DNA from: Bowmanella yangjiangensis
GTDB lineage: Bacteria; Pseudomonadota; Gammaproteobacteria; Enterobacterales; Alteromonadaceae
DNA: 64,000 nt
Reading direction: 5' to 3'
Assembly (NCBI RefSeq): GCF_017255015.1
Contig: NZ_JAFKCS010000014.1
Span: 1-64,000, forward strand
Position 1 is the first letter of the stretch; each line of letters opens with the position of its first letter. The position numbers and the translations under genes were made by a program. The notes under the pieces were generated by a model that saw nothing but the letters and a program-made list of their open reading frames with translations, was not told the DNA's origin and did not search any database. This document shows positions 1 to 64,000 of this stretch, piece after piece.

Positions 1-203
1 GTCCACAGTTCTATTTCCGTACCACTGACGTAACTGGTTCAGTACAGTTGCCAGAAGGTGTAGAAATGGTAATGCCAGGCGACAACCTGAAGTTTGTTGT
101 AGACCTGATTTGCCCAATCGCGATGGACGAAGGCTTGCGCTTCGCTATCCGTGAAGGTGGCCGTACCGTAGGTGCAGGCGTAGTATCTAAGATCCTTGAG
201 TGA
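1..203 (+). CDS. tuf: Elongation factor Tu, 3' end (partial)
   Basis: The reading frame is open from base 3 and ends with TGA at 201-203, giving the last 66 residues of EF-Tu. The product is the GTPase that carries aminoacyl-tRNA to the ribosome. The visible part is beta-barrel domain 3, with [20 protein letters not shown] and the C-terminal [17 protein letters not shown], all typical of bacterial EF-Tu. The 5' part lies outside the window, so I cannot tell whether rpsL-rpsG-fusA precede it or which tuf copy this is. A strong terminator follows, so the gene does not read into rpsJ as it does in many relatives. Confidence 0.97.
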
Positions 204-224
204 TTTTAATTGCTTAAGTGATTG

Positions 225-252
225 AAAAGGCTCCCTAGGGAGCCTTTTTTAT
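225..252 (+). terminator. Rho-independent terminator after tuf
   Basis: The inverted repeat AAGGCTCCC-TA-GGGAGCCTT is followed by six T residues and lies 22 bases after the tuf stop codon. It closes the tuf transcription unit. Bases 253-369 hold no gene and probably the promoter of the following oxygenase gene. Confidence 0.92.
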
Positions 253-369
253 TGCCCAACATCCAGACATTGATAGGTCGCCAACATTAGAGATAGTTAA
301 CATTGACAGTGGAGCTTGACGCAGTGATACGTTACCCTCGACTCGAGAGTTGTATCGGATAATATTGTT

Positions 370-969
370 ATGAAAATTGAGCTTTGGTTTCCCACTGCTA
401 TTTATCATCATGATGCCAGCGAGAGTGAGATTGCCGGAGTAAGAGCCGAACTGCAATCAGTGGTCCAACAGGAACTGGATGAAATTCTGACTCGCAGTGA
501 TGCCAACAGTCGTTCTTATATTCAGTCACGCTTGTCGGCGCATCGACAGATTATTCAAAAGTATGACCTAACAGCGTTTCATGACTTCCTCATTCGTCAC
601 GCTGGCGCCTTTCTGAGTAAACTCTATCCTGATGCTCAGGGTATAGAGGTAAGAGAGAGTTGGTTTAACTTCTACGCACCCGGAGATAGCCAGGAGGTGC
701 ATAACCATCTGCATGCTATCCATCCCTCATTCCTGAGCGGTGTGTTTTATTTATCGGCTCCTGTGGGGTGCGGGGATATCAAGTTTTATCATCCGAATAT
801 GCAGACGGCGATACCAAACCCACAGGGGAGCATTGAAAACTATGAAACCTGTTATGCCCCGGTAGAAAATAGACTAATGCTGTTTCGCTCACATGTGCCC
901 CATGCTGTGATGCCTAATCGCAGTGATGCAATGCGGGTTTCCGTCAGCTTTAATATATACGTCATATGA
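370..969 (+). CDS. Putative 2-oxoglutarate/Fe(II) oxygenase (TIGR02466-like)
   Basis: A 199-residue protein resembling the TIGR02466 / 2OG-FeII_Oxy_5 family, whose members are predicted Fe(II)- and 2-oxoglutarate-dependent dioxygenases of mostly unknown substrate. The family signature is visible: the start IELWFPTAIY, then VHNHLHAIHPSFLSGVFYL (about residues 110-128), which carries the H-x-H metal ligands (H111, H113), and near the end FRSHVPHAVMPN and R189, which would supply the distal His and the 2-oxoglutarate-binding Arg. Full length for the family, cytoplasmic, no signal peptide. It stands alone between the tuf terminator and the next gene, so the context gives no substrate. The family call is firm; the reaction is inferred. 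Confidence 0.85.
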   Translation: MKIELWFPTAIYHHDASESEIAGVRAELQSVVQQELDEILTRSDANSRSYIQSRLSAHRQIIQKYDLTAFHDFLIRHAGAFLSKLYPDAQGIEVRESWFNFYAPGDSQEVHNHLHAIHPSFLSGVFYLSAPVGCGDIKFYHPNMQTAIPNPQGSIENYETCYAPVENRLMLFRSHVPHAVMPNRSDAMRVSVSFNIYVI

Positions 970-1047
970 CCTGTTGACGCCCCTTTAGCCGCCACGGAAA
1001 CGTCACAATCCCTTGTTATGCTCCTAAGGTTACCCAAGGAGCAGCAG

Positions 1048-2130
1048 ATGAAACTAGACTCCATTAAGTATCGACTATTACTGATTATTCTTGTCTGCTT
1101 GTTTGGTATGGCTCTGTTGGTTGGGACCCAACTATACTCCACAGATCGCCTCATCGACCTCAGTCAGCAGCGTATGCAATTGGTGTTGTTGCACAATCAG
1201 CTGTTGCAATTACGCCGACATGAGAAAGACTTTCTGTTACGAGCCGATCTGCGCTATGTGGAAATGTTAAACGAACAAGCGGCAGCGCTGATCACCAATC
1301 TGAACCAACTCGCAAGACACTTAGAGAGACTCGAGATTATCCCTGCATCGTTGAATGAACTAAGCAGTGCCGTCAGCGCTTATCAGGATAAGTTTGCCCA
1401 ATTAGTAACCTTACAGTCACGTATAGGTTTTGACGAAACGAAAGGGCAGCAGGGGCAGTTTCGTGAAGCCGTACATGCTTTAGAAACCCAATTGCGGCAA
1501 AGTGGGCAAGCCGAGTGGCAAGTGCTGCTTTTACAAATTCGCCGCAGTGAAAAAGACTTTATGCTGCGTAAGCGCCTGGAGTATGTCGAGCGCCAACACC
1601 AGCTTCTTTTACAATTCCAGTCGGCGATTGATGATGCTCCGCAAAAGGACGTATTACAAGGCCTGTTATCTGGTTATCAGGCTGGGTTTGAACAACTGGT
1701 GCATTCCTACCAACAAATCGGCTTGAGGCAGGATGACGGTTTAAAAGGTGAGTTTCGTAGTATTGCGCAGGATATGGAAATGCGTCTGCACCAATTGGAT
1801 GAGGTGTTGAAACCACTGCTTAATGCAGAGCAACAGCGAGTGGAACGCACGGGGCTGCTTATTATGTTGTTCACACTGGCAACGCTGATGTTGGTACTAA
1901 TACAAAGCCTGGTGACATTTCAGCGAGCCTTCTCCGCCTTTATCCAGTTTTTCTATCGCTGTAAACGTCAATACCAGCGTCTGGATGAGCGTAAGTTGGG
2001 TTTTGCCGAGTTTCGTTCGCTGGCTGCCGTCGCCAATGAGATGGTGGAAGCCAGGCTGGCAGTTGAGCAGGAACTCAAGGCCGCGAAAAGGGAGTTGGCG
2101 AAGTTAAATCCCAATTCTGATAATCAATAA
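1048..2130 (+). CDS. Membrane sensor with HBM-type periplasmic domain and no output domain
   Basis: A 360-residue protein with TM1 at about residues 9-29, a long helical periplasmic region (about 35-270), TM2 at about 275-297 and a short cytoplasmic coiled coil. The periplasmic part has two copies of a motif: LLQLRRHEKDFLLR near residue 53 and LLQIRRSEKDFMLR near residue 158. This is the pattern of the helical bimodular (HBM) ligand-binding domain of chemoreceptors and sensor kinases. No methyl-accepting, kinase or GGDEF domain follows, and the protein ends about 65 residues after TM2. I chose the ATG at 1048 because AAGGAG lies 7 bases upstream; an in-frame ATG at 1018 has no such site. The ligand is unknown. 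It converges on murI with 4 bases between stop codons. Confidence 0.78.
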   Translation: MKLDSIKYRLLLIILVCLFGMALLVGTQLYSTDRLIDLSQQRMQLVLLHNQLLQLRRHEKDFLLRADLRYVEMLNEQAAALITNLNQLARHLERLEIIPASLNELSSAVSAYQDKFAQLVTLQSRIGFDETKGQQGQFREAVHALETQLRQSGQAEWQVLLLQIRRSEKDFMLRKRLEYVERQHQLLLQFQSAIDDAPQKDVLQGLLSGYQAGFEQLVHSYQQIGLRQDDGLKGEFRSIAQDMEMRLHQLDEVLKPLLNAEQQRVERTGLLIMLFTLATLMLVLIQSLVTFQRAFSAFIQFFYRCKRQYQRLDERKLGFAEFRSLAAVANEMVEARLAVEQELKAAKRELAKLNPNSDNQ

Positions 2131-2134
2131 AATA

Positions 2135-2941
2135 TCATGCCGGAAGTGATTGGACGCGCAGTGATGTTCCCCACAGTTGCTGAATTATTTGTTGGTTGAT
2201 AAGTTCGGGAGCACTTGAATAAAAACCTATTACTTCCGTGTTATTCCCCCTTGCCAGCAAACCCTGTTGACTAAGACGCAGACCTAGTTGTTTGGCAACT
2301 GCAGGCGCCGGGTCAATAATGCGCATCTCATTTTTTACCAGTTCGTTGAACAGGGGAAGCAGGAAAGGATAGTGGGTGCAGCCGAGGATTAATGTGTCAA
2401 CGCCCATCTGAGTTAGATGTTCCAATATGGGGGAAGCCAATGCTCTTACATGAGGACCGCATATATCACCTCTCTCAACACATTCCACAAAGCCAGGGCA
2501 GGGTACGCAGATTACCTCACATTGCTGCGCCCAGGATTGCTGCAGTGTCATGAGTCTCTTGCTATTCAGCGTTGCCTTAGTGGCTAAAAGTCCAATTCGT
2601 CGGCTATGGCTGGATGCTGCTGCCGGCTTAATCGCGGGCTCAATGCCAATGATCGGCAAATTTGAGTTTGCTCGCAGGTGCTCAATGCAGATTGCCGTGG
2701 CAGAGTTGCAGGCTACCACTACTGCTTTACACTGTTGTTCCTCGAGAAAAGCGACTATCTGTTCGCAGCGCCAAGTGATGAAATCTGCTGTTTTAGTTCC
2801 ATAGGGGGCGTGGGCCGAGTCTGCCACATAGATAAGTCTTTCGTCTGGAAATTGGCGATAAATCTCGCGAAGTACACTGAGTCCGCCAAGTCCTGAATCA
2901 AATACACCAATAGGTTTTTGCGCATCGTAGTCGGATGACAT
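2135..2941 (-). CDS. murI: Glutamate racemase
   Basis: A 268-residue racemase that makes D-glutamate for peptidoglycan from L-glutamate. The N-terminal IGVFDSGLGG (residues 11-20), the first catalytic cysteine in VVACNSATA (C78) and the second in LILGCTHYPF (C188) with H190 are all in place, so the enzyme should be active. The ATG at 2941 fits the family's start; a longer TTG frame to 2983 adds a hydrophobic stretch and is not credible. There is no strong Shine-Dalgarno before the chosen start. It is transcribed away from the aldo/keto reductase gene. Confidence 0.95.
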   Translation of the reverse strand: MSSDYDAQKPIGVFDSGLGGLSVLREIYRQFPDERLIYVADSAHAPYGTKTADFITWRCEQIVAFLEEQQCKAVVVACNSATAICIEHLRANSNLPIIGIEPAIKPAAASSHSRRIGLLATKATLNSKRLMTLQQSWAQQCEVICVPCPGFVECVERGDICGPHVRALASPILEHLTQMGVDTLILGCTHYPFLLPLFNELVKNEMRIIDPAPAVAKQLGLRLSQQGLLARGNNTEVIGFYSSAPELINQQIIQQLWGTSLRVQSLPA

Positions 2942-3106
2942 AGGAATAACGGCTAAGGCGAGTGAAATAGCTAAAAGAAGCAAGTATGGTACCTGCTGTT
3001 GGTCGCTCTGTATATCGCCTGGCAGAAAGGTAATGCTGAAGCAAGGGTTGAGCTTGCCAGGCTCTGCCCCAATAAAACAAAATTACGCCGAATAAAGAGG
3101 TAAACC

Positions 3107-4159
3107 ATGCAATACAGCAGATTAGGCAGCAGCGATTTACAGGTATCAAGAGTGTGTCTGGGTACCATGACCTGGGGTAAGCAGAATGACCAGGCAGACG
3201 CTGACGCACAGTTGGAATATTCCCTTAATCAGGGGATTAACTTTATAGACACAGCTGAAATGTACGCGGTACCTCCGAGCGCCGACACCTACGGCAAGAC
3301 CGAAACAATACTGGGGAACTGGCTGGCAAAAAATGCCAGTAAACGCAAAGAGTTGATTGTTGCCAGTAAAATTGCCGGCCCCGGTATTTCTTATATTCGT
3401 GGCGGAGGGGATATTACCGCAGAGGCGGTGATTCAGTCGGTAGATGCCTCGTTACAACGACTGCAAACCGACTACATCGATCTTTACCAGTTGCACTGGC
3501 CGAACCGAACTACTCCGCATTTTGGTAAGCATTGGCCTGGCCAGGTAAGCTTTACCGATGTCGATACATTAAAACACAGTAATCAGATGCTGGAAATCTT
3601 ACAGGCGCTGGATACTTGCGTGAAGGCCGGCAAAATCCGTTATTGTGGTTTGTCTGACGATACCACTTGGGGAATTGCAGAATATTTGCGTTTGAGTGAG
3701 AAATACAGTCTGCCTCGTATGGTATCGATTCAAAATGAATTTAATTTACTGCATACCAAGGACTGGCCTTATCTGGTGGAACAATGTGTGCACTCTGATG
3801 TTGCCTATCTTCCCTGGTCTCCTTTGGCAGGTGGTATGCTAAGTGGTAAGTATCTAAATGGTCAGAGACCTGAAGGTAGCCGCTGGACACTGACTCAGCG
3901 CAATGGTTTATTCCGGGACACGCCAATGTCTCAGGCGGCTGTGAAGGAATATGTCGATTTAGCGGCGTCACTGTCTATGACCCCATGCCAGCTCGCTTTG
4001 GCTTGGGTCAACCAGGTTGATGGGGTGACTTCAACCATTATAGGCGCAACCAGTATGGTACAGCTAAAAGAGGATATCGGGGCTTTTGAGCATAGATTAA
4101 GTGATACCCAGTTAGCTGCAATAGCCGCTGTTCATCAGCGCTTTCCCGTGGCCTTCTAA
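3107..4159 (+). CDS. tas: Aldo/keto reductase, Tas-like
   Basis: A 350-residue NADPH-dependent aldo/keto reductase, closest in pattern to E. coli Tas (similar start MQY.R...SSL.VS, LGTMT.G.QN, AEMY.VPP, ETILGNWLAK). The catalytic tetrad is D48, Y53, K88 and H130. The C-terminal cofactor segment TIIGATSMVQLKEDI is intact. AAAGAGG lies just before the ATG. The physiological substrate is unknown; E. coli Tas was named for suppressing a tyrosine auxotrophy. It shares a bidirectional terminator with the convergent gene downstream. Confidence 0.88.
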   Translation: MQYSRLGSSDLQVSRVCLGTMTWGKQNDQADADAQLEYSLNQGINFIDTAEMYAVPPSADTYGKTETILGNWLAKNASKRKELIVASKIAGPGISYIRGGGDITAEAVIQSVDASLQRLQTDYIDLYQLHWPNRTTPHFGKHWPGQVSFTDVDTLKHSNQMLEILQALDTCVKAGKIRYCGLSDDTTWGIAEYLRLSEKYSLPRMVSIQNEFNLLHTKDWPYLVEQCVHSDVAYLPWSPLAGGMLSGKYLNGQRPEGSRWTLTQRNGLFRDTPMSQAAVKEYVDLAASLSMTPCQLALAWVNQVDGVTSTIIGATSMVQLKEDIGAFEHRLSDTQLAAIAAVHQRFPVAF

Positions 4160-4171
4160 TCATAGTTTGAA

Positions 4172-4201
4172 CAAAAAAGCCCCTTAATCGGGGCTTTTTA
4201 A
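4172..4201. terminator. Bidirectional terminator
   Basis: AAAAAGCCCC-TTAAT-CGGGGCTTTTT forms a stem with A tract on one side and T tract on the other. It can end both the aldo/keto reductase transcript (+) and the convergent coiled-coil gene (-). Confidence 0.9.
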
Positions 4202-4205
4202 ATAC

Positions 4206-4973
4206 TTACTCGCCGGTGTTTGAGGCCGGTGCGGATGTAGATGCGGTCGGTGCCTGGATGATGTTTTCCAGCTGGGTGATACGCAACCCCAGATCCTGGA
4301 TATTCTGTAGGCTGTCACGCAGTTTACCCTTAAGCTCATCCAACTGACTGTTTAGCTGCGGCTGCGCGGAGCTGATCTTCATCAAACTGGTATGCAGGGT
4401 ATCCTGGCCATTTTGTAGCTTGGTAAACTGCTCTTCAATGGCACTGACCCGAGTCGTACTCATGGAGATGTCAGTTTCCAACAAGCGAGCTTTTTCAGCT
4501 ACGGATTGTTGCTGTTTCTGCAGATTACCCAAAGAGGTAGACAGCTCTTTAATTTCCGACTGGTTTTTGCGCCAGGCTGAGGCCCACAGCTTATCCATCT
4601 GCTCCCAAAGCTCGTCGGTTTTCTCTGTGACCGCCTTGAGCTTGGCTTGCAACGCCACGGTGGACTCGCCCATCTCCTCACCGGTTGCCGACAGTTTACC
4701 CTCGAGATCCTCGATACGATTTTTGGCCGCTTGCAGATTCTGTTTTTCCAGCTCCAGTTGCTGGTAAAGCCAGCCATTTGCCCCAAGACCACCCAGGGCC
4801 AGCAGCATAACGAAAAAGACCAAACCCTTGCCTGCCCCGCCTTTAGGTGCAGCAGTAGTGGGTTCTTCAACGGCAGCTTTGTCTGTCTTTGGTTGCTTGC
4901 TGCGTTTATTCAGATAGGCGTCTCTATCTTCCGGTTCCAGCTGGATGCTGGGCATATCATCTGTCTTGGACAT
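4206..4973 (-). CDS. Inner-membrane coiled-coil protein of unknown function
   Basis: A 255-residue protein with a charged, Pro/Lys-rich cytoplasmic head (1-48), one membrane segment (about 50-69, LVFFVMLLALGGLGANGW) and a heptad-rich coiled coil (about 70-235) that would lie in the periplasm. A low-complexity Ala/Ser/Thr/Pro tail ends it. I do not recognise a named family. The architecture resembles HemX-like and other type II membrane scaffold proteins, but that is only shape. The start is ATG 4973, preceded by AGAGGGG; the TTG at 4994 is less likely. It stands alone, downstream of fusA2 with a terminator between. Confidence 0.75.
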   Translation of the reverse strand: MSKTDDMPSIQLEPEDRDAYLNKRSKQPKTDKAAVEEPTTAAPKGGAGKGLVFFVMLLALGGLGANGWLYQQLELEKQNLQAAKNRIEDLEGKLSATGEEMGESTVALQAKLKAVTEKTDELWEQMDKLWASAWRKNQSEIKELSTSLGNLQKQQQSVAEKARLLETDISMSTTRVSAIEEQFTKLQNGQDTLHTSLMKISSAQPQLNSQLDELKGKLRDSLQNIQDLGLRITQLENIIQAPTASTSAPASNTGE

Positions 4974-5159
4974 GGGTCCCCTCTGAAGCGCCAATAGAAA
5001 TCGTTGAGCCTATCATACCAATTTTGTTTGGCCACGCAGTACTTCCATACCCTGTTGAACAAACAACTTAACCCGACTGGTTGAAAAATACTCAAGGATG
5101 CTTTGCTTTCGGATGCAAACAAGGATATGCGGGGCAGTGATGGAATTAATTTCAGACAT

Positions 5160-5192
5160 AAAAAAGCCGACCATAAGGTCGGCTTTTCTTTA
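5160..5192 (-). terminator. Terminator of fusA2
   Basis: Read on the minus strand, AAAGCCGACC-TTAT-GGTCGGCTTTTTTAT forms a stable hairpin with a T tract, 14 bases after the fusA2 stop. Confidence 0.9.
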
Positions 5193-5205
5193 GGCTTTGA
5201 AGCTA

Positions 5206-7299
5206 TTACTTCTTAGCAGCAGCTTTACGCGCTTTCGCTTCTTCGATGACTTTCTCAGACACGTTGGCCGGGCAAGGCAGGTAGTGTGAGAATTCCATAG
5301 AGAACTGACCACGACCAGAGGTCATAGTGCGCAGTGAACCGATGTAGCCAAACATTTCAGACAGAGGTACATCTGCCTTGATGCGCACGCCAGTTACACC
5401 AGCTTCCTGATCTTTGATCATGCCACGACGACGGTTCAGGTCACCGATAACGTCACCTACGTGATCTTCAGGAGTGAACACGTCAACCTTCATGATCGGC
5501 TCCAGCAGCTGTGGTGCAGCTTTTGGAATAGACTGACGGAAGGCGCCTTTAGCGGCAATTTCGAACGCGATGGCTGATGAGTCAACCGCGTGGAATGAAC
5601 CGTCAAACAGCTCTACTTCCAGATCCAGAACCGGGTAACCAGCCAGGGTACCTTCGTCCAGCATGCTCTTGAAGCCTTTATCGATGGCAGGCCAGAATTC
5701 CTTAGGAACGTTACCACCTACAACAGTAGAGCTGAACTTGTAGCCTGTACCTGGCTCACCAGGACGGATGCGGTAATCAATCTTACCGAACTGACCGGAA
5801 CCACCAGACTGCTTCTTGTGGGTGTATGAATCTTCAACTGGCTTAGTGATAGTTTCACGGTAAGCAACCTGAGGTTTACCTACAACCAGTTCAACACCGA
5901 AAGTACGCTTCAGGATGTCTACTTTGATATCCAGGTGCAGCTCACCCATACCTTTCAGGATGGTTTCGCCAGAGTCTTCGTCGGTTTCAACGATGAAAGT
6001 TGGGTCTTCCGCGATCATCTTAGACAATGCGTTACCCAGCTTCTCTGAAGCACCTTTGTCTTTTGGTGCAACGGCAATAGAGATTACCGGCTCAGGGAAG
6101 ATCATAGGTTCCAGAGTACAAGGGTGATTAGGATCACACAGAGTGTGACCAGTCTTCACGTTCTTCATACCTACGAACGCCAGAATGTCACCGGCTTGGC
6201 AACCAGTCAGCTCGTTACGGTCGTTAGCGTGCATCTCTACCATACGGCCGATACGCTCGGTTTTACCGGTAGCAGAGTTCAGGATGGTATCACCCTTGTT
6301 CAGCTTACCAGAGTAAACACGGATAAAGGTCAGGGCACCGAAACGGTCATCCATGATCTTAAATGCCAGAGCGCGGAAAGGCTCATCAACAGAAACAGTA
6401 GCCACTTCACCAGTAGGCTCGCCGGTTTCTTCGTTGGTCAGATCCTGAGGCTGAACTTCTGTTGGGCTTGGCAGGTAATCAATAACGCCGTCCAATACCA
6501 GCTGCATACCTTTGTTCTTAAAGGCTGAACCACAGAAGGTGGGGAAGAAAGACAGATTGATAGTACCTTTACGGATACAACGCTTCAGGTCTTCAATTGA
6601 TGGGATTTCACCATCCATGTAGGCCATCATCAGATCATCGTCTTGCTCAACGGCAGTCTCGACCAGTTGCTCATGGTACTCATTTACCAGATCAACCATG
6701 TCTTCAGGGATTTCTCTAACTTCGAAATTCTCTGGCAGTCCGCTATCGTCCCAAACAAGCGCTTGTTTGTTCAATACGTCAACCACGCCAACGAACTCGT
6801 CTTCACGGCCGATAGGCAGGGTCATCACCAGTGGGTTTGCGCCCAGTACGTTTTTGATTTGCTTAACAACGCGGTAGAAGTCTGCACCCATACGGTCAAG
6901 CTTGTTGACGAAGATCAGACGAGCAACTTCAGAATCGTTAGCATAGCGCCAGTTGGTTTCTGACTGAGGTTCAACACCGCCAGAACCACAGAATACACCG
7001 ATACCACCGTCCAGAACTTTCAGTGAACGGTATACTTCAACCGTAAAGTCAACGTGTCCGGGAGTGTCGATAACGTTAAAACGGTGGCCTTTCCAGAAGC
7101 AGGTTGTTGCTGCTGATTGGATAGTAATACCGCGCTCGGCTTCCTGCTCCATGAAGTCCATGGTGGATTCACCATCGTGCACTTCACCCAGTCTGTGGAT
7201 CTTACCAGTGAGCTTCAGGATGCGTTCTGTAGTGGTAGTTTTACCCGCGTCAACGTGGGCGAAAATACCAATATTTCTGTAGAGGGATAAATCTGCCAT
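5206..7299 (-). CDS. fusA2: Elongation factor G, second-copy type (EF-G2)
   Basis: A 697-residue translational GTPase of the EF-G family, which drives translocation and/or ribosome recycling. It has the G1 loop AHVDAGKTT (residues 14-22), the effector region [14 protein letters not shown] and NKLD, followed by domains II-V. It starts [13 protein letters not shown] and has [14 protein letters not shown], as in the EF-G that Vibrio and Shewanella carry in addition to the str-operon copy (which starts near MAR..PIERYRNIGI). I therefore call it fusA2. The ATG at 7299 follows AAGGAAAC; the longer frame upstream is not homologous to the family. It forms its own transcription unit with a promoter at 7341 and a terminator. 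Whether it specialises in recycling or replaces EF-G1 cannot be told from sequence. Confidence 0.93.
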
Positions 7300-7340
7300 G
7301 GTTTCCTTCACAAAGTTTAAGGGAAAAAAAATCGCGCGCA

Positions 7341-7346
7341 AGTATA
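7341..7346 (-). promoter_or_regulatory. -10 element of the fusA2 promoter with GC-rich discriminator
   Basis: On the minus strand TATACT is followed directly by TGCGCGCG, then a T-rich leader to the fusA2 start 41 bases away. A GC-rich discriminator is typical of ppGpp-repressed translation genes. The -35 region is poor (T-rich, no good TTGACA), so the call rests on the -10 box and its position. Confidence 0.5.
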
Positions 7347-7571
7347 CAGGAAAACACAGTTAAAAACCCGTTTTCTGCTAAATATTTGTGCAAAAGTTCT
7401 TACAGCCGTCAGTAAGGGCAGACAAAACCCATGGTTGCCCCTTTATTCACGGTGTAACGGCTCACCGAATAACCTGTACAGTTTAACCTAAGTTTATTGA
7501 TCCTGATTAACACCTGCCATCGAAATTCTGCGTAGTATGCCAGTATCCCTTATTCTTCGCGGAGTTATTTT

Positions 7572-8909
7572 ATGTCCACCACCAAGGGCAAACCGGAATT
7601 ACTAAGTCCGGCCGGTAGCCTAAAGAACATGCGCTATGCCTTGGCTTATGGAGCCGATGCCGTTTATGCCGGCCAGCCTCGCTATTCACTGAGGGTTAGG
7701 AATAACGAGTTCAATCATGCCAGGTTGGCTGAAGCTATAGATGAAGTACACGCGCAAGGAAAGAAGCTTTATGTCGTGAATAACATAGCGCCACATAATA
7801 GTAAGCTTAAAACCTTTCTACAGGATTTGCGCCCGGTGGTGGAGATGAATCCGGATGCCCTGATCATGTCAGATCCTGGCTTAATAATGTTAGCCAGAGA
7901 TGCGTTTCCCAATCTGGATATCCATCTATCGGTACAAGCTAACGCCGTGAACTGGGCGACTGTGCGCTTTTGGCAGCAGGAAGGTATTAAGCGGGTAATA
8001 TTATCCAGGGAGTTGGCGTTGGAAGAGATCGAGGAGATCCGTCAGCGCTGCCCGGATATTGAACTTGAAGTCTTTGTGCACGGGGCATTGTGCATGGCCT
8101 ATTCAGGCCGCTGTTTACTATCCGGTTATATGAACAAGCGCGACCCTAACCAAGGAACCTGTACTAACGCTTGCCGATGGCAATATCAGGTGCATGGTAT
8201 GCAAGGGAGTCAATGTGGAGGGGCTCAAGAACAAGAGACTGCTAAGCCGCAAGCGTTTTTGCAAGAGGCTTTGCGTCCCGATGAGTTGATGCCGGTATTT
8301 GAAGATGAGCACGGCACTTACATTATGAACTCCAAAGATCTCAGAGCCGTGCAACATGTACAGCGGCTCATCGAGATAGGGGTTGACTCTCTAAAAATCG
8401 AGGGAAGAACCAAGTCGTTCTACTATTGTGCCCGCACCGCTCAGGCTTATCGGCGAGCGATTGATGATGCCGTATCGGGCAAGCCTTTTAACGTACAGTT
8501 ACTAGCAGAGTTAGAGAAGCTTGCCAACCGAGGTTATACCGAAGGATTTTTACGTCGGCATACTCATGATGAGTATCAGAACTACGAGGATGGCAGTTCT
8601 GTCAGTGACAGTCAGCAACTGGTTGGTGAGGTGTTAGAGCAACGTGCTGACGGTAGCTTGCTGGTGGAGGTCAAAAATAAGTTTATGCAGGGGTGTAGCC
8701 TCGAGCTAATGACGCCAGGCGGGAACTATGATTTTACCTTGACACAAATGCATACCGAGTCTGGGTTGCCCATGCAAGTAGCGCCGGGCGCGGGCTATAA
8801 AGTGTGGGTCAAGGGACCTGATAACGTCAGAGCTGACATGGGTATCCTGATGCGCAACCTACCACTGCAAAGTACCACCAGACAACCTTTCTATCAGGTC
8901 GGGAGTTAA
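7572..8909 (+). CDS. trhP: tRNA U34 hydroxylation protein TrhP (peptidase U32 family)
   Basis: A 445-residue U32-family protein very close to E. coli YegQ/TrhP, which acts in prephenate-dependent formation of 5-hydroxyuridine at tRNA position 34. Hallmarks are KPELLSPAGSLKNMRYALAY, YAGQPRYSLRVRNNEFNHA, the U32 signature FVHGALCMAYSGRCLLSGY (about residues 169-187) with the cysteine cluster continuing to CTNACRWQY, and KIEGRTKSFYY. These cysteines are thought to hold an iron-sulfur cluster. The family was once annotated as collagenase-like protease, which is misleading here. AGTTATTTT precedes the ATG, with GGAG a little further up. It is followed after 4 bases by the ferredoxin gene yfhL, so the two should be co-translated. 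Confidence 0.94.
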   Translation: MSTTKGKPELLSPAGSLKNMRYALAYGADAVYAGQPRYSLRVRNNEFNHARLAEAIDEVHAQGKKLYVVNNIAPHNSKLKTFLQDLRPVVEMNPDALIMSDPGLIMLARDAFPNLDIHLSVQANAVNWATVRFWQQEGIKRVILSRELALEEIEEIRQRCPDIELEVFVHGALCMAYSGRCLLSGYMNKRDPNQGTCTNACRWQYQVHGMQGSQCGGAQEQETAKPQAFLQEALRPDELMPVFEDEHGTYIMNSKDLRAVQHVQRLIEIGVDSLKIEGRTKSFYYCARTAQAYRRAIDDAVSGKPFNVQLLAELEKLANRGYTEGFLRRHTHDEYQNYEDGSSVSDSQQLVGEVLEQRADGSLLVEVKNKFMQGCSLELMTPGGNYDFTLTQMHTESGLPMQVAPGAGYKVWVKGPDNVRADMGILMRNLPLQSTTRQPFYQVGS

Positions 8910-8913
8910 GCTT

Positions 8914-9159
8914 ATGGCACTTTATATTACTGAAGAATGTATCAACTGTGATGTCTGCCCTATGGAATGCCCCAACGAGGCAATTAGCATGGGAGCAGAG
9001 ATCTATGTAATAGACACTAATAAGTGTACTGAGTGTGTGGGGCATTATGATGAGCCACAATGCGTGGCCTGCTGTCCTGTTGATTGCATCGAGCCCGACC
9101 CCGCGCACCCGGAAAGCCAGGAACAACTGCATGATAAGTTCTTGTCTATGTATGGATAG
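8914..9159 (+). CDS. yfhL: YfhL-type 2[4Fe-4S] ferredoxin
   Basis: An 81-residue ferredoxin with C9, C12, C15, C19 and C38, C41, C50, C54. The long gap between C41 and C50 (CTECVGHYDEPQC) and the C-terminal tail mark it as Alvin-type, like E. coli YfhL. Such ferredoxins carry two low-potential [4Fe-4S] clusters. It starts 4 bases after trhP, with GGGAG overlapping the end of that gene, so it is the likely electron donor for TrhP. In E. coli the two genes are unlinked. Confidence 0.93.
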   Translation: MALYITEECINCDVCPMECPNEAISMGAEIYVIDTNKCTECVGHYDEPQCVACCPVDCIEPDPAHPESQEQLHDKFLSMYG

Positions 9160-9298
9160 CTTCGGGGAAAGCTCTTTGTAAACCTGTATCGCAAGGCTCT
9201 GTGGGCTTTCAATCAGTAGCATATTATGTAATAAGGGGCTCCTTATGTCGGTCTTCACTCTGTGGTGAATATGCCATGCCGTTAATAAGGATAGAATT

Positions 9299-9688
9299 GT
9301 GATAAAAGGCAGCTGTTTATGCGGTCAGGTTAGTTATCGAATAGCCGGTAAAGTTGGCGATATCGTGCATTGTCATTGTGGCACTTGTCGCAAGGCGCAT
9401 GGTGCGGCATTTTCCAGTGTGGCTGCAGTAGCAGATGCTGACTTCCAGCTTGAAGGCGCGGAGCAGTTAAACCAATTTGAATCTTCGCCGGGTAAACATC
9501 GATATTTTTGTCGACAATGTGGCACACAAATTTATGCGAAACGGGAAAATACCTCACACATTATATTGAGACTGGGGTCGCTGGATGATGACCCCTGCAG
9601 CCAGGAAGCGATGCATATCTGGTTGTCAGACAAGGCCTGCTGGTATGAGTTGCATACATCCTTGCCTGAGCACCAGGCGTTTCCGTGA
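9299..9688 (+). CDS. GFA / CENP-V-like zinc protein
   Basis: A 129-residue protein of the glutathione-dependent formaldehyde-activating (GFA/CENP-V) fold. The zinc ligands are clear: C6 and C8 in GSCLCGQV, C25, C27 and C30 in HCHCGTCRKAHGAAF, and FCRQCGTQIY near residue 70. Most family members have no proven reaction, and spontaneous glutathione-formaldehyde adduct formation has been questioned as a function. The start is GTG at 9299 with AAGGA seven bases upstream. It is not clearly linked to its neighbours. Confidence 0.85.
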   Translation: MIKGSCLCGQVSYRIAGKVGDIVHCHCGTCRKAHGAAFSSVAAVADADFQLEGAEQLNQFESSPGKHRYFCRQCGTQIYAKRENTSHIILRLGSLDDDPCSQEAMHIWLSDKACWYELHTSLPEHQAFP

Positions 9689-9728
9689 AAGTCAGTTAAG
9701 CCGATTCGTATGCCATAATTTGGCCGCG

Positions 9729-10745
9729 CTATTTGTTCAATGGCATGACACGGTTACGACCCAAGGTTTTGGCCTGATAAAGTTGTTTATCCGCCTGTTC
9801 GAGTAAATCGCTGTTACGCATGGTGCCGGTGAATTCGGCAACGCCAAATGAGGCGCTGATGCCATCCAGGGTTTTGCCGGTGCGTCTGTCAATTACACTG
9901 ACTTTTTCTATGGCACGGCGCATTACATCTGCCTGATGAATGGCTTGGGTTAACTTGCTGGCTTTTAGTAGGACGGCAAACTCTTCGCCGCCAAAGCGGA
10001 ATGCCATGGCATTTTCTCGGCAGCAGTCTTTGAGTTTTTTGCCCACGGCTTTGAGCACCCTGTCACCCATTTGGTGACCAAATTGGTCGTTGATAGATTT
10101 AAAGTGATCTATGTCTACCATAATCAGACAGGTTCCCATGTCTGGTTTCATCACCTTTAATTCTTCATCCAGGTAACGGCGATTATGCAGACCGGTTAGT
10201 GCATCGAACAAAGCATGCTGCTGACTGTCCTTCAACTGAGCGCGTAGCTCGGTTATTTCCTTTTCTGCGGTAGCCAGGGCCGCTGCAAAATCCAGGGTGC
10301 TGCGTTTAATGTGCTGGGTTTCTTTAACCAGTGAGCGAACGAGTTGCATCACCTCTTCAACGGACCAGCCCTCTTTTTCGACTTTATCCAGATCCGACAG
10401 TCGGTTATCGATACTTTGTTTGAAGTTCTGTGTATCACTTCGGGTATCCAGCAGCGATTGAGACAGCTCAGTCAGCATAGCTTCCAAAGACTGTCGTAGC
10501 TGCCAAGCACCGACTTCCAATCCACCGGCCACATGCTGTTGGTAGAGCTCCTGAAGTTTGGCAGTGGATATTGGCTGGTCATTTAGTGTCAGCTTGTCTA
10601 GCTCGGCATTTAGGGGGGCTGACTGATTGCTGGCATAGGTATACCAAAGTGCATAATTGGTCGGAATGGCAGAAATTTGATGCTTAAGCAGTAACGGAAT
10701 AGTTTGCTTAAGGGTCTGAAATGATTGTTCTAATTCATCTGCCAT
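9729..10745 (-). CDS. Diguanylate cyclase without I-site
   Basis: A 338-residue cytoplasmic protein. Residues 1-165 are helical (SFQTLKQTIPLLLKHQISAIPTNYALWY...), as in an N-terminal region common in gammaproteobacterial GGDEF proteins. They are followed by a coiled coil and a GGDEF domain with FDALTGLHNRRY, DIDHFKSIND and the active site FRFGGEEFAVLL. Such enzymes make c-di-GMP from two GTP. The inhibitory RxxD motif normally nine residues before GGEEF is RENA here, so product feedback is probably lost. The ATG at 10745 is preferred over GTG 10754. It lies 70 bases downstream of the GspE-like ATPase gene on the same strand and is probably co-transcribed with it. Confidence 0.9.
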   Translation of the reverse strand: MADELEQSFQTLKQTIPLLLKHQISAIPTNYALWYTYASNQSAPLNAELDKLTLNDQPISTAKLQELYQQHVAGGLEVGAWQLRQSLEAMLTELSQSLLDTRSDTQNFKQSIDNRLSDLDKVEKEGWSVEEVMQLVRSLVKETQHIKRSTLDFAAALATAEKEITELRAQLKDSQQHALFDALTGLHNRRYLDEELKVMKPDMGTCLIMVDIDHFKSINDQFGHQMGDRVLKAVGKKLKDCCRENAMAFRFGGEEFAVLLKASKLTQAIHQADVMRRAIEKVSVIDRRTGKTLDGISASFGVAEFTGTMRNSDLLEQADKQLYQAKTLGRNRVMPLNK

Positions 10746-10815
10746 GACGTTCACTCAGTTGAGCAGCGTAGATAAACAGAGTGTAGCAAAGGGCCTGCGA
10801 GTCATTTGCCTGCCA

Positions 10816-13038
10816 TCACTCTGCGCCGCTGATAATTTGCACTTGGGCAATGTCTGTGTCCCCTTTAAGCACCTTATATATGCCATCCTGGGTTAGGGTG
10901 CGCATGCCATCCTTCATTGCCTGCTCTTTCATGGCCGACACGGCGGCTTCCTTATATACCAGCGCTCTGAGTTCTGGCGTCATCGCCAGCAATTCATGTA
11001 CGCCAGTTCTTCCTTTATAACCAATGTCGCCACAAGCCTCACAGCCTTTAGCACGGTATAACATCAAAGGTTCAGGCAGATTCAACTCATCGATATATTC
11101 TTCACCATACTGACGATGAATGAAGCCAATGTCGGCATCGCTTGCCTGGTATTCCTCTTTGCAGTTAGGGCAGAGGGTTCGAATCAAGCGTTGGGCCAAA
11201 ATTCCCACACAAGCGTCTGAGAAGTTAACTGGGTCCAACCCTAAGTCCAGAAGACGAGTGATGGTTTCTGGGGCTGAGTTGGTATGTAGGGTAGAAAGCA
11301 CCAAGTGGCCCGTTAAGGAGGCCTCAATGCCTGCGTGAGCGGTTTCTTTATCCCGCATTTCACCGATAAGGATAATATCTGGGTCGGCACGCAAAAAGGC
11401 GCGAAGGGCATTGGCAAAGGTGAAGCCGATTTTGGGACTTACCTGCACTTGCTGAAGGCCAGCCTGAGTAATTTCCACTGGGTCTTCCGCAGTCCAGATT
11501 TTTTTCTCCGGCGTATTCAGGTCGCCTAACACGGCGTGCAACGTAGTAGTCTTTCCTGAGCCGGTTGGACCTACTACCAAGATAATGCCGTGGGGCTTTT
11601 TGATCATCTCTTTAAGGCGATTAGCATTGCTAGGAGCAAGGTTGAGCTTGTCCATAGGCATTGCACCACCGGATGCCAAGATCCGCATTACCACACCTTC
11701 GCCAGCGACAGTGGGGATAGTGGCTACCCGCACTTCCACTAATTGCCCCGACATTTTCACTGCCAGTTTACCGTCCTGCGGAACGCGCTTTTCGGCGATA
11801 TTCAGATTAGCCAGAATTTTAATACGGGCCACAACGGCGTTATGGTGGGAGGCTGGGATCTGGGTGATATCCCGACATACACCGTCTACACGCATTCTTA
11901 CCCTTGTGGGGCCGTTTTTTTCTGCGTCAACGTGAATATCTGAGGCATTCAGCCGTTTGGCGTCATGCAATATGCGGCTCACCAGCCTCACTACGGCTGG
12001 GGCATCATCGGACAGGTCGTCTTGCTGTTCTTCGAGGTCTTCGCCACCGCCACCGATCTCATCCAGTATCTCATCCATTTCACCAGGTGCCACGGCACCA
12101 CCGGCGCTCTCTCCTAAATACTGCAACACGTGGCTGGGGAGCGAAACGTGAATATCGTAACTTTCTATACCCAGCGCGCTTTCAATTTCCATCAGCAGGG
12201 CAGCGTTATTGGGCTCTGCCATTAAAATAATGGGATTTTCGGAAACGTCGGCAACAACGGCCACATAATTGCGCTTCAGATATGACAGGTTGAGCTTACT
12301 GTTGCCCTGGTAGATATGATATTTGTCCGGCAAATAAGCCAGGAATGGCACCTGATAATGCACCGACAGAGCGTGCCCTAATTCGTTTTCGGCTATCCGA
12401 TATTCGCTGACAAGCCTTTGTATCAGCTGTTTAGGGTCTTTGTAGTTTTCTAGCAAGTTGTCCAGGTTGGCTTCCGATATCAGTTCTTTGTGTACTAAGT
12501 ACTGAAACGGCTTATTGGTGCCTCCCAATTCAAAGCGAAATTTTTCACCAATCATGGCACCAAGTTGATTCGCCAGTTCTAAATCATCTGAATTGAAATC
12601 TCCCTGGCGCTTGTTGATGATTTGCATTACCCCAAGTAACACGCCGGCATTCATCACCGGCACGCAAATAATATTGCGGGTAACAAAAGATGAAGACTTA
12701 TCGAATCTGTCAGCGAATCTGAGCCTTGGGTGAATACCGGCTAACTCTTCTGCATTATATGGATCGGAGATAAGCAGTGGCAGTTGGCTGAGTGCCACAT
12801 AACCGGCGATAGACTGAGGAGTAATCTGAACTTTGATTTCACGTACTTCACGGCCGGTTTTAAAGCGGGCTACTAAATCCTGATGCTGGCGTCTGCGTTG
12901 GAATATACTCATGCGCTCGGCATTGAACATGCCCAGCACAATGCTTTCCAGCTTTTCATAAGCATCCATCAAGCCGCTGTAATCGTCTAATAGCTGACGA
13001 ATTTGAGTTAGCTGGCGGTCAGATTTGCTCGTGATCAT
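10816..13038 (-). CDS. GspE/PilB-type ATPase with N-terminal GAF domain
   Basis: A 740-residue ATPase of the type II secretion / type IV pilus family. Order: GAF domain (about 20-170, ending QIINKRQGDFNSDD), an MshEN-like region (about 180-330) with two degenerate repeats (LVHKELISEANLDNLL and LVSEYRIAENELGHAL), then the motor domain with Walker A GPTGSGKTTTL, Asp box, Walker B ILIGEMRDKETA, His box LSTLHTNSAPET, and the zinc-binding cysteines CPNC and CEACG. Motor motifs are complete, so ATPase activity is expected. No other secretion or pilus gene is nearby, so the machine it serves is unknown. It precedes the diguanylate cyclase gene. The MshEN repeats lack the canonical RLG start and final Gln, so c-di-GMP binding is uncertain. 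Confidence 0.9.
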   Translation of the reverse strand: MITSKSDRQLTQIRQLLDDYSGLMDAYEKLESIVLGMFNAERMSIFQRRRQHQDLVARFKTGREVREIKVQITPQSIAGYVALSQLPLLISDPYNAEELAGIHPRLRFADRFDKSSSFVTRNIICVPVMNAGVLLGVMQIINKRQGDFNSDDLELANQLGAMIGEKFRFELGGTNKPFQYLVHKELISEANLDNLLENYKDPKQLIQRLVSEYRIAENELGHALSVHYQVPFLAYLPDKYHIYQGNSKLNLSYLKRNYVAVVADVSENPIILMAEPNNAALLMEIESALGIESYDIHVSLPSHVLQYLGESAGGAVAPGEMDEILDEIGGGGEDLEEQQDDLSDDAPAVVRLVSRILHDAKRLNASDIHVDAEKNGPTRVRMRVDGVCRDITQIPASHHNAVVARIKILANLNIAEKRVPQDGKLAVKMSGQLVEVRVATIPTVAGEGVVMRILASGGAMPMDKLNLAPSNANRLKEMIKKPHGIILVVGPTGSGKTTTLHAVLGDLNTPEKKIWTAEDPVEITQAGLQQVQVSPKIGFTFANALRAFLRADPDIILIGEMRDKETAHAGIEASLTGHLVLSTLHTNSAPETITRLLDLGLDPVNFSDACVGILAQRLIRTLCPNCKEEYQASDADIGFIHRQYGEEYIDELNLPEPLMLYRAKGCEACGDIGYKGRTGVHELLAMTPELRALVYKEAAVSAMKEQAMKDGMRTLTQDGIYKVLKGDTDIAQVQIISGAE

Positions 13039-13205
13039 GTTTTACAAAGTTATCATGTACTTACTATGTTAGGGCTACTATAGCCGACCACCCGTGTGGA
13101 GGATATAGCTAAGGACTATTTTGTGCTATCCCCGCCAGCTTTTAAAGCTACGATTGCCGACTCATGGGCGGACATCGAAATCTCAGATTATTTGTTGGAT
13201 TTAGG

Positions 13206-13233
13206 TTGCATAAAAAACCGACGTAGGTATAAT
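13206..13233 (+). promoter_or_regulatory. Promoter of the S10 operon
   Basis: TTGCAT at 13206-13211 and TATAAT at 13228-13233 are separated by 16 bases. They are followed by TCGCGCCC, a GC-rich discriminator expected for a stringently controlled ribosomal operon. Transcription should start near 13240, giving a leader of about 157 bases. Confidence 0.8.
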
Positions 13234-13239
13234 TCGCGC

Positions 13240-13708
<469 letters not shown>

Positions 13709-13726
13709 CAAGAGAGGGTTTTAACA

Positions 13727-14365
13727 ATGGCGATTGGTATAGTCGGTCGTAAAGTAGGTATGACCCGCATCTTCACTGAAGATGGCGTGTCCATCCCTGT
13801 GACTGTTATCGAAGCAACGCCTAACCGCGTCACTCAGTTGCGTACTGAAGAGAAAGACGGTTATCGCGCGCTGCAAGTCACTGCAGGTACCAAGAAAGCT
13901 AACCGCGTAACCAAGGCTGAAGCAGGTCACTTTGCTAAAGCTGGTGTTGATGCGGGCCGTGGTCTGTGGGAATTCCGCCTGAATGAAAATGAAGGCGAAG
14001 GCATTGAAGTTGGCAGTGAAATCACTGTTGAAATCTTTGCTGAGAATGCCAAGGTTGACGTAATCGGTACCTCTAAAGGTAAAGGTTTCGCCGGTGCTAT
14101 TAAGCGTTGGAACTTCCGTCACCAGCGCAACACGCACGGTAACTCTTTGTCTCACCGTGCCCCTGGTTCTATCGGTCAGAACCAGTCACCTGGTAAGGTT
14201 TTCAAAGGCAAGAAGATGGCTGGTCACTTAGGTGATGAGCAAGTTACTGTTCAGTCTTTGGAAGTTGTACGTGTTGACGCTGCCAACAACCTGTTGTTGG
14301 TTCGTGGTGCAGTACCCGGTGCTACAGGCGGCGATCTGATCGTCAAGCCTGCAGTTAAAGCGTAA
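13727..14365 (+). CDS. rplC: Ribosomal protein L3
   Basis: 212 residues, full length; an early-assembly 50S protein whose loop reaches the peptidyl transferase centre. [10 protein letters not shown]-like start ([14 protein letters not shown]), the [16 protein letters not shown] region and [21 protein letters not shown] are present; the last includes the glutamine methylated by PrmB in E. coli. It starts 18 bases after rpsJ with GAGAGGG upstream. Confidence 0.98.
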
Positions 14366-14382
14366 CGTCTGGGAGAATAGTG

Positions 14383-14988
14383 ATGGAATTAGTATTGAAA
14401 GACGCGAACAGCGCTCTTGAAGTATCCGAAGCTACCTTTGGACGTGAGTTTAACGAAGCTCTGGTACACCAGGTAGTAGTAGCTTACGGTGCTGGCGCTC
14501 GCCAGGGCACCAAAGCGCAAAAAACGCGTTCTGAAGTCAGCGGTGGTGGTAAGAAGCCATGGCGCCAAAAAGGTACTGGCCGTGCACGTGCTGGTACTAT
14601 TCGCAGCCCAATTTGGGTTGGTGGTGGCCGTGCGTTCGCTGCTAAGCCTCGTGACTTCGATCAGAAAGTAAACAAGAAGATGTACCGTGGTGCTATCAAA
14701 AGCATCCTGTCTGAACTGGTTCGCCAGGAGCGTCTGATTGTTGTTGAGAAGTTCGGTGTTGAAGCACCTAAGACCAAGGAACTTTTGGCTAAGCTGAAAG
14801 CCCTGGATCTGAAAGACGTGTTGATCGTGACTGCAGAAGTTGACGAGAACCTGTTCCTGTCTGCTCGCAACCTGTACAAGGTTGACGTACGTGACGTAGC
14901 CGGTATCGATCCTGTTAGCCTGATCGCGTTTGAAAAAGTGTTGATCACTGCTGACGCAGTGAAGCAACTTGAGGAGGCGTTGGCATGA
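14383..14988 (+). CDS. rplD: Ribosomal protein L4
   Basis: 201 residues. [16 protein letters not shown] matches the E. coli start, so ATG 14383 is used rather than the GTG one codon earlier; GGGAG lies upstream. The extended loop [21 protein letters not shown] lines the exit tunnel. L4 is the autogenous repressor of this operon in E. coli and would act on the leader at 13240-13396. Its stop overlaps the start of rplW by 4 bases. Confidence 0.98.
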
Positions 14989-15287
14989 TTAACGAAGAAC
15001 GTCTACTGAAAGTGGTTTTGGCGCCACACATCTCTGAAAAATCTACTATGGCTGCCGAAGGCAACAACACTGTAGTTTTCAAAGTGTTGAGAGACGCGAC
15101 CAAAGCTGAAATCAAGCAAGCGGTTGAGAAACTGTTTGAAGTTGAAGTCAATGCTGTTCGCACCGTAAACGTAAAGGGTAAAACCAAGCGTACCGGTATG
15201 CGTATTGGCAAGCGCAGCGACTGGAAAAAAGCTTACGTACAGCTGAAAGAAGGTCAGGACATCGACTTCGTCGGTGGCGCTGAGTAA
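14985..15287 (+). CDS. rplW: Ribosomal protein L23
   Basis: 100 residues, full length; sits at the tunnel exit and is a docking site for trigger factor and SRP. Recognised from [20 protein letters not shown] and the C-terminal [21 protein letters not shown]. The ATG overlaps the rplD stop (ATGA), with GAGGAGG upstream, so the two are translationally coupled. Confidence 0.98.
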
Positions 15288-15301
15288 TAGGGGATTTAAC
15301 C

Positions 15302-16126
15302 ATGCCATTATTGAAAGCGAATCCAACTTCAGCCGGTCGTCGTCACGTTGTTCAGGTCGTCAACCCTGATCTGCACAAAGGCGCCCCTTATGCACCTTTG
15401 TTGGAAAAGAAAAGCAAGACCGGTGGTCGTAATAACGGCGGTAGCATCACTGTTCGTCACATTGGTGGCGGTCATAAGCAACACTACCGTATTGTCGACT
15501 TCAAACGTAACAAAGACGGTATTCCTGCTGTAGTTGAGCGTCTGGAATACGATCCTAACCGTTCTGCTAACATTGCCTTGGTTCTGTATGCAGATGGTGA
15601 GCGTCGTTACATCCTGGCTCCTAAAGGAATCAGTGCTGGCGATCAGTTGCTGTCTGGTGCTGCTGCACCAATCAAAGCTGGTAATGCTATGCCAATGCGC
15701 AATATGCCTGTTGGTACAACAGTACACGCCATCGAGATGAAGCCTGGTAAAGGTGCCCAAATGGCACGTTCTGCTGGTGCTTATGCTCAGATTCTGGCCC
15801 GTGACGGCGGTTACATCACTCTGCGTTTGCGCAGTGGTGAAGTGCGTAAAGTTCTGGCTGATTGTCGCGCCACCATTGGTGAAGTAGGCAACGCTGAGCA
15901 CATGCTGCGTCAATTGGGTAAAGCGGGTGCTACTCGCTGGAGAGGTGTTCGTCCAACCGTTCGTGGTGTTGTCATGAACCCGGTTGATCTTCCTCACGGT
16001 GGTGGTGAAGGCCGTACCTCTGGTGGTCGTCACCCAGTTTCTCCTTGGGGTAAACCTACCAAGGGTAAGAAGACCCGTAATAACAAGCGTACCGATAAGC
16101 TCATCGTACGCCGTCGTAATAAGTAA
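15302..16126 (+). CDS. rplB: Ribosomal protein L2
   Basis: 274 residues, full length. It contains the conserved [19 protein letters not shown] and the C-terminal region MNPVDHPHGGGEG-like segment ([13 protein letters not shown] here), needed for subunit association and peptidyl transfer. The usual His of VDHPHGGGEG is Leu in this copy, while the second His, the functionally important one in E. coli (H229), is kept. GGGG lies upstream of the ATG. Confidence 0.98.
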
Positions 16127-16141
16127 TAGCGAGGATTCACC

Positions 16142-16417
16142 ATGCCACGTTCTCTCAAGAAAGGTCCATTTATTGACCTGCACTTGTTGAAGAAGGTAGA
16201 GACTGCGGTGGAAAAGAATGATCGTCGTCCAATCAAAACTTGGTCACGTCGTTCCATGATCATCCCAAATATGATTGGGTTGACCATTGCAGTCCATAAC
16301 GGTCGCCAACATGTTCCAGTACTGGTTACTGACGAAATGGTCGGCCACAAGTTGGGCGAATTTGCGCCAACGCGTACTTACCGCGGCCACGTCGCGGATA
16401 AGAAAGCTAAACGTTAA
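16142..16417 (+). CDS. rpsS: Ribosomal protein S19
   Basis: 91 residues, full length. [39 protein letters not shown] and [13 protein letters not shown] are near-invariant S19 features. It is a 30S head protein at the decoding-side intersubunit bridge. GAGG lies before the ATG. Confidence 0.98.
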
Positions 16418-16428
16418 GGGGTAGGATA

Positions 16429-16761
16429 ATGGAAGCATTAGCTAAACACCGTTTTGCCCGTACGTCGGCTCAGAAAGCGCGCCTGGTTGCGGATCAAATT
16501 CGCGGAATGCACGTTGAGAAAGCTCTGGAACTTCTGACTTACAGCCCTAAGAAAGCGGCTGGTCTGGTAAAGAAGGTTCTTGAGTCTGCCATCGCCAATG
16601 CTGAGCATAACGAAGGTGCAGATATCGACGAGCTGAAAGTAGCGAAGATCTTCGTCGACGAAGGCCCGACCATGAAGCGTATTAAGCCTCGTGCTAAAGG
16701 CCGTGCGGACCGTATTTTCAAGCGTAGCAGTCACATCACTGTTGTTGTGGCTGATAACTAG
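16429..16761 (+). CDS. rplV: Ribosomal protein L22
   Basis: 110 residues, full length. [21 protein letters not shown] at the start and [18 protein letters not shown], the beta-hairpin that lines the exit tunnel and where macrolide-resistance changes occur in other species, are both intact. The ATG follows GGGGTAGG. Confidence 0.98.
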
Positions 16762-16770
16762 GAGTAGATA

Positions 16771-17481
16771 ATGGGACAGAAGGTACATCCTACAGGTATA
16801 CGCCTGGGTATCAGCAAACCATGGACTTCTACCTGGTACGCTAATACTAAAGAATACGCAGACAACTTGTTCAATGACCATCAGGTACGTCAGTTCCTGA
16901 CCAAAGAACTGAAGAATGCGTCAGTTTCTAAGATCGTAATCGAGCGTCCAGCCAAGAGCATCCGTGTGACTATTCACACTGCGCGTCCTGGCGTGGTTAT
17001 CGGTAAGAAAGGTGAAGACGTAGAAAAACTGCGTAAGCACGTTTCTAACCTGGCCGGCGTTCCTGCACAGATCAACATTGCGGAAGTTCGCAAGCCTGAG
17101 CTAGATGCTCAATTGGTTGCCGACAGCATCTCCAGCCAGCTGGAGCGCCGTGTAATGTTCCGTCGTGCTATGAAGCGTGCGGTTCAAAACGCTATGCGCA
17201 TTGGTGCCAAAGGTATCAAGGTTGAAGTAAGCGGTCGTCTTGGCGGCGCTGAAATCGCTCGCTCTGAGTGGTATCGTGAAGGCCGTGTGCCATTGCACAC
17301 TTTCCGTGCCGACATCGATTACGCTACCTCTGAAGCCAGCACTACCTACGGTATCATCGGCGTTAAAGTGTGGATCTTCAAAGGTGAAGTTCTGGGCGGT
17401 CTGCCAGCAGCTAACGCTGTAGAGCAAGCTCCAGCTCCAGCACCTAAGAAGAAAGGCCGCAGCGCTAAGCAAGGGGGCTAA
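16771..17481 (+). CDS. rpsC: Ribosomal protein S3
   Basis: 236 residues, full length for gammaproteobacteria. [18 protein letters not shown], the KH-domain loop [10 protein letters not shown] and the [18 protein letters not shown] end are diagnostic. It forms part of the mRNA entry helicase of the 30S. A Pro/Ala/Lys-rich tail ends it. GGAG lies before the ATG. Confidence 0.98.
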
Positions 17482-17484
17482 GAG

Positions 17485-17898
17485 ATGTTACAACCAAAAC
17501 GTACGAAATTCCGTAAGCAGCACAAAGGTCGTAACCGCGGTCTGGCAATTGCAGGCGGTAAGGTAAGCTTCGGTACTTTCGGCTTAAAAGCCACTGGCCG
17601 TGGTCGCATGACTGCTCGTCAAATCGAAGCTGCTCGTCGTGCCCTGACTCGTCACGTTAAGCGTCAAGGTAAAATCTGGATCCGAGTGTTCCCCGATAAG
17701 CCAATCACTGAGAAGCCTCTTGAGGTTCGTCAGGGTAAAGGTAAGGGTAACGTTGAATACTGGGTATGCCAGATCCAGCCTGGTCGTGTACTTTACGAAA
17801 TCGAAGGCGTTTCTGAAGAGCTGGCTCGTGAAGCGTTCTCACTGGCTGCTGCTAAGTTGCCCTTCAAGACAACCTTTGTAACTCGGACGGTGATGTAA
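17485..17898 (+). CDS. rplP: Ribosomal protein L16
   Basis: 137 residues, full length. [18 protein letters not shown] at the start and [22 protein letters not shown] near residue 70 are diagnostic. It helps place tRNA in the A and P sites. The RVFPDKPIT segment includes the arginine that is hydroxylated by RoxA/YcfD in E. coli. It starts 3 bases after rpsC and its stop overlaps rpmC by one base. Confidence 0.98.
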
Positions 17899-18089
17899 TG
17901 AAAGCTACTGAACTGAAAGACAAGAGCGTAGAAGAGCTGAACGCAGAGCTGCTGAACCTGCTGCGCGAACAGTTCAACCTGCGCATGCAACACAGCACAG
18001 GTCAGCTGGAAAAATCTCACCAGTTGAAAACAGTGCGTCGCAGTATTGCGCGTGTTAAGACCATTCTGACTCAGAAGGCAGGTGCCTAA
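17898..18089 (+). CDS. rpmC: Ribosomal protein L29
   Basis: 63 residues, full length. [27 protein letters not shown] and [12 protein letters not shown] are the two helices of L29, located by the tunnel exit next to L23. Start and stop codons overlap both neighbours by one base. Confidence 0.97.
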
Positions 18090-18349
18090 TGACTGAAAAA
18101 AATACACGTACACTGCAGGGCCGTGTCGTAAGCAACAAGATGGACAAGTCCATTGTTGTGGCTATCGAGCGCAAGGTGAAGCACCCGATCTACGGTAAAT
18201 TCATCAAGCGTACTACTAAACTGCATGCACATGATGAAAACAACGAGTGCAACATTGGCGATATCGTCACTGTAAGAGAGTGCCGTCCTTTGTCTAAGAC
18301 AAAGACCTTCACTCTGGTTACCGTTGTAGAGAAGTCCACTGAGGTGTAA
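18089..18349 (+). CDS. rpsQ: Ribosomal protein S17
   Basis: 86 residues, full length. [31 protein letters not shown] and the C-terminal [14 protein letters not shown] are diagnostic. It binds 16S rRNA early in 30S assembly. It is the last gene of the operon here, closed by a terminator 17 bases later; in E. coli and many relatives rplN (spc operon) would follow. Confidence 0.98.
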
Positions 18350-18365
18350 GCCTTTCTGGATTTTA

Positions 18366-18394
18366 TAAAAAGCGCCTTCGGGCGCTTTTTTTAT
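18366..18394 (+). terminator. Terminator of the S10 operon
   Basis: AAAAAGCGCC-TTCG-GGCGCTTTTTTTAT: a perfect stem with a UUCG tetraloop and a seven-base T run. It shows that the operon ends at rpsQ. Confidence 0.96.
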
Positions 18395-18513
18395 ACCTGA
18401 ATCTTAAGTTAACCAACGGATAGGCTGCTTAAAAGATAATCAGGTATGACTAGCGTTACTTATCCGAGTCAGGAAGCGCGCTATGCTTGAGTCTCATATC
18501 AGAGTGACAAGGC

Positions 18514-19036
18514 ATGGCGGTTATGCGCAAGTACAAGTGGTTATTGCTCAGCTTACTGACTTGCAAAGTCGTTGCCGGGCCTTCAGAGGCAGGTGTTATC
18601 TTTGAAGACCAGTCGCAATCTGAAAGGGCTGTACGCTATCAGCGCTGGGAGTCTGCATCCGGTGAATGAAGATGTGCAATTCTCTTTTCAAGTGAGCAAG
18701 AAAGACAAGACACTTTCTGCCTGTCCGAACAGCCACCGTATTTCTGAATTAGAATTTTCATTGGTGCCGCAATTCAGATTTGCCGAAGATTTATCCGTCG
18801 GTTTTGGCTGGCAGCTGACCCACGCCGGAGAGCTATCGCTAAACCAATCGCGGACTATGTTGCTTGGCAGTCGTCAGGGGTGGTTGCTTAATGCAAAACT
18901 GGCGTTGGCCGAGCAGCAAAGTTTGAGGATGACACTGAATAATGTGGCTTATCAAAACCGCTTTAATTCCGGCCGTCAGGACGGTCAGAGCTTCAGAGAA
19001 ACTCAGCTGCAATTGTCTTATTCTGTGATCTTCTGA
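18514..19036 (+). pseudogene. Small secreted beta-rich protein, probably frameshifted
   Basis: Two frames seem to make up one gene. From ATG 18514 (or 18523) one frame encodes a signal peptide (RKYKWLLLSLLTCKVVAG) and some 28 further residues, ending ASGE then stop near 18666. A second frame, open from 18572 to 19036, has no good start (TTG only). From about residue 30 on it encodes a sequence of alternating hydrophobic residues (VQFSFQV, ELEFSLV, SVGFGWQL) that ends in LSYSVIF, as outer-membrane beta-barrels do. A one-base shift near 18640-18665 would join them. AAGG precedes the first ATG. I do not recognise the family. A sequencing error would look the same. Confidence 0.55.
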
Positions 19037-19186
19037 TTGCCATGATCCTAGGGCAGTCTGTCTTTCCGGGCGTGCTATTTTCTCGCTTTTGTTTGTTGTC
19101 CTCTTTTATAAAAAAGATTGATTAGGTTTGCGTCATTCGGTAGAACTGGTGGTTAAATGACCAGTAAAGCCAACAAGGACCTGCCT

Positions 19187-20740
19187 ATGCTCATTGGTGT
19201 ACCCAAAGAAATCCTTACCCACGAAACCCGTGTGGCTGCGACCCCAAAGACAGTCGAGCAACTGCTGAAACTTGGCTTTGACGTAGTGATCGAAGCCGGT
19301 GCAGGGGAGCTCGCCAGTTTTACTGACAAGGCGTATGTGGATGCAGGCGCAAGGTTAGCCAGCAGGGAAGAGGTGTGGCAGGCCGACATCATCTTTAAGG
19401 TCAATGCGCCGATGAAAAATGGCCGCAAAAAGATAGATGAATTTGCATTAATGAAAGCCGGTAGCACTATCGCCAGCTTCATCTGGCCTGCGCAACATCC
19501 GGAGTTAATCAGCACGCTGGCGGAGAAGCAAGTCAGTGTGCTTGCCATGGATGCAGTACCGAGAATTTCACGCGCTCAGTCGTTGGATGCTTTGAGTTCC
19601 ATGGCCAACATTGCCGGTTATCGTGCCGTAGTGGAAGCCGCACATGAGTTTGGCCGTTTTTTTACCGGGCAGATAACCGCTGCAGGTAAGGTACCACCGG
19701 CAAAAGTGCTGGTGGCTGGAGCCGGTGTTGCTGGACTTGCGGCAATTGGGGCGGCGGGCAGTTTGGGGGCGATAGTGCGCGCCTTCGATGTGCGTCCTGA
19801 GGTCAAGGAACAGGTTCAAAGCATGGGTGCTGAATTCCTTGAAGTTGACGTGAAAGGCATGGAGCAGAGCAGTGATGGCTACGCCAAAGAGGCCTCTGCT
19901 GAGTTTAATCAGGCCGCAGAGCGCTTATATGCCGAGCAAGCTAAAGATGTGGATATTATTATTACAACCGCACTGATACCGGGTAAACCGGCGCCTAAGC
20001 TGATAAGTCAGGAAATGATCGACAGTATGAAACCCGGTAGTGTGGTGGTAGACCTGGCCGCAGCCAATGGTGGTAATTGTGCTTACACCAAAGCGGATAA
20101 ACTGGTCACCACACCCGGTGGGGTGAAAGTCATTGGCTATACCGATATGACAGGCAGGTTGCCCACTCAGTCATCGCAGTTGTACGCCACCAATCTGGTT
20201 AACTTGGCCAAGCTGCTATGTAAAAACAAAGACGGCCAAATCGAACTGGATTTTGAAGATGTGGTGATCAGGGGCGTTACGATAGTCAAAGACGGTGAGA
20301 TTACCTGGCCCGCTCCTCCTATCAAAGTGTCTGCGCAACCTAAAGCCAAACCACAGCTACAAAAAGCCAAGGCGCCCGAAACGCCAATGGATCCTAAACG
20401 AAAGTACCTGTTGATGACGATTGCAGCCTTTTTATTTGGCTGGCTGGCGAGCAGTGCACCGCCAGAGTTCTTGTCCCACTTTACGGTATTTGTGCTGGCA
20501 TGTGTGGTGGGCTACTACGTGGTGTGGAACGTGACGCACGCCTTACATACCCCCTTGATGTCAGTGACCAATGCGATTTCGGGGATTATTGTGGTGGGAG
20601 CATTGTTGCAGATAGGGCAGGGAGACGGTTTCGTGACCTTTTTGTCCTTTATCGCTGTGCTGATCGCCAGTATCAATATCTTTGGCGGCTTTACCGTGAC
20701 TAAGCGAATGCTGGAGATGTTTCGCAGGGGGGACAAGTAG
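19187..20740 (+). CDS. pntA: NAD(P) transhydrogenase subunit alpha
   Basis: A 517-residue subunit of the proton-translocating transhydrogenase, which uses the proton gradient to reduce NADP with NADH. Residues 1-380 form the NAD-binding domain I ([20 protein letters not shown], then the Rossmann motif [22 protein letters not shown]). About 400-517 hold the membrane helices of domain II. This is the E. coli-like fused arrangement rather than the split three-gene type. ATG 19187 is chosen because AAGGA lies 7 bases upstream and the family starts here; the in-frame ATG 19157 would add ten residues. pntB follows with no gap. Confidence 0.96.
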
Positions 20741-22114
20741 ATGTCTGCAGGATTAGTTCAAGCTGCTTATATCATTGCCGCCTTGCTATTTATATTAAGT
20801 CTGGCGGGGCTGTCTAAACAGGAAAGTGCTAAAGCCGGCAATTATTTTGGCATGGCAGGTATGGCTATTGCCTTATTGGCGACCATTTTTAGCCCGACAT
20901 CAGCCGGATTGGGCTGGATTGCATTGGCCATGGTTATTGGTGCGGCAATCGGTATGCATCTGGCGCGTAAAGTGGAAATGACCCAGATGCCGGAATTGGT
21001 GGCCATACTGCACAGTTTTGTCGGGTTGGCTGCGGTACTGGTTGGGTACAACACTTTTATAGATCATCCTCCTTTGTATGGGGCCATGCTAAGTATTCAT
21101 CTGGTAGAGATCTTTCTCGGTGTATTTATCGGCGCGGTAACCTTTACTGGCTCCATCGTAGCTTTTGGCAAGCTAAAGGGAATTTTCTCTTCTAAGCCTA
21201 TGATGCTTCCCCACCGTCACAAGCTGAATTTAGCCGCTGTGGTGGTATCAGTTTTACTGCTTTCGCATTTTGTTAGTGCTCAGGGCTCAGCGTTAGCGCT
21301 GTTATTAGTGACCTTAATCGCTCTGGCGTTTGGCTGGCACCTGGTTGCTTCCATTGGTGGTGCGGATATGCCAGTGGTGGTATCGATGCTTAACTCCTAC
21401 TCAGGCTGGGCGGCTGCGGCGGCCGGTTTTATGCTGTCCAATGATCTGCTGATTGTCACCGGTGCCTTAGTGGGAAGTTCTGGCGCGATTCTGTCGTACA
21501 TTATGTGTAAGGCGATGAATCGTTCATTTATCAGCGTGATCGCCGGTGGATTTGGCACGGATGGGGTGTCTTCGGGTGGCGAAGAGATGGGGGAGTATCG
21601 GGAAGTACATGCTGAAGAGGTGGCGGAGCTGTTAAAAGACGCCAGTTCAGTGATTATCACCCCTGGCTACGGTATGGCGGTAGCCCAGGCACAATACCCA
21701 GTGTATGAAATTACTGAGAAGCTGCGCAGCCTGGGTGTTGAGGTGCGTTTTGGTATTCACCCGGTCGCAGGGCGTTTGCCCGGGCATATGAATGTGTTAC
21801 TGGCCGAAGCTAAAGTGCCTTATGACATCGTATTGGAGATGGATGAAATCAATGAGGATTTCGCCTCGACAGATGTGGTGTTGGTTATAGGTGCGAATGA
21901 CACGGTCAATCCTGCGGCTGCCGAAGACCCATCCAGCCCCATAGCCGGTATGCCGGTATTGGAGGTTTGGAAAGCGCGTAAGGTGATAGTGTTTAAGCGT
22001 TCCATGAATACTGGCTACGCTGGCGTGCAGAATCCGCTGTTCTTTAAGGATAATGCCGCCATGTTGTTTGGCGACGCTAAAGCCTCAGTTGAGGCCATCT
22101 TTAAGGCGTTGTGA
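20741..22114 (+). CDS. pntB: NAD(P) transhydrogenase subunit beta
   Basis: 457 residues: about nine membrane helices (1-270) and the NADP-binding domain III (about 280-457) with [15 protein letters not shown], the [18 protein letters not shown] loop and [14 protein letters not shown]. All are well conserved. It partners PntA in the inner membrane. The ATG follows the pntA TAG directly, with AGGGGGGACAAG as a strong ribosome binding site inside pntA. Confidence 0.97.
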
Positions 22115-22128
22115 TGCAGATTTCTGTT

Positions 22129-22155
22129 AAAAGGGGCTACGGCCTCTTTTTTATT
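22129..22155 (+). terminator. Probable terminator of pntAB
   Basis: AAAAGGGGC-TAC-GGCCTCTTTTTTATT: a short stem containing a G-T pair, followed by six T. It sits about 15 bases after pntB. Confidence 0.65.
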
Positions 22156-22229
22156 TGGCAGGAAAATCTTGACCCACAAGTGAGAGAACAAATAATCTTC
22201 CGTGCTAACCAAATCAACGGAGTGTAGTA

Positions 22230-22796
22230 GTGACTTGGACGACCCTTGCCATCTTGGCCATCCCCCTGATTCTTTTGTACATCTGGTATGTTTCCATCAT
22301 TTCCCGACGCAATGCGACGGAAGAAGCATTTGCCGGAATTGATGTGCAGCTAAAAAAACGCACCGATTTAATTCCCAATATTCTGAAAATTGCCGCCAGT
22401 TTTATGCAGCACGAGAAATCCCTATTGGAAGACATTACCCGCTTGCGAACAGAAGTTTTAAAAGCCTCCGGGCAAGCCGCTCAAACGGAGCGCTTTGCAC
22501 TGGAGGCTGACTTGTCGCAGAAAATGGGCAGCTTGCTGGTGGCTGTAGAAAATTATCCTGAGCTCAAGTCTCAACAGAATATGCTGGAAGCACAGCGAGT
22601 ATATGCCGATGTGGAAGAGCATATCTCTGCTGCCAGACGCAGTTATAATGCGGCAGGTAAGCGTTACCGTGACGCTATTCAGATCTTCCCTGGTAATCTT
22701 ATCGCTGCCATCCTGAGTTTAAAACCTATGCCTTTTTTTGCGGTGGCTGACACTGAGCGTAAACCTATCGATGCCGATAGCTTCCTGCAATCATGA
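22230..22796 (+). CDS. lemA: LemA family protein
   Basis: A 188-residue membrane-anchored protein: one N-terminal helix (about 4-24), then the LemA helical bundle with RRNATEEAFAGIDVQLKKRTDLIPNIL, VAVENYPELKSQQNMLEAQ and SYNAAGKRYRDAIQIFPGN. The function of LemA proteins is not settled. The start is GTG with GGAG eight bases upstream. It overlaps the next gene by 4 bases (ATGA), so the two form an operon; LemA next to a DUF3137 protein is a recurring pair. Confidence 0.92.
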   Translation: MTWTTLAILAIPLILLYIWYVSIISRRNATEEAFAGIDVQLKKRTDLIPNILKIAASFMQHEKSLLEDITRLRTEVLKASGQAAQTERFALEADLSQKMGSLLVAVENYPELKSQQNMLEAQRVYADVEEHISAARRSYNAAGKRYRDAIQIFPGNLIAAILSLKPMPFFAVADTERKPIDADSFLQS

Positions 22797-23854
22797 GTAA
22801 TTTTCTGCATACTTTTCAACAGGCTGGTGTTGCCATCCGCCAACTGGTGGATGGTTCGGCCTTTAAACGTCATGTTGATACCAATATTCCCTTGTCGGAT
22901 GAATTTAAGGCATTGATTGAGTCCGACGTTAAACCCTTACTTGAGCCGCTGGAAGCTTTTCGCCTAGAGAAGCTTGCGACCAAAAAGCGTAACAAGAAAT
23001 GGGTGTTGTGGCTTGGCTGGATACTCTGGTTACCCGCTTTGATTTGGGACTTGTTGTATCTGGCTAGTGGTGACCTGCATATCAGTGTGCTCTTTGTCGC
23101 AGCAGGCATGGGCATTTGGATTATTTATCCTGAGATGCAGTATCGCAAACATTACAAGCAGATGTTAATGCCGGTATTGCTAAAGGCGTTTGGTGATTTT
23201 CGCTATAGAGAGAATGGCTGTATAGATATCGAGGCGGTCAAGGCTCTGGACACTATGCCGTCTTTTTCCAGCAAATCCCATGAGGATCATATTGCTGGGA
23301 AAATTGAAGATATCGAGTTTGAGTTCTGTGAACTTAAGCTTGAACGTAAGGGGCACAAGTCATCAACAACAGTGTTTCGCGGTGGGGCTGTGGTGCTTAA
23401 TGTGCCGTTTCAGCTGCATGGTCATACTGTAGTGGGGATGGACTACGGCAAGCTTGGTAATATGTTTGCCGCCTCTATGGCCAGGCGCAAAGTGGCACTG
23501 GAAAATCCCGGGTTTGAAAAACGCTTCGAGGTCAGTAGTACAGACCAGCAGTATTCCCGTTATTTGCTTTCACCGGCGATGATGGAGCGTTTACTGGCGT
23601 TAGATGACCTGTTTCGGGCGCGAGCTAAAGGCTCGGGGCTAAGCTGTGAGTTTAAGGGCAATCAGGTACTGCTGATGATTTCTTACTTTGGCGACCTGCT
23701 GGATACCGCTGACATAAATGTTTCAGCCTATGATCTCGACAAACTACCTTTGCTGGAGCAGGAACTGGCGATGATTACCGGGTTGATTAAACAGTTAAAG
23801 CTGGATTATTTGACAGCTAGGAACCTAGCAGTTCGTAACATGTCGGCAAGTTGA
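22793..23854 (+). CDS. DUF3137 membrane protein
   Basis: A 353-residue protein with a cytoplasmic N-terminus, two membrane helices close together (about 65-85 and 97-117) and a large soluble C-terminal domain with FRYRENGCIDIEAV, EDHIAGKIEDIEFEFCELKLE and TVFRGGAVVLN. This matches DUF3137, a family without proven function often encoded beside LemA. It starts inside the lemA stop codon. Confidence 0.82.
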   Translation: MSNFLHTFQQAGVAIRQLVDGSAFKRHVDTNIPLSDEFKALIESDVKPLLEPLEAFRLEKLATKKRNKKWVLWLGWILWLPALIWDLLYLASGDLHISVLFVAAGMGIWIIYPEMQYRKHYKQMLMPVLLKAFGDFRYRENGCIDIEAVKALDTMPSFSSKSHEDHIAGKIEDIEFEFCELKLERKGHKSSTTVFRGGAVVLNVPFQLHGHTVVGMDYGKLGNMFAASMARRKVALENPGFEKRFEVSSTDQQYSRYLLSPAMMERLLALDDLFRARAKGSGLSCEFKGNQVLLMISYFGDLLDTADINVSAYDLDKLPLLEQELAMITGLIKQLKLDYLTARNLAVRNMSAS

Positions 23855-23858
23855 GATA

Positions 23859-23879
23859 AGCGCCCTCAACGAGGGCGCT
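23859..23879. terminator. GC-rich hairpin between DUF3137 and the TonB receptor gene
   Basis: AGCGCCCTC-AAC-GAGGGCGCT is a perfect 9-base stem lying between convergent stop codons. There is no T tract on either side, so it may be a weak terminator or an mRNA 3'-end stabiliser. Confidence 0.55.
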
Positions 23880-23887
23880 CAATTGGA

Positions 23888-26275
23888 TTAATAGAAAGTG
23901 TAATCTATTCTGAGGGTTAAGGTTCTGCCCGCGAGGTACTCGATGTATTGCTGAGCGGTAGTGTTATCCTTATCTCTGCTTCTGGCATAGCGATATTGCA
24001 CTGCTTCTTTATCAAACAGGTTGTTTAGATGTAGGCTCAGTTTGACATCGTTGCTGACATCTATACGTCCTGAAAGATTAAAGTAGCTGTAGGCAGGAAC
24101 AACGTCTTCATCCCGAACATTAAAATGGGTTTTGTACTCTCCATAATAGGTGTAATCCACCCGGGCATAGGCTTGTTTACCAAATAATTCAAAGCCCTGA
24201 TCCAAAGCCAGGTAAGCGTTCCAATCCGGCACCATGGTCATGCTGTCGCCTTTTTTCGCTTCAATTGCATCGTTGTCTTTGGTGATTTCTGAATTGGTAT
24301 AAGAAGTATTGAAAGTCAGTTCCAACTCATCAGCCAGTCTGGCAGTAGATTCGAATTCAAACCCTTGAGAACGCGCTTCGCCAGCATTGGCGGTAAAGCT
24401 AAACCCACAAGTCGGCATATAGATGCTAGTACGTATATCCGTCCAATCTATTTGATAGACTGCCGCGGCAAAGTCAAAGCGTCCACCAAATGTGCTCGCT
24501 TTGATCCCTAACTCATAATTCTCGATAGCATCGGACGTATATCGGTTTTGTCGCTGTGACGCATTGGGGTCGTCTTGACAGGAGCCTGCCAATGGACCGT
24601 TATTGCCACCTGGTCGATAGCCTTCGGAATATAATGCATAAACAGACATATCTCTGGAAGGGCGCCAGGATGCACTGAACTTATAACGATTTCCTGATTC
24701 ACTGCCACCGGACAAGGTGGTTTCATTCGACCAAATTCCGCTTGCAACATCATGAAAGTCGTCTTTGAGATCAAAACGGCGAACACCGGCGTTTAACTCT
24801 AGCTCTCCCATATCACCCAAATTAAAGGTGTAAGCCACGTCAGCAAAAAAGGCCAGCTCACGGTAATAGTCTTTAATCAGTGAGTAACGCCAGTTATTTT
24901 GTGGATTGCCGAAATTTTCCTTACCTAGCTCGGTAACGTCCACCCCCCACCAATACAGGGCCAGTGCAGACACCAGATCGCCTTGTTCATGATATTGGTT
25001 CTGATTGTTAAAGGAGTCTTCGGTGAGCTTTTTGTCGTAGAACATACCGACAGTCCAGCTCAGGGGGCCTGGATTCAGGTTCTGGAAACGTAGCTCGTGG
25101 GTGGTTCTTTCCTGATAATCGTCGTAATCGTCATTGATAATCCAGGTCAGAAATAAATCATCTGCGTCCAGCCTGGTCCAGCTATCAAGTGAACTCATGC
25201 TGTATTTGCGGTAGGAACCAGCATAGTTGAGAGTGGCAACATCAAACAGGTTGTCATGGTTGATGTTCAGGGTGTAAAGGTTAGAACTGTTCTTATACCA
25301 GGGGTCCAGGCGTTCCCAGACCTGATACTTCTGTGCAACATTCTGTGCAACTTTAGGTGCACTGCCGCCGCGGCAGGCCGGGCGCTCCAGTGTGGGATCG
25401 CATTCAACAACAATGTCTTCAATATCATAGCCATAAGGGGCGTCGGGATTGGCGGTAGCAATAAAATCATAGTAGTAGCCGGGTTTTGAGCGGTCACCTA
25501 GGTTTTCTCCCCGTTCGTGATTCTCGACCCGGCTAAATCCCAAGGTAACATCCATCTGGTCAGATACCTGCCAGAGTAATTGTGAACGTAAGAATCTGTT
25601 TTCTTTGTCAGATTGCAGACCGGTATTCATGTTGACAAATGGCAGTTGGTCATAGTCTTTGTTGCCGTTAACCCGCAGTGCCAGCTTACCGTCAACAAGC
25701 GGCACATTGATACCTAGGGTGAGGTTGTTGTCATAACCGTCAACATCCTTTTCTGCACTAACTTGCATTGACCCAAATAATTCAAACTCGTCCAGCTTGG
25801 GTTTGTTAGTGATAATACGAACCGTGCCACCGATAGCGTTAGAACCGTATAAGGTACCCTGTGGGCCACGCAATACTTCCACGCGTTCAACGTCTGAAAG
25901 ATTGGTGAATACAAAAGGTATGTCATCCACAAAGGTAGCCGTTGTATTGGGCACCGTCGTATTACCGCCGCTCAGACCTCGCAGTATTAACTGTCCTCTT
26001 GGCATGGCTGCGCCAGCCAGGGTACGGTAGATGTCTGTGGCGCTTGTGTAATTCCTGTCAACAATGTCCATAGCGGAAATACTGGACACTGACATTGGAA
26101 TTTCGACGAGAGTTTCTTCCTTGCGGCGTGACGTGACCACCACCTTTTCCACTTCAGTATCGGCTTCTACCTCCTGTTGTGCTTGGGCATAGGCTTGGGG
26201 ATAAGCCGTTAGTGCCATCAGGACTGCCAGATGAAGAGATGTTTTACAAAGTCCGTGTTTGCCTGACATGTGCAT
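23888..26275 (-). CDS. TonB-dependent outer-membrane receptor
   Basis: 795 residues: signal peptide (about 1-30, ending YAQA), a TonB-box-like stretch (VEKVVVTSRRKEE), plug domain (about 45-165, with VERVEVLRGPQGTLYGSNAIGGTVRIITNKP-type motif) and a 22-strand barrel that ends in the outer-membrane signature LRIDYTFY. The long barrel belongs to the general siderophore/other-nutrient receptor group of Alteromonadales. The substrate is unknown; no transport, siderophore or polysaccharide gene is near. The ATG at 26275 has CTGGAG seven bases upstream. The 275 bases upstream (26276-26550) are AT-rich with no convincing gene and no visible Fur box. Confidence 0.92.
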   Translation of the reverse strand: MHMSGKHGLCKTSLHLAVLMALTAYPQAYAQAQQEVEADTEVEKVVVTSRRKEETLVEIPMSVSSISAMDIVDRNYTSATDIYRTLAGAAMPRGQLILRGLSGGNTTVPNTTATFVDDIPFVFTNLSDVERVEVLRGPQGTLYGSNAIGGTVRIITNKPKLDEFELFGSMQVSAEKDVDGYDNNLTLGINVPLVDGKLALRVNGNKDYDQLPFVNMNTGLQSDKENRFLRSQLLWQVSDQMDVTLGFSRVENHERGENLGDRSKPGYYYDFIATANPDAPYGYDIEDIVVECDPTLERPACRGGSAPKVAQNVAQKYQVWERLDPWYKNSSNLYTLNINHDNLFDVATLNYAGSYRKYSMSSLDSWTRLDADDLFLTWIINDDYDDYQERTTHELRFQNLNPGPLSWTVGMFYDKKLTEDSFNNQNQYHEQGDLVSALALYWWGVDVTELGKENFGNPQNNWRYSLIKDYYRELAFFADVAYTFNLGDMGELELNAGVRRFDLKDDFHDVASGIWSNETTLSGGSESGNRYKFSASWRPSRDMSVYALYSEGYRPGGNNGPLAGSCQDDPNASQRQNRYTSDAIENYELGIKASTFGGRFDFAAAVYQIDWTDIRTSIYMPTCGFSFTANAGEARSQGFEFESTARLADELELTFNTSYTNSEITKDNDAIEAKKGDSMTMVPDWNAYLALDQGFELFGKQAYARVDYTYYGEYKTHFNVRDEDVVPAYSYFNLSGRIDVSNDVKLSLHLNNLFDKEAVQYRYARSRDKDNTTAQQYIEYLAGRTLTLRIDYTFY

Positions 26276-26550
26276 AGCGTGCTCCAGGTTATTATTCGAA
26301 TAGGTAGCTATAATTTGGCGCCTGTTGAATTTCGGAAGGATGCCAAAATAGCCTAGTATATGAACAGTTTGGAAATTTCGGCTAGTTAATTTTGTTTTTA
26401 AATATCATGTGTTTAGATTTGATTGTTGTGAACAATCAAAGTGACATTAGATGCAAGAGGATGGTGAATCTTGATGTGTCGAAAAATTCAGAAGGAATAA
26501 AGTTGTTAGTAGGTTTGGCATGGGATGATGCCCAACCTACAGTGTTTTAT

Positions 26551-27405
26551 TTAAGCAAAAACAACGGTTTTATGCTGGTGAATAATCACCCTGTCTTCCA
26601 GGTGATAACGAACGCCATTAGCCAGCGCTTGTTTTTCACAGTTTTTGCCTTTGCGCACCATATCGGCTGCAGAGTCGCTATGACTGATACGCATGACCTC
26701 CTGTTCGATAATTGGGCCCTCATCCAGATCTGAGGTGACATAGTGGCAGGTGGCCCCAATCAGTTTAACGCCCCTATCGTAGGCTTGCTGATAAGGCTTG
26801 GCTCCTGCAAAAGAAGGTAAAAAGCTATGGTGAATATTAATGGCTTTTCCAGCCAAAGCTTCGCAAAGCTGATTGGGAAGAATTTGCATAAATCTGGCTA
26901 ACACAGTGAGGTCAGCCTGATAGTGATTGAGCAGACTATGAATTTCTGCAAAGGCCTTTTCCTTGCCAAGTGCCTGAAAGTCTACCCAGTGAAAAGGAAC
27001 GTTATACCAGTCAGCAAACTGCTGCATATGCGGGTGGTTGGCAATAATGCAAGGAATATCACAATACAATTCGTTGGTATGCCAGCGATGCAGTAAATCA
27101 ATCAGACAGTGCGATTCGTGACTGGCGAGTAGTGCCACTCTCTGCTTTTGATGCGAGTCAGCTAAACGCCAGTTCATTTGATACTGCTCAGCTAAGGGTT
27201 TGAATATCGAGCGAAAGGCTTCCAGGCTAAGAGGCAGAGAATCAGCGCGAATTTCATGGCGCATGAAAAATCTGCCGGTTTGCAGGTCCGTATGGTGGCT
27301 AGCCTCCACTATGGTTGCATTGTGACCGGCTAAGAACTGGCTGACAGCGGCAACCAGGCCTACTTGGTCCGGACAATCGATAACGAGGCGAAAAGTTTGT
27401 TGCAT
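26551..27405 (-). CDS. purU: Formyltetrahydrofolate deformylase
   Basis: A 284-residue enzyme that hydrolyses 10-formyl-THF to THF and formate and so supplies formate and balances one-carbon pools. The N-terminal ACT domain (about 5-85, DCPDQVGLVAAVSQFLAGHNATIVEA) and the formyltransferase-like catalytic domain with INIHHSFLPSFAGAKPYQQA and GATCHYVTSDLDEGPIIEQ are complete. GAAGGA lies seven bases before the ATG. It is a single-gene unit. Confidence 0.95.
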   Translation of the reverse strand: MQQTFRLVIDCPDQVGLVAAVSQFLAGHNATIVEASHHTDLQTGRFFMRHEIRADSLPLSLEAFRSIFKPLAEQYQMNWRLADSHQKQRVALLASHESHCLIDLLHRWHTNELYCDIPCIIANHPHMQQFADWYNVPFHWVDFQALGKEKAFAEIHSLLNHYQADLTVLARFMQILPNQLCEALAGKAINIHHSFLPSFAGAKPYQQAYDRGVKLIGATCHYVTSDLDEGPIIEQEVMRISHSDSAADMVRKGKNCEKQALANGVRYHLEDRVIIHQHKTVVFA

Positions 27406-27577
27406 GGCAGCGTCCTTCAGTTTGCTTGGGCAACGTTATACCAGTTGGCAGGGCGGGGTAAAAGCGGCATTTTTAGGATGTTGTCACCAGAAGAGGCTTG
27501 ATTTGAACAAAATTATACTCAAAAACTCAGTAAGCCCTACCAGGATAAGCAAAACCTCTTGGCTTTAGTGCAAACCA

Positions 27578-28135
27578 TTACTGGAAGTGCCCACGGGCTA
27601 ACTGTTCGCGGATTGAGCCAGGCTCTGTCAGTGGCCAGTGTTCCATTACCCTGTAACGGACACCGGAGGTGGTAGATTGTGACTCAAATAAACAAAATGC
27701 TTTAACGTCGAAATACATGTCTGGGGCACAAAGTGGCGCGGGGGGATTTTCACGTAGTTTACGAAACAAACTGATATGCGGCTGATAAGGGCGGTTATCT
27801 GTCGATATCCTCTGCTGGTTCAGCTTGTCTCGTAATTGTGTCACCAAAGCATCAAGTGCGGATGGTATCTGCGTAGGGCCAATCCAATAGACTTTAGGTT
27901 TGGACCAGTAACCAGTTTGATCTATGTGCAAACTGAAGCTGTCTCCTGAGACTTGATGCGCGGCGTGATACACCCTTTCCAGCGCGTTGTCTGCTGTTTC
28001 CCCTAAAAATGCCAAGGTAATGTGAAAATTGCCGGGTGCTACGGGATGGGCCAGCGATGGCAGCATTTTATTACGCCATTGATCTATGGCCAGTTTGTCT
28101 GGGCCAGTAAAATCAAGACCAAAGAAAAGTCGCAT
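27578..28135 (-). CDS. thpR: RNA 2',3'-cyclic phosphodiesterase
   Basis: A 185-residue protein of the 2H phosphoesterase superfamily (ThpR/LigT). The two catalytic HxTx-type motifs are HITL (H38) and HISL (H120). E. coli ThpR opens 2',3'-cyclic phosphates and can ligate tRNA halves with 2'-5' bonds in vitro. The start MRLFFGLDF is typical. It is transcribed divergently from hrpB across 267 bases in which I see no further gene. Confidence 0.9.
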   Translation of the reverse strand: MRLFFGLDFTGPDKLAIDQWRNKMLPSLAHPVAPGNFHITLAFLGETADNALERVYHAAHQVSGDSFSLHIDQTGYWSKPKVYWIGPTQIPSALDALVTQLRDKLNQQRISTDNRPYQPHISLFRKLRENPPAPLCAPDMYFDVKAFCLFESQSTTSGVRYRVMEHWPLTEPGSIREQLARGHFQ

Positions 28136-28402
28136 CGAGGATCTCTTATCATTTTATTTAGAGGAGTACTGGGTGCGCGCCAGTAAAGCCCGTGATTGAG
28201 CTGTGACCTTACTATGAATGGACCAGGAGGGGAATGTTAAGAGCGAGTGGCCTCTTCTGCTTGGTGCATGGCATGATACAATCTGCCATCTTGTGGTTGC
28301 GAGCTAAACGCAAATTGTTGTTTTGTGCTGATAAGATCTTGCACCTACTTAGTTTGTCAGGCACTGAATCAGCCACCCTATAGCTAAGGTGAGTTCCCGA
28401 GC

Positions 28403-30853
28403 ATGTCTCTGCCTGTTGTCAGTATTAAATCCCAGTTACTAGAAGAGATTGGTCGTCGCAACGTTATTTTAAGTGCTCCACCTGGAGCCGGTAAGTCGAC
28501 AGCCATTCCCTTATGGCTGTTGGCAAACCCATCATTTAAAGACAAGAAGATCCTGATGTTGCAACCCCGACGGGTTGCAGTGAGGACTATTGCCGGTTAT
28601 CTGGCGTCTCAGTTAGGGGAGCAGGTCGGACAGACCGTGGGATATCGTGTGCGTGGGGAGAATAAAACCGGTCAGAACACCCGTCTGGAAATTCTGACCG
28701 AAGGTCTGCTCACGCGCAAGTTGCAGCAGGACCCTGAGCTCGCAGATACCGCTGTAGTTATCTTTGACGAGTTTCATGAGCGTAATCTGCATAGCGATTT
28801 TGCCCTGGCCTTGTGTCTGGAAAGCCAAAGTGCCTTGCGTGAGGATCTGCGCTTGTTGCTCATGTCGGCCACCCTCGATGAGCTGGGCCTGGAGCGTTTA
28901 TTGCCGGATGCCGCATGGCTGCAATGTGAGGGGCGAAGTTTCCCTATTGACTACTCTTACCACGTTCCGCCATCTCAGCAGCAATGGCTGCCTTTTATGG
29001 CCACTGTTATTCGACAGGCATTGACGCAAGATGGCGGGGTGCTGGCGTTTTTGCCTGGCGCGGGCGAGATCCGAAAGTTGGCTGGGCTTTTGTCTGAGCA
29101 GTTGGATAGCAAGGTGCAGTTGCATTGTTTGTATGGGGAACTGGGTAAACAAGCGCAAATGGCCGCCGTGGAGCCATTGCCTGTTGGGATGAAAAAGTTA
29201 GTGCTTGCTACCAACATAGCAGAAACCAGTCTTACCATTGAAGATATTAGCCAGGTGATTGATTGTGGCCTGGAAAAGGTGGCTCGCTTTGAACTGAATC
29301 AGGGCGTGACTCACCTGACCAGCCAGCGCATTTCTCAGGCATCTGCCACGCAGCGGGCAGGGCGGGCAGGGCGGGTCGGCCCCGGTCGTTGCTACCGGTT
29401 GTGGGGACAGGATCAGTTGTGTCGCATGGCCAGTCAAAGTCAGCCGCAAATCTTGCTTGCTGACATAGCGCCGCTGATGTTGGAGGCGGCTGCCTGGGGG
29501 ACGGAATTGACGGCATTGCCGCTATTGGATTATCCGACGCAAGCCCAGCTTTCTCAAGCTCGGGAATTATTGGTGCAGCTGGACGCATTGGATAGTGACG
29601 GCCGAATTACCCGTCACGGTAAAGCGTTATGCCAGTTGGGGTGTCACCCCCGCCTAGCCAATATGATGTTGCACGCGAAGCAATTGGGCTCGGCGGCACT
29701 GGCATTAGCTTGTATGCTGGCCGCCTTGCTGGAAAGTAAAGATCCGCTGAAAGCCTCGCATACCTTGTGTATCAGTGAACGTATCGACTGGCTGCTGCGC
29801 CATCGTCAGGATCCCATTATGCAACTGGCGGTAAACTGGATGCGGCGTTTGCAGCGCGAGTTTGTCGACAAGGTTGATAGTCGTGATGCGGCACGCTTGC
29901 TTATTCACGCATTTCCAGACCGGATAGCTAAGTCTCGTGGCGCAGGTCGCTATCTGCTTGCCAGAGGTATTGGCATCAAGCTGGATGAGCAAGATCCACT
30001 CTGTGATCACGATTACCTGCTGGTGGCGGATCTTATTCAGACCGGTGCCGGTGGCGATATCCGGGCGGGATTGACGGCCAGACTTGATTGGCCGGTACTG
30101 GAAGCGGAAGCGGGCCATTGGCTGACATCCAGCGTTAGCTGTGACTGGCATGATGACGTTGGGCAGATCCGCGCTCGTAAGCTGTTGAAACTGGGCAGCA
30201 TTGTGGTACGTAATGAAGTGATGGCCAACCCGGATAAGGCCCAACTCGAGCAGATCTGGGCCTCTCTTATCCGTGAAAAAGGCCTGACCTGGTTGCCATT
30301 GGCAGACAATGCCAAGCAGCTGTTAAACCGTATTCATCTGGCCGCTAAAACCCTTGGCCAGCCTGAACTCTCGGCCTGGACAGACGCCGCCCTGCTGGAC
30401 AGTCTTGCCGACTGGCTGATACCTTACTTGGCTGAGGTACGTACCTTAAAACAGTTACAAGCTCTGGATTTTGCCGCATTGCTGCGCAATCGTCTGGACT
30501 GGAATATGCAAAGCTGGCTGGATAAAGCCTTGCCCACCCATTTCGTCGTGCCAAGCGGCAGTCGCTGTGCACTGGAATACAGCGAAGATGGTCAGGTTAC
30601 CTTGTCGGTACGCATGCAGGAAATGTATGGTCAGGCCGACACACCGACTATTGCAGAGGGGCGTATCATCCCAATTATTGAACTCTTGTCTCCGGCCAGG
30701 CGTCCATTACAAAAGACCCGAGACCTGGCCGGGTTTTGGGCAGGAACTTACAAGGATGTGCAGAAGGAAATGAAAGGGCGCTACCCCAAACATTTTTGGC
30801 CGGACAATCCGGCCTCTGCCCAGGCGACCACGCGAACCAAGAAGGCGATGTAA
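28403..30853 (+). CDS. hrpB: ATP-dependent helicase HrpB
   Basis: An 816-residue DExH-box helicase. Walker A is APPGAGKSTAIP (about residue 28), motif II is IFDEFHER (about 122), then SAT in LLMSATLD and motif VI QRAGRAGRVGPG, followed by the HA2 and HrpB C-terminal domains. Length agrees with the family (about 810-840). The cellular role of HrpB is poorly known. It overlaps mrcB by one base, an order common in gammaproteobacteria. Confidence 0.95.
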   Translation: MSLPVVSIKSQLLEEIGRRNVILSAPPGAGKSTAIPLWLLANPSFKDKKILMLQPRRVAVRTIAGYLASQLGEQVGQTVGYRVRGENKTGQNTRLEILTEGLLTRKLQQDPELADTAVVIFDEFHERNLHSDFALALCLESQSALREDLRLLLMSATLDELGLERLLPDAAWLQCEGRSFPIDYSYHVPPSQQQWLPFMATVIRQALTQDGGVLAFLPGAGEIRKLAGLLSEQLDSKVQLHCLYGELGKQAQMAAVEPLPVGMKKLVLATNIAETSLTIEDISQVIDCGLEKVARFELNQGVTHLTSQRISQASATQRAGRAGRVGPGRCYRLWGQDQLCRMASQSQPQILLADIAPLMLEAAAWGTELTALPLLDYPTQAQLSQARELLVQLDALDSDGRITRHGKALCQLGCHPRLANMMLHAKQLGSAALALACMLAALLESKDPLKASHTLCISERIDWLLRHRQDPIMQLAVNWMRRLQREFVDKVDSRDAARLLIHAFPDRIAKSRGAGRYLLARGIGIKLDEQDPLCDHDYLLVADLIQTGAGGDIRAGLTARLDWPVLEAEAGHWLTSSVSCDWHDDVGQIRARKLLKLGSIVVRNEVMANPDKAQLEQIWASLIREKGLTWLPLADNAKQLLNRIHLAAKTLGQPELSAWTDAALLDSLADWLIPYLAEVRTLKQLQALDFAALLRNRLDWNMQSWLDKALPTHFVVPSGSRCALEYSEDGQVTLSVRMQEMYGQADTPTIAEGRIIPIIELLSPARRPLQKTRDLAGFWAGTYKDVQKEMKGRYPKHFWPDNPASAQATTRTKKAM

Positions 30854-33165
30854 TGACAAAACGCAAAGCAGCACAACCATCCCGCAATCCATTTAAGTGG
30901 TTATGGCGCCACAGTCTCAAGATTGTTCTGGTCGGGTTGGTGTGTCTGACAGCCTACTGCTTGTATCTGGATGCGCAAATAAAAGACAAGTTCAGTGGTA
31001 GTAAATGGCAGGTACCTGCCCAAATTTATGCCAGGCCGATGTTGCTTCAGGTTGGCCAGGAATTGGCGATGGACGAAGTCGTCGAAGAGCTCGAATGGTT
31101 GGCCTACCGCAGGGTACCTTCGGTGAAAGGCAGCGGTCAGTTCAATCGACAGGGTAATCAGCTGATCTTCCATCGTCGCGCCTTTGAATTTGCCGGAGGC
31201 TTTGAGGACGAAGCTCGGGTAACACTAACTTTTGCCAATGGAGAGCTTGCCGGCATCCAACTGGATGGTGGGCGCGCCCAGAACAGCCTACGCCTTGAAC
31301 CTTGGCTGGTAACCCGGTTTGCCAACAACAGTCAGGAAGACCGTATGCTGGTTGAGCTCGCTGATGTGCCGCCTGAACTGGTACAAATGTTGTTGCTGGT
31401 GGAGGACCGGGATTTTTACCAGCATTTTGGTGTGGCTCCTTTGGCCATTCTGCGCGCCCTGGTGGCGAATGTTAGTGCTGGTCGGGCCGTGCAAGGGGGC
31501 AGTACGCTAACTCAGCAGTTGGTGAAAAACTTCTTCCTCAGTCAGGAGAAATCCCTGAGTAGAAAGCTAAATGAAGCCTTGATGTCGCTGTTAATTGAGC
31601 TGCGTTACAGCAAGGATGAGATTCTCGAGGCGTACCTTAACGAAGTGTTCCTCGGGCAGAACGGTGCCAACGCCGTGCATGGTTTCGGGTTGGCCAGCTA
31701 TTTTTACTTCGACCGCCCATTGGATGAGCTTAGCATCCCGGAAATGGCGATGCTGGTGGGCATCATCAAAGGTCCTTCATTCTTCAATCCGCGTCGCCAT
31801 GAAGAGCGGGTACTGGAACGACGCAACCTGGTACTGCGTTTGTATTTTGATGATCAGCAAGCTACCGCTCAGCAGTATGCGGCCTGGTTAAAAACCCCGC
31901 TTGGATTGGCGCAAGGTTCGAAGCTGGCAAAGGGAAAACACCCGGCCTTTATGGATCAGGTGCGCCGTGAGCTCAATGTTGCCTTGCCTGATCCCTCTTT
32001 GCATCAGGCTGGGATTAAAATTTTTACCACCTTGGATCCACTGGCCCAGCGCAAGGCTGAGCAATCAGTCAGTCAGAGTTTGGATGGGCTGGAAAAGCGG
32101 CGCAAGATCAGCGAGCTGGAAGCCGCTATGGTGGTTAGTGACATTGCTACCGGTGAAATTCGCGCCTTGGTGGGCAGCCGCAATACCGATTATCAGGGCT
32201 TTAACCGGGCCTTGGATGCACGGCGGCAGATAGGTTCTATTATTAAACCCGCGGTATACCTGACCGCACTGGAACAACCGGCTTATTACAATCTGGCAAC
32301 CCCGTTAAAAGATGAGCCTATTAAACTGAAAAGCAGCCAAGGGCAGCTGTGGTCGCCGCAAAATGCCGACCGTCAATTCAGAGGCGAAGTATCATTACTG
32401 ACGGCCTTGAGCCATTCCCTTAATGTGCCCACGGTCAGCCTGGGAATGGAGGTTGGCTTAAGTGAAATTGCTTATACCCTGAAACGCCTGGGCGTGGAGG
32501 AAGACGTGAGTCTTTATCCGGCATTAACCTTAGGCGCAGCGGCTTTTACACCTCTTGAAGTCAATCAGATGTACCAGACACTGGCAAATGAAGGGCTGTA
32601 TATTCCTTTGCATACTATCGACACCGTTACTGATTCAGACGGACGTCTGATTTGGCAGCAAAAGCTGACTGGTGAGCGCCGCGCAGATCGTAAGGCAGTG
32701 TACTTGCTCAACTATGCCCTGAATAAAGTGACCCGGGATGGCACCGCCAAAGTGCTTAAGCAAAGCTTCCCGAGCTTGCATCTGGCCGGCAAAACCGGCA
32801 CCACGGATGACTACCGTGATGCTTGGTATGCCGGGTTTGACCGCAATAATCTGGTGACTATCTGGCTGGGTAAAGACAACAACGAAGCCACAGGCCTGGC
32901 TGGCGCTACTGGCGCACTGCCTCTGTATATTGATTATTTGAAGCGCCAGCATCCTAAATCCCTGGTGAGACCTTTCCCACAAGGATTGGGTATTGCACAT
33001 TTTGATAGTGTGACCGGCCAGCATCTGCAGCCTGGTTGCCCACAGAGTGTTAGTGTGCCAGCGGTACTCGATGCACTTGCCGCTGCGCAGCACTGCGAAG
33101 GCAAAAGGGAACCCAAGCAAGCACCGAAAAAACCGAGCTTCTGGGAGCGCTTATTCGGTGATTAA
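30853..33165 (+). CDS. mrcB: Penicillin-binding protein 1B
   Basis: A 770-residue bifunctional class A PBP: short cytoplasmic tail, membrane helix (about 20-38), UB2H domain (about 50-150, the docking site for the activator LpoB), GT51 glycosyltransferase (EDRDFYQHFG near 184, GGSTLTQQLVKN) and transpeptidase with SIIK (about 461), SLN and KTGT (about 645). All catalytic motifs are intact. It polymerises and cross-links peptidoglycan. The ATG overlaps the hrpB stop; a longer reading frame inside hrpB is not real. It is shorter than E. coli PBP1B mainly at the two ends. Confidence 0.95.
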   Translation: MTKRKAAQPSRNPFKWLWRHSLKIVLVGLVCLTAYCLYLDAQIKDKFSGSKWQVPAQIYARPMLLQVGQELAMDEVVEELEWLAYRRVPSVKGSGQFNRQGNQLIFHRRAFEFAGGFEDEARVTLTFANGELAGIQLDGGRAQNSLRLEPWLVTRFANNSQEDRMLVELADVPPELVQMLLLVEDRDFYQHFGVAPLAILRALVANVSAGRAVQGGSTLTQQLVKNFFLSQEKSLSRKLNEALMSLLIELRYSKDEILEAYLNEVFLGQNGANAVHGFGLASYFYFDRPLDELSIPEMAMLVGIIKGPSFFNPRRHEERVLERRNLVLRLYFDDQQATAQQYAAWLKTPLGLAQGSKLAKGKHPAFMDQVRRELNVALPDPSLHQAGIKIFTTLDPLAQRKAEQSVSQSLDGLEKRRKISELEAAMVVSDIATGEIRALVGSRNTDYQGFNRALDARRQIGSIIKPAVYLTALEQPAYYNLATPLKDEPIKLKSSQGQLWSPQNADRQFRGEVSLLTALSHSLNVPTVSLGMEVGLSEIAYTLKRLGVEEDVSLYPALTLGAAAFTPLEVNQMYQTLANEGLYIPLHTIDTVTDSDGRLIWQQKLTGERRADRKAVYLLNYALNKVTRDGTAKVLKQSFPSLHLAGKTGTTDDYRDAWYAGFDRNNLVTIWLGKDNNEATGLAGATGALPLYIDYLKRQHPKSLVRPFPQGLGIAHFDSVTGQHLQPGCPQSVSVPAVLDALAAAQHCEGKREPKQAPKKPSFWERLFGD

Positions 33166-33216
33166 TCCGGGTTCGATGGCCACAATACTTAGTCTGTAGA
33201 AACCTTGGTAATCAGT

Positions 33217-33845
33217 TTATCTTGACTGGCTAGTGCAGCCTATTGGTCGGTGGGGGGAAGGTAAATAGCCAGGTTGGACTCCTTCTATAGCAATCCAGCA
33301 ACGCTTGCCCGAAGACTTAGCCGCATAAAGACAAGCATCAGCGGCTTCCAGAGCCTGATGCCCGTTTACCTGTTGTGGGTATTCTATCGAGTAAAGGCTG
33401 TGCCAGCTCTGCTGCTCGCCTGCGGTTGGTAAAACGAGAGACAACTACGAATTCCTCACCACTCCAGCGCCCCAGATAGTCAGAGCTGCGAAATACCTGT
33501 TGGAGTGACGCGGCAAATTGTTGTGGCATCAAATCCCCGGCACTGTGCCCGTGTGATTTGCTGACGGGCCAATCAATTCTGCCTAAGTCTTTTAGTACGT
33601 TGGCGACTTTTGTGTGGCTGTCGGCCATGTTCTTTGGCTGACCAGAATCAATATCCAAGCGTAACGCATCCTGAAAATAGGTTAATGCAGTTTCCTGGTC
33701 ACCCATATCACGATGCATTTCACCAATATTGTAAAATGATGAGGCTAACTCACAGTGTCATTGTGTTTTGGGGCTATTTCTAATGCTTGGCCTCAAGCAT
33801 GCAGGGCGTCCTGCCATTCCATGGCGTGGTCTGAAACAAACAGCG
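33217..33845 (-). pseudogene. Remnant of a TPR-GGDEF protein
   Basis: The minus strand holds pieces of a diguanylate cyclase with TPR sensor. Around 33845-33750 one frame reads DALHA-stop-GQALEIAPKHNDTVS-stop; after a frame change it continues SFYNIGEMHRDMGDQETALTYFQDALRLDID, a clear TPR repeat. Then, after an apparent internal deletion, a GGDEF remnant follows: SHGHSAGDLM..FAASLQQVFRSSDYLGRWSGEEFVVV (33560-33435). Another frameshift leads to the GGDEF end ALEAADACLYAAKSSGKRCW (about 33350-33285). At least two frameshifts, an in-frame stop and a missing DxDxFK segment make it non-functional. The active site is SGEEF rather than GGEEF. Confidence 0.8.
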
Positions 33846-34027
33846 GGCATAACACTATTACCCACCTGCTTGGTCTATCAAACATTTTGACTCATGCTAA
33901 TATAAAATTAACTGGAGTGTTACATTTGTTGGGCCGTATTGATTCCCGTCCAGGCAGACCAAAAATTTGCCCTGTCTTTCGGTTTTGAATAAGGCGTTTG
34001 TTGTTACGTTGTTGAGGTTCAACCTGA

Positions 34028-34942
34028 TTGAAGCAAAATCTTGAACTGCTGATGGAGATGTTGGCGGCTTTGCCGGATCCTGTCTTTGTTCTCTCTGAGT
34101 CAGGCAAGTATGTCGCCTTGATAGGTGGTCATGACGCCCGGTATTACCACGATGGCTCGCATTTGGTAAATTTCAGCCTGCATGATGTTTTGCCCAAAGA
34201 GCGGGCTGATTGGTTTTTGCAGGAAATCCAGCAAACTATCAGCGAAGGACGCCTTCGAACGGTTGAGTATGCTTTGGGGGCCAGAGATGTAAAGGGATTG
34301 GAATTAGCCGAAGGACCTGATGAGGAGATCTGGTTCGAAGGGCGTATTCAGCCGCTGCGAAAACCCGTGAAAGGTGAGCGTGCCGTGGTGTGGGTGGCCA
34401 GAAACATCACTGAACGTTACAAGATGCAGATGCAACTTAAGATTTTATCCGAGCAGGATGAACTTACCGGCGCTTTCAATCGGCGCAAGCTGATGGAAGC
34501 CTTGGAAGAGCGCTTCGCGGAATATCAACGTTACCACCATCCCTTATCTCTGATTATCTTCGATTTGGACCGTTTTAAAGGCGTCAATGACAAGTTTGGC
34601 CATATTGCCGGTGACAAGGTGCTGCTCACTATCACTAACTTGTGCCAAAAGCAGCTCCGCCAGCAGGATCTGCTATGCCGACATGGTGGCGAAGAATTTG
34701 CGGTACTGTTGCCCAATACTAACTTGGTTGATGCTGTTCAGCTTGCAGAGCGGCTACGCAAGACTGTTGCTGGCTATGATTTTAAACAGGAACTCGGTGA
34801 GTCTTATTCCATTTCCATCAGTGCTGGCGTCAGTACGCTACATAGCGAAGATAAGATAGAAAGCTTAATGAAACGGGCCGACGATGGACTTTATCAGGCA
34901 AAGAATAGCGGCCGAAATTGTGTTATCAGCCGCCCATCTTAA
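34028..34942 (+). CDS. PAS-GGDEF diguanylate cyclase
   Basis: A protein of about 304 residues: PAS domain (about 8-132, LPDPVFVLSESGKYVALIGG ... VVWVARNITER), linker helix, GGDEF domain (about 140-300) with DELTGAFNRRKL, DLDRFKGVNDKFGH and RHGGEEFAVLLP. The inhibitory I-site RQQD lies nine residues before GGEEF, so product feedback should work, in contrast to the GGDEF protein at 9.7 kb. No membrane segment. The start is uncertain: TTG 34028 has GAGG ten bases upstream, while ATGs about eight residues further in have no good ribosome site. It converges on hemL with 4 bases between the stops. Confidence 0.9.
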   Translation: MKQNLELLMEMLAALPDPVFVLSESGKYVALIGGHDARYYHDGSHLVNFSLHDVLPKERADWFLQEIQQTISEGRLRTVEYALGARDVKGLELAEGPDEEIWFEGRIQPLRKPVKGERAVVWVARNITERYKMQMQLKILSEQDELTGAFNRRKLMEALEERFAEYQRYHHPLSLIIFDLDRFKGVNDKFGHIAGDKVLLTITNLCQKQLRQQDLLCRHGGEEFAVLLPNTNLVDAVQLAERLRKTVAGYDFKQELGESYSISISAGVSTLHSEDKIESLMKRADDGLYQAKNSGRNCVISRPS

Positions 34943-34946
34943 GACT

Positions 34947-36227
34947 TTACAGAGTCGCTAGCACGCGATCTGCGGCTGCCAGGGTTTGCTCGATAATAGC
35001 CTGGTCGTGACAGGCGGATACAAAGCCCGCTTCATAGGAGGCTGGGGCCAGATACACGCCTTCAGCCAGCATGGCATGATAGAAGCGATTAAATTGCGCT
35101 TGGTTGCAGTTGATGGCTTGTTGATAATTCGTCACTCGCTCAACATCGGTAAAGAACAAGCCAAACATGCTACCTGCATAGTTGATGCTCATAGGGATGC
35201 CATGTTTATCCGCCAAGGCTTTAAAGCCTTCAGCCAATTGCTTGGTGGTTTGGCTTAACTGCTCATACAGGCCGGGTTGCTGAATAGCGGTGAGAGACGC
35301 AATACCGGCGGCCATCGCAACAGGGTTACCGGATAAGGTACCAGCCTGATAGACAGGCCCGGTGGGCGCGATATGGCGCATAATCTCGGCTTTACCACCG
35401 AAGGCTCCCACCGGCATGCCGCCGCCCAGTACTTTACCCAGGCAAGTCAGATCCGGAGTCACACCATAGTGCGCTTGCGCGCCGCCCAGTGCGACACGAA
35501 AACCTGTCATGACCTCGTCGATTATCAATACCGCGCCATATTCATCACAAATGGCGCGCAAGCCTTGCAGGAAGCCTTCAACCGGTGGAATACAGTTCAT
35601 ATTACCGGCAACAGGTTCAACGATAATACAGGCAATCTGATCGCCCACCTCGGCAAATGCCTGACGAACACTGTCCAGATTATTGTATTCCACTGTCAGA
35701 GTGTGCTGAGCAAAATCGGCAGGAATGCCCGGGGAGCTGGGTACGCCAAGGGTCAGGGCGCCAGAACCGGCTTTTACCAGTAGCGCGTCTGCATGACCAT
35801 GGTAGCAACCCTCAAATTTCAGGATTTTGTCGCGGCCAGTATAGCCGCGTGCCAAGCGAATGGCGCTCATGGTGGCTTCGGTGCCTGAGTTAACCATGCG
35901 CACCATTTCCATGGAGGGGACAAGCTGGCTAACCAGTTCGGCCATCTGTACCTCGATTTCGGTGGGGGCGCCGAAGCTTAAGCCTTTTTCCACCGCGTCC
36001 AGTACCGCCTGGCGAATAGCAGGATGATTGTGCCCCAGGATCATAGGGCCCCACGACTGCACGTAATCGATATAACGCTTTCCATCGGCGTCGAACAGGT
36101 AAGGCCCATCGGCCCGCTCAATAAACAACGGCGTGCCACCAACGGCTTTAAAGGCGCGAACCGGAGAATTAACGCCACCGGGAATGTGCTGTTGGGCGCG
36201 TTCGAACAACTGAATGGATTTTTGCAT
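34947..36227 (-). CDS. hemL: Glutamate-1-semialdehyde 2,1-aminomutase
   Basis: A 426-residue PLP enzyme making 5-aminolevulinate in the C5 pathway of heme synthesis. [11 protein letters not shown] at the start, [26 protein letters not shown] and [17 protein letters not shown] with the PLP lysine (about residue 265) are all conserved. It lies 34 bases after pyrB on the same strand. A second heme gene, hemJ, lies two genes further upstream. Confidence 0.97.
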
Positions 36228-36261
36228 GTTATCAGCCTGAATAAGTTAAAAGAGAGAGGCG

Positions 36262-37278
36262 CTAGATGTTTTGTTTGTTGCTGTACCACTGCACGTCGCA
36301 ATCGTACTTCTCAACAATATCTTCTACACCAAGTGTTAAGGCGAACAGTGCCATACGGATCAATACCCCATTATCTACCTGGCGGAAGATAGCCAGATTG
36401 GGGTTGAGGTTTAAATCATTATCCAGTTCATTGGCATCGGCGCGGGAGTCGCGTGGCAGCGGGTGCATAATCACGGTTTTGGACTGGAAATGACGGGTAT
36501 AAATATCCTGATTAAGGCGGAACTTACCCCGATATTTGTTGGCTTCATCTTTACTGGTAAAGCGCTCTTCCTGAACGCGAGTCTGGTAGCAGATATCAGC
36601 ATCTACACTGCCTTCCAACTGATCGGTAACCTTAAAACTGTGACCGGCATTGTCAATTTCATCCATGATGTATTGCGGCATAGCCAGTTCCTGCGGGGAA
36701 ATCAGGGTAAAGCGAATGTTCTTGTACAGACACAGCAGTTTGGATAATGAATGCACAGTGCGTCCATGTTTCAGGTCGCCTATCATGGCGATATGCATAC
36801 CTTCGATGCTGTCGCCGTGGAATTGCAGCTCCTTGCTGATGGTATAGAGATCCAACAAGGCCTGAGTGGGGTGCTCGTTGGGCCCGTCACCGCCGTTAAT
36901 TACCGGCACCCGGCTGCCTTCGGCAAATTCGGCCACTGAGCCTGCATCCGGGTGACGCATAGCGACAATGTCTGAATAGCTGGACAGTACCCTGGCCGTA
37001 TCAAACAACGACTCGCCTTTAGACAGTGCTGAAGTGGCCATACCCGCGGTTTCTCTGACTTCTCCCCCCAGCAGGTTAAACGCCGTTCCAAAACTGACCC
37101 TGGTACGGGTGCTGGCTTCAAAAAACAGGTTACCCAAAATAGCGCCATCCAACACCTTGGTGCGCTTCTGTCGGTGCGCGTAAGGGCGCATTCTGTCTGC
37201 TACCTGAAACACTTGCTGAATGTTGTCGCGATTGAATTGATTGACAGAAAGAATGTGCTGACCTTTGAACTGGTTCAT
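36262..37278 (-). CDS. pyrB: Aspartate carbamoyltransferase, catalytic chain
   Basis: A 338-residue ATCase that makes carbamoyl aspartate, the committed step of pyrimidine synthesis. The carbamoyl-phosphate loop FEASTRTRVSFG, HPTQALLDLYT and TRVQEERF, plus the later MHPLPRDSRADANE (HPLPR motif), are all present. No pyrI regulatory subunit gene is adjacent and the chain is about 25 residues longer than E. coli PyrB. It resembles the stand-alone version seen in Alteromonas/Shewanella relatives. Confidence 0.94.
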   Translation of the reverse strand: MNQFKGQHILSVNQFNRDNIQQVFQVADRMRPYAHRQKRTKVLDGAILGNLFFEASTRTRVSFGTAFNLLGGEVRETAGMATSALSKGESLFDTARVLSSYSDIVAMRHPDAGSVAEFAEGSRVPVINGGDGPNEHPTQALLDLYTISKELQFHGDSIEGMHIAMIGDLKHGRTVHSLSKLLCLYKNIRFTLISPQELAMPQYIMDEIDNAGHSFKVTDQLEGSVDADICYQTRVQEERFTSKDEANKYRGKFRLNQDIYTRHFQSKTVIMHPLPRDSRADANELDNDLNLNPNLAIFRQVDNGVLIRMALFALTLGVEDIVEKYDCDVQWYSNKQNI

Positions 37279-37395
37279 GGGGATATCGGCTTAGTTGGGA
37301 GTGGGTGGATTTTAGCAAGACCGAGCGGTGAAGACTATCCCGGTACTGGGTTGCCTGGCGTTTTATCTCAGCTTTCTTTGACTAAGGGCAAACTA

Positions 37396-37423
37396 CCCCC
37401 AAGGCCGGTAAACAGCTTGGGGG
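37396..37423 (-). terminator. Hairpin after the P-loop kinase gene
   Basis: CCCCCAAG and CTTGGGGG pair perfectly around a 12-base loop, 7 bases past the stop of the minus-strand gene ending at 37430. No T tract follows, so termination is only likely. It separates that gene from pyrB. Confidence 0.5.
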
Positions 37424-37429
37424 ACTAGG

Positions 37430-37930
37430 CTAGAGGTCGATACCTGTGCGACTCACCATATTCAGCTTTTCGTCATCACCGGGGAATTCAAAGAATTCAG
37501 TGACATGTCTGAATACCGCCTCGGTGTCAAAGTGGGCGCGCTCCGGCTGTTGGATACGGCGTTTTGCAATCTGTGCCAGGCACTGCTCGTCAGTCAGCTC
37601 CAGAAAAATCATCTGATGCTTCGCACCCAGTTCACTGCACAAGGTCACAAACCAAGCTCGTTGCCGTACTGTGTTAGCTGGAAAATCCATAACCACATTG
37701 GTACCGGTCGCCAGGATCTGCTGCACATGCCGTTTAACAAAGGGTCTGATGGTGCTTGCGAGCTTGAGGTAGTCTTCGAATGTTTCGATTTGATTGGGAT
37801 AGTGCGCAGAAAGCCAGTCATCTTCTGAAATGCACACCGCGTTGTTTTCAGATGCCACTTTCTGCGACCAGGTAGACTTACCGGCCCCCATCTTTCCGCA
37901 AAAAAAGAACAGCGTTCCCATACCAGCCAA
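37430..37930 (-). CDS. P-loop kinase-like ATPase (AAA_33 type)
   Basis: A 166-residue nucleotide-binding protein with Walker A FCGKMGAGKSTWS (about residues 10-22), a Walker B-like VVMDFPANT (about 80) and a lid region rich in Arg (AKRRIQQPERAH). This is the layout of small zeta-toxin-like / AAA_33 kinases that phosphorylate small molecules or sugars. The substrate is unknown. No antitoxin-like gene sits beside it, so I do not call it a toxin. GAGG lies six bases before TTG 37930; an in-frame ATG at 37921 is the alternative start. Confidence 0.75.
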   Translation of the reverse strand: MAGMGTLFFFCGKMGAGKSTWSQKVASENNAVCISEDDWLSAHYPNQIETFEDYLKLASTIRPFVKRHVQQILATGTNVVMDFPANTVRQRAWFVTLCSELGAKHQMIFLELTDEQCLAQIAKRRIQQPERAHFDTEAVFRHVTEFFEFPGDDEKLNMVSRTGIDL

Positions 37931-38007
37931 AATGCACCTCTTTTTTACTCAATCAAAACAGTTTTGCTTGTCTTGGCAGACCTATTCAGCCTCTGCCAAC
38001 TCTCTCT

Positions 38008-38436
38008 TTAGAGTAAGGGTTTAACCACCGCCAGACAAACTATCGCCAGCAGTATTAATACTGGCGCTTCGTTCAAAAAACGATAGAAGCGCGGTGAATG
38101 ATGATTTTCATCTTTGGCAAATTGTTTAAGCAGCCGATAGAGGTAGAAGTGATAGGCGTAAATGGCAATCACGCCAACTAGTTTGTAATGCAGCCACATG
38201 GAAGCGCGAAACCAATCGCGGCCGTAGGTAAAGATCAGCGCCAGGCCGAATACCAGGGTCAGCACAGCAAAGGGGGTAACAAACCACCACAAGCGGCGCT
38301 CCATGACTTTAAACTGGTCTTTGACCGCCTGGTTGTCAGTTTGAGCATGGTAAACGAACAGGCGGGGCAGATAAAAAATCCCGGCCATCCAAGCCACCAT
38401 AAAGAAAACGTGTAAGGCCTTGAGCCACAAAATCAT
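38008..38436 (-). CDS. hemJ: Protoporphyrinogen oxidase HemJ
   Basis: A 142-residue inner-membrane protein of the HemJ family (TIGR00701), with four helices and the start LWLKALHVFFMVAWMAGIFYLPRLFVYH. H9 and the later conserved Lys in HYKLVGV are the heme-binding and functional residues of the family. It oxidises protoporphyrinogen IX, replacing HemG or HemY. Its ATG overlaps the clc stop codon by one base, so it is translationally coupled to a gene with no obvious heme role. Confidence 0.92.
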   Translation of the reverse strand: MILWLKALHVFFMVAWMAGIFYLPRLFVYHAQTDNQAVKDQFKVMERRLWWFVTPFAVLTLVFGLALIFTYGRDWFRASMWLHYKLVGVIAIYAYHFYLYRLLKQFAKDENHHSPRFYRFLNEAPVLILLAIVCLAVVKPLL

Positions 38437-40118
38437 CAGTACTGCTCCTTCATTAATTGGGCACGCAAGCCGTTCCAGGTGATTACTCCGACAATGTCGC
38501 TGGGGGTGTCTTCATAGATATAAACGGCACCGTCACGACTGGCTTGCAGAATTTCGTATACCTCGGCGAGGGTTGCCTGGGCAGGTACACCTTCCATCAC
38601 CACATATTTAAGCGGGTTACTCTGGTCCGGACTCAGGCTTACATCAAACTGTACAAGAGAATATTGCATGCCAATTTCAAAATCTTGCGCCAGTACTATT
38701 AAATCCGTGGGCTGTTGCTGCAAGTGGTTGAGCATAAGCTGCTCTGGGCTATCCTGAAACAACTTAAAGTCTTTGTTGGCTTCGGCCATAACCCCAGTTT
38801 TTTGCAGGTGCTCACGAATCGACGACGTGGTGTAGCTAAGTTTCTGGTAATCCAGTTGGCGAATAAAAATGGAGCGGTTTTTAAATAACTGAGTCGACGT
38901 GACATAGGCTGGCACAATCACCAGCATGGCTGGCAAGATAATTTGTGGAGACAACGACAGTTCCATGGCCGCAGATAAGGCCGCCAACGGCGCATGTAAC
39001 ACGGCGCTGAGTAATCCAGCCATACCTAACAAGGCAAAGGTGCCGGTATAGGCGGAGGTATCATCCATAAACAGCCCCAAGGGCAGCAGCATAATGGCGC
39101 CGGTTAATACCCCCATACCGATAACCGGACCTATTACCCCGCCGGGTACACCCAGGCCCAAGGCTATCAAGGTCAGAAGGAACTTGGCGGCCAGAATGGC
39201 AAATAGCAATACGAGATTATCCGGTGAACTTACTACAAACTGGATGGAGCTCATGCCCGAGCCCATCGCCTGCGGCAGCAAATAGCCAACCATACCTGTT
39301 AATAACCCGGCGAGTAATAATCGGCTGGCCATATTCAAGGGGCGAAACCAGCGAATCATATTCATTAACTGATTATTAAATAAGGTGGCCATGGCACCCA
39401 GTAACACACCTACCGGGATCAGGTACAAATAGAACCAGTTATTAAACTGGCCGAAGTTAAGTAGCGCCAGTTCGCTGCCCTCGCCAAATACCAGGCGGGT
39501 TAGCACCGAGCCACAGGCAGCAGCCAGCATGACGGGAATGAAAATATGGATTTTGTATTCACGCAGCACCACTTCCATAACAAAAATGACCGCCGCAAAG
39601 GGGGTGTTAAAGGAAGCGGAAATGCCCGCAGCAATGCCGCACCCTGCCAGAATTCGAATACTGTTATAGGGGAGTTTTAACCACTGACCTAAGAAGCTAC
39701 TGCCCGCCGCCCCTAAATGCACACTAGGGCCTTCACGCCCAACTGAAAATCCGCTGGCCAGGGCAACGACGCCACCAAAAAACTGGTTTATGCTGGTACG
39801 CAGTGGAATGTGGCCATAACGATGTTTAACCCGGTGGATCACGTAGGGAATGCCCATACGGTAATGCTTAAAGCCGGTGACAAAGGCAAACAGCAGGATC
39901 AGGGCGGCGCCGATGATGGGCAGAATAAATCGGTCAACTGCATCCATAGTGGTAAAATTGTCGCCCTGTTGCAGGTACAATCCCTGCAATAGCTCGATGG
40001 TCAGGCGAAACAGAATTATCACCACAGCGGCACAAACACCGCCGACTATGCCGAGCAGGCAAAGTTGCACTGAGGTGCGTGGATGAGCGAGTTCCTGGCG
40101 CAGTCCCTGTAAATTCAT
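38436..40118 (-). CDS. ClC-family chloride channel/antiporter with CBS region
   Basis: A 560-residue ClC protein: about 10-11 membrane-embedded helices (20-420), then a cytoplasmic tail with a CBS-like region (about 490-555, VYEILQASRDGAVYIYEDTPSDIVGVI). Filter motifs are GREGPSVHLG, with the external gating Glu (about residue 128), and GLGVPGGVIGPVIGMG. The first motif GSGIP is replaced by MGIPY, seen in some CBS-bearing bacterial ClC proteins. Transporter versus channel cannot be decided by eye. It starts the clc-hemJ unit. Confidence 0.92.
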   Translation of the reverse strand: MNLQGLRQELAHPRTSVQLCLLGIVGGVCAAVVIILFRLTIELLQGLYLQQGDNFTTMDAVDRFILPIIGAALILLFAFVTGFKHYRMGIPYVIHRVKHRYGHIPLRTSINQFFGGVVALASGFSVGREGPSVHLGAAGSSFLGQWLKLPYNSIRILAGCGIAAGISASFNTPFAAVIFVMEVVLREYKIHIFIPVMLAAACGSVLTRLVFGEGSELALLNFGQFNNWFYLYLIPVGVLLGAMATLFNNQLMNMIRWFRPLNMASRLLLAGLLTGMVGYLLPQAMGSGMSSIQFVVSSPDNLVLLFAILAAKFLLTLIALGLGVPGGVIGPVIGMGVLTGAIMLLPLGLFMDDTSAYTGTFALLGMAGLLSAVLHAPLAALSAAMELSLSPQIILPAMLVIVPAYVTSTQLFKNRSIFIRQLDYQKLSYTTSSIREHLQKTGVMAEANKDFKLFQDSPEQLMLNHLQQQPTDLIVLAQDFEIGMQYSLVQFDVSLSPDQSNPLKYVVMEGVPAQATLAEVYEILQASRDGAVYIYEDTPSDIVGVITWNGLRAQLMKEQY

Positions 40119-40211
40119 GGTGTGGTTGGCAAGGCGATTTATCGCAAGTCTATCACAACTCAGCAGAAGAAAACCCTGATATGACAGACACTTTGGTCAA
40201 AGAGGAAATGG

Positions 40212-40934
40212 ATGTTGCTGTCTCCTAAAGCATTGAAAACGAAGTTGGGCGCCATGCGCTTTTATTGGCTGATGATCGCCCTGCTGGTATTGGTTGGTTA
40301 CCTGGGAATTCGTTGGGGTAACCATCAGTATGAATACCAAGCGCGTCAGATTGAGGCCCTCGAGCAAAGTTTGGCGAACGTCACGGCGGAAAATAATAAG
40401 CTGACCAAAAGCCTGAATATCCTGGGCGTGGAACTGGAGGTTGAGCGTTTAGCCAGCCAACAGATGCAGGGTAGTCTTACCCAGAGTATGCAAAAGCAGG
40501 CGGAGATTCGTCGGGAATTGTCCTTCTACCAGAAAGTCATGGCCCCAGAGATGCAAGAGCAGGGGGTGGTGGTCGATTCCTTGGATATCGAAGCGACCAA
40601 CAGCCCGGGCTATTTTCGTTTTGCATTGGTGATGATGCAAAAAGATAAGCGTAAAGATCTGGTGCAAGGCCAAGCACAGGTAGTGATTCATGGTAGTAAG
40701 GATGGCACGCCGTCGCAGTTGGTACTTACTGACTTAATGGGCGATGACAGCAAGCCCCTAGGCTTTCGATTCCGCTATTTTGAGGTGCTGGAAGGGGTGT
40801 TCCAACTGCCAGAAGGCTTTATTCCTCAGCGCCTCGAAGTGGATTGCAGCCTGACGAAGCCTAAAAAGGGTGAGCTAAAACGCAGCTTTGAGTGGTTGTT
40901 GTCGGTGTCGGAAACGGCCGAACTGAATAGTTGA
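40212..40934 (+). CDS. DUF6776 membrane protein
   Basis: A 240-residue protein with one membrane helix (about 17-35), a coiled coil (about 40-105) and a periplasmic beta-rich domain (FYQKVMAPEMQEQGVVVDSLDI, FRFALVMMQKDKR, GFIPQRLEVDC). It matches DUF6776, a family of unknown function usually found upstream of erpA in Alteromonadales. AGAGG is six bases before the ATG. In some relatives a bactofilin gene lies between it and erpA; here only about 80 bases separate them. Confidence 0.82.
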   Translation: MLLSPKALKTKLGAMRFYWLMIALLVLVGYLGIRWGNHQYEYQARQIEALEQSLANVTAENNKLTKSLNILGVELEVERLASQQMQGSLTQSMQKQAEIRRELSFYQKVMAPEMQEQGVVVDSLDIEATNSPGYFRFALVMMQKDKRKDLVQGQAQVVIHGSKDGTPSQLVLTDLMGDDSKPLGFRFRYFEVLEGVFQLPEGFIPQRLEVDCSLTKPKKGELKRSFEWLLSVSETAELNS

Positions 40935-41017
40935 TTGAAATAGTCAGGTATAAGATAATAGCGGCGTTTGCATACAACCGGTGCACCCGGTTTTTTCGGT
41001 CCTGATTGAGGTTAAAG

Positions 41018-41362
41018 ATGTCTGTCGAATCAGCCTATCCTGTTGAATTCTCCGATGCGGCGGCCCGCAAGGTCAAAGCGTTGATTGAAGAAGAAGAAAA
41101 CCCGAACCTCAAGTTACGGGTGTTTGTTACTGGCGGTGGTTGCTCGGGCTTTCAATATGGCTTTACCTTTGATGAAAAGGTTAACGATGGTGATACCACC
41201 ATTGATAAAGACAGTGTGACATTAGTGGTTGACCCTATGAGTTTGCAGTATCTGGTAGGCGGCACGGTTGACTATAGCGAAGGGCTTGATGGTAGCCGTT
41301 TTCTGGTTAATAACCCCAATGCCACCACCACCTGTGGATGTGGTTCAAGCTTCAGCATCTGA
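41018..41362 (+). CDS. erpA: Iron-sulfur cluster insertion protein ErpA
   Basis: A 114-residue A-type carrier. C42 in [12 protein letters not shown] and C106, C108 in [12 protein letters not shown] are the three cluster-binding cysteines. It delivers Fe-S clusters to respiratory and isoprenoid-pathway enzymes. ATG 41018 is used, with GAGG six bases upstream. A small hairpin (TGGCCCG/CGGGCCA, 41370-41392) follows the stop but lacks a T tract. Confidence 0.95.
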
Positions 41363-41489
41363 CCAATTTGGCCCGTAATAGGTTGCGGGCCAGCAATTCT
41401 CTGGCTTAGGCCAAACTTTCCTGCCAAAAACAAAATTCATATACAAATATTTAACACGCTCTAGTATGGTATTAATTCTTACTTAGCTT

Positions 41490-42920
41490 GTGAGTTTGTT
41501 CCATTTGAATAGATATTACCGAGCCCGTTTGATGTGTTGGGCCGGGTTACTCCTTATCGCCATTAGCAGACCGCTGTTGGCAGACGAGGAGCTAAAACCG
41601 CTAAAAATGGACAGCCCCATTCAGCCGGATAGTCCTTACAGTCAGTTTGTTGGGGAACTGCTGGGGAATGCTTATGCTTCTCTTGGTTATCGTCTCGAGC
41701 TTGAGTCCATGCCCCTTGGGCGCAGCTTTATTGAGGCTGACGAAGGGCGCTTGGATGGCTTGCGAGACAGGGGGCAGAGCATAGGAGGCGTGTACCCAAA
41801 TCTGATTCAAGTGCCTTTCCCGCTCTACGATTTCAATTTGGTGTTGCTGGCTGACCGGCGTCGCTGCGGACTATGTGAACTGGGCGACCTTAATAGTCTG
41901 GTGACATTAAGGGGATTTCAGTTTCAGGAAGACTATTTCAATCGTCAGCCGGTGCATCCGCAAATCCTGAAACTAGGTGATACCAACGCGGTATTGGACA
42001 TGCTGAGGTTAAAGCGGGTGGATGCGGCAGTCATGACCGAATTGATTGTGCCGGCGAGCTTTTATCAAAGCTCAGCACATTGGATCCAATACCCACTGGA
42101 TAATGCTTCCATATTTCATTACTTACACGCAAAGCATGCTTCGCTGGCCAGAAAGCTGGCAAGCAAACTGGAAGAGATGGAGTTGACCGGTGAAGTGTGG
42201 CGGCTACGTCAGAAGTATGGGATCCCACCAATACATATCGCCCCCTCCCTAGGGCCAAGTAGCAAAGTGTCTGCGATATCGGGCAATTGGCAGGGCTACA
42301 CGGACACTCCACAATCGACATACTGGCGCATTTTAGCCGGGGTTTTTGCTGATCAGGCCGTGGAGCTGGAAACGCGGCAATCAAACTGGAAGCGGGCAAA
42401 ACAAGAGTTTATGGAAGGCCGCTTTGACATGCTGGTAGGGGCCTATGCCATTGAAGTCCCTGCGGATGCCCTTCGTTCCAATGTGCATATTGACTATGAG
42501 TATCCCGTGGTGGCTGTGGCGGCGGATGCTTCGCGCCTGACGGCCATGCTAGACGGGGGGAAACCAGGTAAGGCCTGCCATGTGCTGGGCTATGAGTTCG
42601 CCAGTTGGCTACCCGCCAATCTTGAGATTTATGAGGCCAGCAACCTGCTGGACTGCGTCAAGCTACTGCAAAGCCAGCGTGTGGATCTGCTGGTGGATTT
42701 TAGCTACAACTTAAGTGATGAGGAAAAGGCTATCTATGTGCAGCGTGAGATTAAAGAAGCCTTACCTTTGTTCGTGGTATTTCAAAATACCAGTCGTGGT
42801 CATTTACTAAGGAAAATTTTTGAGCAGAGTTTCCGGCAATTGGTTGCATCTGGCGCAGCAGCTGGTTACTTTCCTGACCAGGCGAGCTATCAACAGGCTC
42901 GTCTAACAAAATCCCCTTAA
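41490..42920 (+). CDS. Secreted protein with two tandem solute-binding (SBP_bac_3-like) lobes
   Basis: A 476-residue protein with a signal peptide (ends SRPLLADEE) and no later membrane helix. Two segments, about 40-250 and 265-465, each look like a family 3 periplasmic binding protein. The first has LELESMPLGRSFIEADEGRLDG and LRLKRVDAAVMTELIV; the second has ELETRQSNWKRAKQEFMEGRFDMLVGAY and LLQSQRVDLLVDFSY. The repeated 'many-charged loop plus G-R-x-D' pattern suggests duplication. No permease or ATPase gene is near, so it may be a sensor or scavenger rather than a transporter part. The start is uncertain: GTG 41490 has no ribosome site; ATG 41532 with GAG eight bases upstream is a good alternative. 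Confidence 0.78.
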   Translation: MSLFHLNRYYRARLMCWAGLLLIAISRPLLADEELKPLKMDSPIQPDSPYSQFVGELLGNAYASLGYRLELESMPLGRSFIEADEGRLDGLRDRGQSIGGVYPNLIQVPFPLYDFNLVLLADRRRCGLCELGDLNSLVTLRGFQFQEDYFNRQPVHPQILKLGDTNAVLDMLRLKRVDAAVMTELIVPASFYQSSAHWIQYPLDNASIFHYLHAKHASLARKLASKLEEMELTGEVWRLRQKYGIPPIHIAPSLGPSSKVSAISGNWQGYTDTPQSTYWRILAGVFADQAVELETRQSNWKRAKQEFMEGRFDMLVGAYAIEVPADALRSNVHIDYEYPVVAVAADASRLTAMLDGGKPGKACHVLGYEFASWLPANLEIYEASNLLDCVKLLQSQRVDLLVDFSYNLSDEEKAIYVQREIKEALPLFVVFQNTSRGHLLRKIFEQSFRQLVASGAAAGYFPDQASYQQARLTKSP

Positions 42921-42940
42921 ACATCAAATGGAGCATTGCC

Positions 42941-43516
42941 ATGCTTAAGCTATACGGCTCAACCACATCACCTTTTGTGCGCCGTTTACGCCTGCTGTTG
43001 GTCGATCACGACCATGAGTTTATCAATATGCAGATTTTCGAAGGTGCAGATAGAGAATTGCTGCGATCATTAAACCCGACCTTGAAAATCCCCATGCTGG
43101 ACGATGATGGTGAGGTGATTTTTGATTCTCGGGTGATTTTTCGTTACCTGAGTGAGAAGTTGGGGCTGACCAGGTTGAGCTGGGCGCAGGAAAATACCCT
43201 GACCTTGATTGATTCGGTCAATGATGCCCTGGTACAGGCGCTGCTAATGAAGCGTTCTGATGTTGTGGCCGACTCAGCCAAACTTATTTTCCGCCTGCAG
43301 CAAGAGCGCATTGAAACCGTGTTTGCTGAATTGGAAAAACTTGCGGCAGATGGAGAATTCGACCAATGGGATTATCCAGCGATTTGTTTGTATTGCTTAT
43401 TGGACTGGGTATTGTTCCGTGAATTGCATGATGTGCAGACTTATCCTTCACTAATGGCTTTTCATGCCAAACATGCGACTAAAGCAGAATCTCTGGCAAC
43501 CGATCCACGCGAGTAG
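42941..43516 (+). CDS. Glutathione S-transferase-fold protein
   Basis: A 191-residue GST-like protein. The thioredoxin-fold N-terminus is LKLYGSTTSPFVRRLRLLL with the catalytic-type Ser/Cys site (STTSPFVR) and the cis-Pro motif LKIPMLDDDGEVIFDSRVIFRYL (I-P at about 49-50, D-S at 61-62, which binds the glutathione gamma-Glu). The C-terminal helical domain is short. The exact class and substrate are unknown. GGAG precedes the ATG, 20 bases after the upstream stop. Confidence 0.85.
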   Translation: MLKLYGSTTSPFVRRLRLLLVDHDHEFINMQIFEGADRELLRSLNPTLKIPMLDDDGEVIFDSRVIFRYLSEKLGLTRLSWAQENTLTLIDSVNDALVQALLMKRSDVVADSAKLIFRLQQERIETVFAELEKLAADGEFDQWDYPAICLYCLLDWVLFRELHDVQTYPSLMAFHAKHATKAESLATDPRE

Positions 43517-43536
43517 CCTGTTTCCCCTTCTTAAAT

Positions 43537-43555
43537 AGCCCCGCACGACGGGGCT
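43537..43555. terminator. Hairpin after the GST-like gene
   Basis: AGCCCCG-CACGA-CGGGGCT gives a seven-base GC-rich stem 20 bases beyond the stop codon. No T run follows, so it is a possible terminator only. Confidence 0.5.
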
Positions 43556-43618
43556 GCCTGCTTCGCTTATTGTTGCTGACTTGATTCACTTTAAATAGTT
43601 TTCATTTGTTTATTGTTT

Positions 43619-43678
43619 GGGTTAATTTGAATTAATCCATTTTTTGTTTGTTAAAAATTTGTTTATTTAAAATATAAT
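43619..43678 (+). promoter_or_regulatory. Candidate operator and -10 box before the PLP-enzyme gene
   Basis: An AT-rich region upstream of 43721 holds the inverted repeat TTAATT-TG-AATTAA with flanking GG and CC (43619-43638) and a TATAAT box at 43673-43678. The -35 region is T-rich and weak, which would fit an activator-dependent promoter. Palindromes of this AT-centred type are typical Lrp/AsnC sites, and an Lrp/AsnC gene lies at 46030-46491; the link is inferred. Confidence 0.45.
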
Positions 43679-43720
43679 TCTGTTTAGGCTGGTTGCAATT
43701 CGTACCAATTAGGCAGATTT

Positions 43721-45505
43721 ATGTCAGATAATATTCAGCAAGCAAAGCAACTCTCTCCACGGCGCAATAGCTCACACGCAGAAACAGTGCAGGAGTTGGC
43801 ACAGGAACAATTACAGCACTTTGGTATTGATGCTACGTCGGACTATGGTCAGGCGCTCTATCAGGCGGCGTTGCATCTATACCAGACCCAGGGGGATGTT
43901 GCCCGCCTCTGGCAGGTCACCCAGAACACCCTGGAAGGACTTAGCCGGGAGGATAAGATTGCCCGTTTTAATGCCAAAAAATTTCTGTCATTCCAAATAG
44001 CTAAGGTATTAGATACCCTGCAAAATCCCTTTCGGGCAGTACATCAAAGTTTGCACCGTCAGCAAGGCTCGCAGCTGGCTCGCAATCACTATCCGCTGTT
44101 TGACAATGTCACGGCGCTGTTTTCAGCAACGCCGGTAGTGGTGCGCACTGCAACCTATGTTTATGCCTGCACCGAATGGGTGGATGATGCTTTTCAGGGC
44201 AAAGAAGCGACCCACCAGATTTATTCTCGCCTGTTAAATCCGACCGCTATTTCGTTGGCTAATGCCATTGTTGACTTGGAGGCCGGGCCTTATGCGGCTG
44301 AGTATCTGGCCTGGAATTTTAATTCCGGGATGGCGGCGATAGACGGCATGCTGTCCAACGTTCTGCGACATGGTGATGTGTTAGTGGTGTCGCGTAATAT
44401 TTATGGCGGCGTGTTTCAGTTACTGCATGACTACTTTGCCAGAGCAGACCGCCTGGCGATTCAGCTTGAGTGGTTTGACGGTTATCAGGCCGATGAATTT
44501 GCCGATTTTTTAGCGGGGGTTAAAGCTAGACACGCTGACCGTCTGGCGCAGGGCAAGAAGTTACACGTTTATTTGGAATCGCCTTGTAACCCCCACGGCT
44601 ATGTGTTGGACGTGCCGGGTATCTGCCGTCTTGCTCATCAGGGAAATCATCTGGTTATGCTGGATGCCACCCTGGCCACCCCGGTACTTAGTCAGCCACT
44701 GCAATGTGCTGACAAGGCTGAGCGACCGGATTATCTGGTACACAGCTACACCAAAGATATTTGTGGAAGCGGTGCCACCACAGCCGGGGTGGTGATAGGC
44801 GAGAATCACCGCATGTTCCAGGCCAAGGGCGATAAGGTTAATGGGGTGGATTGGTCACAAACCATGTTCTGGGATGTGTTTTACATAAAAGGCGCGTTTC
44901 TGGACTCCGAGAAAGCCTTTGATGTGCTTAACGGCATGAAAACCCTGGAGCAGCGCATGTTATCCAAGGTGATTAACACCCAGGTCTTTTGCCGCTTTTT
45001 GGCTTCTCACCCAGATTTTAGGGTGAATAGCCACGTGGTAGAAGGGCACCCTAATGCCGAGCTGCGTCGCAAGCTGATGCGTCATGGCTGGCCCTGTTCG
45101 CTGTTTACCGTGGATATGGAAGGTGCCAGTCTGGATAGACAGACCTTCGTGCGTTTTTTTGACTCCCTGGAGCCGGCTTTTAGTCATCAGGTATCTATTG
45201 GTCAGAACAACACTATTATTTTATGCCCGGCCCTGACGTCTCATTCTGAACTGGCCGAAGCTGACCAACATGCTGCCGGTATCTTTCTTACCACCATGCG
45301 GGTGGCGATGGGTACCGACAACGTTAAGGAGTTAATTGCCCAGTTTATCCAAAGTGCCAGATTGCATATTGATCCGTTAAGACCAGGCTTCAGTGAAAAA
45401 TTCATGTCGCCAGCCGACATCGATGCCTTGTATCAGCGTGTGGCTATTACCAGTGCCGAGCAGCACTATACGTCTGGCCCCAGTATGGCGGTGTTATTGG
45501 AATGA
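43721..45505 (+). CDS. Large PLP-dependent enzyme of the Cys/Met metabolism fold
   Basis: A 594-residue fold-type I PLP enzyme. Residues 1-100 are an extra helical region not found in ordinary cystathionine synthases/lyases. The catalytic part (about 110-560) has the aromatic-ring site region NFNSGMAAIDGMLSNVLRHGDVLVVSRNIYGG, ESPCNPHGYVLDV, the PLP Asp in LVMLDATLATPVLSQPL, and the Schiff-base lysine in VHSYTKDICGSGATTAG. Late on, GMKTLEQRM resembles the GLKTL..R segment of the family. The family usually has about 400 residues, so this is a long variant; beta/gamma-lyase, synthase or another activity on sulfur amino acids all fit. The SRPBCC gene follows without a gap and an Lrp-type gene lies convergently downstream. 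Confidence 0.82.
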   Translation: MSDNIQQAKQLSPRRNSSHAETVQELAQEQLQHFGIDATSDYGQALYQAALHLYQTQGDVARLWQVTQNTLEGLSREDKIARFNAKKFLSFQIAKVLDTLQNPFRAVHQSLHRQQGSQLARNHYPLFDNVTALFSATPVVVRTATYVYACTEWVDDAFQGKEATHQIYSRLLNPTAISLANAIVDLEAGPYAAEYLAWNFNSGMAAIDGMLSNVLRHGDVLVVSRNIYGGVFQLLHDYFARADRLAIQLEWFDGYQADEFADFLAGVKARHADRLAQGKKLHVYLESPCNPHGYVLDVPGICRLAHQGNHLVMLDATLATPVLSQPLQCADKAERPDYLVHSYTKDICGSGATTAGVVIGENHRMFQAKGDKVNGVDWSQTMFWDVFYIKGAFLDSEKAFDVLNGMKTLEQRMLSKVINTQVFCRFLASHPDFRVNSHVVEGHPNAELRRKLMRHGWPCSLFTVDMEGASLDRQTFVRFFDSLEPAFSHQVSIGQNNTIILCPALTSHSELAEADQHAAGIFLTTMRVAMGTDNVKELIAQFIQSARLHIDPLRPGFSEKFMSPADIDALYQRVAITSAEQHYTSGPSMAVLLE

Positions 45506-46000
45506 GTGCCGGATAAAAAGATTGCAGATAATGCCCTGTCTGCCGATGATAGGGCATTGCAGTTTGCTTATGGACAACCTATGTATCAATTCACCCTGAA
45601 TGTTAAGTTTGATGCGCCTCTGTCTCGTTTGTTTGATGCCTGGCACAAGCCAGAATTAATGCAGCAATGGTGGGCGCCGGGCGACATGTTAGTGGCTCAG
45701 CTTATGTCCAGCTTTCAGGAAGGAGGAAAGTTTCGTCTGGTGATGCAGGATACGGATTTTAATCAGCACATCGTGATGGGAGAGTACTTGCAAATTAAGG
45801 ACAACGAGAAACTGGTATTCAGTTGGCAGTGGCAGGGTAGTGAGCTGGTTACTGAAGTGAGTCTGGATTTTGCCAGTATCAACCAGCACACCTCTGAGCT
45901 AACTCTTACTCACAGTGGCTTTACCGATCAAGCGATGGCTGACGACCATCAGGCAGGTTGGATAGGTTGCCTGGAAAAATTGTCTCTGCTGACATTGTAA
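45506..46000 (+). CDS. SRPBCC (AHSA1-like) domain protein
   Basis: A protein of up to 164 residues. The domain starts at about residue 28 (FTLNVKFDAPLSRLFDAWHKPELMQQWWAPG) and ends ...ELTLTHSGF...HQAGWIGCLEKLSLL, the pattern of Aha1-like START-fold proteins that bind hydrophobic ligands. GTG 45506 directly abuts the TGA of the PLP gene and could be used by coupling; ATG 45581, at the start of the domain, is an alternative. Two further members of the family lie at 57.7 and 58.6 kb. Confidence 0.82.
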   Translation: MPDKKIADNALSADDRALQFAYGQPMYQFTLNVKFDAPLSRLFDAWHKPELMQQWWAPGDMLVAQLMSSFQEGGKFRLVMQDTDFNQHIVMGEYLQIKDNEKLVFSWQWQGSELVTEVSLDFASINQHTSELTLTHSGFTDQAMADDHQAGWIGCLEKLSLLTL

Positions 46001-46029
46001 AAGCGATTGGCTGGCATCACCTGCCTAAG

Positions 46030-46491
46030 TTAAAACTCTGGCAGGCTCTGGCTCTGGCAGTAATCGTAGACCAGTGCCGTTTCCACGTGGTTGACCTCGG
46101 CCCTGGCGGTAACCGCATTAAACACAAAGTCACGCAGATGGTGGGTATCCGATACCGTGACATGTACCAGAAAATCGTTTTCACCCCCCATATGATAAAG
46201 TCGCATGACTTCCGGCATAGGTAACAAGTCAGCCATAAAGGCATCTACGGTTTCACGGTTATGGTTTGATAGTCTTACTGCAATCATCGCTTGTATATGA
46301 CCGCCTAGTGCACTCATATTTAGCGTCAAGCTCGAGCCCTGAATAACCTGTTCAGCCTGCAAGCGTTTAACACGCTCCAAACAAGATGAGGGGGCTAACC
46401 CAACGCGACTGGCCAGTTCCTTGTTTGTCAGTCGCGCGTCCTTGTATAACAGCGCTAAAATCTGCAAATCCGTATTGTCTAGGGGGCGCAT
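46030..46491 (-). CDS. Lrp/AsnC family transcriptional regulator
   Basis: A 153-residue regulator: helix-turn-helix (about 4-60, LDNTDLQILALLYKDARLTNKELASRVGLAPSSCLERVKRL) and RAM ligand-binding domain (about 70-145, with GGENDFLVHVTV). Such proteins sense amino acids and form octamers. ATG 46491 is used because the TTG further upstream overlaps the M23 stop codon. It lies 17 bases after the M23 peptidase gene on the same strand and converges on the SRPBCC gene. A role in controlling the PLP enzyme is inferred from position. Confidence 0.92.
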   Translation of the reverse strand: MRPLDNTDLQILALLYKDARLTNKELASRVGLAPSSCLERVKRLQAEQVIQGSSLTLNMSALGGHIQAMIAVRLSNHNRETVDAFMADLLPMPEVMRLYHMGGENDFLVHVTVSDTHHLRDFVFNAVTARAEVNHVETALVYDYCQSQSLPEF

Positions 46492-46508
46492 AATAGGTGC
46501 CGGTGGCC

Positions 46509-47795
46509 TCAACGCATGGCCAGCATAATGCGGCGGTTGTTTTCCAAATGAGCCATATACTGTTCGGCCAGGGCCAGGAATTTGGTCTTGTCCTGTTTGG
46601 CAATCGGCTCGGCTTTGGGCAGTGTGACGGTACGAGGATTGCGGTGTACGCCATCAACTAAGAATTCATAGTGCAAGTGCGGCGCTTGTGACATACCAGT
46701 GGAGCCGACATAACCAATCACCTGACCTTGTTTAACGGTCTGGCCTTTTTTCACCGCACGTTTGGAGAAGTGCAGGTACTTGGTCATGTATTTTTCACCG
46801 TGCTGAACAAACACATAGTTGCCATTGTATTTGTTGTAAGCCGACGCGATAACCTTACCGTCACCCGCGGCGACCACCGGTGTACCAGTGTTGGCTCTAT
46901 AGTCAATGCCATTGTGTGGTTTCACCCGTTTTTGGATAGGGTGAAAACGCTTGGGATTGAAGTTGGAACTGATGTATTTAAAGTTTACCGGCGCCCGCAG
47001 GAAGCTCTTACGCATACTGCGTCCTTCTGGGGTGTAGTAATTGCCATCTTCGTAACGAATGGCCTGATACACTTCGCCTTGGTTGGTAAATTCTGCTGCC
47101 AGAATTTTGCCGTAGCCAATAAACTCGCCGTCGATAAACTCTTCTTCAAATACCAGATTAAAATTGTCGCCTTCACGCAATTCCAGCGCAAAGTCGATAT
47201 CCCAACCAAAGATATTGGCCAGGCTCATGATTTGGGCTTCAGACATACCGGCAGCGATACCGGCGTTCCAGAAACTGCTCTTGATGGTGCCGCTGGCATA
47301 ACCGAGGCGTACATCCACGTCTTTGTTTTCTATGCTACTGGTTAAGAGCCCTTGATCATCTGGTTGTATGAATAAGGTTTCGGTAGCTGAAATGTTGTAG
47401 CTTAGCGCTTGGAACTGTCCTTGTTCGTCAATAGCCAGTCTCAAGGTGTCGCCCGGCATCATTTTTAACAGGGTCTTGGCGTCTTTCCCTGCGTTGGACA
47501 CTTTATAGGTATCTTGAGGGCTCAATCCGGCACGGGAAAAAATCTTGGCGAGGTTATCTCCACGCTCAACGTTGAACTTTTTCCATTGAAAACGATTTTC
47601 ACTAACATGCAGAGATGGAAGCTCATCCACGGTTAACTGCAACGGATAGCGTTTACCCAGTTCCAGCTCTTCAGTCTGACGTGACGCAGTGGCGGGCTCA
47701 GACGGCAAGACAAATGCCAAAAAAGCCATAAGGCCTAAACCTGCAATCATCCACTTATGTGGTTTGGGTAGTTGTTTTAAGGTTTGCTTTACCAC
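46509..47795 (-). CDS. M23 peptidoglycan DD-endopeptidase (MepM-like)
   Basis: A 428-residue envelope protein: N-terminal membrane anchor/signal (about 15-32), an OapA/LysM-like region (about 65-130, [20 protein letters not shown]), a helical linker and the LytM/M23 domain (about 285-400) with the zinc ligands in PHNGIDYRA (H and D) and PHLHYEF (second H). All ligands are present, so it should cut D-Ala-mDAP cross-links during cell growth. The start is GTG 47795 with AGAGG eight bases upstream. It is divergent from tyrS, a common order in this group. Confidence 0.92.
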
Positions 47796-47994
47796 CTACT
47801 ACAACCTCTTACTCAAAATTCATAACAACGGCATTCAGACCTGTGGCATGAAAAAGGGTTCCACAGATCGGGCGCTTCAGCGCAGAATATATGCTTCTGG
47901 CGAGAATTTCTACTCCCGTGCCTTTTATTACCCCAAGGGCAAGGCTAGAATGGCCAGCTATTTTTATGTCCCGGACCGAATGAGAAGCAAGTTG

Positions 47995-49194
47995 ATGACA
48001 GATTGGCAAACCGCCTTTGCGGAGATTAAGCGAGGCAGCGAAGATATCCTGCTGGAAGAGGAATTGATCGAGAAGCTAAAAGAGGGCAAGCCTCTGAAGA
48101 TCAAGGCCGGCTTTGATCCCACGGCCCCCGATCTGCATCTGGGCCATACTGTGCTGATCAATAAGTTGCGTACCTTGCAGCAGTTGGGTCATGAGATAAC
48201 CTTTCTGATTGGTGACTTCACCGGCATGATTGGTGACCCCACCGGCAAAAACGTAACCCGTAAGCCACTTTCCCGGGAAGATGTACTGGCGAATGCCGAG
48301 ACCTATAAAGAGCAGGTTTTCAAGATTCTCGACCCGGCCAAAACCAAAGTGCGGTTCAACTCCGAATGGATGAGCCAGTTGGGAGCGGATGGCATGATTA
48401 AATTGGCGGCGCGTCAGACTGTAGCGCGCATGCTGGAAAGGGACGATTTTAAAAAGCGCTACGCTGGTGGACAGCCTATCGCTATTCACGAATTCCTCTA
48501 CCCGCTGGTACAAGGCTGGGATTCCGTGGCGCTGGAAAGTGACATGGAATTAGGTGGTACCGACCAGCGCTTCAACCTGCTGATGGGCCGGGAGCTGCAA
48601 AAAGACGAGGGCATGCGCCCACAGACCGTGCTGATGATGCCTCTGTTGGAAGGTTTGGACGGCGTGCAGAAAATGTCCAAGTCGCTGGGGAACTATATTG
48701 GTATTACCGACAGCCCTACGGACATGTTTGGTAAAGTCATGTCTATTTCCGATGATTTGATGTGGCGTTATTACGATCTGCTTAGCTTCAAACCACTGGA
48801 AGATATCGCCGCGTTGAAACAACAGGTTGCCGATGGCGCTAATCCCCGTGATATGAAGATCCTGCTGGCTAAGGAAATTATTGAGCGTTTCCATGACATG
48901 GATGCGGCCGAAGCCGCCCATCAGGATTTTATTCAGCGTTTTTCCAAAAATGCGCTGCCGGATGAAATGCCAGAATTGACTATCAGCTTACCTGCAGAGG
49001 GGCTGCCTATTGCCAATTTGCTCAAAGAGGCTGAATTGGTGGGTTCTACCTCTGAGGCGCTGCGCATGATTAAGCAAGGCGCGGTAAAAATGGATGGTGA
49101 AAAACTGGAAGACGGTAAGCTCATTTTGACTGAGTCTGGAACAGCCGTTTATCAGGTGGGCAAGCGTAAGTTTGCCAGGATTACCCTGCAGTAA
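47995..49194 (+). CDS. tyrS: Tyrosyl-tRNA synthetase
   Basis: A 399-residue class I synthetase. The HIGH motif is HLGH (residues 48-51) and the second signature is KMSKS (about 226-230). A C-terminal S4 RNA-binding domain (about 335-395, [16 protein letters not shown]) follows. The length and [23 protein letters not shown] place it in the TyrZ-like (type 2) group rather than the E. coli type. ATG 47995 is chosen; the open frame to 47689 runs across the divergent promoter region and the M23 gene and is not coding. Confidence 0.96.
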
Positions 49195-49200
49195 TTTAGA

Positions 49201-49223
49201 CTAAGGCGCCAATGGCGCCTTAG
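49201..49223. repeat. Perfect ten-base inverted repeat after tyrS
   Basis: CTAAGGCGCC-AAT-GGCGCCTTAG begins 7 bases beyond the tyrS stop. No T tract follows. It could be a Rho-independent terminator without tail, or an mRNA end stabiliser; its exact symmetry also fits a protein-binding site. Confidence 0.7.
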
Positions 49224-49281
49224 TGCTCTCAGGGCGTCAGATTTTTGCTGACAGATGATTTAGTTTCTCCATTGAGCAAAT

Positions 49282-49308
49282 AAAAAAGGCCCGGTACGCG
49301 GGCCTTTC
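49282..49308 (-). terminator. Terminator of the CsgG-like gene
   Basis: On the minus strand AAAGGCCCG-CGTAC-CGGGCCTTTTTTATTT forms a stable stem with a six-base T run, about 18 bases after the stop at 49326. Confidence 0.9.
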
Positions 49309-49325
49309 AATTTATGCTTTGAAGC

Positions 49326-50138
49326 TTAGTTAACCGTTAACTTGCCGCCTTTACCTAAACCACCTTCAACATTTTGCGCTTTATAATTACGCAAGGAATT
49401 AACCATATGGTTGTAGGAGTCTGCAAAAGCCGCAGTGATTACTTTGCCTTCCGGGGTGTCAGAGAAGCCGCCCGCACCGGCGAACAAACCGAACCATGCG
49501 CCGCCAAAAAGACTGAAATCCCAGTTTTTGGCATTGCCGACAGAAGAAGACACCTGCACGCCAGAACGGTTATCGATCAACAGCAAGGTCGTTGCGGCTT
49601 CATTGCTTCTTGCACCACCGGCAACAGCGCCAACCCAGCCACCTAATAAGCCACCCATACCACCAGTCTTCTCTGAAAACTGAATGGATGGTTGCATAGT
49701 GTAATCCGCTGCGACCAGTTGACCCTTGCCAAAATTACTGCCTTCACGCAGCTCACCTGAATTCATCAGCTCCCGCTCGGTATTCACGGCGGACATGGTT
49801 CTACCACGTTCTACCACTACAAAGCAGTTAGATTGCTGAATCATGGTACGCAGCACCGGTAGTGTGCTACCCAGGTTTGGATAATAGTTACGATAGGTAT
49901 ACCACCAGTCATCACTTTGATCTTCGAAAACAGACATAGTGCCCAATGGCGCGTCACATTTCTCAAGTGAACTGTTTGTACCTTCGGCGTTTGCACCGCT
50001 GGCCGCACCCGTTACCGTGTTGCCACTGGAACCACCCATTGTTGGGGTGGTGCTGACGCAGCCGCCAAGTAAACCCATAAGGGTGAGTGCTAAAGTGGCT
50101 TTGATTAGTTTCCTACTACCTAGGGTTCTTTCAGACAT
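49326..50138 (-). CDS. CsgG/HfaB-family outer-membrane lipoprotein
   Basis: A 270-residue lipoprotein. The lipobox is LLGGC with the acylated cysteine at C27, followed by a Gly/Ser/Thr-rich linker and a CsgG-like domain: LRTMIQQSNCFVVVERGRTMSAVNTERELMNSGE and the later GQLVAADYTMQPSIQFSE, LLIDNRSGVQVSSSVG. CsgG forms the curli secretion pore in E. coli, but no curli genes are near, and such lone members occur with other roles in stress or surface assembly. Family is fairly sure, role unknown. It is a single-gene unit. Confidence 0.85.
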   Translation of the reverse strand: MSERTLGSRKLIKATLALTLMGLLGGCVSTTPTMGGSSGNTVTGAASGANAEGTNSSLEKCDAPLGTMSVFEDQSDDWWYTYRNYYPNLGSTLPVLRTMIQQSNCFVVVERGRTMSAVNTERELMNSGELREGSNFGKGQLVAADYTMQPSIQFSEKTGGMGGLLGGWVGAVAGGARSNEAATTLLLIDNRSGVQVSSSVGNAKNWDFSLFGGAWFGLFAGAGGFSDTPEGKVITAAFADSYNHMVNSLRNYKAQNVEGGLGKGGKLTVN

Positions 50139-50309
50139 TCTTCTATCATCCTGAAACTAAATGAAAATTTGGAACGGCATCATAGCTTTGTGATGTTTAT
50201 TTGTCCATGTTGCTAATTTGGCAATTTACTGATCACTTATGCACAGCTATAACATACTTTTGTGAAGGTTAAGCGGTTGGGGTCTTTACTCTTATGATGT
50301 TGTAATTTT

Positions 50310-51662
50310 TTACAACAAGCCGTCACGAAAGCGTCCAAGGTGATAAAAAGCCCAAAGCCCCAGGCGTCGAAACTGTGCTATTGGGAATGTGGGCAAAGGC
50401 GACTGCATAAAAGGTAATGCCGGTAAATTCAGGTCTCCGGCTACGCGCTGGGCCAGCCGTTTTCCAGCTTGGCTGGCAAACGAGACCCCCGAGCCGCAAT
50501 AGCCCATTGCATAGAAAACCCGGCCCTCGTCATCGGCCTGGCAAATGCGTGGGTAATCATCCAAAGATACGCTCACCCAGCCACTCCAGAAATACTCGGC
50601 CTGGATCCCATCCAACGCTGGCAGAGTTTGTATCAATACCTTCAATAAACGTTTTTTGTATACCGGGTGGTTGGCGTCTTTACCGCGGATAGCGCCTCGT
50701 CCACCAAATAACAGGCGGTTATCCGGCAGTAGCCGGTAATAGTATTTCAGTGTGCGGGTATCCATGGCCATCAGACCGCTCTTGAGGCCAGATGCCTCTA
50801 GCTGCGCTGCGCTAAGCGGTGAAGTCACGATAATGCTGGATAGCACTGGGAAATGGCGTTTATCCACGGCACTATGAAACTGGTTAGGTGTATAGCCGTT
50901 ACTGGCGATAACCAGTTTATTTGCCAGTAGTGAACCGCTTGGAGTCAGCAGGCGAATCTTATTGCCTTCAGGTCTTATCTGTATCACCGGCGACTGGGGG
51001 TGGATGCTAGCGCCGGCCTGACGCGCCATATTCGCATAACCTTGTGCCAGTTTGAGCGGATGCAGGCCAAAGCTATAGGGATAATGCAGAGCGCCGTGGG
51101 CTTGGGGGCTGTGTAAAAAGTTCTGCTCCAGCTCCTGGGCACTTATAAAACGCAGCGGATCGCCGAACTTGTTCCGCATCAACGTAGCTTGCTGTTTAAG
51201 CTCTTCAACAGATTGGCGGTTATGGGCAATCTTTAAATAGCCGCCATAAACAGGTTCACAAGGGATACTGCCGACCTCGATTAACGCTGACACGGTATCA
51301 ATGGCCTGGCGATACTCTGCATAAACAGCCTGTGCGCTTTGTTCACCCCATTTGCTTTCGATCTGGGAGAATGACAACCGACCTGTACCGTTTAAAACAA
51401 AACCGCCATTGCGGCCGCTACAGCCCCAGCCAATCTGATTGGCTTCAAGCACTGTGGGCTGAATACCATGCTGGCTGGCCAGATGCCAGGCGCAAGACAA
51501 ACCGGTATAACCACCACCAATTACGGCTACCTCGGTTTGTTGTTCACCACTTAGGGCTGGCGCAGACCAGGGGCTAATCCCCTGTGCCCAGTAAGACTCC
51601 GGGTAGGGCAGCCCCGTGCCGGGGTTGCTATCCAAAAGTGGATCATAAAAGCTCGACAACAT
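50310..51662 (-). CDS. FAD-dependent oxidoreductase (DAO family, PuuB-like)
   Basis: A 450-residue flavoprotein. The FAD-binding Rossmann motif is EVAVIGGGYTGLSCAWHLA (about residues 44-62), then NQIGWGCSGRNGGFV with the typical G-x-S-G-R-N-G-G. The late segment YFWSGWVSVSLDDYPRICQ and MGYCGSGVSFASQAGKRLA matches gamma-glutamylputrescine oxidase-like amine oxidases. The start LSSFYDPLLDSNPGTGLPYPESYW also fits that group. The exact amine is unknown, and no other polyamine gene is nearby. It starts 21 bases after the GNAT gene and seems to end a five-gene operon. Confidence 0.9.
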   Translation of the reverse strand: MLSSFYDPLLDSNPGTGLPYPESYWAQGISPWSAPALSGEQQTEVAVIGGGYTGLSCAWHLASQHGIQPTVLEANQIGWGCSGRNGGFVLNGTGRLSFSQIESKWGEQSAQAVYAEYRQAIDTVSALIEVGSIPCEPVYGGYLKIAHNRQSVEELKQQATLMRNKFGDPLRFISAQELEQNFLHSPQAHGALHYPYSFGLHPLKLAQGYANMARQAGASIHPQSPVIQIRPEGNKIRLLTPSGSLLANKLVIASNGYTPNQFHSAVDKRHFPVLSSIIVTSPLSAAQLEASGLKSGLMAMDTRTLKYYYRLLPDNRLLFGGRGAIRGKDANHPVYKKRLLKVLIQTLPALDGIQAEYFWSGWVSVSLDDYPRICQADDEGRVFYAMGYCGSGVSFASQAGKRLAQRVAGDLNLPALPFMQSPLPTFPIAQFRRLGLWAFYHLGRFRDGLL

Positions 51663-51683
51663 GCGCTACCCGGTGTGCAGAGG

Positions 51684-52259
51684 TTAGTTTAAATCCTCGA
51701 AGGTTAACAGCATCTCGGCTGCCACACAGTCACATTGCGTACCGCAAATCGGGCAAACATAGCCTTCATTGTCGCAGTTCTCCTGCCATTTCCCTGGATG
51801 TTCCTTGACCAGTTTGCCGCCGCATTTTGAGAAGTATTTAAAGGCGCTGTTGCCGGGGCTTTGCATCCAAATATGCGCAAGGCCAGCCTTGGCACCTTGT
51901 TTCGCGGCTTCCTGAATAGACAACTTTAACATTTGCGAGCCAATACCTGCCGCACGGTAGGTACTGTCAACGGTATTGCATTTGAAGTAGCACACCTTGT
52001 CCTGGGGATGTCCCCACAACTCGGGGCTGCACCATTTATCCGGTTGCCAGTTACCGGCAGCCCAGGTCAGACGAAAGCCGACCAGACGTTCACCATCCAG
52101 TGCTACCCAACTGGCATTAATGCCATTAACCAGGCCAGCCTGGTGATAGCTTTTGAGTGATGGTAAATCCATGTAATTGTCGCCATGCACGCCGTTGGCT
52201 AGTGCCAAGAGACGCTCGTAATGGTCTTCATGTAGGGGGAAGTACTTAATATTGCTCAT
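51684..52259 (-). CDS. GNAT acetyltransferase with C-terminal zinc ribbon
   Basis: A 191-residue protein. The acetyl-CoA site region is YFKCNTVDSTYRAAGIGSQMLKLSIQ (R-x-x-G-I-G, about 102-107), followed by AHIWMQSPGNSAFKYFSKCGGK. A cysteine cluster at the end (CPICGTQCDC, C169 to C178) makes a likely zinc ribbon, which is unusual in this superfamily. The substrate is unknown. Its ATG overlaps the stop of the DUF2721 gene (ATGA), so the pair is translationally coupled. Confidence 0.82.
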   Translation of the reverse strand: MSNIKYFPLHEDHYERLLALANGVHGDNYMDLPSLKSYHQAGLVNGINASWVALDGERLVGFRLTWAAGNWQPDKWCSPELWGHPQDKVCYFKCNTVDSTYRAAGIGSQMLKLSIQEAAKQGAKAGLAHIWMQSPGNSAFKYFSKCGGKLVKEHPGKWQENCDNEGYVCPICGTQCDCVAAEMLLTFEDLN

Positions 52260-52648
52260 TTTTTCTTATTGGTTTGAATGTTCAGACTTTGCAGATAAAC
52301 GTCCAGCGCTTCTACAGAAATACGAATTTCGGCTACCGACAGCCACAGAGACCAGAGTAACAGAATCAGACTAAGACCGAATATCCAGCTGCCTGCTACT
52401 TGGTAATTCAGGTAGATAGCCAGCATTGATAAAACACACAAAAAGAAGCTGGCCACTCCGGCTTCCTGCATGCGTTTGATCAGTTGAATGCGTTTGCGCA
52501 GGTTGGCTATTTGCTTATGGGTGCTGTCGCTGTTATCGACAAAATTGCGGATGATGGTGGCTAAGGTCACAAACCTATTGGTGTAGGCGAGTAACAGCAA
52601 TGAGATAGCCGGAAACAACATGGCTGGAGTGGTTAGCGTGATATTCAT
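52256..52648 (-). CDS. DUF2721 membrane protein
   Basis: A 130-residue protein with three predicted membrane helices (about 8-25, 67-83, 87-108) and a central basic, helical cytoplasmic segment (NLRKRIQLIKRMQEA). AMLFPAISLLLLAYTNRF and the rest fit DUF2721. Function unknown. It lies 12 bases after the preceding gene and overlaps the next by 4. Confidence 0.8.
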   Translation of the reverse strand: MNITLTTPAMLFPAISLLLLAYTNRFVTLATIIRNFVDNSDSTHKQIANLRKRIQLIKRMQEAGVASFFLCVLSMLAIYLNYQVAGSWIFGLSLILLLWSLWLSVAEIRISVEALDVYLQSLNIQTNKKK

Positions 52649-52660
52649 GGAAAATTAGGC

Positions 52661-53083
52661 TCAGAAAACAGCGTCCTGCAGGAATTTCAACATGGCTGCC
52701 TTGGCTTTGTCCATATCGGCGAAGATTCTTTCATGAATATCAGTATTTATTTGGCTTTGCCTACGGATTTGCGCCAGTTGGTTGATGCCAACCGCTGAAT
52801 CAATGCAGTAGGCGTCGCCAACGCATCCCAGTTTCAGGCATTCGGTGTAAGCTCGTCGCAAATTTTCCGCGGCTTCGGGGATCGATGCCTGATAACCGTT
52901 GCAATCGGCAATGTATACCCATGGCTTGCCTTGAAACTGAGCGGCTAACTCGGTCAGGTTCTTCAGATAGCTTTTACTCAGGCCGGTGCCCAGTACACCA
53001 GTCACTTTGGCAATCAGTAATGGCCCTTCGGTGCTTAGCTCGTAGCGACCGTATTTGTCGTTTTTGCCGTAGTTTTGGCTCAT
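52661..53083 (-). CDS. Uncharacterised 140-residue cytoplasmic protein (STAS-like pattern)
   Basis: I do not recognise the family with certainty. The alternation of strands and helices (EGPLLIAKVTGVLG, SYLKNLTELAAQFQGKPWVYIADCNGY, ENLRRAYTECLKLGCVGDAYCI) recalls STAS/SpoIIAA-like domains with a strand-helix core. Cysteines at about 60, 83, 87 and 93 are notable. No membrane segment. It overlaps the rhodanese gene start by 4 bases at its 5' end and is part of the same operon. Confidence 0.6.
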   Translation of the reverse strand: MSQNYGKNDKYGRYELSTEGPLLIAKVTGVLGTGLSKSYLKNLTELAAQFQGKPWVYIADCNGYQASIPEAAENLRRAYTECLKLGCVGDAYCIDSAVGINQLAQIRRQSQINTDIHERIFADMDKAKAAMLKFLQDAVF

Positions 53084-53451
53084 TTCTCAACCTGAAGACC
53101 CTGTTCCTGCCAGCCAAGCATATCGCCCTCCAGCAAGGAAATGTTGCCAAATCCCAGCTTCTGGAGTTCATTGGCGGCCAGCTTGGCACGACGACCTGAG
53201 CGGCAATACAATACTAACGAGCTGCTTTTGTCATTTTCCAACTGGGTCAGAAATTCACTGATTTGATCATGTGGCAGGTTGATGGCGCCAGGAACATGTC
53301 CCTCAGCATATTCTTCAGGACTTCTTACGTCGACAACTACAACGTCTTGTTTTACTTGCAGCATTTGCTGTGCCGAAATGGATGCAAACCCGCTTTCAGC
53401 CGCTAAAACGAGACTGGAAACGAAAAACACTAGTAGGGTGATAAAGCGCAT
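53080..53451 (-). CDS. Periplasmic rhodanese-like protein
   Basis: A 123-residue single-domain rhodanese with a signal peptide (FITLLVFFVSSLVLAAES, 3-20). VVVDVRSPEEYAEGHVPGAINLPH and the active-site loop YCRSGRRA (catalytic Cys about 85) are intact, so sulfur transfer is plausible. Its stop overlaps the start of the next gene by 4 bases, so it is the first gene of the run. It lies 96 bases downstream of ahcY on the same strand. Confidence 0.88.
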   Translation of the reverse strand: MRFITLLVFFVSSLVLAAESGFASISAQQMLQVKQDVVVVDVRSPEEYAEGHVPGAINLPHDQISEFLTQLENDKSSSLVLYCRSGRRAKLAANELQKLGFGNISLLEGDMLGWQEQGLQVEK

Positions 53452-53547
53452 AGATCACTCGCCTTGCTATTTTTCAAGCATATTAAACCCAATGGGCAGT
53501 CTGAGTACAGCGCCATACTTGCCTTGTTGTCAGCAAATACCAACTTA

Positions 53548-54927
53548 CTAATAACGGTAATCTGGATGTTTAAAGGGGCCTTCTATACCCACCTGAATGT
53601 AATCAGCCTGCTGGGCGGTAAGGCGGGTAATGACACCACAGAATCCTTCCACCATGTATCTGGCGACTTCTTCATCCAGATATCTGGGGAGCACATCCAC
53701 CCGCAAGTTCTGACTTTTTTCAGCGTTATCCATATTGGCAAAGGCTTTTTCAAACAGATGTATCTGCGCCAGCACCTGATTGGCAAAAGACCCATCCATC
53801 ACCCGGGAAGGATGGCCTGTGGCATTACCCAGGTTTACCAGCCGCCCTTCCGAAAGAAGCAGTAGTGCATCATGAGGATCGTTGCTGCGATGAATCTTAT
53901 GTACCTGGGGTTTAATTTCTTCCCAATGCCAGTGCTTACGCATAAAGGCGGTGTCGATTTCATGGTCAAAGTGGCCGATGTTACAAACCACTGCGCCAGC
54001 TTTGAGACTTTTGAGCATATTGGCATCACAGACATTGATATTGCCGGTGCAGGTCACCACCAGGTCGATGCTTTGCAACAATAACTGGTCGATATCTTCC
54101 AATTTGCCGCTGTTGTTGCCCATACGGTAGGGAGATACCACCTCGTAACCGTCCATGCAGGCCTGCATGGCGCAAATGGGATCAATTTCGCAGACTCTGA
54201 CAATCATGCCTTCCTGGCGCAGTGATTGTGCGGAACCTTTACCTACGTCACCGTAACCAATTACCAGGGCTTTTTTGCCTGCCAGTAAATGGTCGGTAGC
54301 CCGTTTGATGGCATCGTTAAGGCTGTGGCGGCAGCCATATTTGTTATCGTTTTTGGACTTGGTTACCGAATCATTGACGTTAATAGCCGGTACCTTAAGC
54401 TGGCCTTGCTTGAGCATTAGCTGCAGGCGGTGCACCCCAGTGGTGGTTTCTTCGGTAATGCCATGGACCTTTTCGAGCACTTGCGGATATCTGTCATGCA
54501 GCATGGCGGTGAGATCGCCACCATCGTCCAGCACCATATTGGCTTGCCAGGGCGTACCATTTTTAACAATGGTTTGCTCGATACACCATTCGTACTCGAC
54601 TTCGGTCTCACCTTTCCAGGCAAAAACGGGTACACCCGCGGCGGCCATAGCGGCAGCGGCATGATCCTGAGTGGAGAAGATATTACAGGACGACCAGCGA
54701 ACCTCAGCCCCTAAGGCAGTCAGGGTTTCAATCAATACCGCGGTTTGAATGGTCATATGAATGCAGCCGAGAATACGGGCACCGGCTAAGGGTTGTTGTT
54801 GCTGGTATTTATGCCGAATCGCCATCAAAGCGGGCATCTCTGATTCGGCAATCTGTATCTCTTTGCGGCCCCATTCCGCCAGGGCCAGATTGGCTACCTT
54901 AAAATCTCCTGATAAACCGGCTCCCAT
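53548..54927 (-). CDS. ahcY: S-adenosylhomocysteine hydrolase
   Basis: A 459-residue enzyme that splits SAH into adenosine and homocysteine. Hallmarks: [49 protein letters not shown], the NAD-binding site [15 protein letters not shown], and the C-terminal PDYRY that closes the cofactor site. ATG 54927 has GCAGGA just upstream; a longer frame upstream is not conserved. I looked for an SAH riboswitch before the start and saw none. A second SAH-removing enzyme, mtnN, lies two genes further on. Confidence 0.96.
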
Positions 54928-55005
54928 CTTTCCTGCTCGCTTATTTGGGTAGGTGAGTATGGAATAAGCATGGTATTGATTTAGCAAGCTTTCAAATCAG
55001 AGGCA

Positions 55006-55815
55006 TTAAGGAGTATGAAGTTTCCCACAGAGTTCGCTGATGCCATCTGGCAAGCGCAGGGAGAAACGATGCAGGGTATCTGGGTTAACGCTGTGAATGG
55101 CTTCGTCAGAGATTGCTAGCACGGTTTTCCATGGCTGCCAGAATGCCAATAGCTGTGATCTTGGCTGTTCAAAGGCTGCGACAATTTGAGTGGGTTTACG
55201 CGCCAGCACCCCCTCCATCGCGACTTCGGGGTAATCGGACAGGGCATCAGCGAACACGTTCTGCGCGTTACAGATAGTAAGCATCTGACTGGCCCAGGCA
55301 TGCGGGCCAATACTCATCATGGGCGTTGGCCACATATAGTAAAAGACCTTTACCTCTGTTTGCTGAGCGTAAGTGTCTCTCAGCTTTTGCAGCTTTTGCA
55401 GATAGTCATCCGCCAGTTGTGCGGCAAGTTCAGACTTACCCAGACGTTTACCCAACGCCTTCAACTCGCTGGCTATATCTTCCGGCCTTTGGGGGCTGGA
55501 TAAAAACACCTCAAAGCCCAGTGACTGCAGCCGTTCAATATCCTGCGGCTTATTACCTCCTTGCCAGGCCAGAATTAAATCCGGCTTTAAACGCATCAGG
55601 GCTTCGAAATTCACACCTTGGTAACTGGCAACTTGTGGCTGCGTTTTGGCGGCTTCGGGATAATCGCTAAACTCACTCACTGCCACTAGCTGCTCGCCGG
55701 CTTGCAGAGAATACACCAGCTCTGTGGTATGCGGTGCCAGACTGACTATGCGCTCAGCGGCAAACACTGACAGGCCGGGCAGTAATAAAAATAGGGAAAC
55801 AATAAGACCTTTCAT
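55006..55815 (-). CDS. btuF: Cobalamin-binding periplasmic protein (BtuF-like)
   Basis: A 269-residue protein with signal peptide (KGLIVSLFLLLPGLSVFAAE). It has the fold of class III metal/cobalamin-binding proteins: RIVSLAPHTTELVYSLQAGEQLVAVSEFSDYP and YQGVNFEALMRLKPDLILAWQGG. It would bring vitamin B12 to an ABC importer, but btuCD genes are not in the window. Two adjacent ATGs (55818, 55815) overlap the cobD stop; the second has AAGGA at better distance. Position after cobD supports the B12 role over heme or siderophore. Confidence 0.87.
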   Translation of the reverse strand: MKGLIVSLFLLLPGLSVFAAERIVSLAPHTTELVYSLQAGEQLVAVSEFSDYPEAAKTQPQVASYQGVNFEALMRLKPDLILAWQGGNKPQDIERLQSLGFEVFLSSPQRPEDIASELKALGKRLGKSELAAQLADDYLQKLQKLRDTYAQQTEVKVFYYMWPTPMMSIGPHAWASQMLTICNAQNVFADALSDYPEVAMEGVLARKPTQIVAAFEQPRSQLLAFWQPWKTVLAISDEAIHSVNPDTLHRFSLRLPDGISELCGKLHTP

Positions 55816-56771
55816 CATATTCCTTTGATAAACAAGGGCAGGGTAGATAACAGCAAGCTTAGTGAAATCACCAACCACTGGGTTTTTACTATGGCGATCT
55901 TGGCTGTCTGGATATCGGCTGGTTCGGCTTGGCGCTCGCCACCGCATTTGGGCAGGCGGACTTTGTTGCCGTTGTAAAAAGCCGGTCCGCCTAGCTGAAT
56001 ACCTAAGGCGGCACCTGAATAAGCCAGCAAGGTCACTCTGGGCGTGCGTTGGGCGCCTTGTTGAACGCCTGCTTTGCTGCCTTTTTGCGGCGCATGTACC
56101 AACAGCAATAACAACATGCTAAGCCGGGACGGAAAAAACTGCAGCCAGCGACATACCCAGGCCAAAGGTGCGCCAAAATAGCGATATTCGGCCTGACGCA
56201 CATTCCATACCTGACTGAATTCGTACAGCAGCCGGTAAGTGAGGGCACCCAGCCCGCCAAGCAGCATGTACCAGAACAGCACAGCGGCATACTGATGATA
56301 AAAACGCAGTAACCCGCTCTCAATCACGGCTTTGCTTAAGCCCATGCTGGTGAGTTGTTCGGTATCCCGTAGCAGTAGTGGCTGGGCAAGATTTCGGGCC
56401 AGGGATTTTTTGCCTGCATCCAGGGCTCGTTGAATTTTACCTAAGGCATCCAGCACGGGCTGGTAGGTCAGTGCCATAAACAGCAAGAAGGCATCAAAAA
56501 AGGCCGGGAACTCTGCCAGGTAGATAAACAGCCCAATACAGACCAGAATGGGGGCGAGCACCACAATAGGGCCCAGGCTGCCTGACAAACGCTGCTGACC
56601 AATACTATGGCCTTTGGGGTTAACCTTGGCAGCCATGCGACTAGCCAGCAAACGGAAAAAGGATAAGGGATGGTATTTAGCCGGCCAGCGCCAGAGCTTT
56701 TCGACCATAACCACCACAAGCAATAACCAGACTGCCTGTAATTGGGGATGGAAGAACAGCTCGGCCAGCAT
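55815..56771 (-). CDS. cobD: Adenosylcobinamide-phosphate synthase-like protein (CobD/CbiB)
   Basis: A 318-residue inner-membrane protein with about five helices: HPLSFFRLLASRMAAKVNPKG at the start, then SIGQQRLSGSLG, LAQPLLLRDTEQLTSMGLSKAVIESGL and the AEYRYFGAPLAWVCRWLQFFPSRL motif typical of CbiB/CobD. The enzyme attaches aminopropanol to cobyric acid. Other de novo cobalamin genes are not seen, so it may serve salvage. The ATG lies 4 bases after mtnN and the stop overlaps the btuF start. Confidence 0.85.
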   Translation of the reverse strand: MLAELFFHPQLQAVWLLLVVVMVEKLWRWPAKYHPLSFFRLLASRMAAKVNPKGHSIGQQRLSGSLGPIVVLAPILVCIGLFIYLAEFPAFFDAFLLFMALTYQPVLDALGKIQRALDAGKKSLARNLAQPLLLRDTEQLTSMGLSKAVIESGLLRFYHQYAAVLFWYMLLGGLGALTYRLLYEFSQVWNVRQAEYRYFGAPLAWVCRWLQFFPSRLSMLLLLLVHAPQKGSKAGVQQGAQRTPRVTLLAYSGAALGIQLGGPAFYNGNKVRLPKCGGERQAEPADIQTAKIAIVKTQWLVISLSLLLSTLPLFIKGI

Positions 56772-56775
56772 GATC

Positions 56776-57480
56776 TTAGCGGGACTGCGACAAGGTCTTG
56801 ATCATATCCATGACCAGATTGGCAGAATTTTTGGCCGCTTTTTCCAAATACTGCTCAAAAGAAACCTTTGAGCTGGTGCCGGCAATATCCGATAGGGAGC
56901 GGATTACCAAAAACGGCGTATCCAGCATATGCGCCGTTTGAGCAATGGCTGCGCCTTCCATTTCCACCGCTTTCATGTCCGGGAATTTGTCGCGAAGCAC
57001 TGCGGCGGCATCATCGCAGCCGATAAAGGCGTCGCCGGTACAGATAAGGCCGGTTCTAAAATTGACATGCAGCACATCGCGGGTGGCATGTTCTGCCGCC
57101 GCAATCAGGCGCGGATCACAGGTATAGCGCGCTGGCATACCGGCCATTTGTCCAGCCTGATAGCCAAAATGGGTAAGGTCGGCATCATGGTGTAAGACTT
57201 CGCTGCCAATCACCACATCGCCTACCACTAAGTCAGTGTCAAAGCCACCGGCGGAGCCGGTATTGATCACAAAGTCCGGGGCAAACTGGTCAATCATCAA
57301 TGTCGTGGCGACGGATGCGGCGACCTTGCCGATACCACATTTGACCAGAATCACTTCCACGTCATGCATAGTGCCATCATAAAAATCCAGATGCGCATGG
57401 CGGGTGTGGTTGATGTTCTTCAAAGACTCTTTAAGCAGCGCAACTTCCTGATCCATTGCGCCCAGAATGGCTATTTTCAT
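56776..57480 (-). CDS. mtnN: 5'-methylthioadenosine/S-adenosylhomocysteine nucleosidase
   Basis: A 234-residue nucleosidase that removes adenine from MTA and SAH. MKIAILGAMDQEVALL holds catalytic E12; VINTGSAGGF, the KAVEMEGAAIAQ segment (Glu about 174) and RSLSDIAG (general acid Asp about 197) are conserved. It also clears 5'-deoxyadenosine. It is first of the mtnN-cobD-btuF unit, an order shared by Vibrio and Shewanella relatives. Confidence 0.96.
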   Translation of the reverse strand: MKIAILGAMDQEVALLKESLKNINHTRHAHLDFYDGTMHDVEVILVKCGIGKVAASVATTLMIDQFAPDFVINTGSAGGFDTDLVVGDVVIGSEVLHHDADLTHFGYQAGQMAGMPARYTCDPRLIAAAEHATRDVLHVNFRTGLICTGDAFIGCDDAAAVLRDKFPDMKAVEMEGAAIAQTAHMLDTPFLVIRSLSDIAGTSSKVSFEQYLEKAAKNSANLVMDMIKTLSQSR

Positions 57481-57625
57481 GACATTACTTCATAGGGGAA
57501 ATTGGCCGCTAGTTTAATAACTTGGGACTGTCAGTCCAAGAATTAAAAATTGGGCAGTCAGTAGAATGTAGCTGGCGGACGCAATGGATAGGCAACTCTA
57601 TACGCAGTTTGTGATACGAAGAACG

Positions 57626-57654
57626 GGGTCTGAGTGGATACGTCCATCAGACCC
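57626..57654 (-). terminator. Hairpin after the SRPBCC gene
   Basis: GGGTCTGA...TCAGACCC plus inner TGGA/TCCA form a near-perfect 12-base stem with one bulged G, 8 bases beyond the minus-strand stop at 57663. No clear T tract; probable terminator. Confidence 0.6.
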
Positions 57655-57662
57655 AAGAGAAA

Positions 57663-58106
57663 TTACATACCAATGGCTTCAATTTTTACATCATTGGGAA
57701 AAGGCCGCCCCTGCCCGGTTTCCACATAGTCTCTGAGGCTTAACAAGAAGGTTGCCCACTTGGTAGAGCAATGATGAAAGAAGGGATTTTCCTCAGCCCA
57801 GCCGGTATGGCGGAACATCAATTGGTTGTGTGCGGGCGTCTCTTGTATGTTGAATTCAATATGGGTGCCCAGCCAGTCCTCTGGCCCTCTGATGCATTTC
57901 CAGCACACTTGGTTGCCATTGTTTCTGATCACCTGCATATCAAAACTGCCGTTGTTGCTGAAAGTGAAGGTCAGTATTTGTCCTTCACCGGAATGCCCAT
58001 GAACATCATGGGTCCACCAGGCTTTCAGACCTTCCAGTCTGGTCAGTGCCTGGTGAATTTTTTCAGCGGGGTGTGAGGTTGAAAAAGTTAAACAAATATT
58101 TGGCAT
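57663..58106 (-). CDS. SRPBCC domain protein
   Basis: A 147-residue START-like protein: ICLTFSTSHPAEKIHQALTRLEGLKAWWTHDV at the start and FRHTGWAEENPFFHHCSTKWATFLLSLRDYV at the end are typical of Aha1-like proteins that bind hydrophobic ligands in a deep cavity. AAGGAG is seven bases before the ATG. It is divergent from the arsR-type gene, with a palindrome in the shared upstream region. Confidence 0.85.
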   Translation of the reverse strand: MPNICLTFSTSHPAEKIHQALTRLEGLKAWWTHDVHGHSGEGQILTFTFSNNGSFDMQVIRNNGNQVCWKCIRGPEDWLGTHIEFNIQETPAHNQLMFRHTGWAEENPFFHHCSTKWATFLLSLRDYVETGQGRPFPNDVKIEAIGM

Positions 58107-58268
58107 AGCCTGTCTCCTTATAAGTAGAACGCGCTTACTTGGCGTCGATACCCTATGCTAGGCTTTTGCCAGGGTAATGAAATAGTATGCAAATGAAATG
58201 CTGGGCTCTAATATCCAATTGAATAATAAGAAAAATATTTCCATTTTCGAGCGACAAAAAAACTAAGG

Positions 58269-58284
58269 TTTCCAAATATGGAAA
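58269..58284. promoter_or_regulatory. Palindrome over the start of the ArsR-type gene
   Basis: TTTCCA-AATA-TGGAAA spans the ArsR start codon at 58278, and a further TTTCCA half-site lies at 58238-58243. Both are inside the divergent region between the two SRPBCC units. An operator for the ArsR-type regulator is plausible; the overlap with coding sequence is a caution. Confidence 0.4.
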
Positions 58285-58625
58285 ATGACGACAAACTGGA
58301 TGCGGTGTTTTTCGCGTTATCTGACCGAAGGCGGCGTTTGTTATTAGCCGAGTTGGCAGGCGGGCCACAGTCCATAGGTGAGCTGGCGGCCCGGGTCGGG
58401 ATGAAAATTAGTGCCGCATCCAAGCACATCAGTCTACTTGAAGCCGGGCAACTGATAGTTAAAAGTAAACGCGGAAAGGAAACCTACTGTCAGCTGGAAC
58501 TGGCTATCTGGCAGGAAGTATTGAGTTTTATCAGCATGCATAGCGCATTCTGGTCTGGTCGCTTTGACGAACTGGAGCACTTTTTGAAGACGCAAGAGGC
58601 GGTGAATGGATCCCATCATAGTTAA
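58278..58625 (+). CDS. ArsR-family winged-helix regulator
   Basis: A 115-residue repressor-type protein: DAVFFALSDRRRRLLLAELAGGPQSIGELAARVGMKISAASKHISLLEAGQLIV is the winged helix (about 8-62). No metal-binding cysteine motif is present, so it is of the non-metal group commonly paired with SRPBCC genes. AAGG lies nine bases before the ATG. The next gene starts inside it, 20 bases before its stop. Confidence 0.9.
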   Translation: MENDDKLDAVFFALSDRRRRLLLAELAGGPQSIGELAARVGMKISAASKHISLLEAGQLIVKSKRGKETYCQLELAIWQEVLSFISMHSAFWSGRFDELEHFLKTQEAVNGSHHS

Positions 58626-59043
58626 GCGTGTGTTTCCCTGTGCCAAGCGCCAGTTGTTTGATGCCTGGTCCAAGCCGGCATTAATGATGAAATGGTTCTT
58701 TAAGGGACAGCAGCCAAATGCCCCCAGTACTGTCAACAACAGCTTTACCTTGGGTGGTGAGTATGAAGTGATTATGCATTTGCCGTCAGGTGATTACCGC
58801 CATTATGGTACGTACAGCGCCATTCACCGTTATCACCATATTGCCTTTAGCTGGAATTCCCATTTGGTGCAAAACAGCAGGGTGAGTCTCGACTTTAAGG
58901 CCCTGTCGCCCAATCGCACCGAGCTTACTCTGACCCATCATCAATTTCCTAATGAAGAGGTGCGCGGTAAACATAATGAAGGCTGGCAAGGTTGCCTGGA
59001 CAATCTGGAACGCTTGGCTACGCAGCTAGTGTCAACAAAGTAA
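58606..59043 (+). CDS. SRPBCC (AHSA1-like) domain protein paired with ArsR
   Basis: A 145-residue protein: KRVFPCAKRQLFDAWSKPALMMKWFFKG and TELTLTHHQFPNEEVRGKHNEGWQGCLDNLERLA mark the domain. It resembles the 45.5 kb protein more than the divergent 57.7 kb one. The ATG lies within the end of the ArsR gene with GAGG six bases upstream, so the two are co-translated. Fixed ArsR-SRPBCC pairs are common; ligand unknown. Confidence 0.88.
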   Translation: MDPIIVKRVFPCAKRQLFDAWSKPALMMKWFFKGQQPNAPSTVNNSFTLGGEYEVIMHLPSGDYRHYGTYSAIHRYHHIAFSWNSHLVQNSRVSLDFKALSPNRTELTLTHHQFPNEEVRGKHNEGWQGCLDNLERLATQLVSTK

Positions 59044-59120
59044 CCATTTTTACTTACCAATGACGCGAAAATTTCTCTCTCTATTCGGCCATCAACGGTT
59101 TTTTACTGGATGATTTAATA

Positions 59121-59546
59121 ATGCATCTTGAGGGTTTAAGTGTTGATGAAATTGCCCCGTCAGCCATTGAATATCGCCACTTGAGAGCGCTGGTGGGCTG
59201 GTCTAATGATTTGGACGAACAATCGATGATTGGCAGCCTGACAAACTCGCTTTATCACGTCACCTTACGTAACAACGACCAACTGGTGGGTATGGCCAGA
59301 GTGGTAGGGGATGGGTATATGTACTTTTATATTCAGGATGTGGTTGTTCACCCCGATTGGCAAAGATGTGGTATTGGCCACTTGCTGATGGAAAAGGTCG
59401 AAGACTTCCTTAAGCTGGCAGCAGGACCGGGAGCAACAGTAGGTTTATTTGCCGCCAAGGGGAAGGAAGGCTTTTATCGTGACTACGGCTACCTGGAACG
59501 CACTGGCAGCGAACTAGGCTTAGGTATGTGCCGGTTTGTAAATTGA
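59121..59546 (+). CDS. GNAT-family acetyltransferase
   Basis: A 141-residue acetyltransferase. The acetyl-CoA-binding motif is VVVHPDWQRCGIGHLLMEKVEDFL (about 74-97, with Q-R-x-G-I-G); the C-terminal GLFAAKGKEGFYRDYGYLER (about 113-132) follows. Substrate unknown. It follows the SRPBCC gene by 77 bases and could be a separate unit. Confidence 0.85.
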   Translation: MHLEGLSVDEIAPSAIEYRHLRALVGWSNDLDEQSMIGSLTNSLYHVTLRNNDQLVGMARVVGDGYMYFYIQDVVVHPDWQRCGIGHLLMEKVEDFLKLAAGPGATVGLFAAKGKEGFYRDYGYLERTGSELGLGMCRFVN

Positions 59547-59655
59547 AGGTAGTAAACCTTTAAAAAGTCGTCTTAGCAACGTGGCCAGCTGACCACGGGC
59601 TGCGTTAATCAACCAACTAAAATAGGAATGCCTTCCCTGGCTCCATCACGAATAC

Positions 59656-60225
59656 TTATGCCGTTATAGCGCGGCCCAAACCAGCCTTATCGTCTTTAAT
59701 CGTGCCTTGTATCAGGGGCTTTTTCGGTTCTTTGTAACGCATGGGGGCCAGTTTGGCCTCGATGCAGTCACGAATTTCCTGAGCTGAATAACCCGACTTC
59801 ACCTTAATGCGCAAATGGGGAATGCGGGCGGCATCCAGGCTGCTACTGACATACCAGTCGCGCTGACTTTTGTAGCCGTCTTTTCCGGCGTTATGCACCA
59901 GATCCACTGCCACCACAGGACTCATATCGGTTTTGTCACACAGTACAAAGTCCAGTTGTCTGGAAGCGGCTTTTTGTAACGCGCTACGCGCGGTTTTTTT
60001 GTCGGTGCCCTGGCGCAGGCTGAGAATATCGCTGAGTTTAACCCGGCAGATCACCCGGTATTGATGGCCAACGGCGCTTTCGAGCAGCTCAAGGAAAGTG
60101 CGTTCAACGGGGGTAAACAGGTTACTGCGTTTTTTAAACGGAAAGGCCAGCTTTTCGCCCGTCAGTTTAATGGCGCCGATAGCCACCACAATTAGCATCA
60201 TTAGCAGAACAATGGTCAGTTCCAT
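59656..60225 (-). CDS. DUF2726 membrane-anchored protein
   Basis: A 189-residue protein with one N-terminal membrane helix (about 2-22) and a DUF2726 domain: LFTPVERTFLELLESAVGHQYRVICRVKLSDIL and SRQLDFVLCDKTDMSPVVAVDLVHNAG. DUF2726 has features of the restriction-endonuclease fold (D in LDFVLCD, acidic residue in AVDLV), although DNA cleavage has not been shown to my knowledge. GGAG lies eight bases before ATG 60225. Confidence 0.82.
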   Translation of the reverse strand: MELTIVLLMMLIVVAIGAIKLTGEKLAFPFKKRSNLFTPVERTFLELLESAVGHQYRVICRVKLSDILSLRQGTDKKTARSALQKAASRQLDFVLCDKTDMSPVVAVDLVHNAGKDGYKSQRDWYVSSSLDAARIPHLRIKVKSGYSAQEIRDCIEAKLAPMRYKEPKKPLIQGTIKDDKAGLGRAITA

Positions 60226-60325
60226 AGCAGTCTCCAAAGAAAAGAAGCCAAGCTTTTGACACTTGGCGCAAGTATGGGAGAGTCTGCAAATTAAGTGCCA
60301 GAACTGGCCGGGGTGAAGGCTCTGG

Positions 60326-60655
60326 TTATTCTTTTACCAGCATATCAATCTGGCTACCCTTGCCATCGGCCGAGATCACCACAACCCAGCGACCTTGCTT
60401 GTCTTCTAATACCTGACGGTCTTTACTTTGACTTTGTAACGCATCGCTAAGTTGGTCTTGATAAAAGGCCAGAGTCTGTGCCGGTGTCAGGGATGAGAAA
60501 TAACTCAAGGTTGCCGGTAGCTTGTCGTCAAATATGTGACAAGACCCCGCCTTTTCAACCAGCGGCAGCTGATGGAACTTTTCCGGACAGTCTGTTGCGG
60601 CCAGGCTCGACGTAGAGAGCGCCAGCAGCAACAAACAGGATTTTTTAATCGCCAT
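60326..60655 (-). CDS. Small periplasmic protein of unknown function
   Basis: A 109-residue protein with a signal peptide (KKSCLLLLALSTSSLAA). The mature part has two cysteines (DCPEKF and GSCHIFD) that may form a disulfide, and ends in a beta-rich segment RWVVVISADGKGSQIDMLVKE. I do not recognise the family. ATG 60655 is preferred over the TTG further up. It is divergent from the CBS gene. Confidence 0.65.
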   Translation of the reverse strand: MAIKKSCLLLLALSTSSLAATDCPEKFHQLPLVEKAGSCHIFDDKLPATLSYFSSLTPAQTLAFYQDQLSDALQSQSKDRQVLEDKQGRWVVVISADGKGSQIDMLVKE

Positions 60656-60741
60656 GGTATGCAAGTCTCTTAATGAGGTATGGTTACTATAGAATGTCCC
60701 GCAGGGGGCGACAAATAGCCGGTGTGATACAAAGGTATAAG

Positions 60742-61212
60742 ATGAGTCTGGAAAAAGTGATGACCAAGCGAGTGGTAACTATCGGCGCAGATGCCAGTCT
60801 TGCCGAGGTGCAACGCATTTTTGCTGCCAAGCTTTTCCATCATTTGCTGGTGGTGGAAAACGACCAATTGGTGGGTATGGTTTCGGACCGCGACCTGCTT
60901 AAAGCGCTCAGCCCTAATTTGGGTACGGCCTCGGAAACCCGCCGGGATACGGCGACGCTGAATAAGAAAGTACATCAGATTATGACCCGCCAACTATGGG
61001 TGCTGACACAAGACGATGACATCTACGATGCCATCAGCCTGATGAACCAGCAAAAAATTTCCTGCCTGCCGGTAATTGATCAACACCGCAAGCCCATCGG
61101 AATTTTAAGTTGGCGCGATATACTGCGCTTGTTATCGCAAGGTAAGGCCAAACGTGACAGGCGATTTGACGCTTACCATCAGCCATTGCAGCACCGGGAC
61201 GATATTATCTGA
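60742..61212 (+). CDS. Two-CBS-domain protein
   Basis: A 156-residue protein made of a tandem CBS pair (about 1-60 and 72-135): MTKRVVTIGADASLAEVQRIF, HLLVVENDQLVGMVSDRDLLKAL and MTRQLWVLTQDDDIYDAISLM, CLPVIDQHRKPIGILSWRDILRLL. CBS pairs bind adenosine nucleotides. No catalytic domain is attached. ATG 60742 has AAAGG six bases upstream; the longer frame is upstream non-coding sequence. Confidence 0.9.
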   Translation: MSLEKVMTKRVVTIGADASLAEVQRIFAAKLFHHLLVVENDQLVGMVSDRDLLKALSPNLGTASETRRDTATLNKKVHQIMTRQLWVLTQDDDIYDAISLMNQQKISCLPVIDQHRKPIGILSWRDILRLLSQGKAKRDRRFDAYHQPLQHRDDII

Positions 61213-61216
61213 CCCA

Positions 61217-61243
61217 TAAAAAACGCAGCCTAGGCTGCGTTTT
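61217..61243. terminator. Bidirectional terminator between the CBS gene and gltD
   Basis: AAAAAACGCAGCC-TA-GGCTGCGTTTT: perfect stem with A tract before and T tract after, lying between convergent genes. It can serve both. Confidence 0.9.
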
Positions 61244-61265
61244 GGCTTCTCGAAAGTTTGCCTTA

Positions 61266-62696
<1,431 letters not shown>

Positions 62697-64000
62697 TTAC
62701 TGGGCCTGAACGCGCAACTCGGCGCTGGAACGGCTGATATGACCCAGCAGATTCTTCACATCGCTGGTCTTAGGTTTGACCAAGCGGAACTGCTTTAAGT
62801 ACTGATTAAACTGGCTGAGGATCTCCAGTGAGTGTTCACTGCCAGTTTCTTCGTAGTGCTGGTTGATTAAGCCACGCAGGTGCTCGGCCAGAATCGGCTT
62901 GTCGTCGATACTCAGCACTTCCACGAGATCCGCGTTAACGCGGCGATCAAAATCATTGGCCTTGTCCAGTACATAGGCAAAACCTCCTGTCATACCGGCA
63001 CCGAAGTTAACGCCGGTCTGCCCCAGGATGGCGACGATACCGCCCGTCATATACTCACAGGCGTTATCACCGGTGCCTTCCACGACAGCCACAGCCCCGG
63101 AGTTGCGCACGGCAAAACGCTCACCGGCACGACCCGCCGCAAACAACTTGCCGCCGGTTGCGCCGTATAAACAGGTGTTACCCATAATGGCACTGTCGTG
63201 CGTGGCGTAATGCACGCCCGCCGGTGGATGAATAGTGATCTTGCCGCCCGTCATACCTTTGCCCACATAATCGTTGGCATCACCAATCAGGTGCAGTTCC
63301 AGACCGCCGGCATTCCATACGCCGAAGCTTTGTCCGGCTGTGCCGGTCAAAGTAATGCGCAGCGGATAGTCGGCCATACCCTGGTTGCCATGGCGCTCGG
63401 CAATATAGCCGGAAATGCGGGCACCCACAGAACGGTCGGTGTTACGAATGCTGTAACGCCAACTGCCACCGCTCTTGTTCTCTACGGCTTGTTGAACGTC
63501 TTGCAGGATCTGCAGGTTAAGCTCACCCTTATCCAGCGGCGCGTTGGTTACCTCGGAGCAGAACAGCTTAGTGTGTGCCGCAGCTTCTGGCTTGGCCAGA
63601 ATCGGTGACAAATCCAGGCGTTGCTGGCGGGCATTGATACCGTCGATAACTTCGAGCAGCTCGGTGCGGCCAATCAGCTCTTCCAGCTTACGTACGCCTA
63701 AAGCGGCCATCAGTTCGCGTGTTTCACGGGCAATGAACTTGAAGTAGTTCATGACCATGTCAGGTAAACCAATAAAGTAGTTGTCACGCAGGTTTTTATC
63801 CTGAGTGGCAACACCAGTGGCGCAGTTATTTAAATGGCAGATACGCAGGTATTTACAACCTAGTGCCACCATAGGGCCAGTGCCAAAACCGAAGCTCTCA
63901 GCGCCCAGAATCGCGGCCTTGATCACGTCCAGACCGGTCTTCAGACCACCGTCGGTTTGTACTCTTACTTTATGGCGCAGGCCGTTTTCCACCAAGGCTT
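62697..64000 (-). CDS. gltB: Glutamate synthase large subunit, 3' part (partial)
   Basis: The last 434 or so residues of GltB; the gene runs past the window edge. Visible are the FMN/2-oxoglutarate site region ([26 protein letters not shown]), the [3Fe-4S] cysteines [12 protein letters not shown], and the C-terminal GXGXG structural domain ([24 protein letters not shown]...). The enzyme makes two glutamates from glutamine and 2-oxoglutarate. The glutaminase domain lies outside. Confidence 0.95.

Follow-up and report, generated by a model that had tools for sequence, protein, structure and literature searches.

What reaction is catalysed by a Cys/Met-family PLP enzyme that is far longer than its usual relatives, and how might the expression of its gene be controlled? 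The question is raised by a locus within 64,000 nucleotides of Bowmanella yangjiangensis DNA (the window), where the gene for such an enzyme (43721–45505, forward strand, 594 residues; defined by ORF list, PF01053 match and alignments) is followed by one for an SRPBCC/AHSA1-family protein (45581–46000, forward strand, 139 residues) and by a gene for an Lrp/AsnC regulator on the reverse strand (46030–46491, 153 residues from the likely ATG; ORF as listed 46030–46512). As a whole, our reading, to which we give slightly less than an even chance, is that of a local amino-acid-responsive module, in which a dedicated Lrp-type regulator would act through paired boxes on a long PLP enzyme performing a γ-elimination.

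The long PLP enzyme and its subfamily

The initial annotation had put the enzyme at about 200 residues beyond the usual Cys/Met PLP enzymes, which holds (594 residues versus roughly 400 in solved relatives), and had explained the extra length by an N-terminal helical addition of about 100; the N-terminus is indeed helical and conserved, but the actual split is about 115–130 residues at the N-terminus and about 45 at the C-terminus. PF01053 spans residues 136–544 (E 3.4e-57, 194.2 bits versus a cut-off of 27), and the added parts on both sides depart from the norm of that family, about 400 residues without an extra domain. The enzyme is a Cys/Met-family protein of fold type I, extended at its N-terminus by a conserved helical domain. 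This domain (codons 1–115, 43721–44065, forward strand) is conserved in the subfamily and, when residues 1–125 were folded alone with AlphaFold2, gave a mean pLDDT of 88.5; it had no PDB match at E ≤ 0.001, and a Pfam search with 36 members gave no more than weak matches to assorted unrelated families (best E 0.0049; member 1 had 15.5 bits versus a cut-off of 22.5). The C-terminal extension beyond the classical fold (codons 550–594, 45368–45502, forward strand) is delimited by the Pfam span, alignments and structure comparison, the VIA-align rows of the latter being limited to residues 141–551 of the whole enzyme model.

Four residues, K345, D315, Y228 and R527, are invariant in 38 alignment rows and align with their counterparts in Pseudomonas putida methionine γ-lyase; we take them to be the PLP lysine, in a Ser-x-Thr-Lys motif, and the matching Asp, Tyr and Arg. 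The predicted PLP lysine (44753–44755, forward strand, in HSYTK) is invariant in both alignments, A1 and A2. A further segment (codons 129–175, 44105–44245, forward strand) is strongly conserved, although modelled with low confidence in the monomer, and contains the invariant Y168 and R170; it aligns with the segment by which classical enzymes reach the PLP of the neighbouring subunit. The active-site cysteine of methionine γ-lyase, C116 in the P. putida enzyme, is absent in the alignment with that protein, YGG replacing YGC (G230).

The enzyme is one of a long, as yet uncharacterised subfamily, in which the Cys/Met core is preceded by about 115 conserved helical residues and followed by a tail of about 45; members were found in Alteromonadaceae and other gammaproteobacteria, as well as in Planctomycetes, Opitutaceae and Sulfidibacter. 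The enzyme of the window stays below the cut-off for each of the best 25 NCBIfam matches listed. The best of these is TIGR01326 (O-acetylhomoserine sulfhydrylase/MetY; 168.5 bits, cut-off 495.1), the family with which it shares the core fold and from which it differs by the extra N-terminal domain; nor are the cut-offs reached for methionine γ-lyase (TIGR01328; 166.2 versus 549.7) or for TIGR02080 and TIGR01325 (cystathionine γ-synthase/O-succinylhomoserine sulfhydrylase; 127.4 versus 504.55 and 151 versus 510.05). In a quick tree, 17 long forms are set apart by a single branch (SH-aLRT 100) and lie outside the MetY branch; the tree holds one wrong row (L204, judged by its branch of 10), lacks a characterised methionine γ-lyase and fungal sequences, and shows no more than this split. 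Among the known enzymes sampled there, the enzyme groups with none. With the findings below, a subfamily recognised so far by its core domain only acquires a testable candidate regulator, an exact candidate operator and a few possible substrates.

Association with an Lrp/AsnC regulator

The converging Lrp/AsnC gene was correctly recognized: its product carries an AsnC-type HTH (PF13404, 57.6 bits versus 27) and the AsnC_trans_reg ligand domain (PF01037, 49.5 versus 25). The start of this gene adjoins the end of a same-strand upstream gene, by eye an M23 peptidase. Across the loci compared, five arrangements place an Lrp-type gene next to that of the enzyme: downstream and convergent (the window and its relatives), downstream on the same strand (L088), upstream on the same strand (L091/L109), divergent with kbl-tdh after the enzyme (L129–L131), and divergent in another family (L148–L151).

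Among 59 genomes, a window-type Lrp (at least 54% identity) is present in 12 of 16 that are enzyme-positive and in none of the 43 that are enzyme-negative, 12 of the latter containing a relative of 46–51% identity; the thresholds were chosen after the data had been seen, and 47% (L093) and 53% (L088) were counted as Lrp-positive. In four of the 12 positive genomes (G008, G022, G034, G037) the regulator gene is unlinked, lying either 75 kb away or on a different contig. Genomes of relatives do not count as separate observations: on the enzyme tree, Lrp presence changes independently just three times. Of these three changes, the box score (see below) goes along with 2.8 on average and the 31-bp partner with 1.5, never reversed and neither significant. 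Fisher and Mann-Whitney values disregard relatedness. The Alteromonas genomes tested, apparently without the regulator, offer a natural comparison.

With considerable confidence, we regard the product of 46030–46491 as probably dedicated to the long PLP enzyme, the association coming from genome comparison and the binding being predicted from the boxes described in the following. The amino-acid-responsive Lrp/AsnC control proposed in the initial annotation is well supported by comparative genomics, but the operator differs from the one it had named.

A candidate operator of paired boxes

The conserved candidate operator has the consensus GAATWWWATTC and usually occurs in two copies exactly 31 bp, that is, three helical turns, apart. 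A perfect box (11/11) is found in 18 of 68 upstream regions, where shuffles predict 0.1. A second box exactly 31 bp away occurs in 21 of 33 Lrp-positive upstream regions (22 placements, as L046 has partners on both sides); any other offset between 8 and 40 bp has 0 or 1 placements, and none of 200 shuffles has more than 3. L038, outside the set of 33, is also paired (10/11 and 9/11), and none of 13 Lrp-negative loci has such a pair. When the tandem pattern was searched in 26 whole genomes with at most one mismatch, it was found in 14 places, 10 of them at the enzyme promoter, including all five exact ones; a reversed control gave three places. At this stringency, 16 of the 26 genomes have no match at the enzyme promoter. 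A broad regulon was considered and rejected, the single-box pattern giving 37 matches in 11 genomes, close to the level of the reversed control; the enzyme promoter is the only recurring intergenic target among the 30 of these matches whose loci were examined.

In the window, there is a single good box, AAATATAATTC (43670–43680), with 10 of 11 consensus positions, the proposed site of an Lrp dimer. The position of its partner, 31 bp upstream (43639–43649), has decayed to 6/11, versus 9/11 in B. pacifica; the three kbl-tdh genomes and L093 likewise have one box, the partner being absent. With one mismatch allowed, the window holds seven boxes versus a shuffle mean of 3.44, and since 4 of 100 shuffles reach seven, a lone box proves nothing. 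The TATAAT noted in the initial annotation exists (43673–43678) and may be a −10 hexamer, but it sits inside AAATATAATTC, itself the element conserved across species. Lrp dimers would bind such palindromic boxes, ideally two copies on one face of the DNA; since the box covers the possible −10 element, the simplest mode of control would be repression that the amino-acid substrate lifts, or else activation by that substrate. The strict 31-bp pairing could make the system a clean model for how a local Lrp-type protein reads a promoter.

The operator originally suggested, TTAATT-TG-AATTAA, is present (43622–43635), but was rejected: the window alone has it among 82 upstream regions scored, and it is probably due to chance, a perfect 6+6 inverted repeat with a spacer of 0–8 arising in 49% of 1000 Markov shuffles of the intergenic stretch (8.5% with a spacer of exactly 2). 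A search of the window and five loci for known RNA elements, run with gathering thresholds, detected none near the enzyme gene; its two matches lay elsewhere, a tRNA and a small SRP RNA in L093 and L091.

Candidate reactions

The enzyme may eliminate at the γ-carbon of a homoserine-, methionine- or threonine-type amino acid and so produce a 2-oxo acid such as 2-oxobutyrate, a reaction that we put forward tentatively. A divergent D-2-hydroxyacid dehydrogenase, encoded at 44 of 80 loci, could reduce this product in many relatives. Elimination is favoured because of this dehydrogenase, because kbl and tdh lie directly downstream of the enzyme gene (three genomes, one genus), because no MetJ box was found at any of seven long genes and because G000 additionally encodes a MetY-type enzyme; the neighbours (kbl-tdh, dehydrogenase, and thrB and thrC in L093), taken with Lrp control, make us lean towards amino-acid breakdown. 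A sulfur substrate is possible; some neighbourhoods suggest threonine/homoserine metabolism. The missing methionine γ-lyase cysteine (G230) speaks against elimination. In Planctomycetes and Opitutaceae, where gene calling was crude, no consistent partner was seen by eye. The effector of the regulator should reveal the substrate, a direct route to function.

Homocysteine synthesis is a close rival to breakdown. The enzyme could be, with a probability we put on a par with that of γ-elimination, the bacterial counterpart of yeast Yll058w/Str2, making homocysteine or cystathionine from activated homoserine by γ-replacement, in an active site altered by the extra region. Yll058w (Hsu1) and Str2 are, by their descriptions, likewise Cys/Met-family PLP enzymes, and, according to PMC9763685, Yll058w contains about 180 residues that have no homology to MetY or Met15 and acts weakly as an O-acetylhomoserine sulfhydrylase; four bacterial homologues served there as outgroups. 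Solved-structure matches of our enzyme fit this in that they include O-acetylhomoserine sulfhydrylases and γ-synthases, and also methionine γ-lyases. Further in its favour, five genomes listed as 100% complete (G004, G008, G015, G022, G027) have, besides the long form, a single other PF01053 protein at E ≤ 1e-20. It is PRK05939-like in the four genomes where it was scanned, all but G004: it is over the cut-off in G027, and the shortened ORFs of G008, G015 and G022 score 513–545 bits versus 555. The position of the L093 gene next to thrB and thrC also counts in favour. Against γ-replacement stand the MetY-type enzyme of G000, control that is of Lrp type rather than of methionine-biosynthesis type, and the segment for subunit exchange, kept here, whereas Yll058w is described as a likely monomer that completes its active site by folding back, its catalytic lysine being K376 in place of K345 (PMC9763685). 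MetJ control of the enzyme was rejected, as none of seven long genes has a box; this argues weakly, as the MetY genes of G000 and G054 and the PRK05939 gene of G015 also lack one, only metB of G034 having a box (14/16). The scan gave a row for 11 of 16 named regions and none for five PRK05939 genes.

An unlikely alternative to γ-elimination is a place in threonine/homoserine metabolism proper, for example elimination from or replacement on homoserine or O-phosphohomoserine, leading to threonine, glycine or isoleucine. Beyond the kbl-tdh genomes already named, tdh-kbl lies about 2.8 kb from the enzyme gene in one more genome (G110), which belongs to another family, and in L093 an aspartokinase-like gene flanks it together with thrB and thrC; but such contexts are few, kbl being found at 4 and thrB and thrC at 1 of 86 loci searched (80 named plus L126–L131).

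A more novel reading, which we consider less likely than not, is that the long forms are a multi-phylum subfamily defined by a new helical domain at the N-terminus, with a reaction that their roughly 400-residue cousins do not catalyse; in gammaproteobacteria, such an enzyme would be all or most of what its own Lrp-type regulator controls via the tandem 31-bp operator.

Comparison with known local regulators

Among the closest known systems are MdeR and mdeA, the latter encoding methionine γ-lyase, where a local Lrp/AsnC regulator also stands beside its PLP-enzyme target; the present enzyme exceeds that lyase by about 200 residues and has lost its cysteine, and the regulator gene may be convergent or unlinked. 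MdeR of P. putida is divergently transcribed from its target and affected by L-methionine, according to PMC8707732. Ss-LrpB, BarR and other local Lrp-type regulators likewise use repeated semi-palindromic boxes on whole helical turns; that group is archaeal, and the box sequence and target found here do not appear in the passages describing them (PMC2995911, PMC10201364). The former records Lrp-family sites two or three helical turns apart, a trait that, at the level of sequence, is matched by the 31-bp pairs in Lrp-positive regions, the window having one good box.

That the regulator is linked to the enzyme by background synteny, the boxes being promoter elements, is very improbable: in Alteromonadaceae the Lrp gene often lies within a conserved block with anmK, an M23 peptidase gene and tyrS (genes read by eye) and the box is able to overlap a −10 element, but the differing arrangements in distant families, the exact pairing, its absence from all 13 Lrp-negative loci and the genome-wide target specificity speak against it.

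The SRPBCC gene

A role of the SRPBCC protein in the module is one that we infer, and the analysis gave no support to the volatile ligand once suggested for it. Conserved co-occurrence of all three genes also failed to appear: whereas the presence of Lrp follows that of the enzyme, an SRPBCC gene was found at 33 of 80 loci, all in Alteromonadaceae. The family assignment itself is sound (PF08327, 78.9 bits versus 22.1). The start on the base after the enzyme stop codon had to be given up, the GTG at 45506 being merely mechanical; the real start is the ATG at 45581, 75 bases past that stop, because an in-frame stop lies between GTG and ATG in B. pacifica (L037) and because 24 of 33 homologous matches start at query residue 23 or 26.

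The long-form enzyme

The long PLP enzyme is encoded at 43721-45505 (594 aa), and the Pfam domain Cys_Met_Meta_PP spans its residues 136-544; by sequence comparison, it belongs to the Cys/Met family and its active-site residues are conserved. None of the best 25 of 44 NCBIfam models matched reaches its cut-off, the top score being that of TIGR01326 (168.5 bits vs 495.1). In an alignment of 38 rows, 51-94% identical to the window's enzyme, invariant residues are found throughout the protein, those near the N-terminus including Q30, H33, G43, F83, F88, F91, Q92, and K95. AlphaFold2 predicts a fold-type-I core, matched about equally by many Cys/Met enzymes (Foldseek and VIA-align), and a confident N-terminal helical domain at residues 2-115 (mean pLDDT 88.5 when residues 1-125 are folded alone); with this domain alone, nothing was found in the PDB at E<=0.001, nor any convincing family in Pfam. 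The stretch 114-172 is of low AlphaFold2 confidence and high conservation, and aligns over the YSR segment (Y59 and R61) of Pseudomonas putida methionine gamma-lyase, which reaches the neighbouring subunit. The active-site cysteine of that lyase is replaced by glycine in the same alignment. A quick tree of 50 rows, which includes one wrong row (L204) and is drawn without characterised methionine gamma-lyase and fungal sequences, has a branch, supported at 100, that separates the 17 long forms from the other rows; their stem is 3.3 changes per column long.

The window's genome (5.4 Mb) has Bowmanella species as nearest named relatives, with enzyme identities of 94% (B. pacifica), 89% (B. denitrificans), and 81% (B. 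dokdonensis). The long form was found in 16 of 59 genomes, the window's own counted; at E<=1e-110, overlapping draws from the class and the phylum gave it in 9 of 369 genomes, where one of the nine is a fragment at the end of a contig, and in 10 of 398, respectively. A relative is encoded in 88 genomes of the named collection; the 80 loci kept include Alteromonadaceae, Planctomycetes (mostly Phycisphaerae), Opitutaceae, Sulfidibacter, and others.

Neighbouring genes and the regulator

The SRPBCC gene (Pfam AHSA1) downstream of the enzyme gene had first been placed on the base after the enzyme stop; its start is to be revised to the ATG at 45581, because in B. pacifica an in-frame stop precedes that ATG and 24 of 33 matches align only from query residue 23 or 26 onwards. 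Among the 80 named loci, SRPBCC matches are present in 33 (30 when counted by clustering), all of Alteromonadaceae. A D-2-hydroxyacid dehydrogenase gene is divergent from the enzyme gene in 44 of 80 named loci, sharing its intergenic region (L064:4937-5902 and 43 other loci); the window's genome holds a single partial match (31%, E 2.6e-11). At 41490-42920, before a GST gene, the window encodes a 476-aa protein of weak similarity to solute-binding proteins, matched in just 4 of 80 loci.

Converging on the enzyme and SRPBCC genes is an Lrp/AsnC gene (Pfam AsnC HTH and ligand domain). Among 59 genomes, a regulator at least 54% identical to it is present in 12 of 16 enzyme-positive vs 0 of 43 enzyme-negative ones; 12 enzyme-negative genomes have a relative at 46-51%, several of these adjoining a gene read by eye as nhaA. 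In 28 further enzyme-positive genomes, Lrp is found at 47-68% identity in 12, and nothing above 38% in 16. Matches are present in 20 of the 80 named loci, 18 at 53-96% identity and two (L091 and L109) at 31%. The arrangement varies: the Lrp gene lies on the enzyme's strand downstream (L088) or upstream (L091, L109), or is divergent, as in L148-L151 from another family of the order (30% identical in G054). In three genomes of one genus (L129:8253-12816, L130:6585-11230, L131:8275-12906) kbl and tdh come immediately after the enzyme gene and the Lrp gene is divergent, its product sharing 40-50% identity with the Lrp proteins of Alteromonadaceae and L088; kbl and tdh of L130 are equivalog matches over the cut-off, and the copies in L129 and L131 are 81-91% identical. 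In G047, a genome without the long form, a gene for an Lrp with 51% identity to that of the window is transcribed divergently from the gene of an ordinary Cys/Met enzyme of 397 aa (L191:1495-3246), which is nearest to methionine gamma-lyase, below the cut-off (360 vs 549.7 bits). A small SRP RNA gene lies just 3′ of the enzyme gene at L091:7892-7988.

A tandem candidate operator

The palindrome GAATWWWATTC recurs in the upstream regions, and comparison shows an association of regulator, operator, and enzyme. A perfect box is present in 18 of 68 upstream regions vs 0.1 expected from shuffles, and a 10/11 box in 12 more vs 2.3 expected, relatedness of the genomes not being allowed for in either count. 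In 33 regions with an Lrp relative, a second box (at least 9/11) was sought 8-40 bp from the highest-scoring one: 21 regions have it at exactly 31 bp, and L046, with a partner on either side, brings the placements to 22; every other offset gave 0 or 1 placements, and the maximum in 200 shuffles was 3. The B. denitrificans locus (L038), left out of this set as no start was found for it, carries boxes of 10/11 and 9/11 at the same 31 bp. For Lrp-type proteins, sites set three helical turns apart have been recorded (PMC2995911).

Among the named loci, the partner box is found in 20 of 28 with the regulator vs 0 of 13 without. The enzyme tree holds just three independent changes of Lrp presence; on average, 2.8 of them are accompanied by a change of box score in the same direction and 1.5 by one of the partner, never in the opposite direction, numbers that cannot reach significance. 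In 26 whole genomes, with one mismatch allowed, the tandem pattern occurs at 14 places (reversed-pattern control, 3); assigned by coordinates and sequence letters, ten lie at the enzyme promoter in ten genomes, all five exact matches included, and four elsewhere, while 16 of the 26 genomes, the window's own included, have no such match at the enzyme promoter. A single box with its flank gives 37 matches in 11 genomes, near the control level; among 30 examined, the enzyme promoter is the sole recurring intergenic site.

The remaining box of the window (43670-43680, 10/11) overlaps a possible -10 hexamer. Its partner has decayed to 6/11, so that, with one box left, regulation may be weaker here than in relatives. 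In L148-L151, a different palindrome, GCAATATTATTGC, lies between the long enzyme gene and the different divergent Lrp gene in 4 of 4 genomes; L151 carries a GAATTATATTC box besides GCAATATTATTGC.

Possible function

Among the matches listed for titles and abstracts of the open literature, there was no paper on the bacterial long form or its operator. We infer the reaction of the enzyme from several pointers. Lrp-type control, the kbl-tdh operon of one genus, and the divergent dehydrogenase suggest a role in catabolism or otherwise outside biosynthesis. Weakly in the same direction points the absence of a MetJ box at 7 of 7 long genes, the metB of G034 having one of 14/16 and three conventional genes also being without.

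Homoserine chemistry is pointed to by the general gamma-chemistry of the family and by a metagenome bin titled Aeromonadales (L093:2768-8825), where the long enzyme gene lies between aspartokinase-like and threonine synthase genes (minus strand) and a homoserine kinase gene (plus strand); thrB and thrC are both over the cut-off, and thrB is beside the enzyme gene.

Methionine biosynthesis is pointed to by the precedent of yeast Yll058w (PMC9763685; PMC9757880) and by genomes with just one other PF01053 enzyme; bacterial homologues of Yll058w, possibly of this family, are mentioned (PMC9763685). In these orders, according to PMC3228920, the route through MetA, MetB, and MetC seems ancestral, and Alteromonas has a MetX homologue that lacks metboxes. 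The window's genome has, at E<=1e-20, PF01053 enzymes of the MetY and PRK05939 types, each over a cut-off; just one besides the long form is found in 6 of 26 genomes (G004, G008, G015, G022, G027, G034), PRK05939-like in G008, G015, G022, and G027 and of the MetB type in G034.
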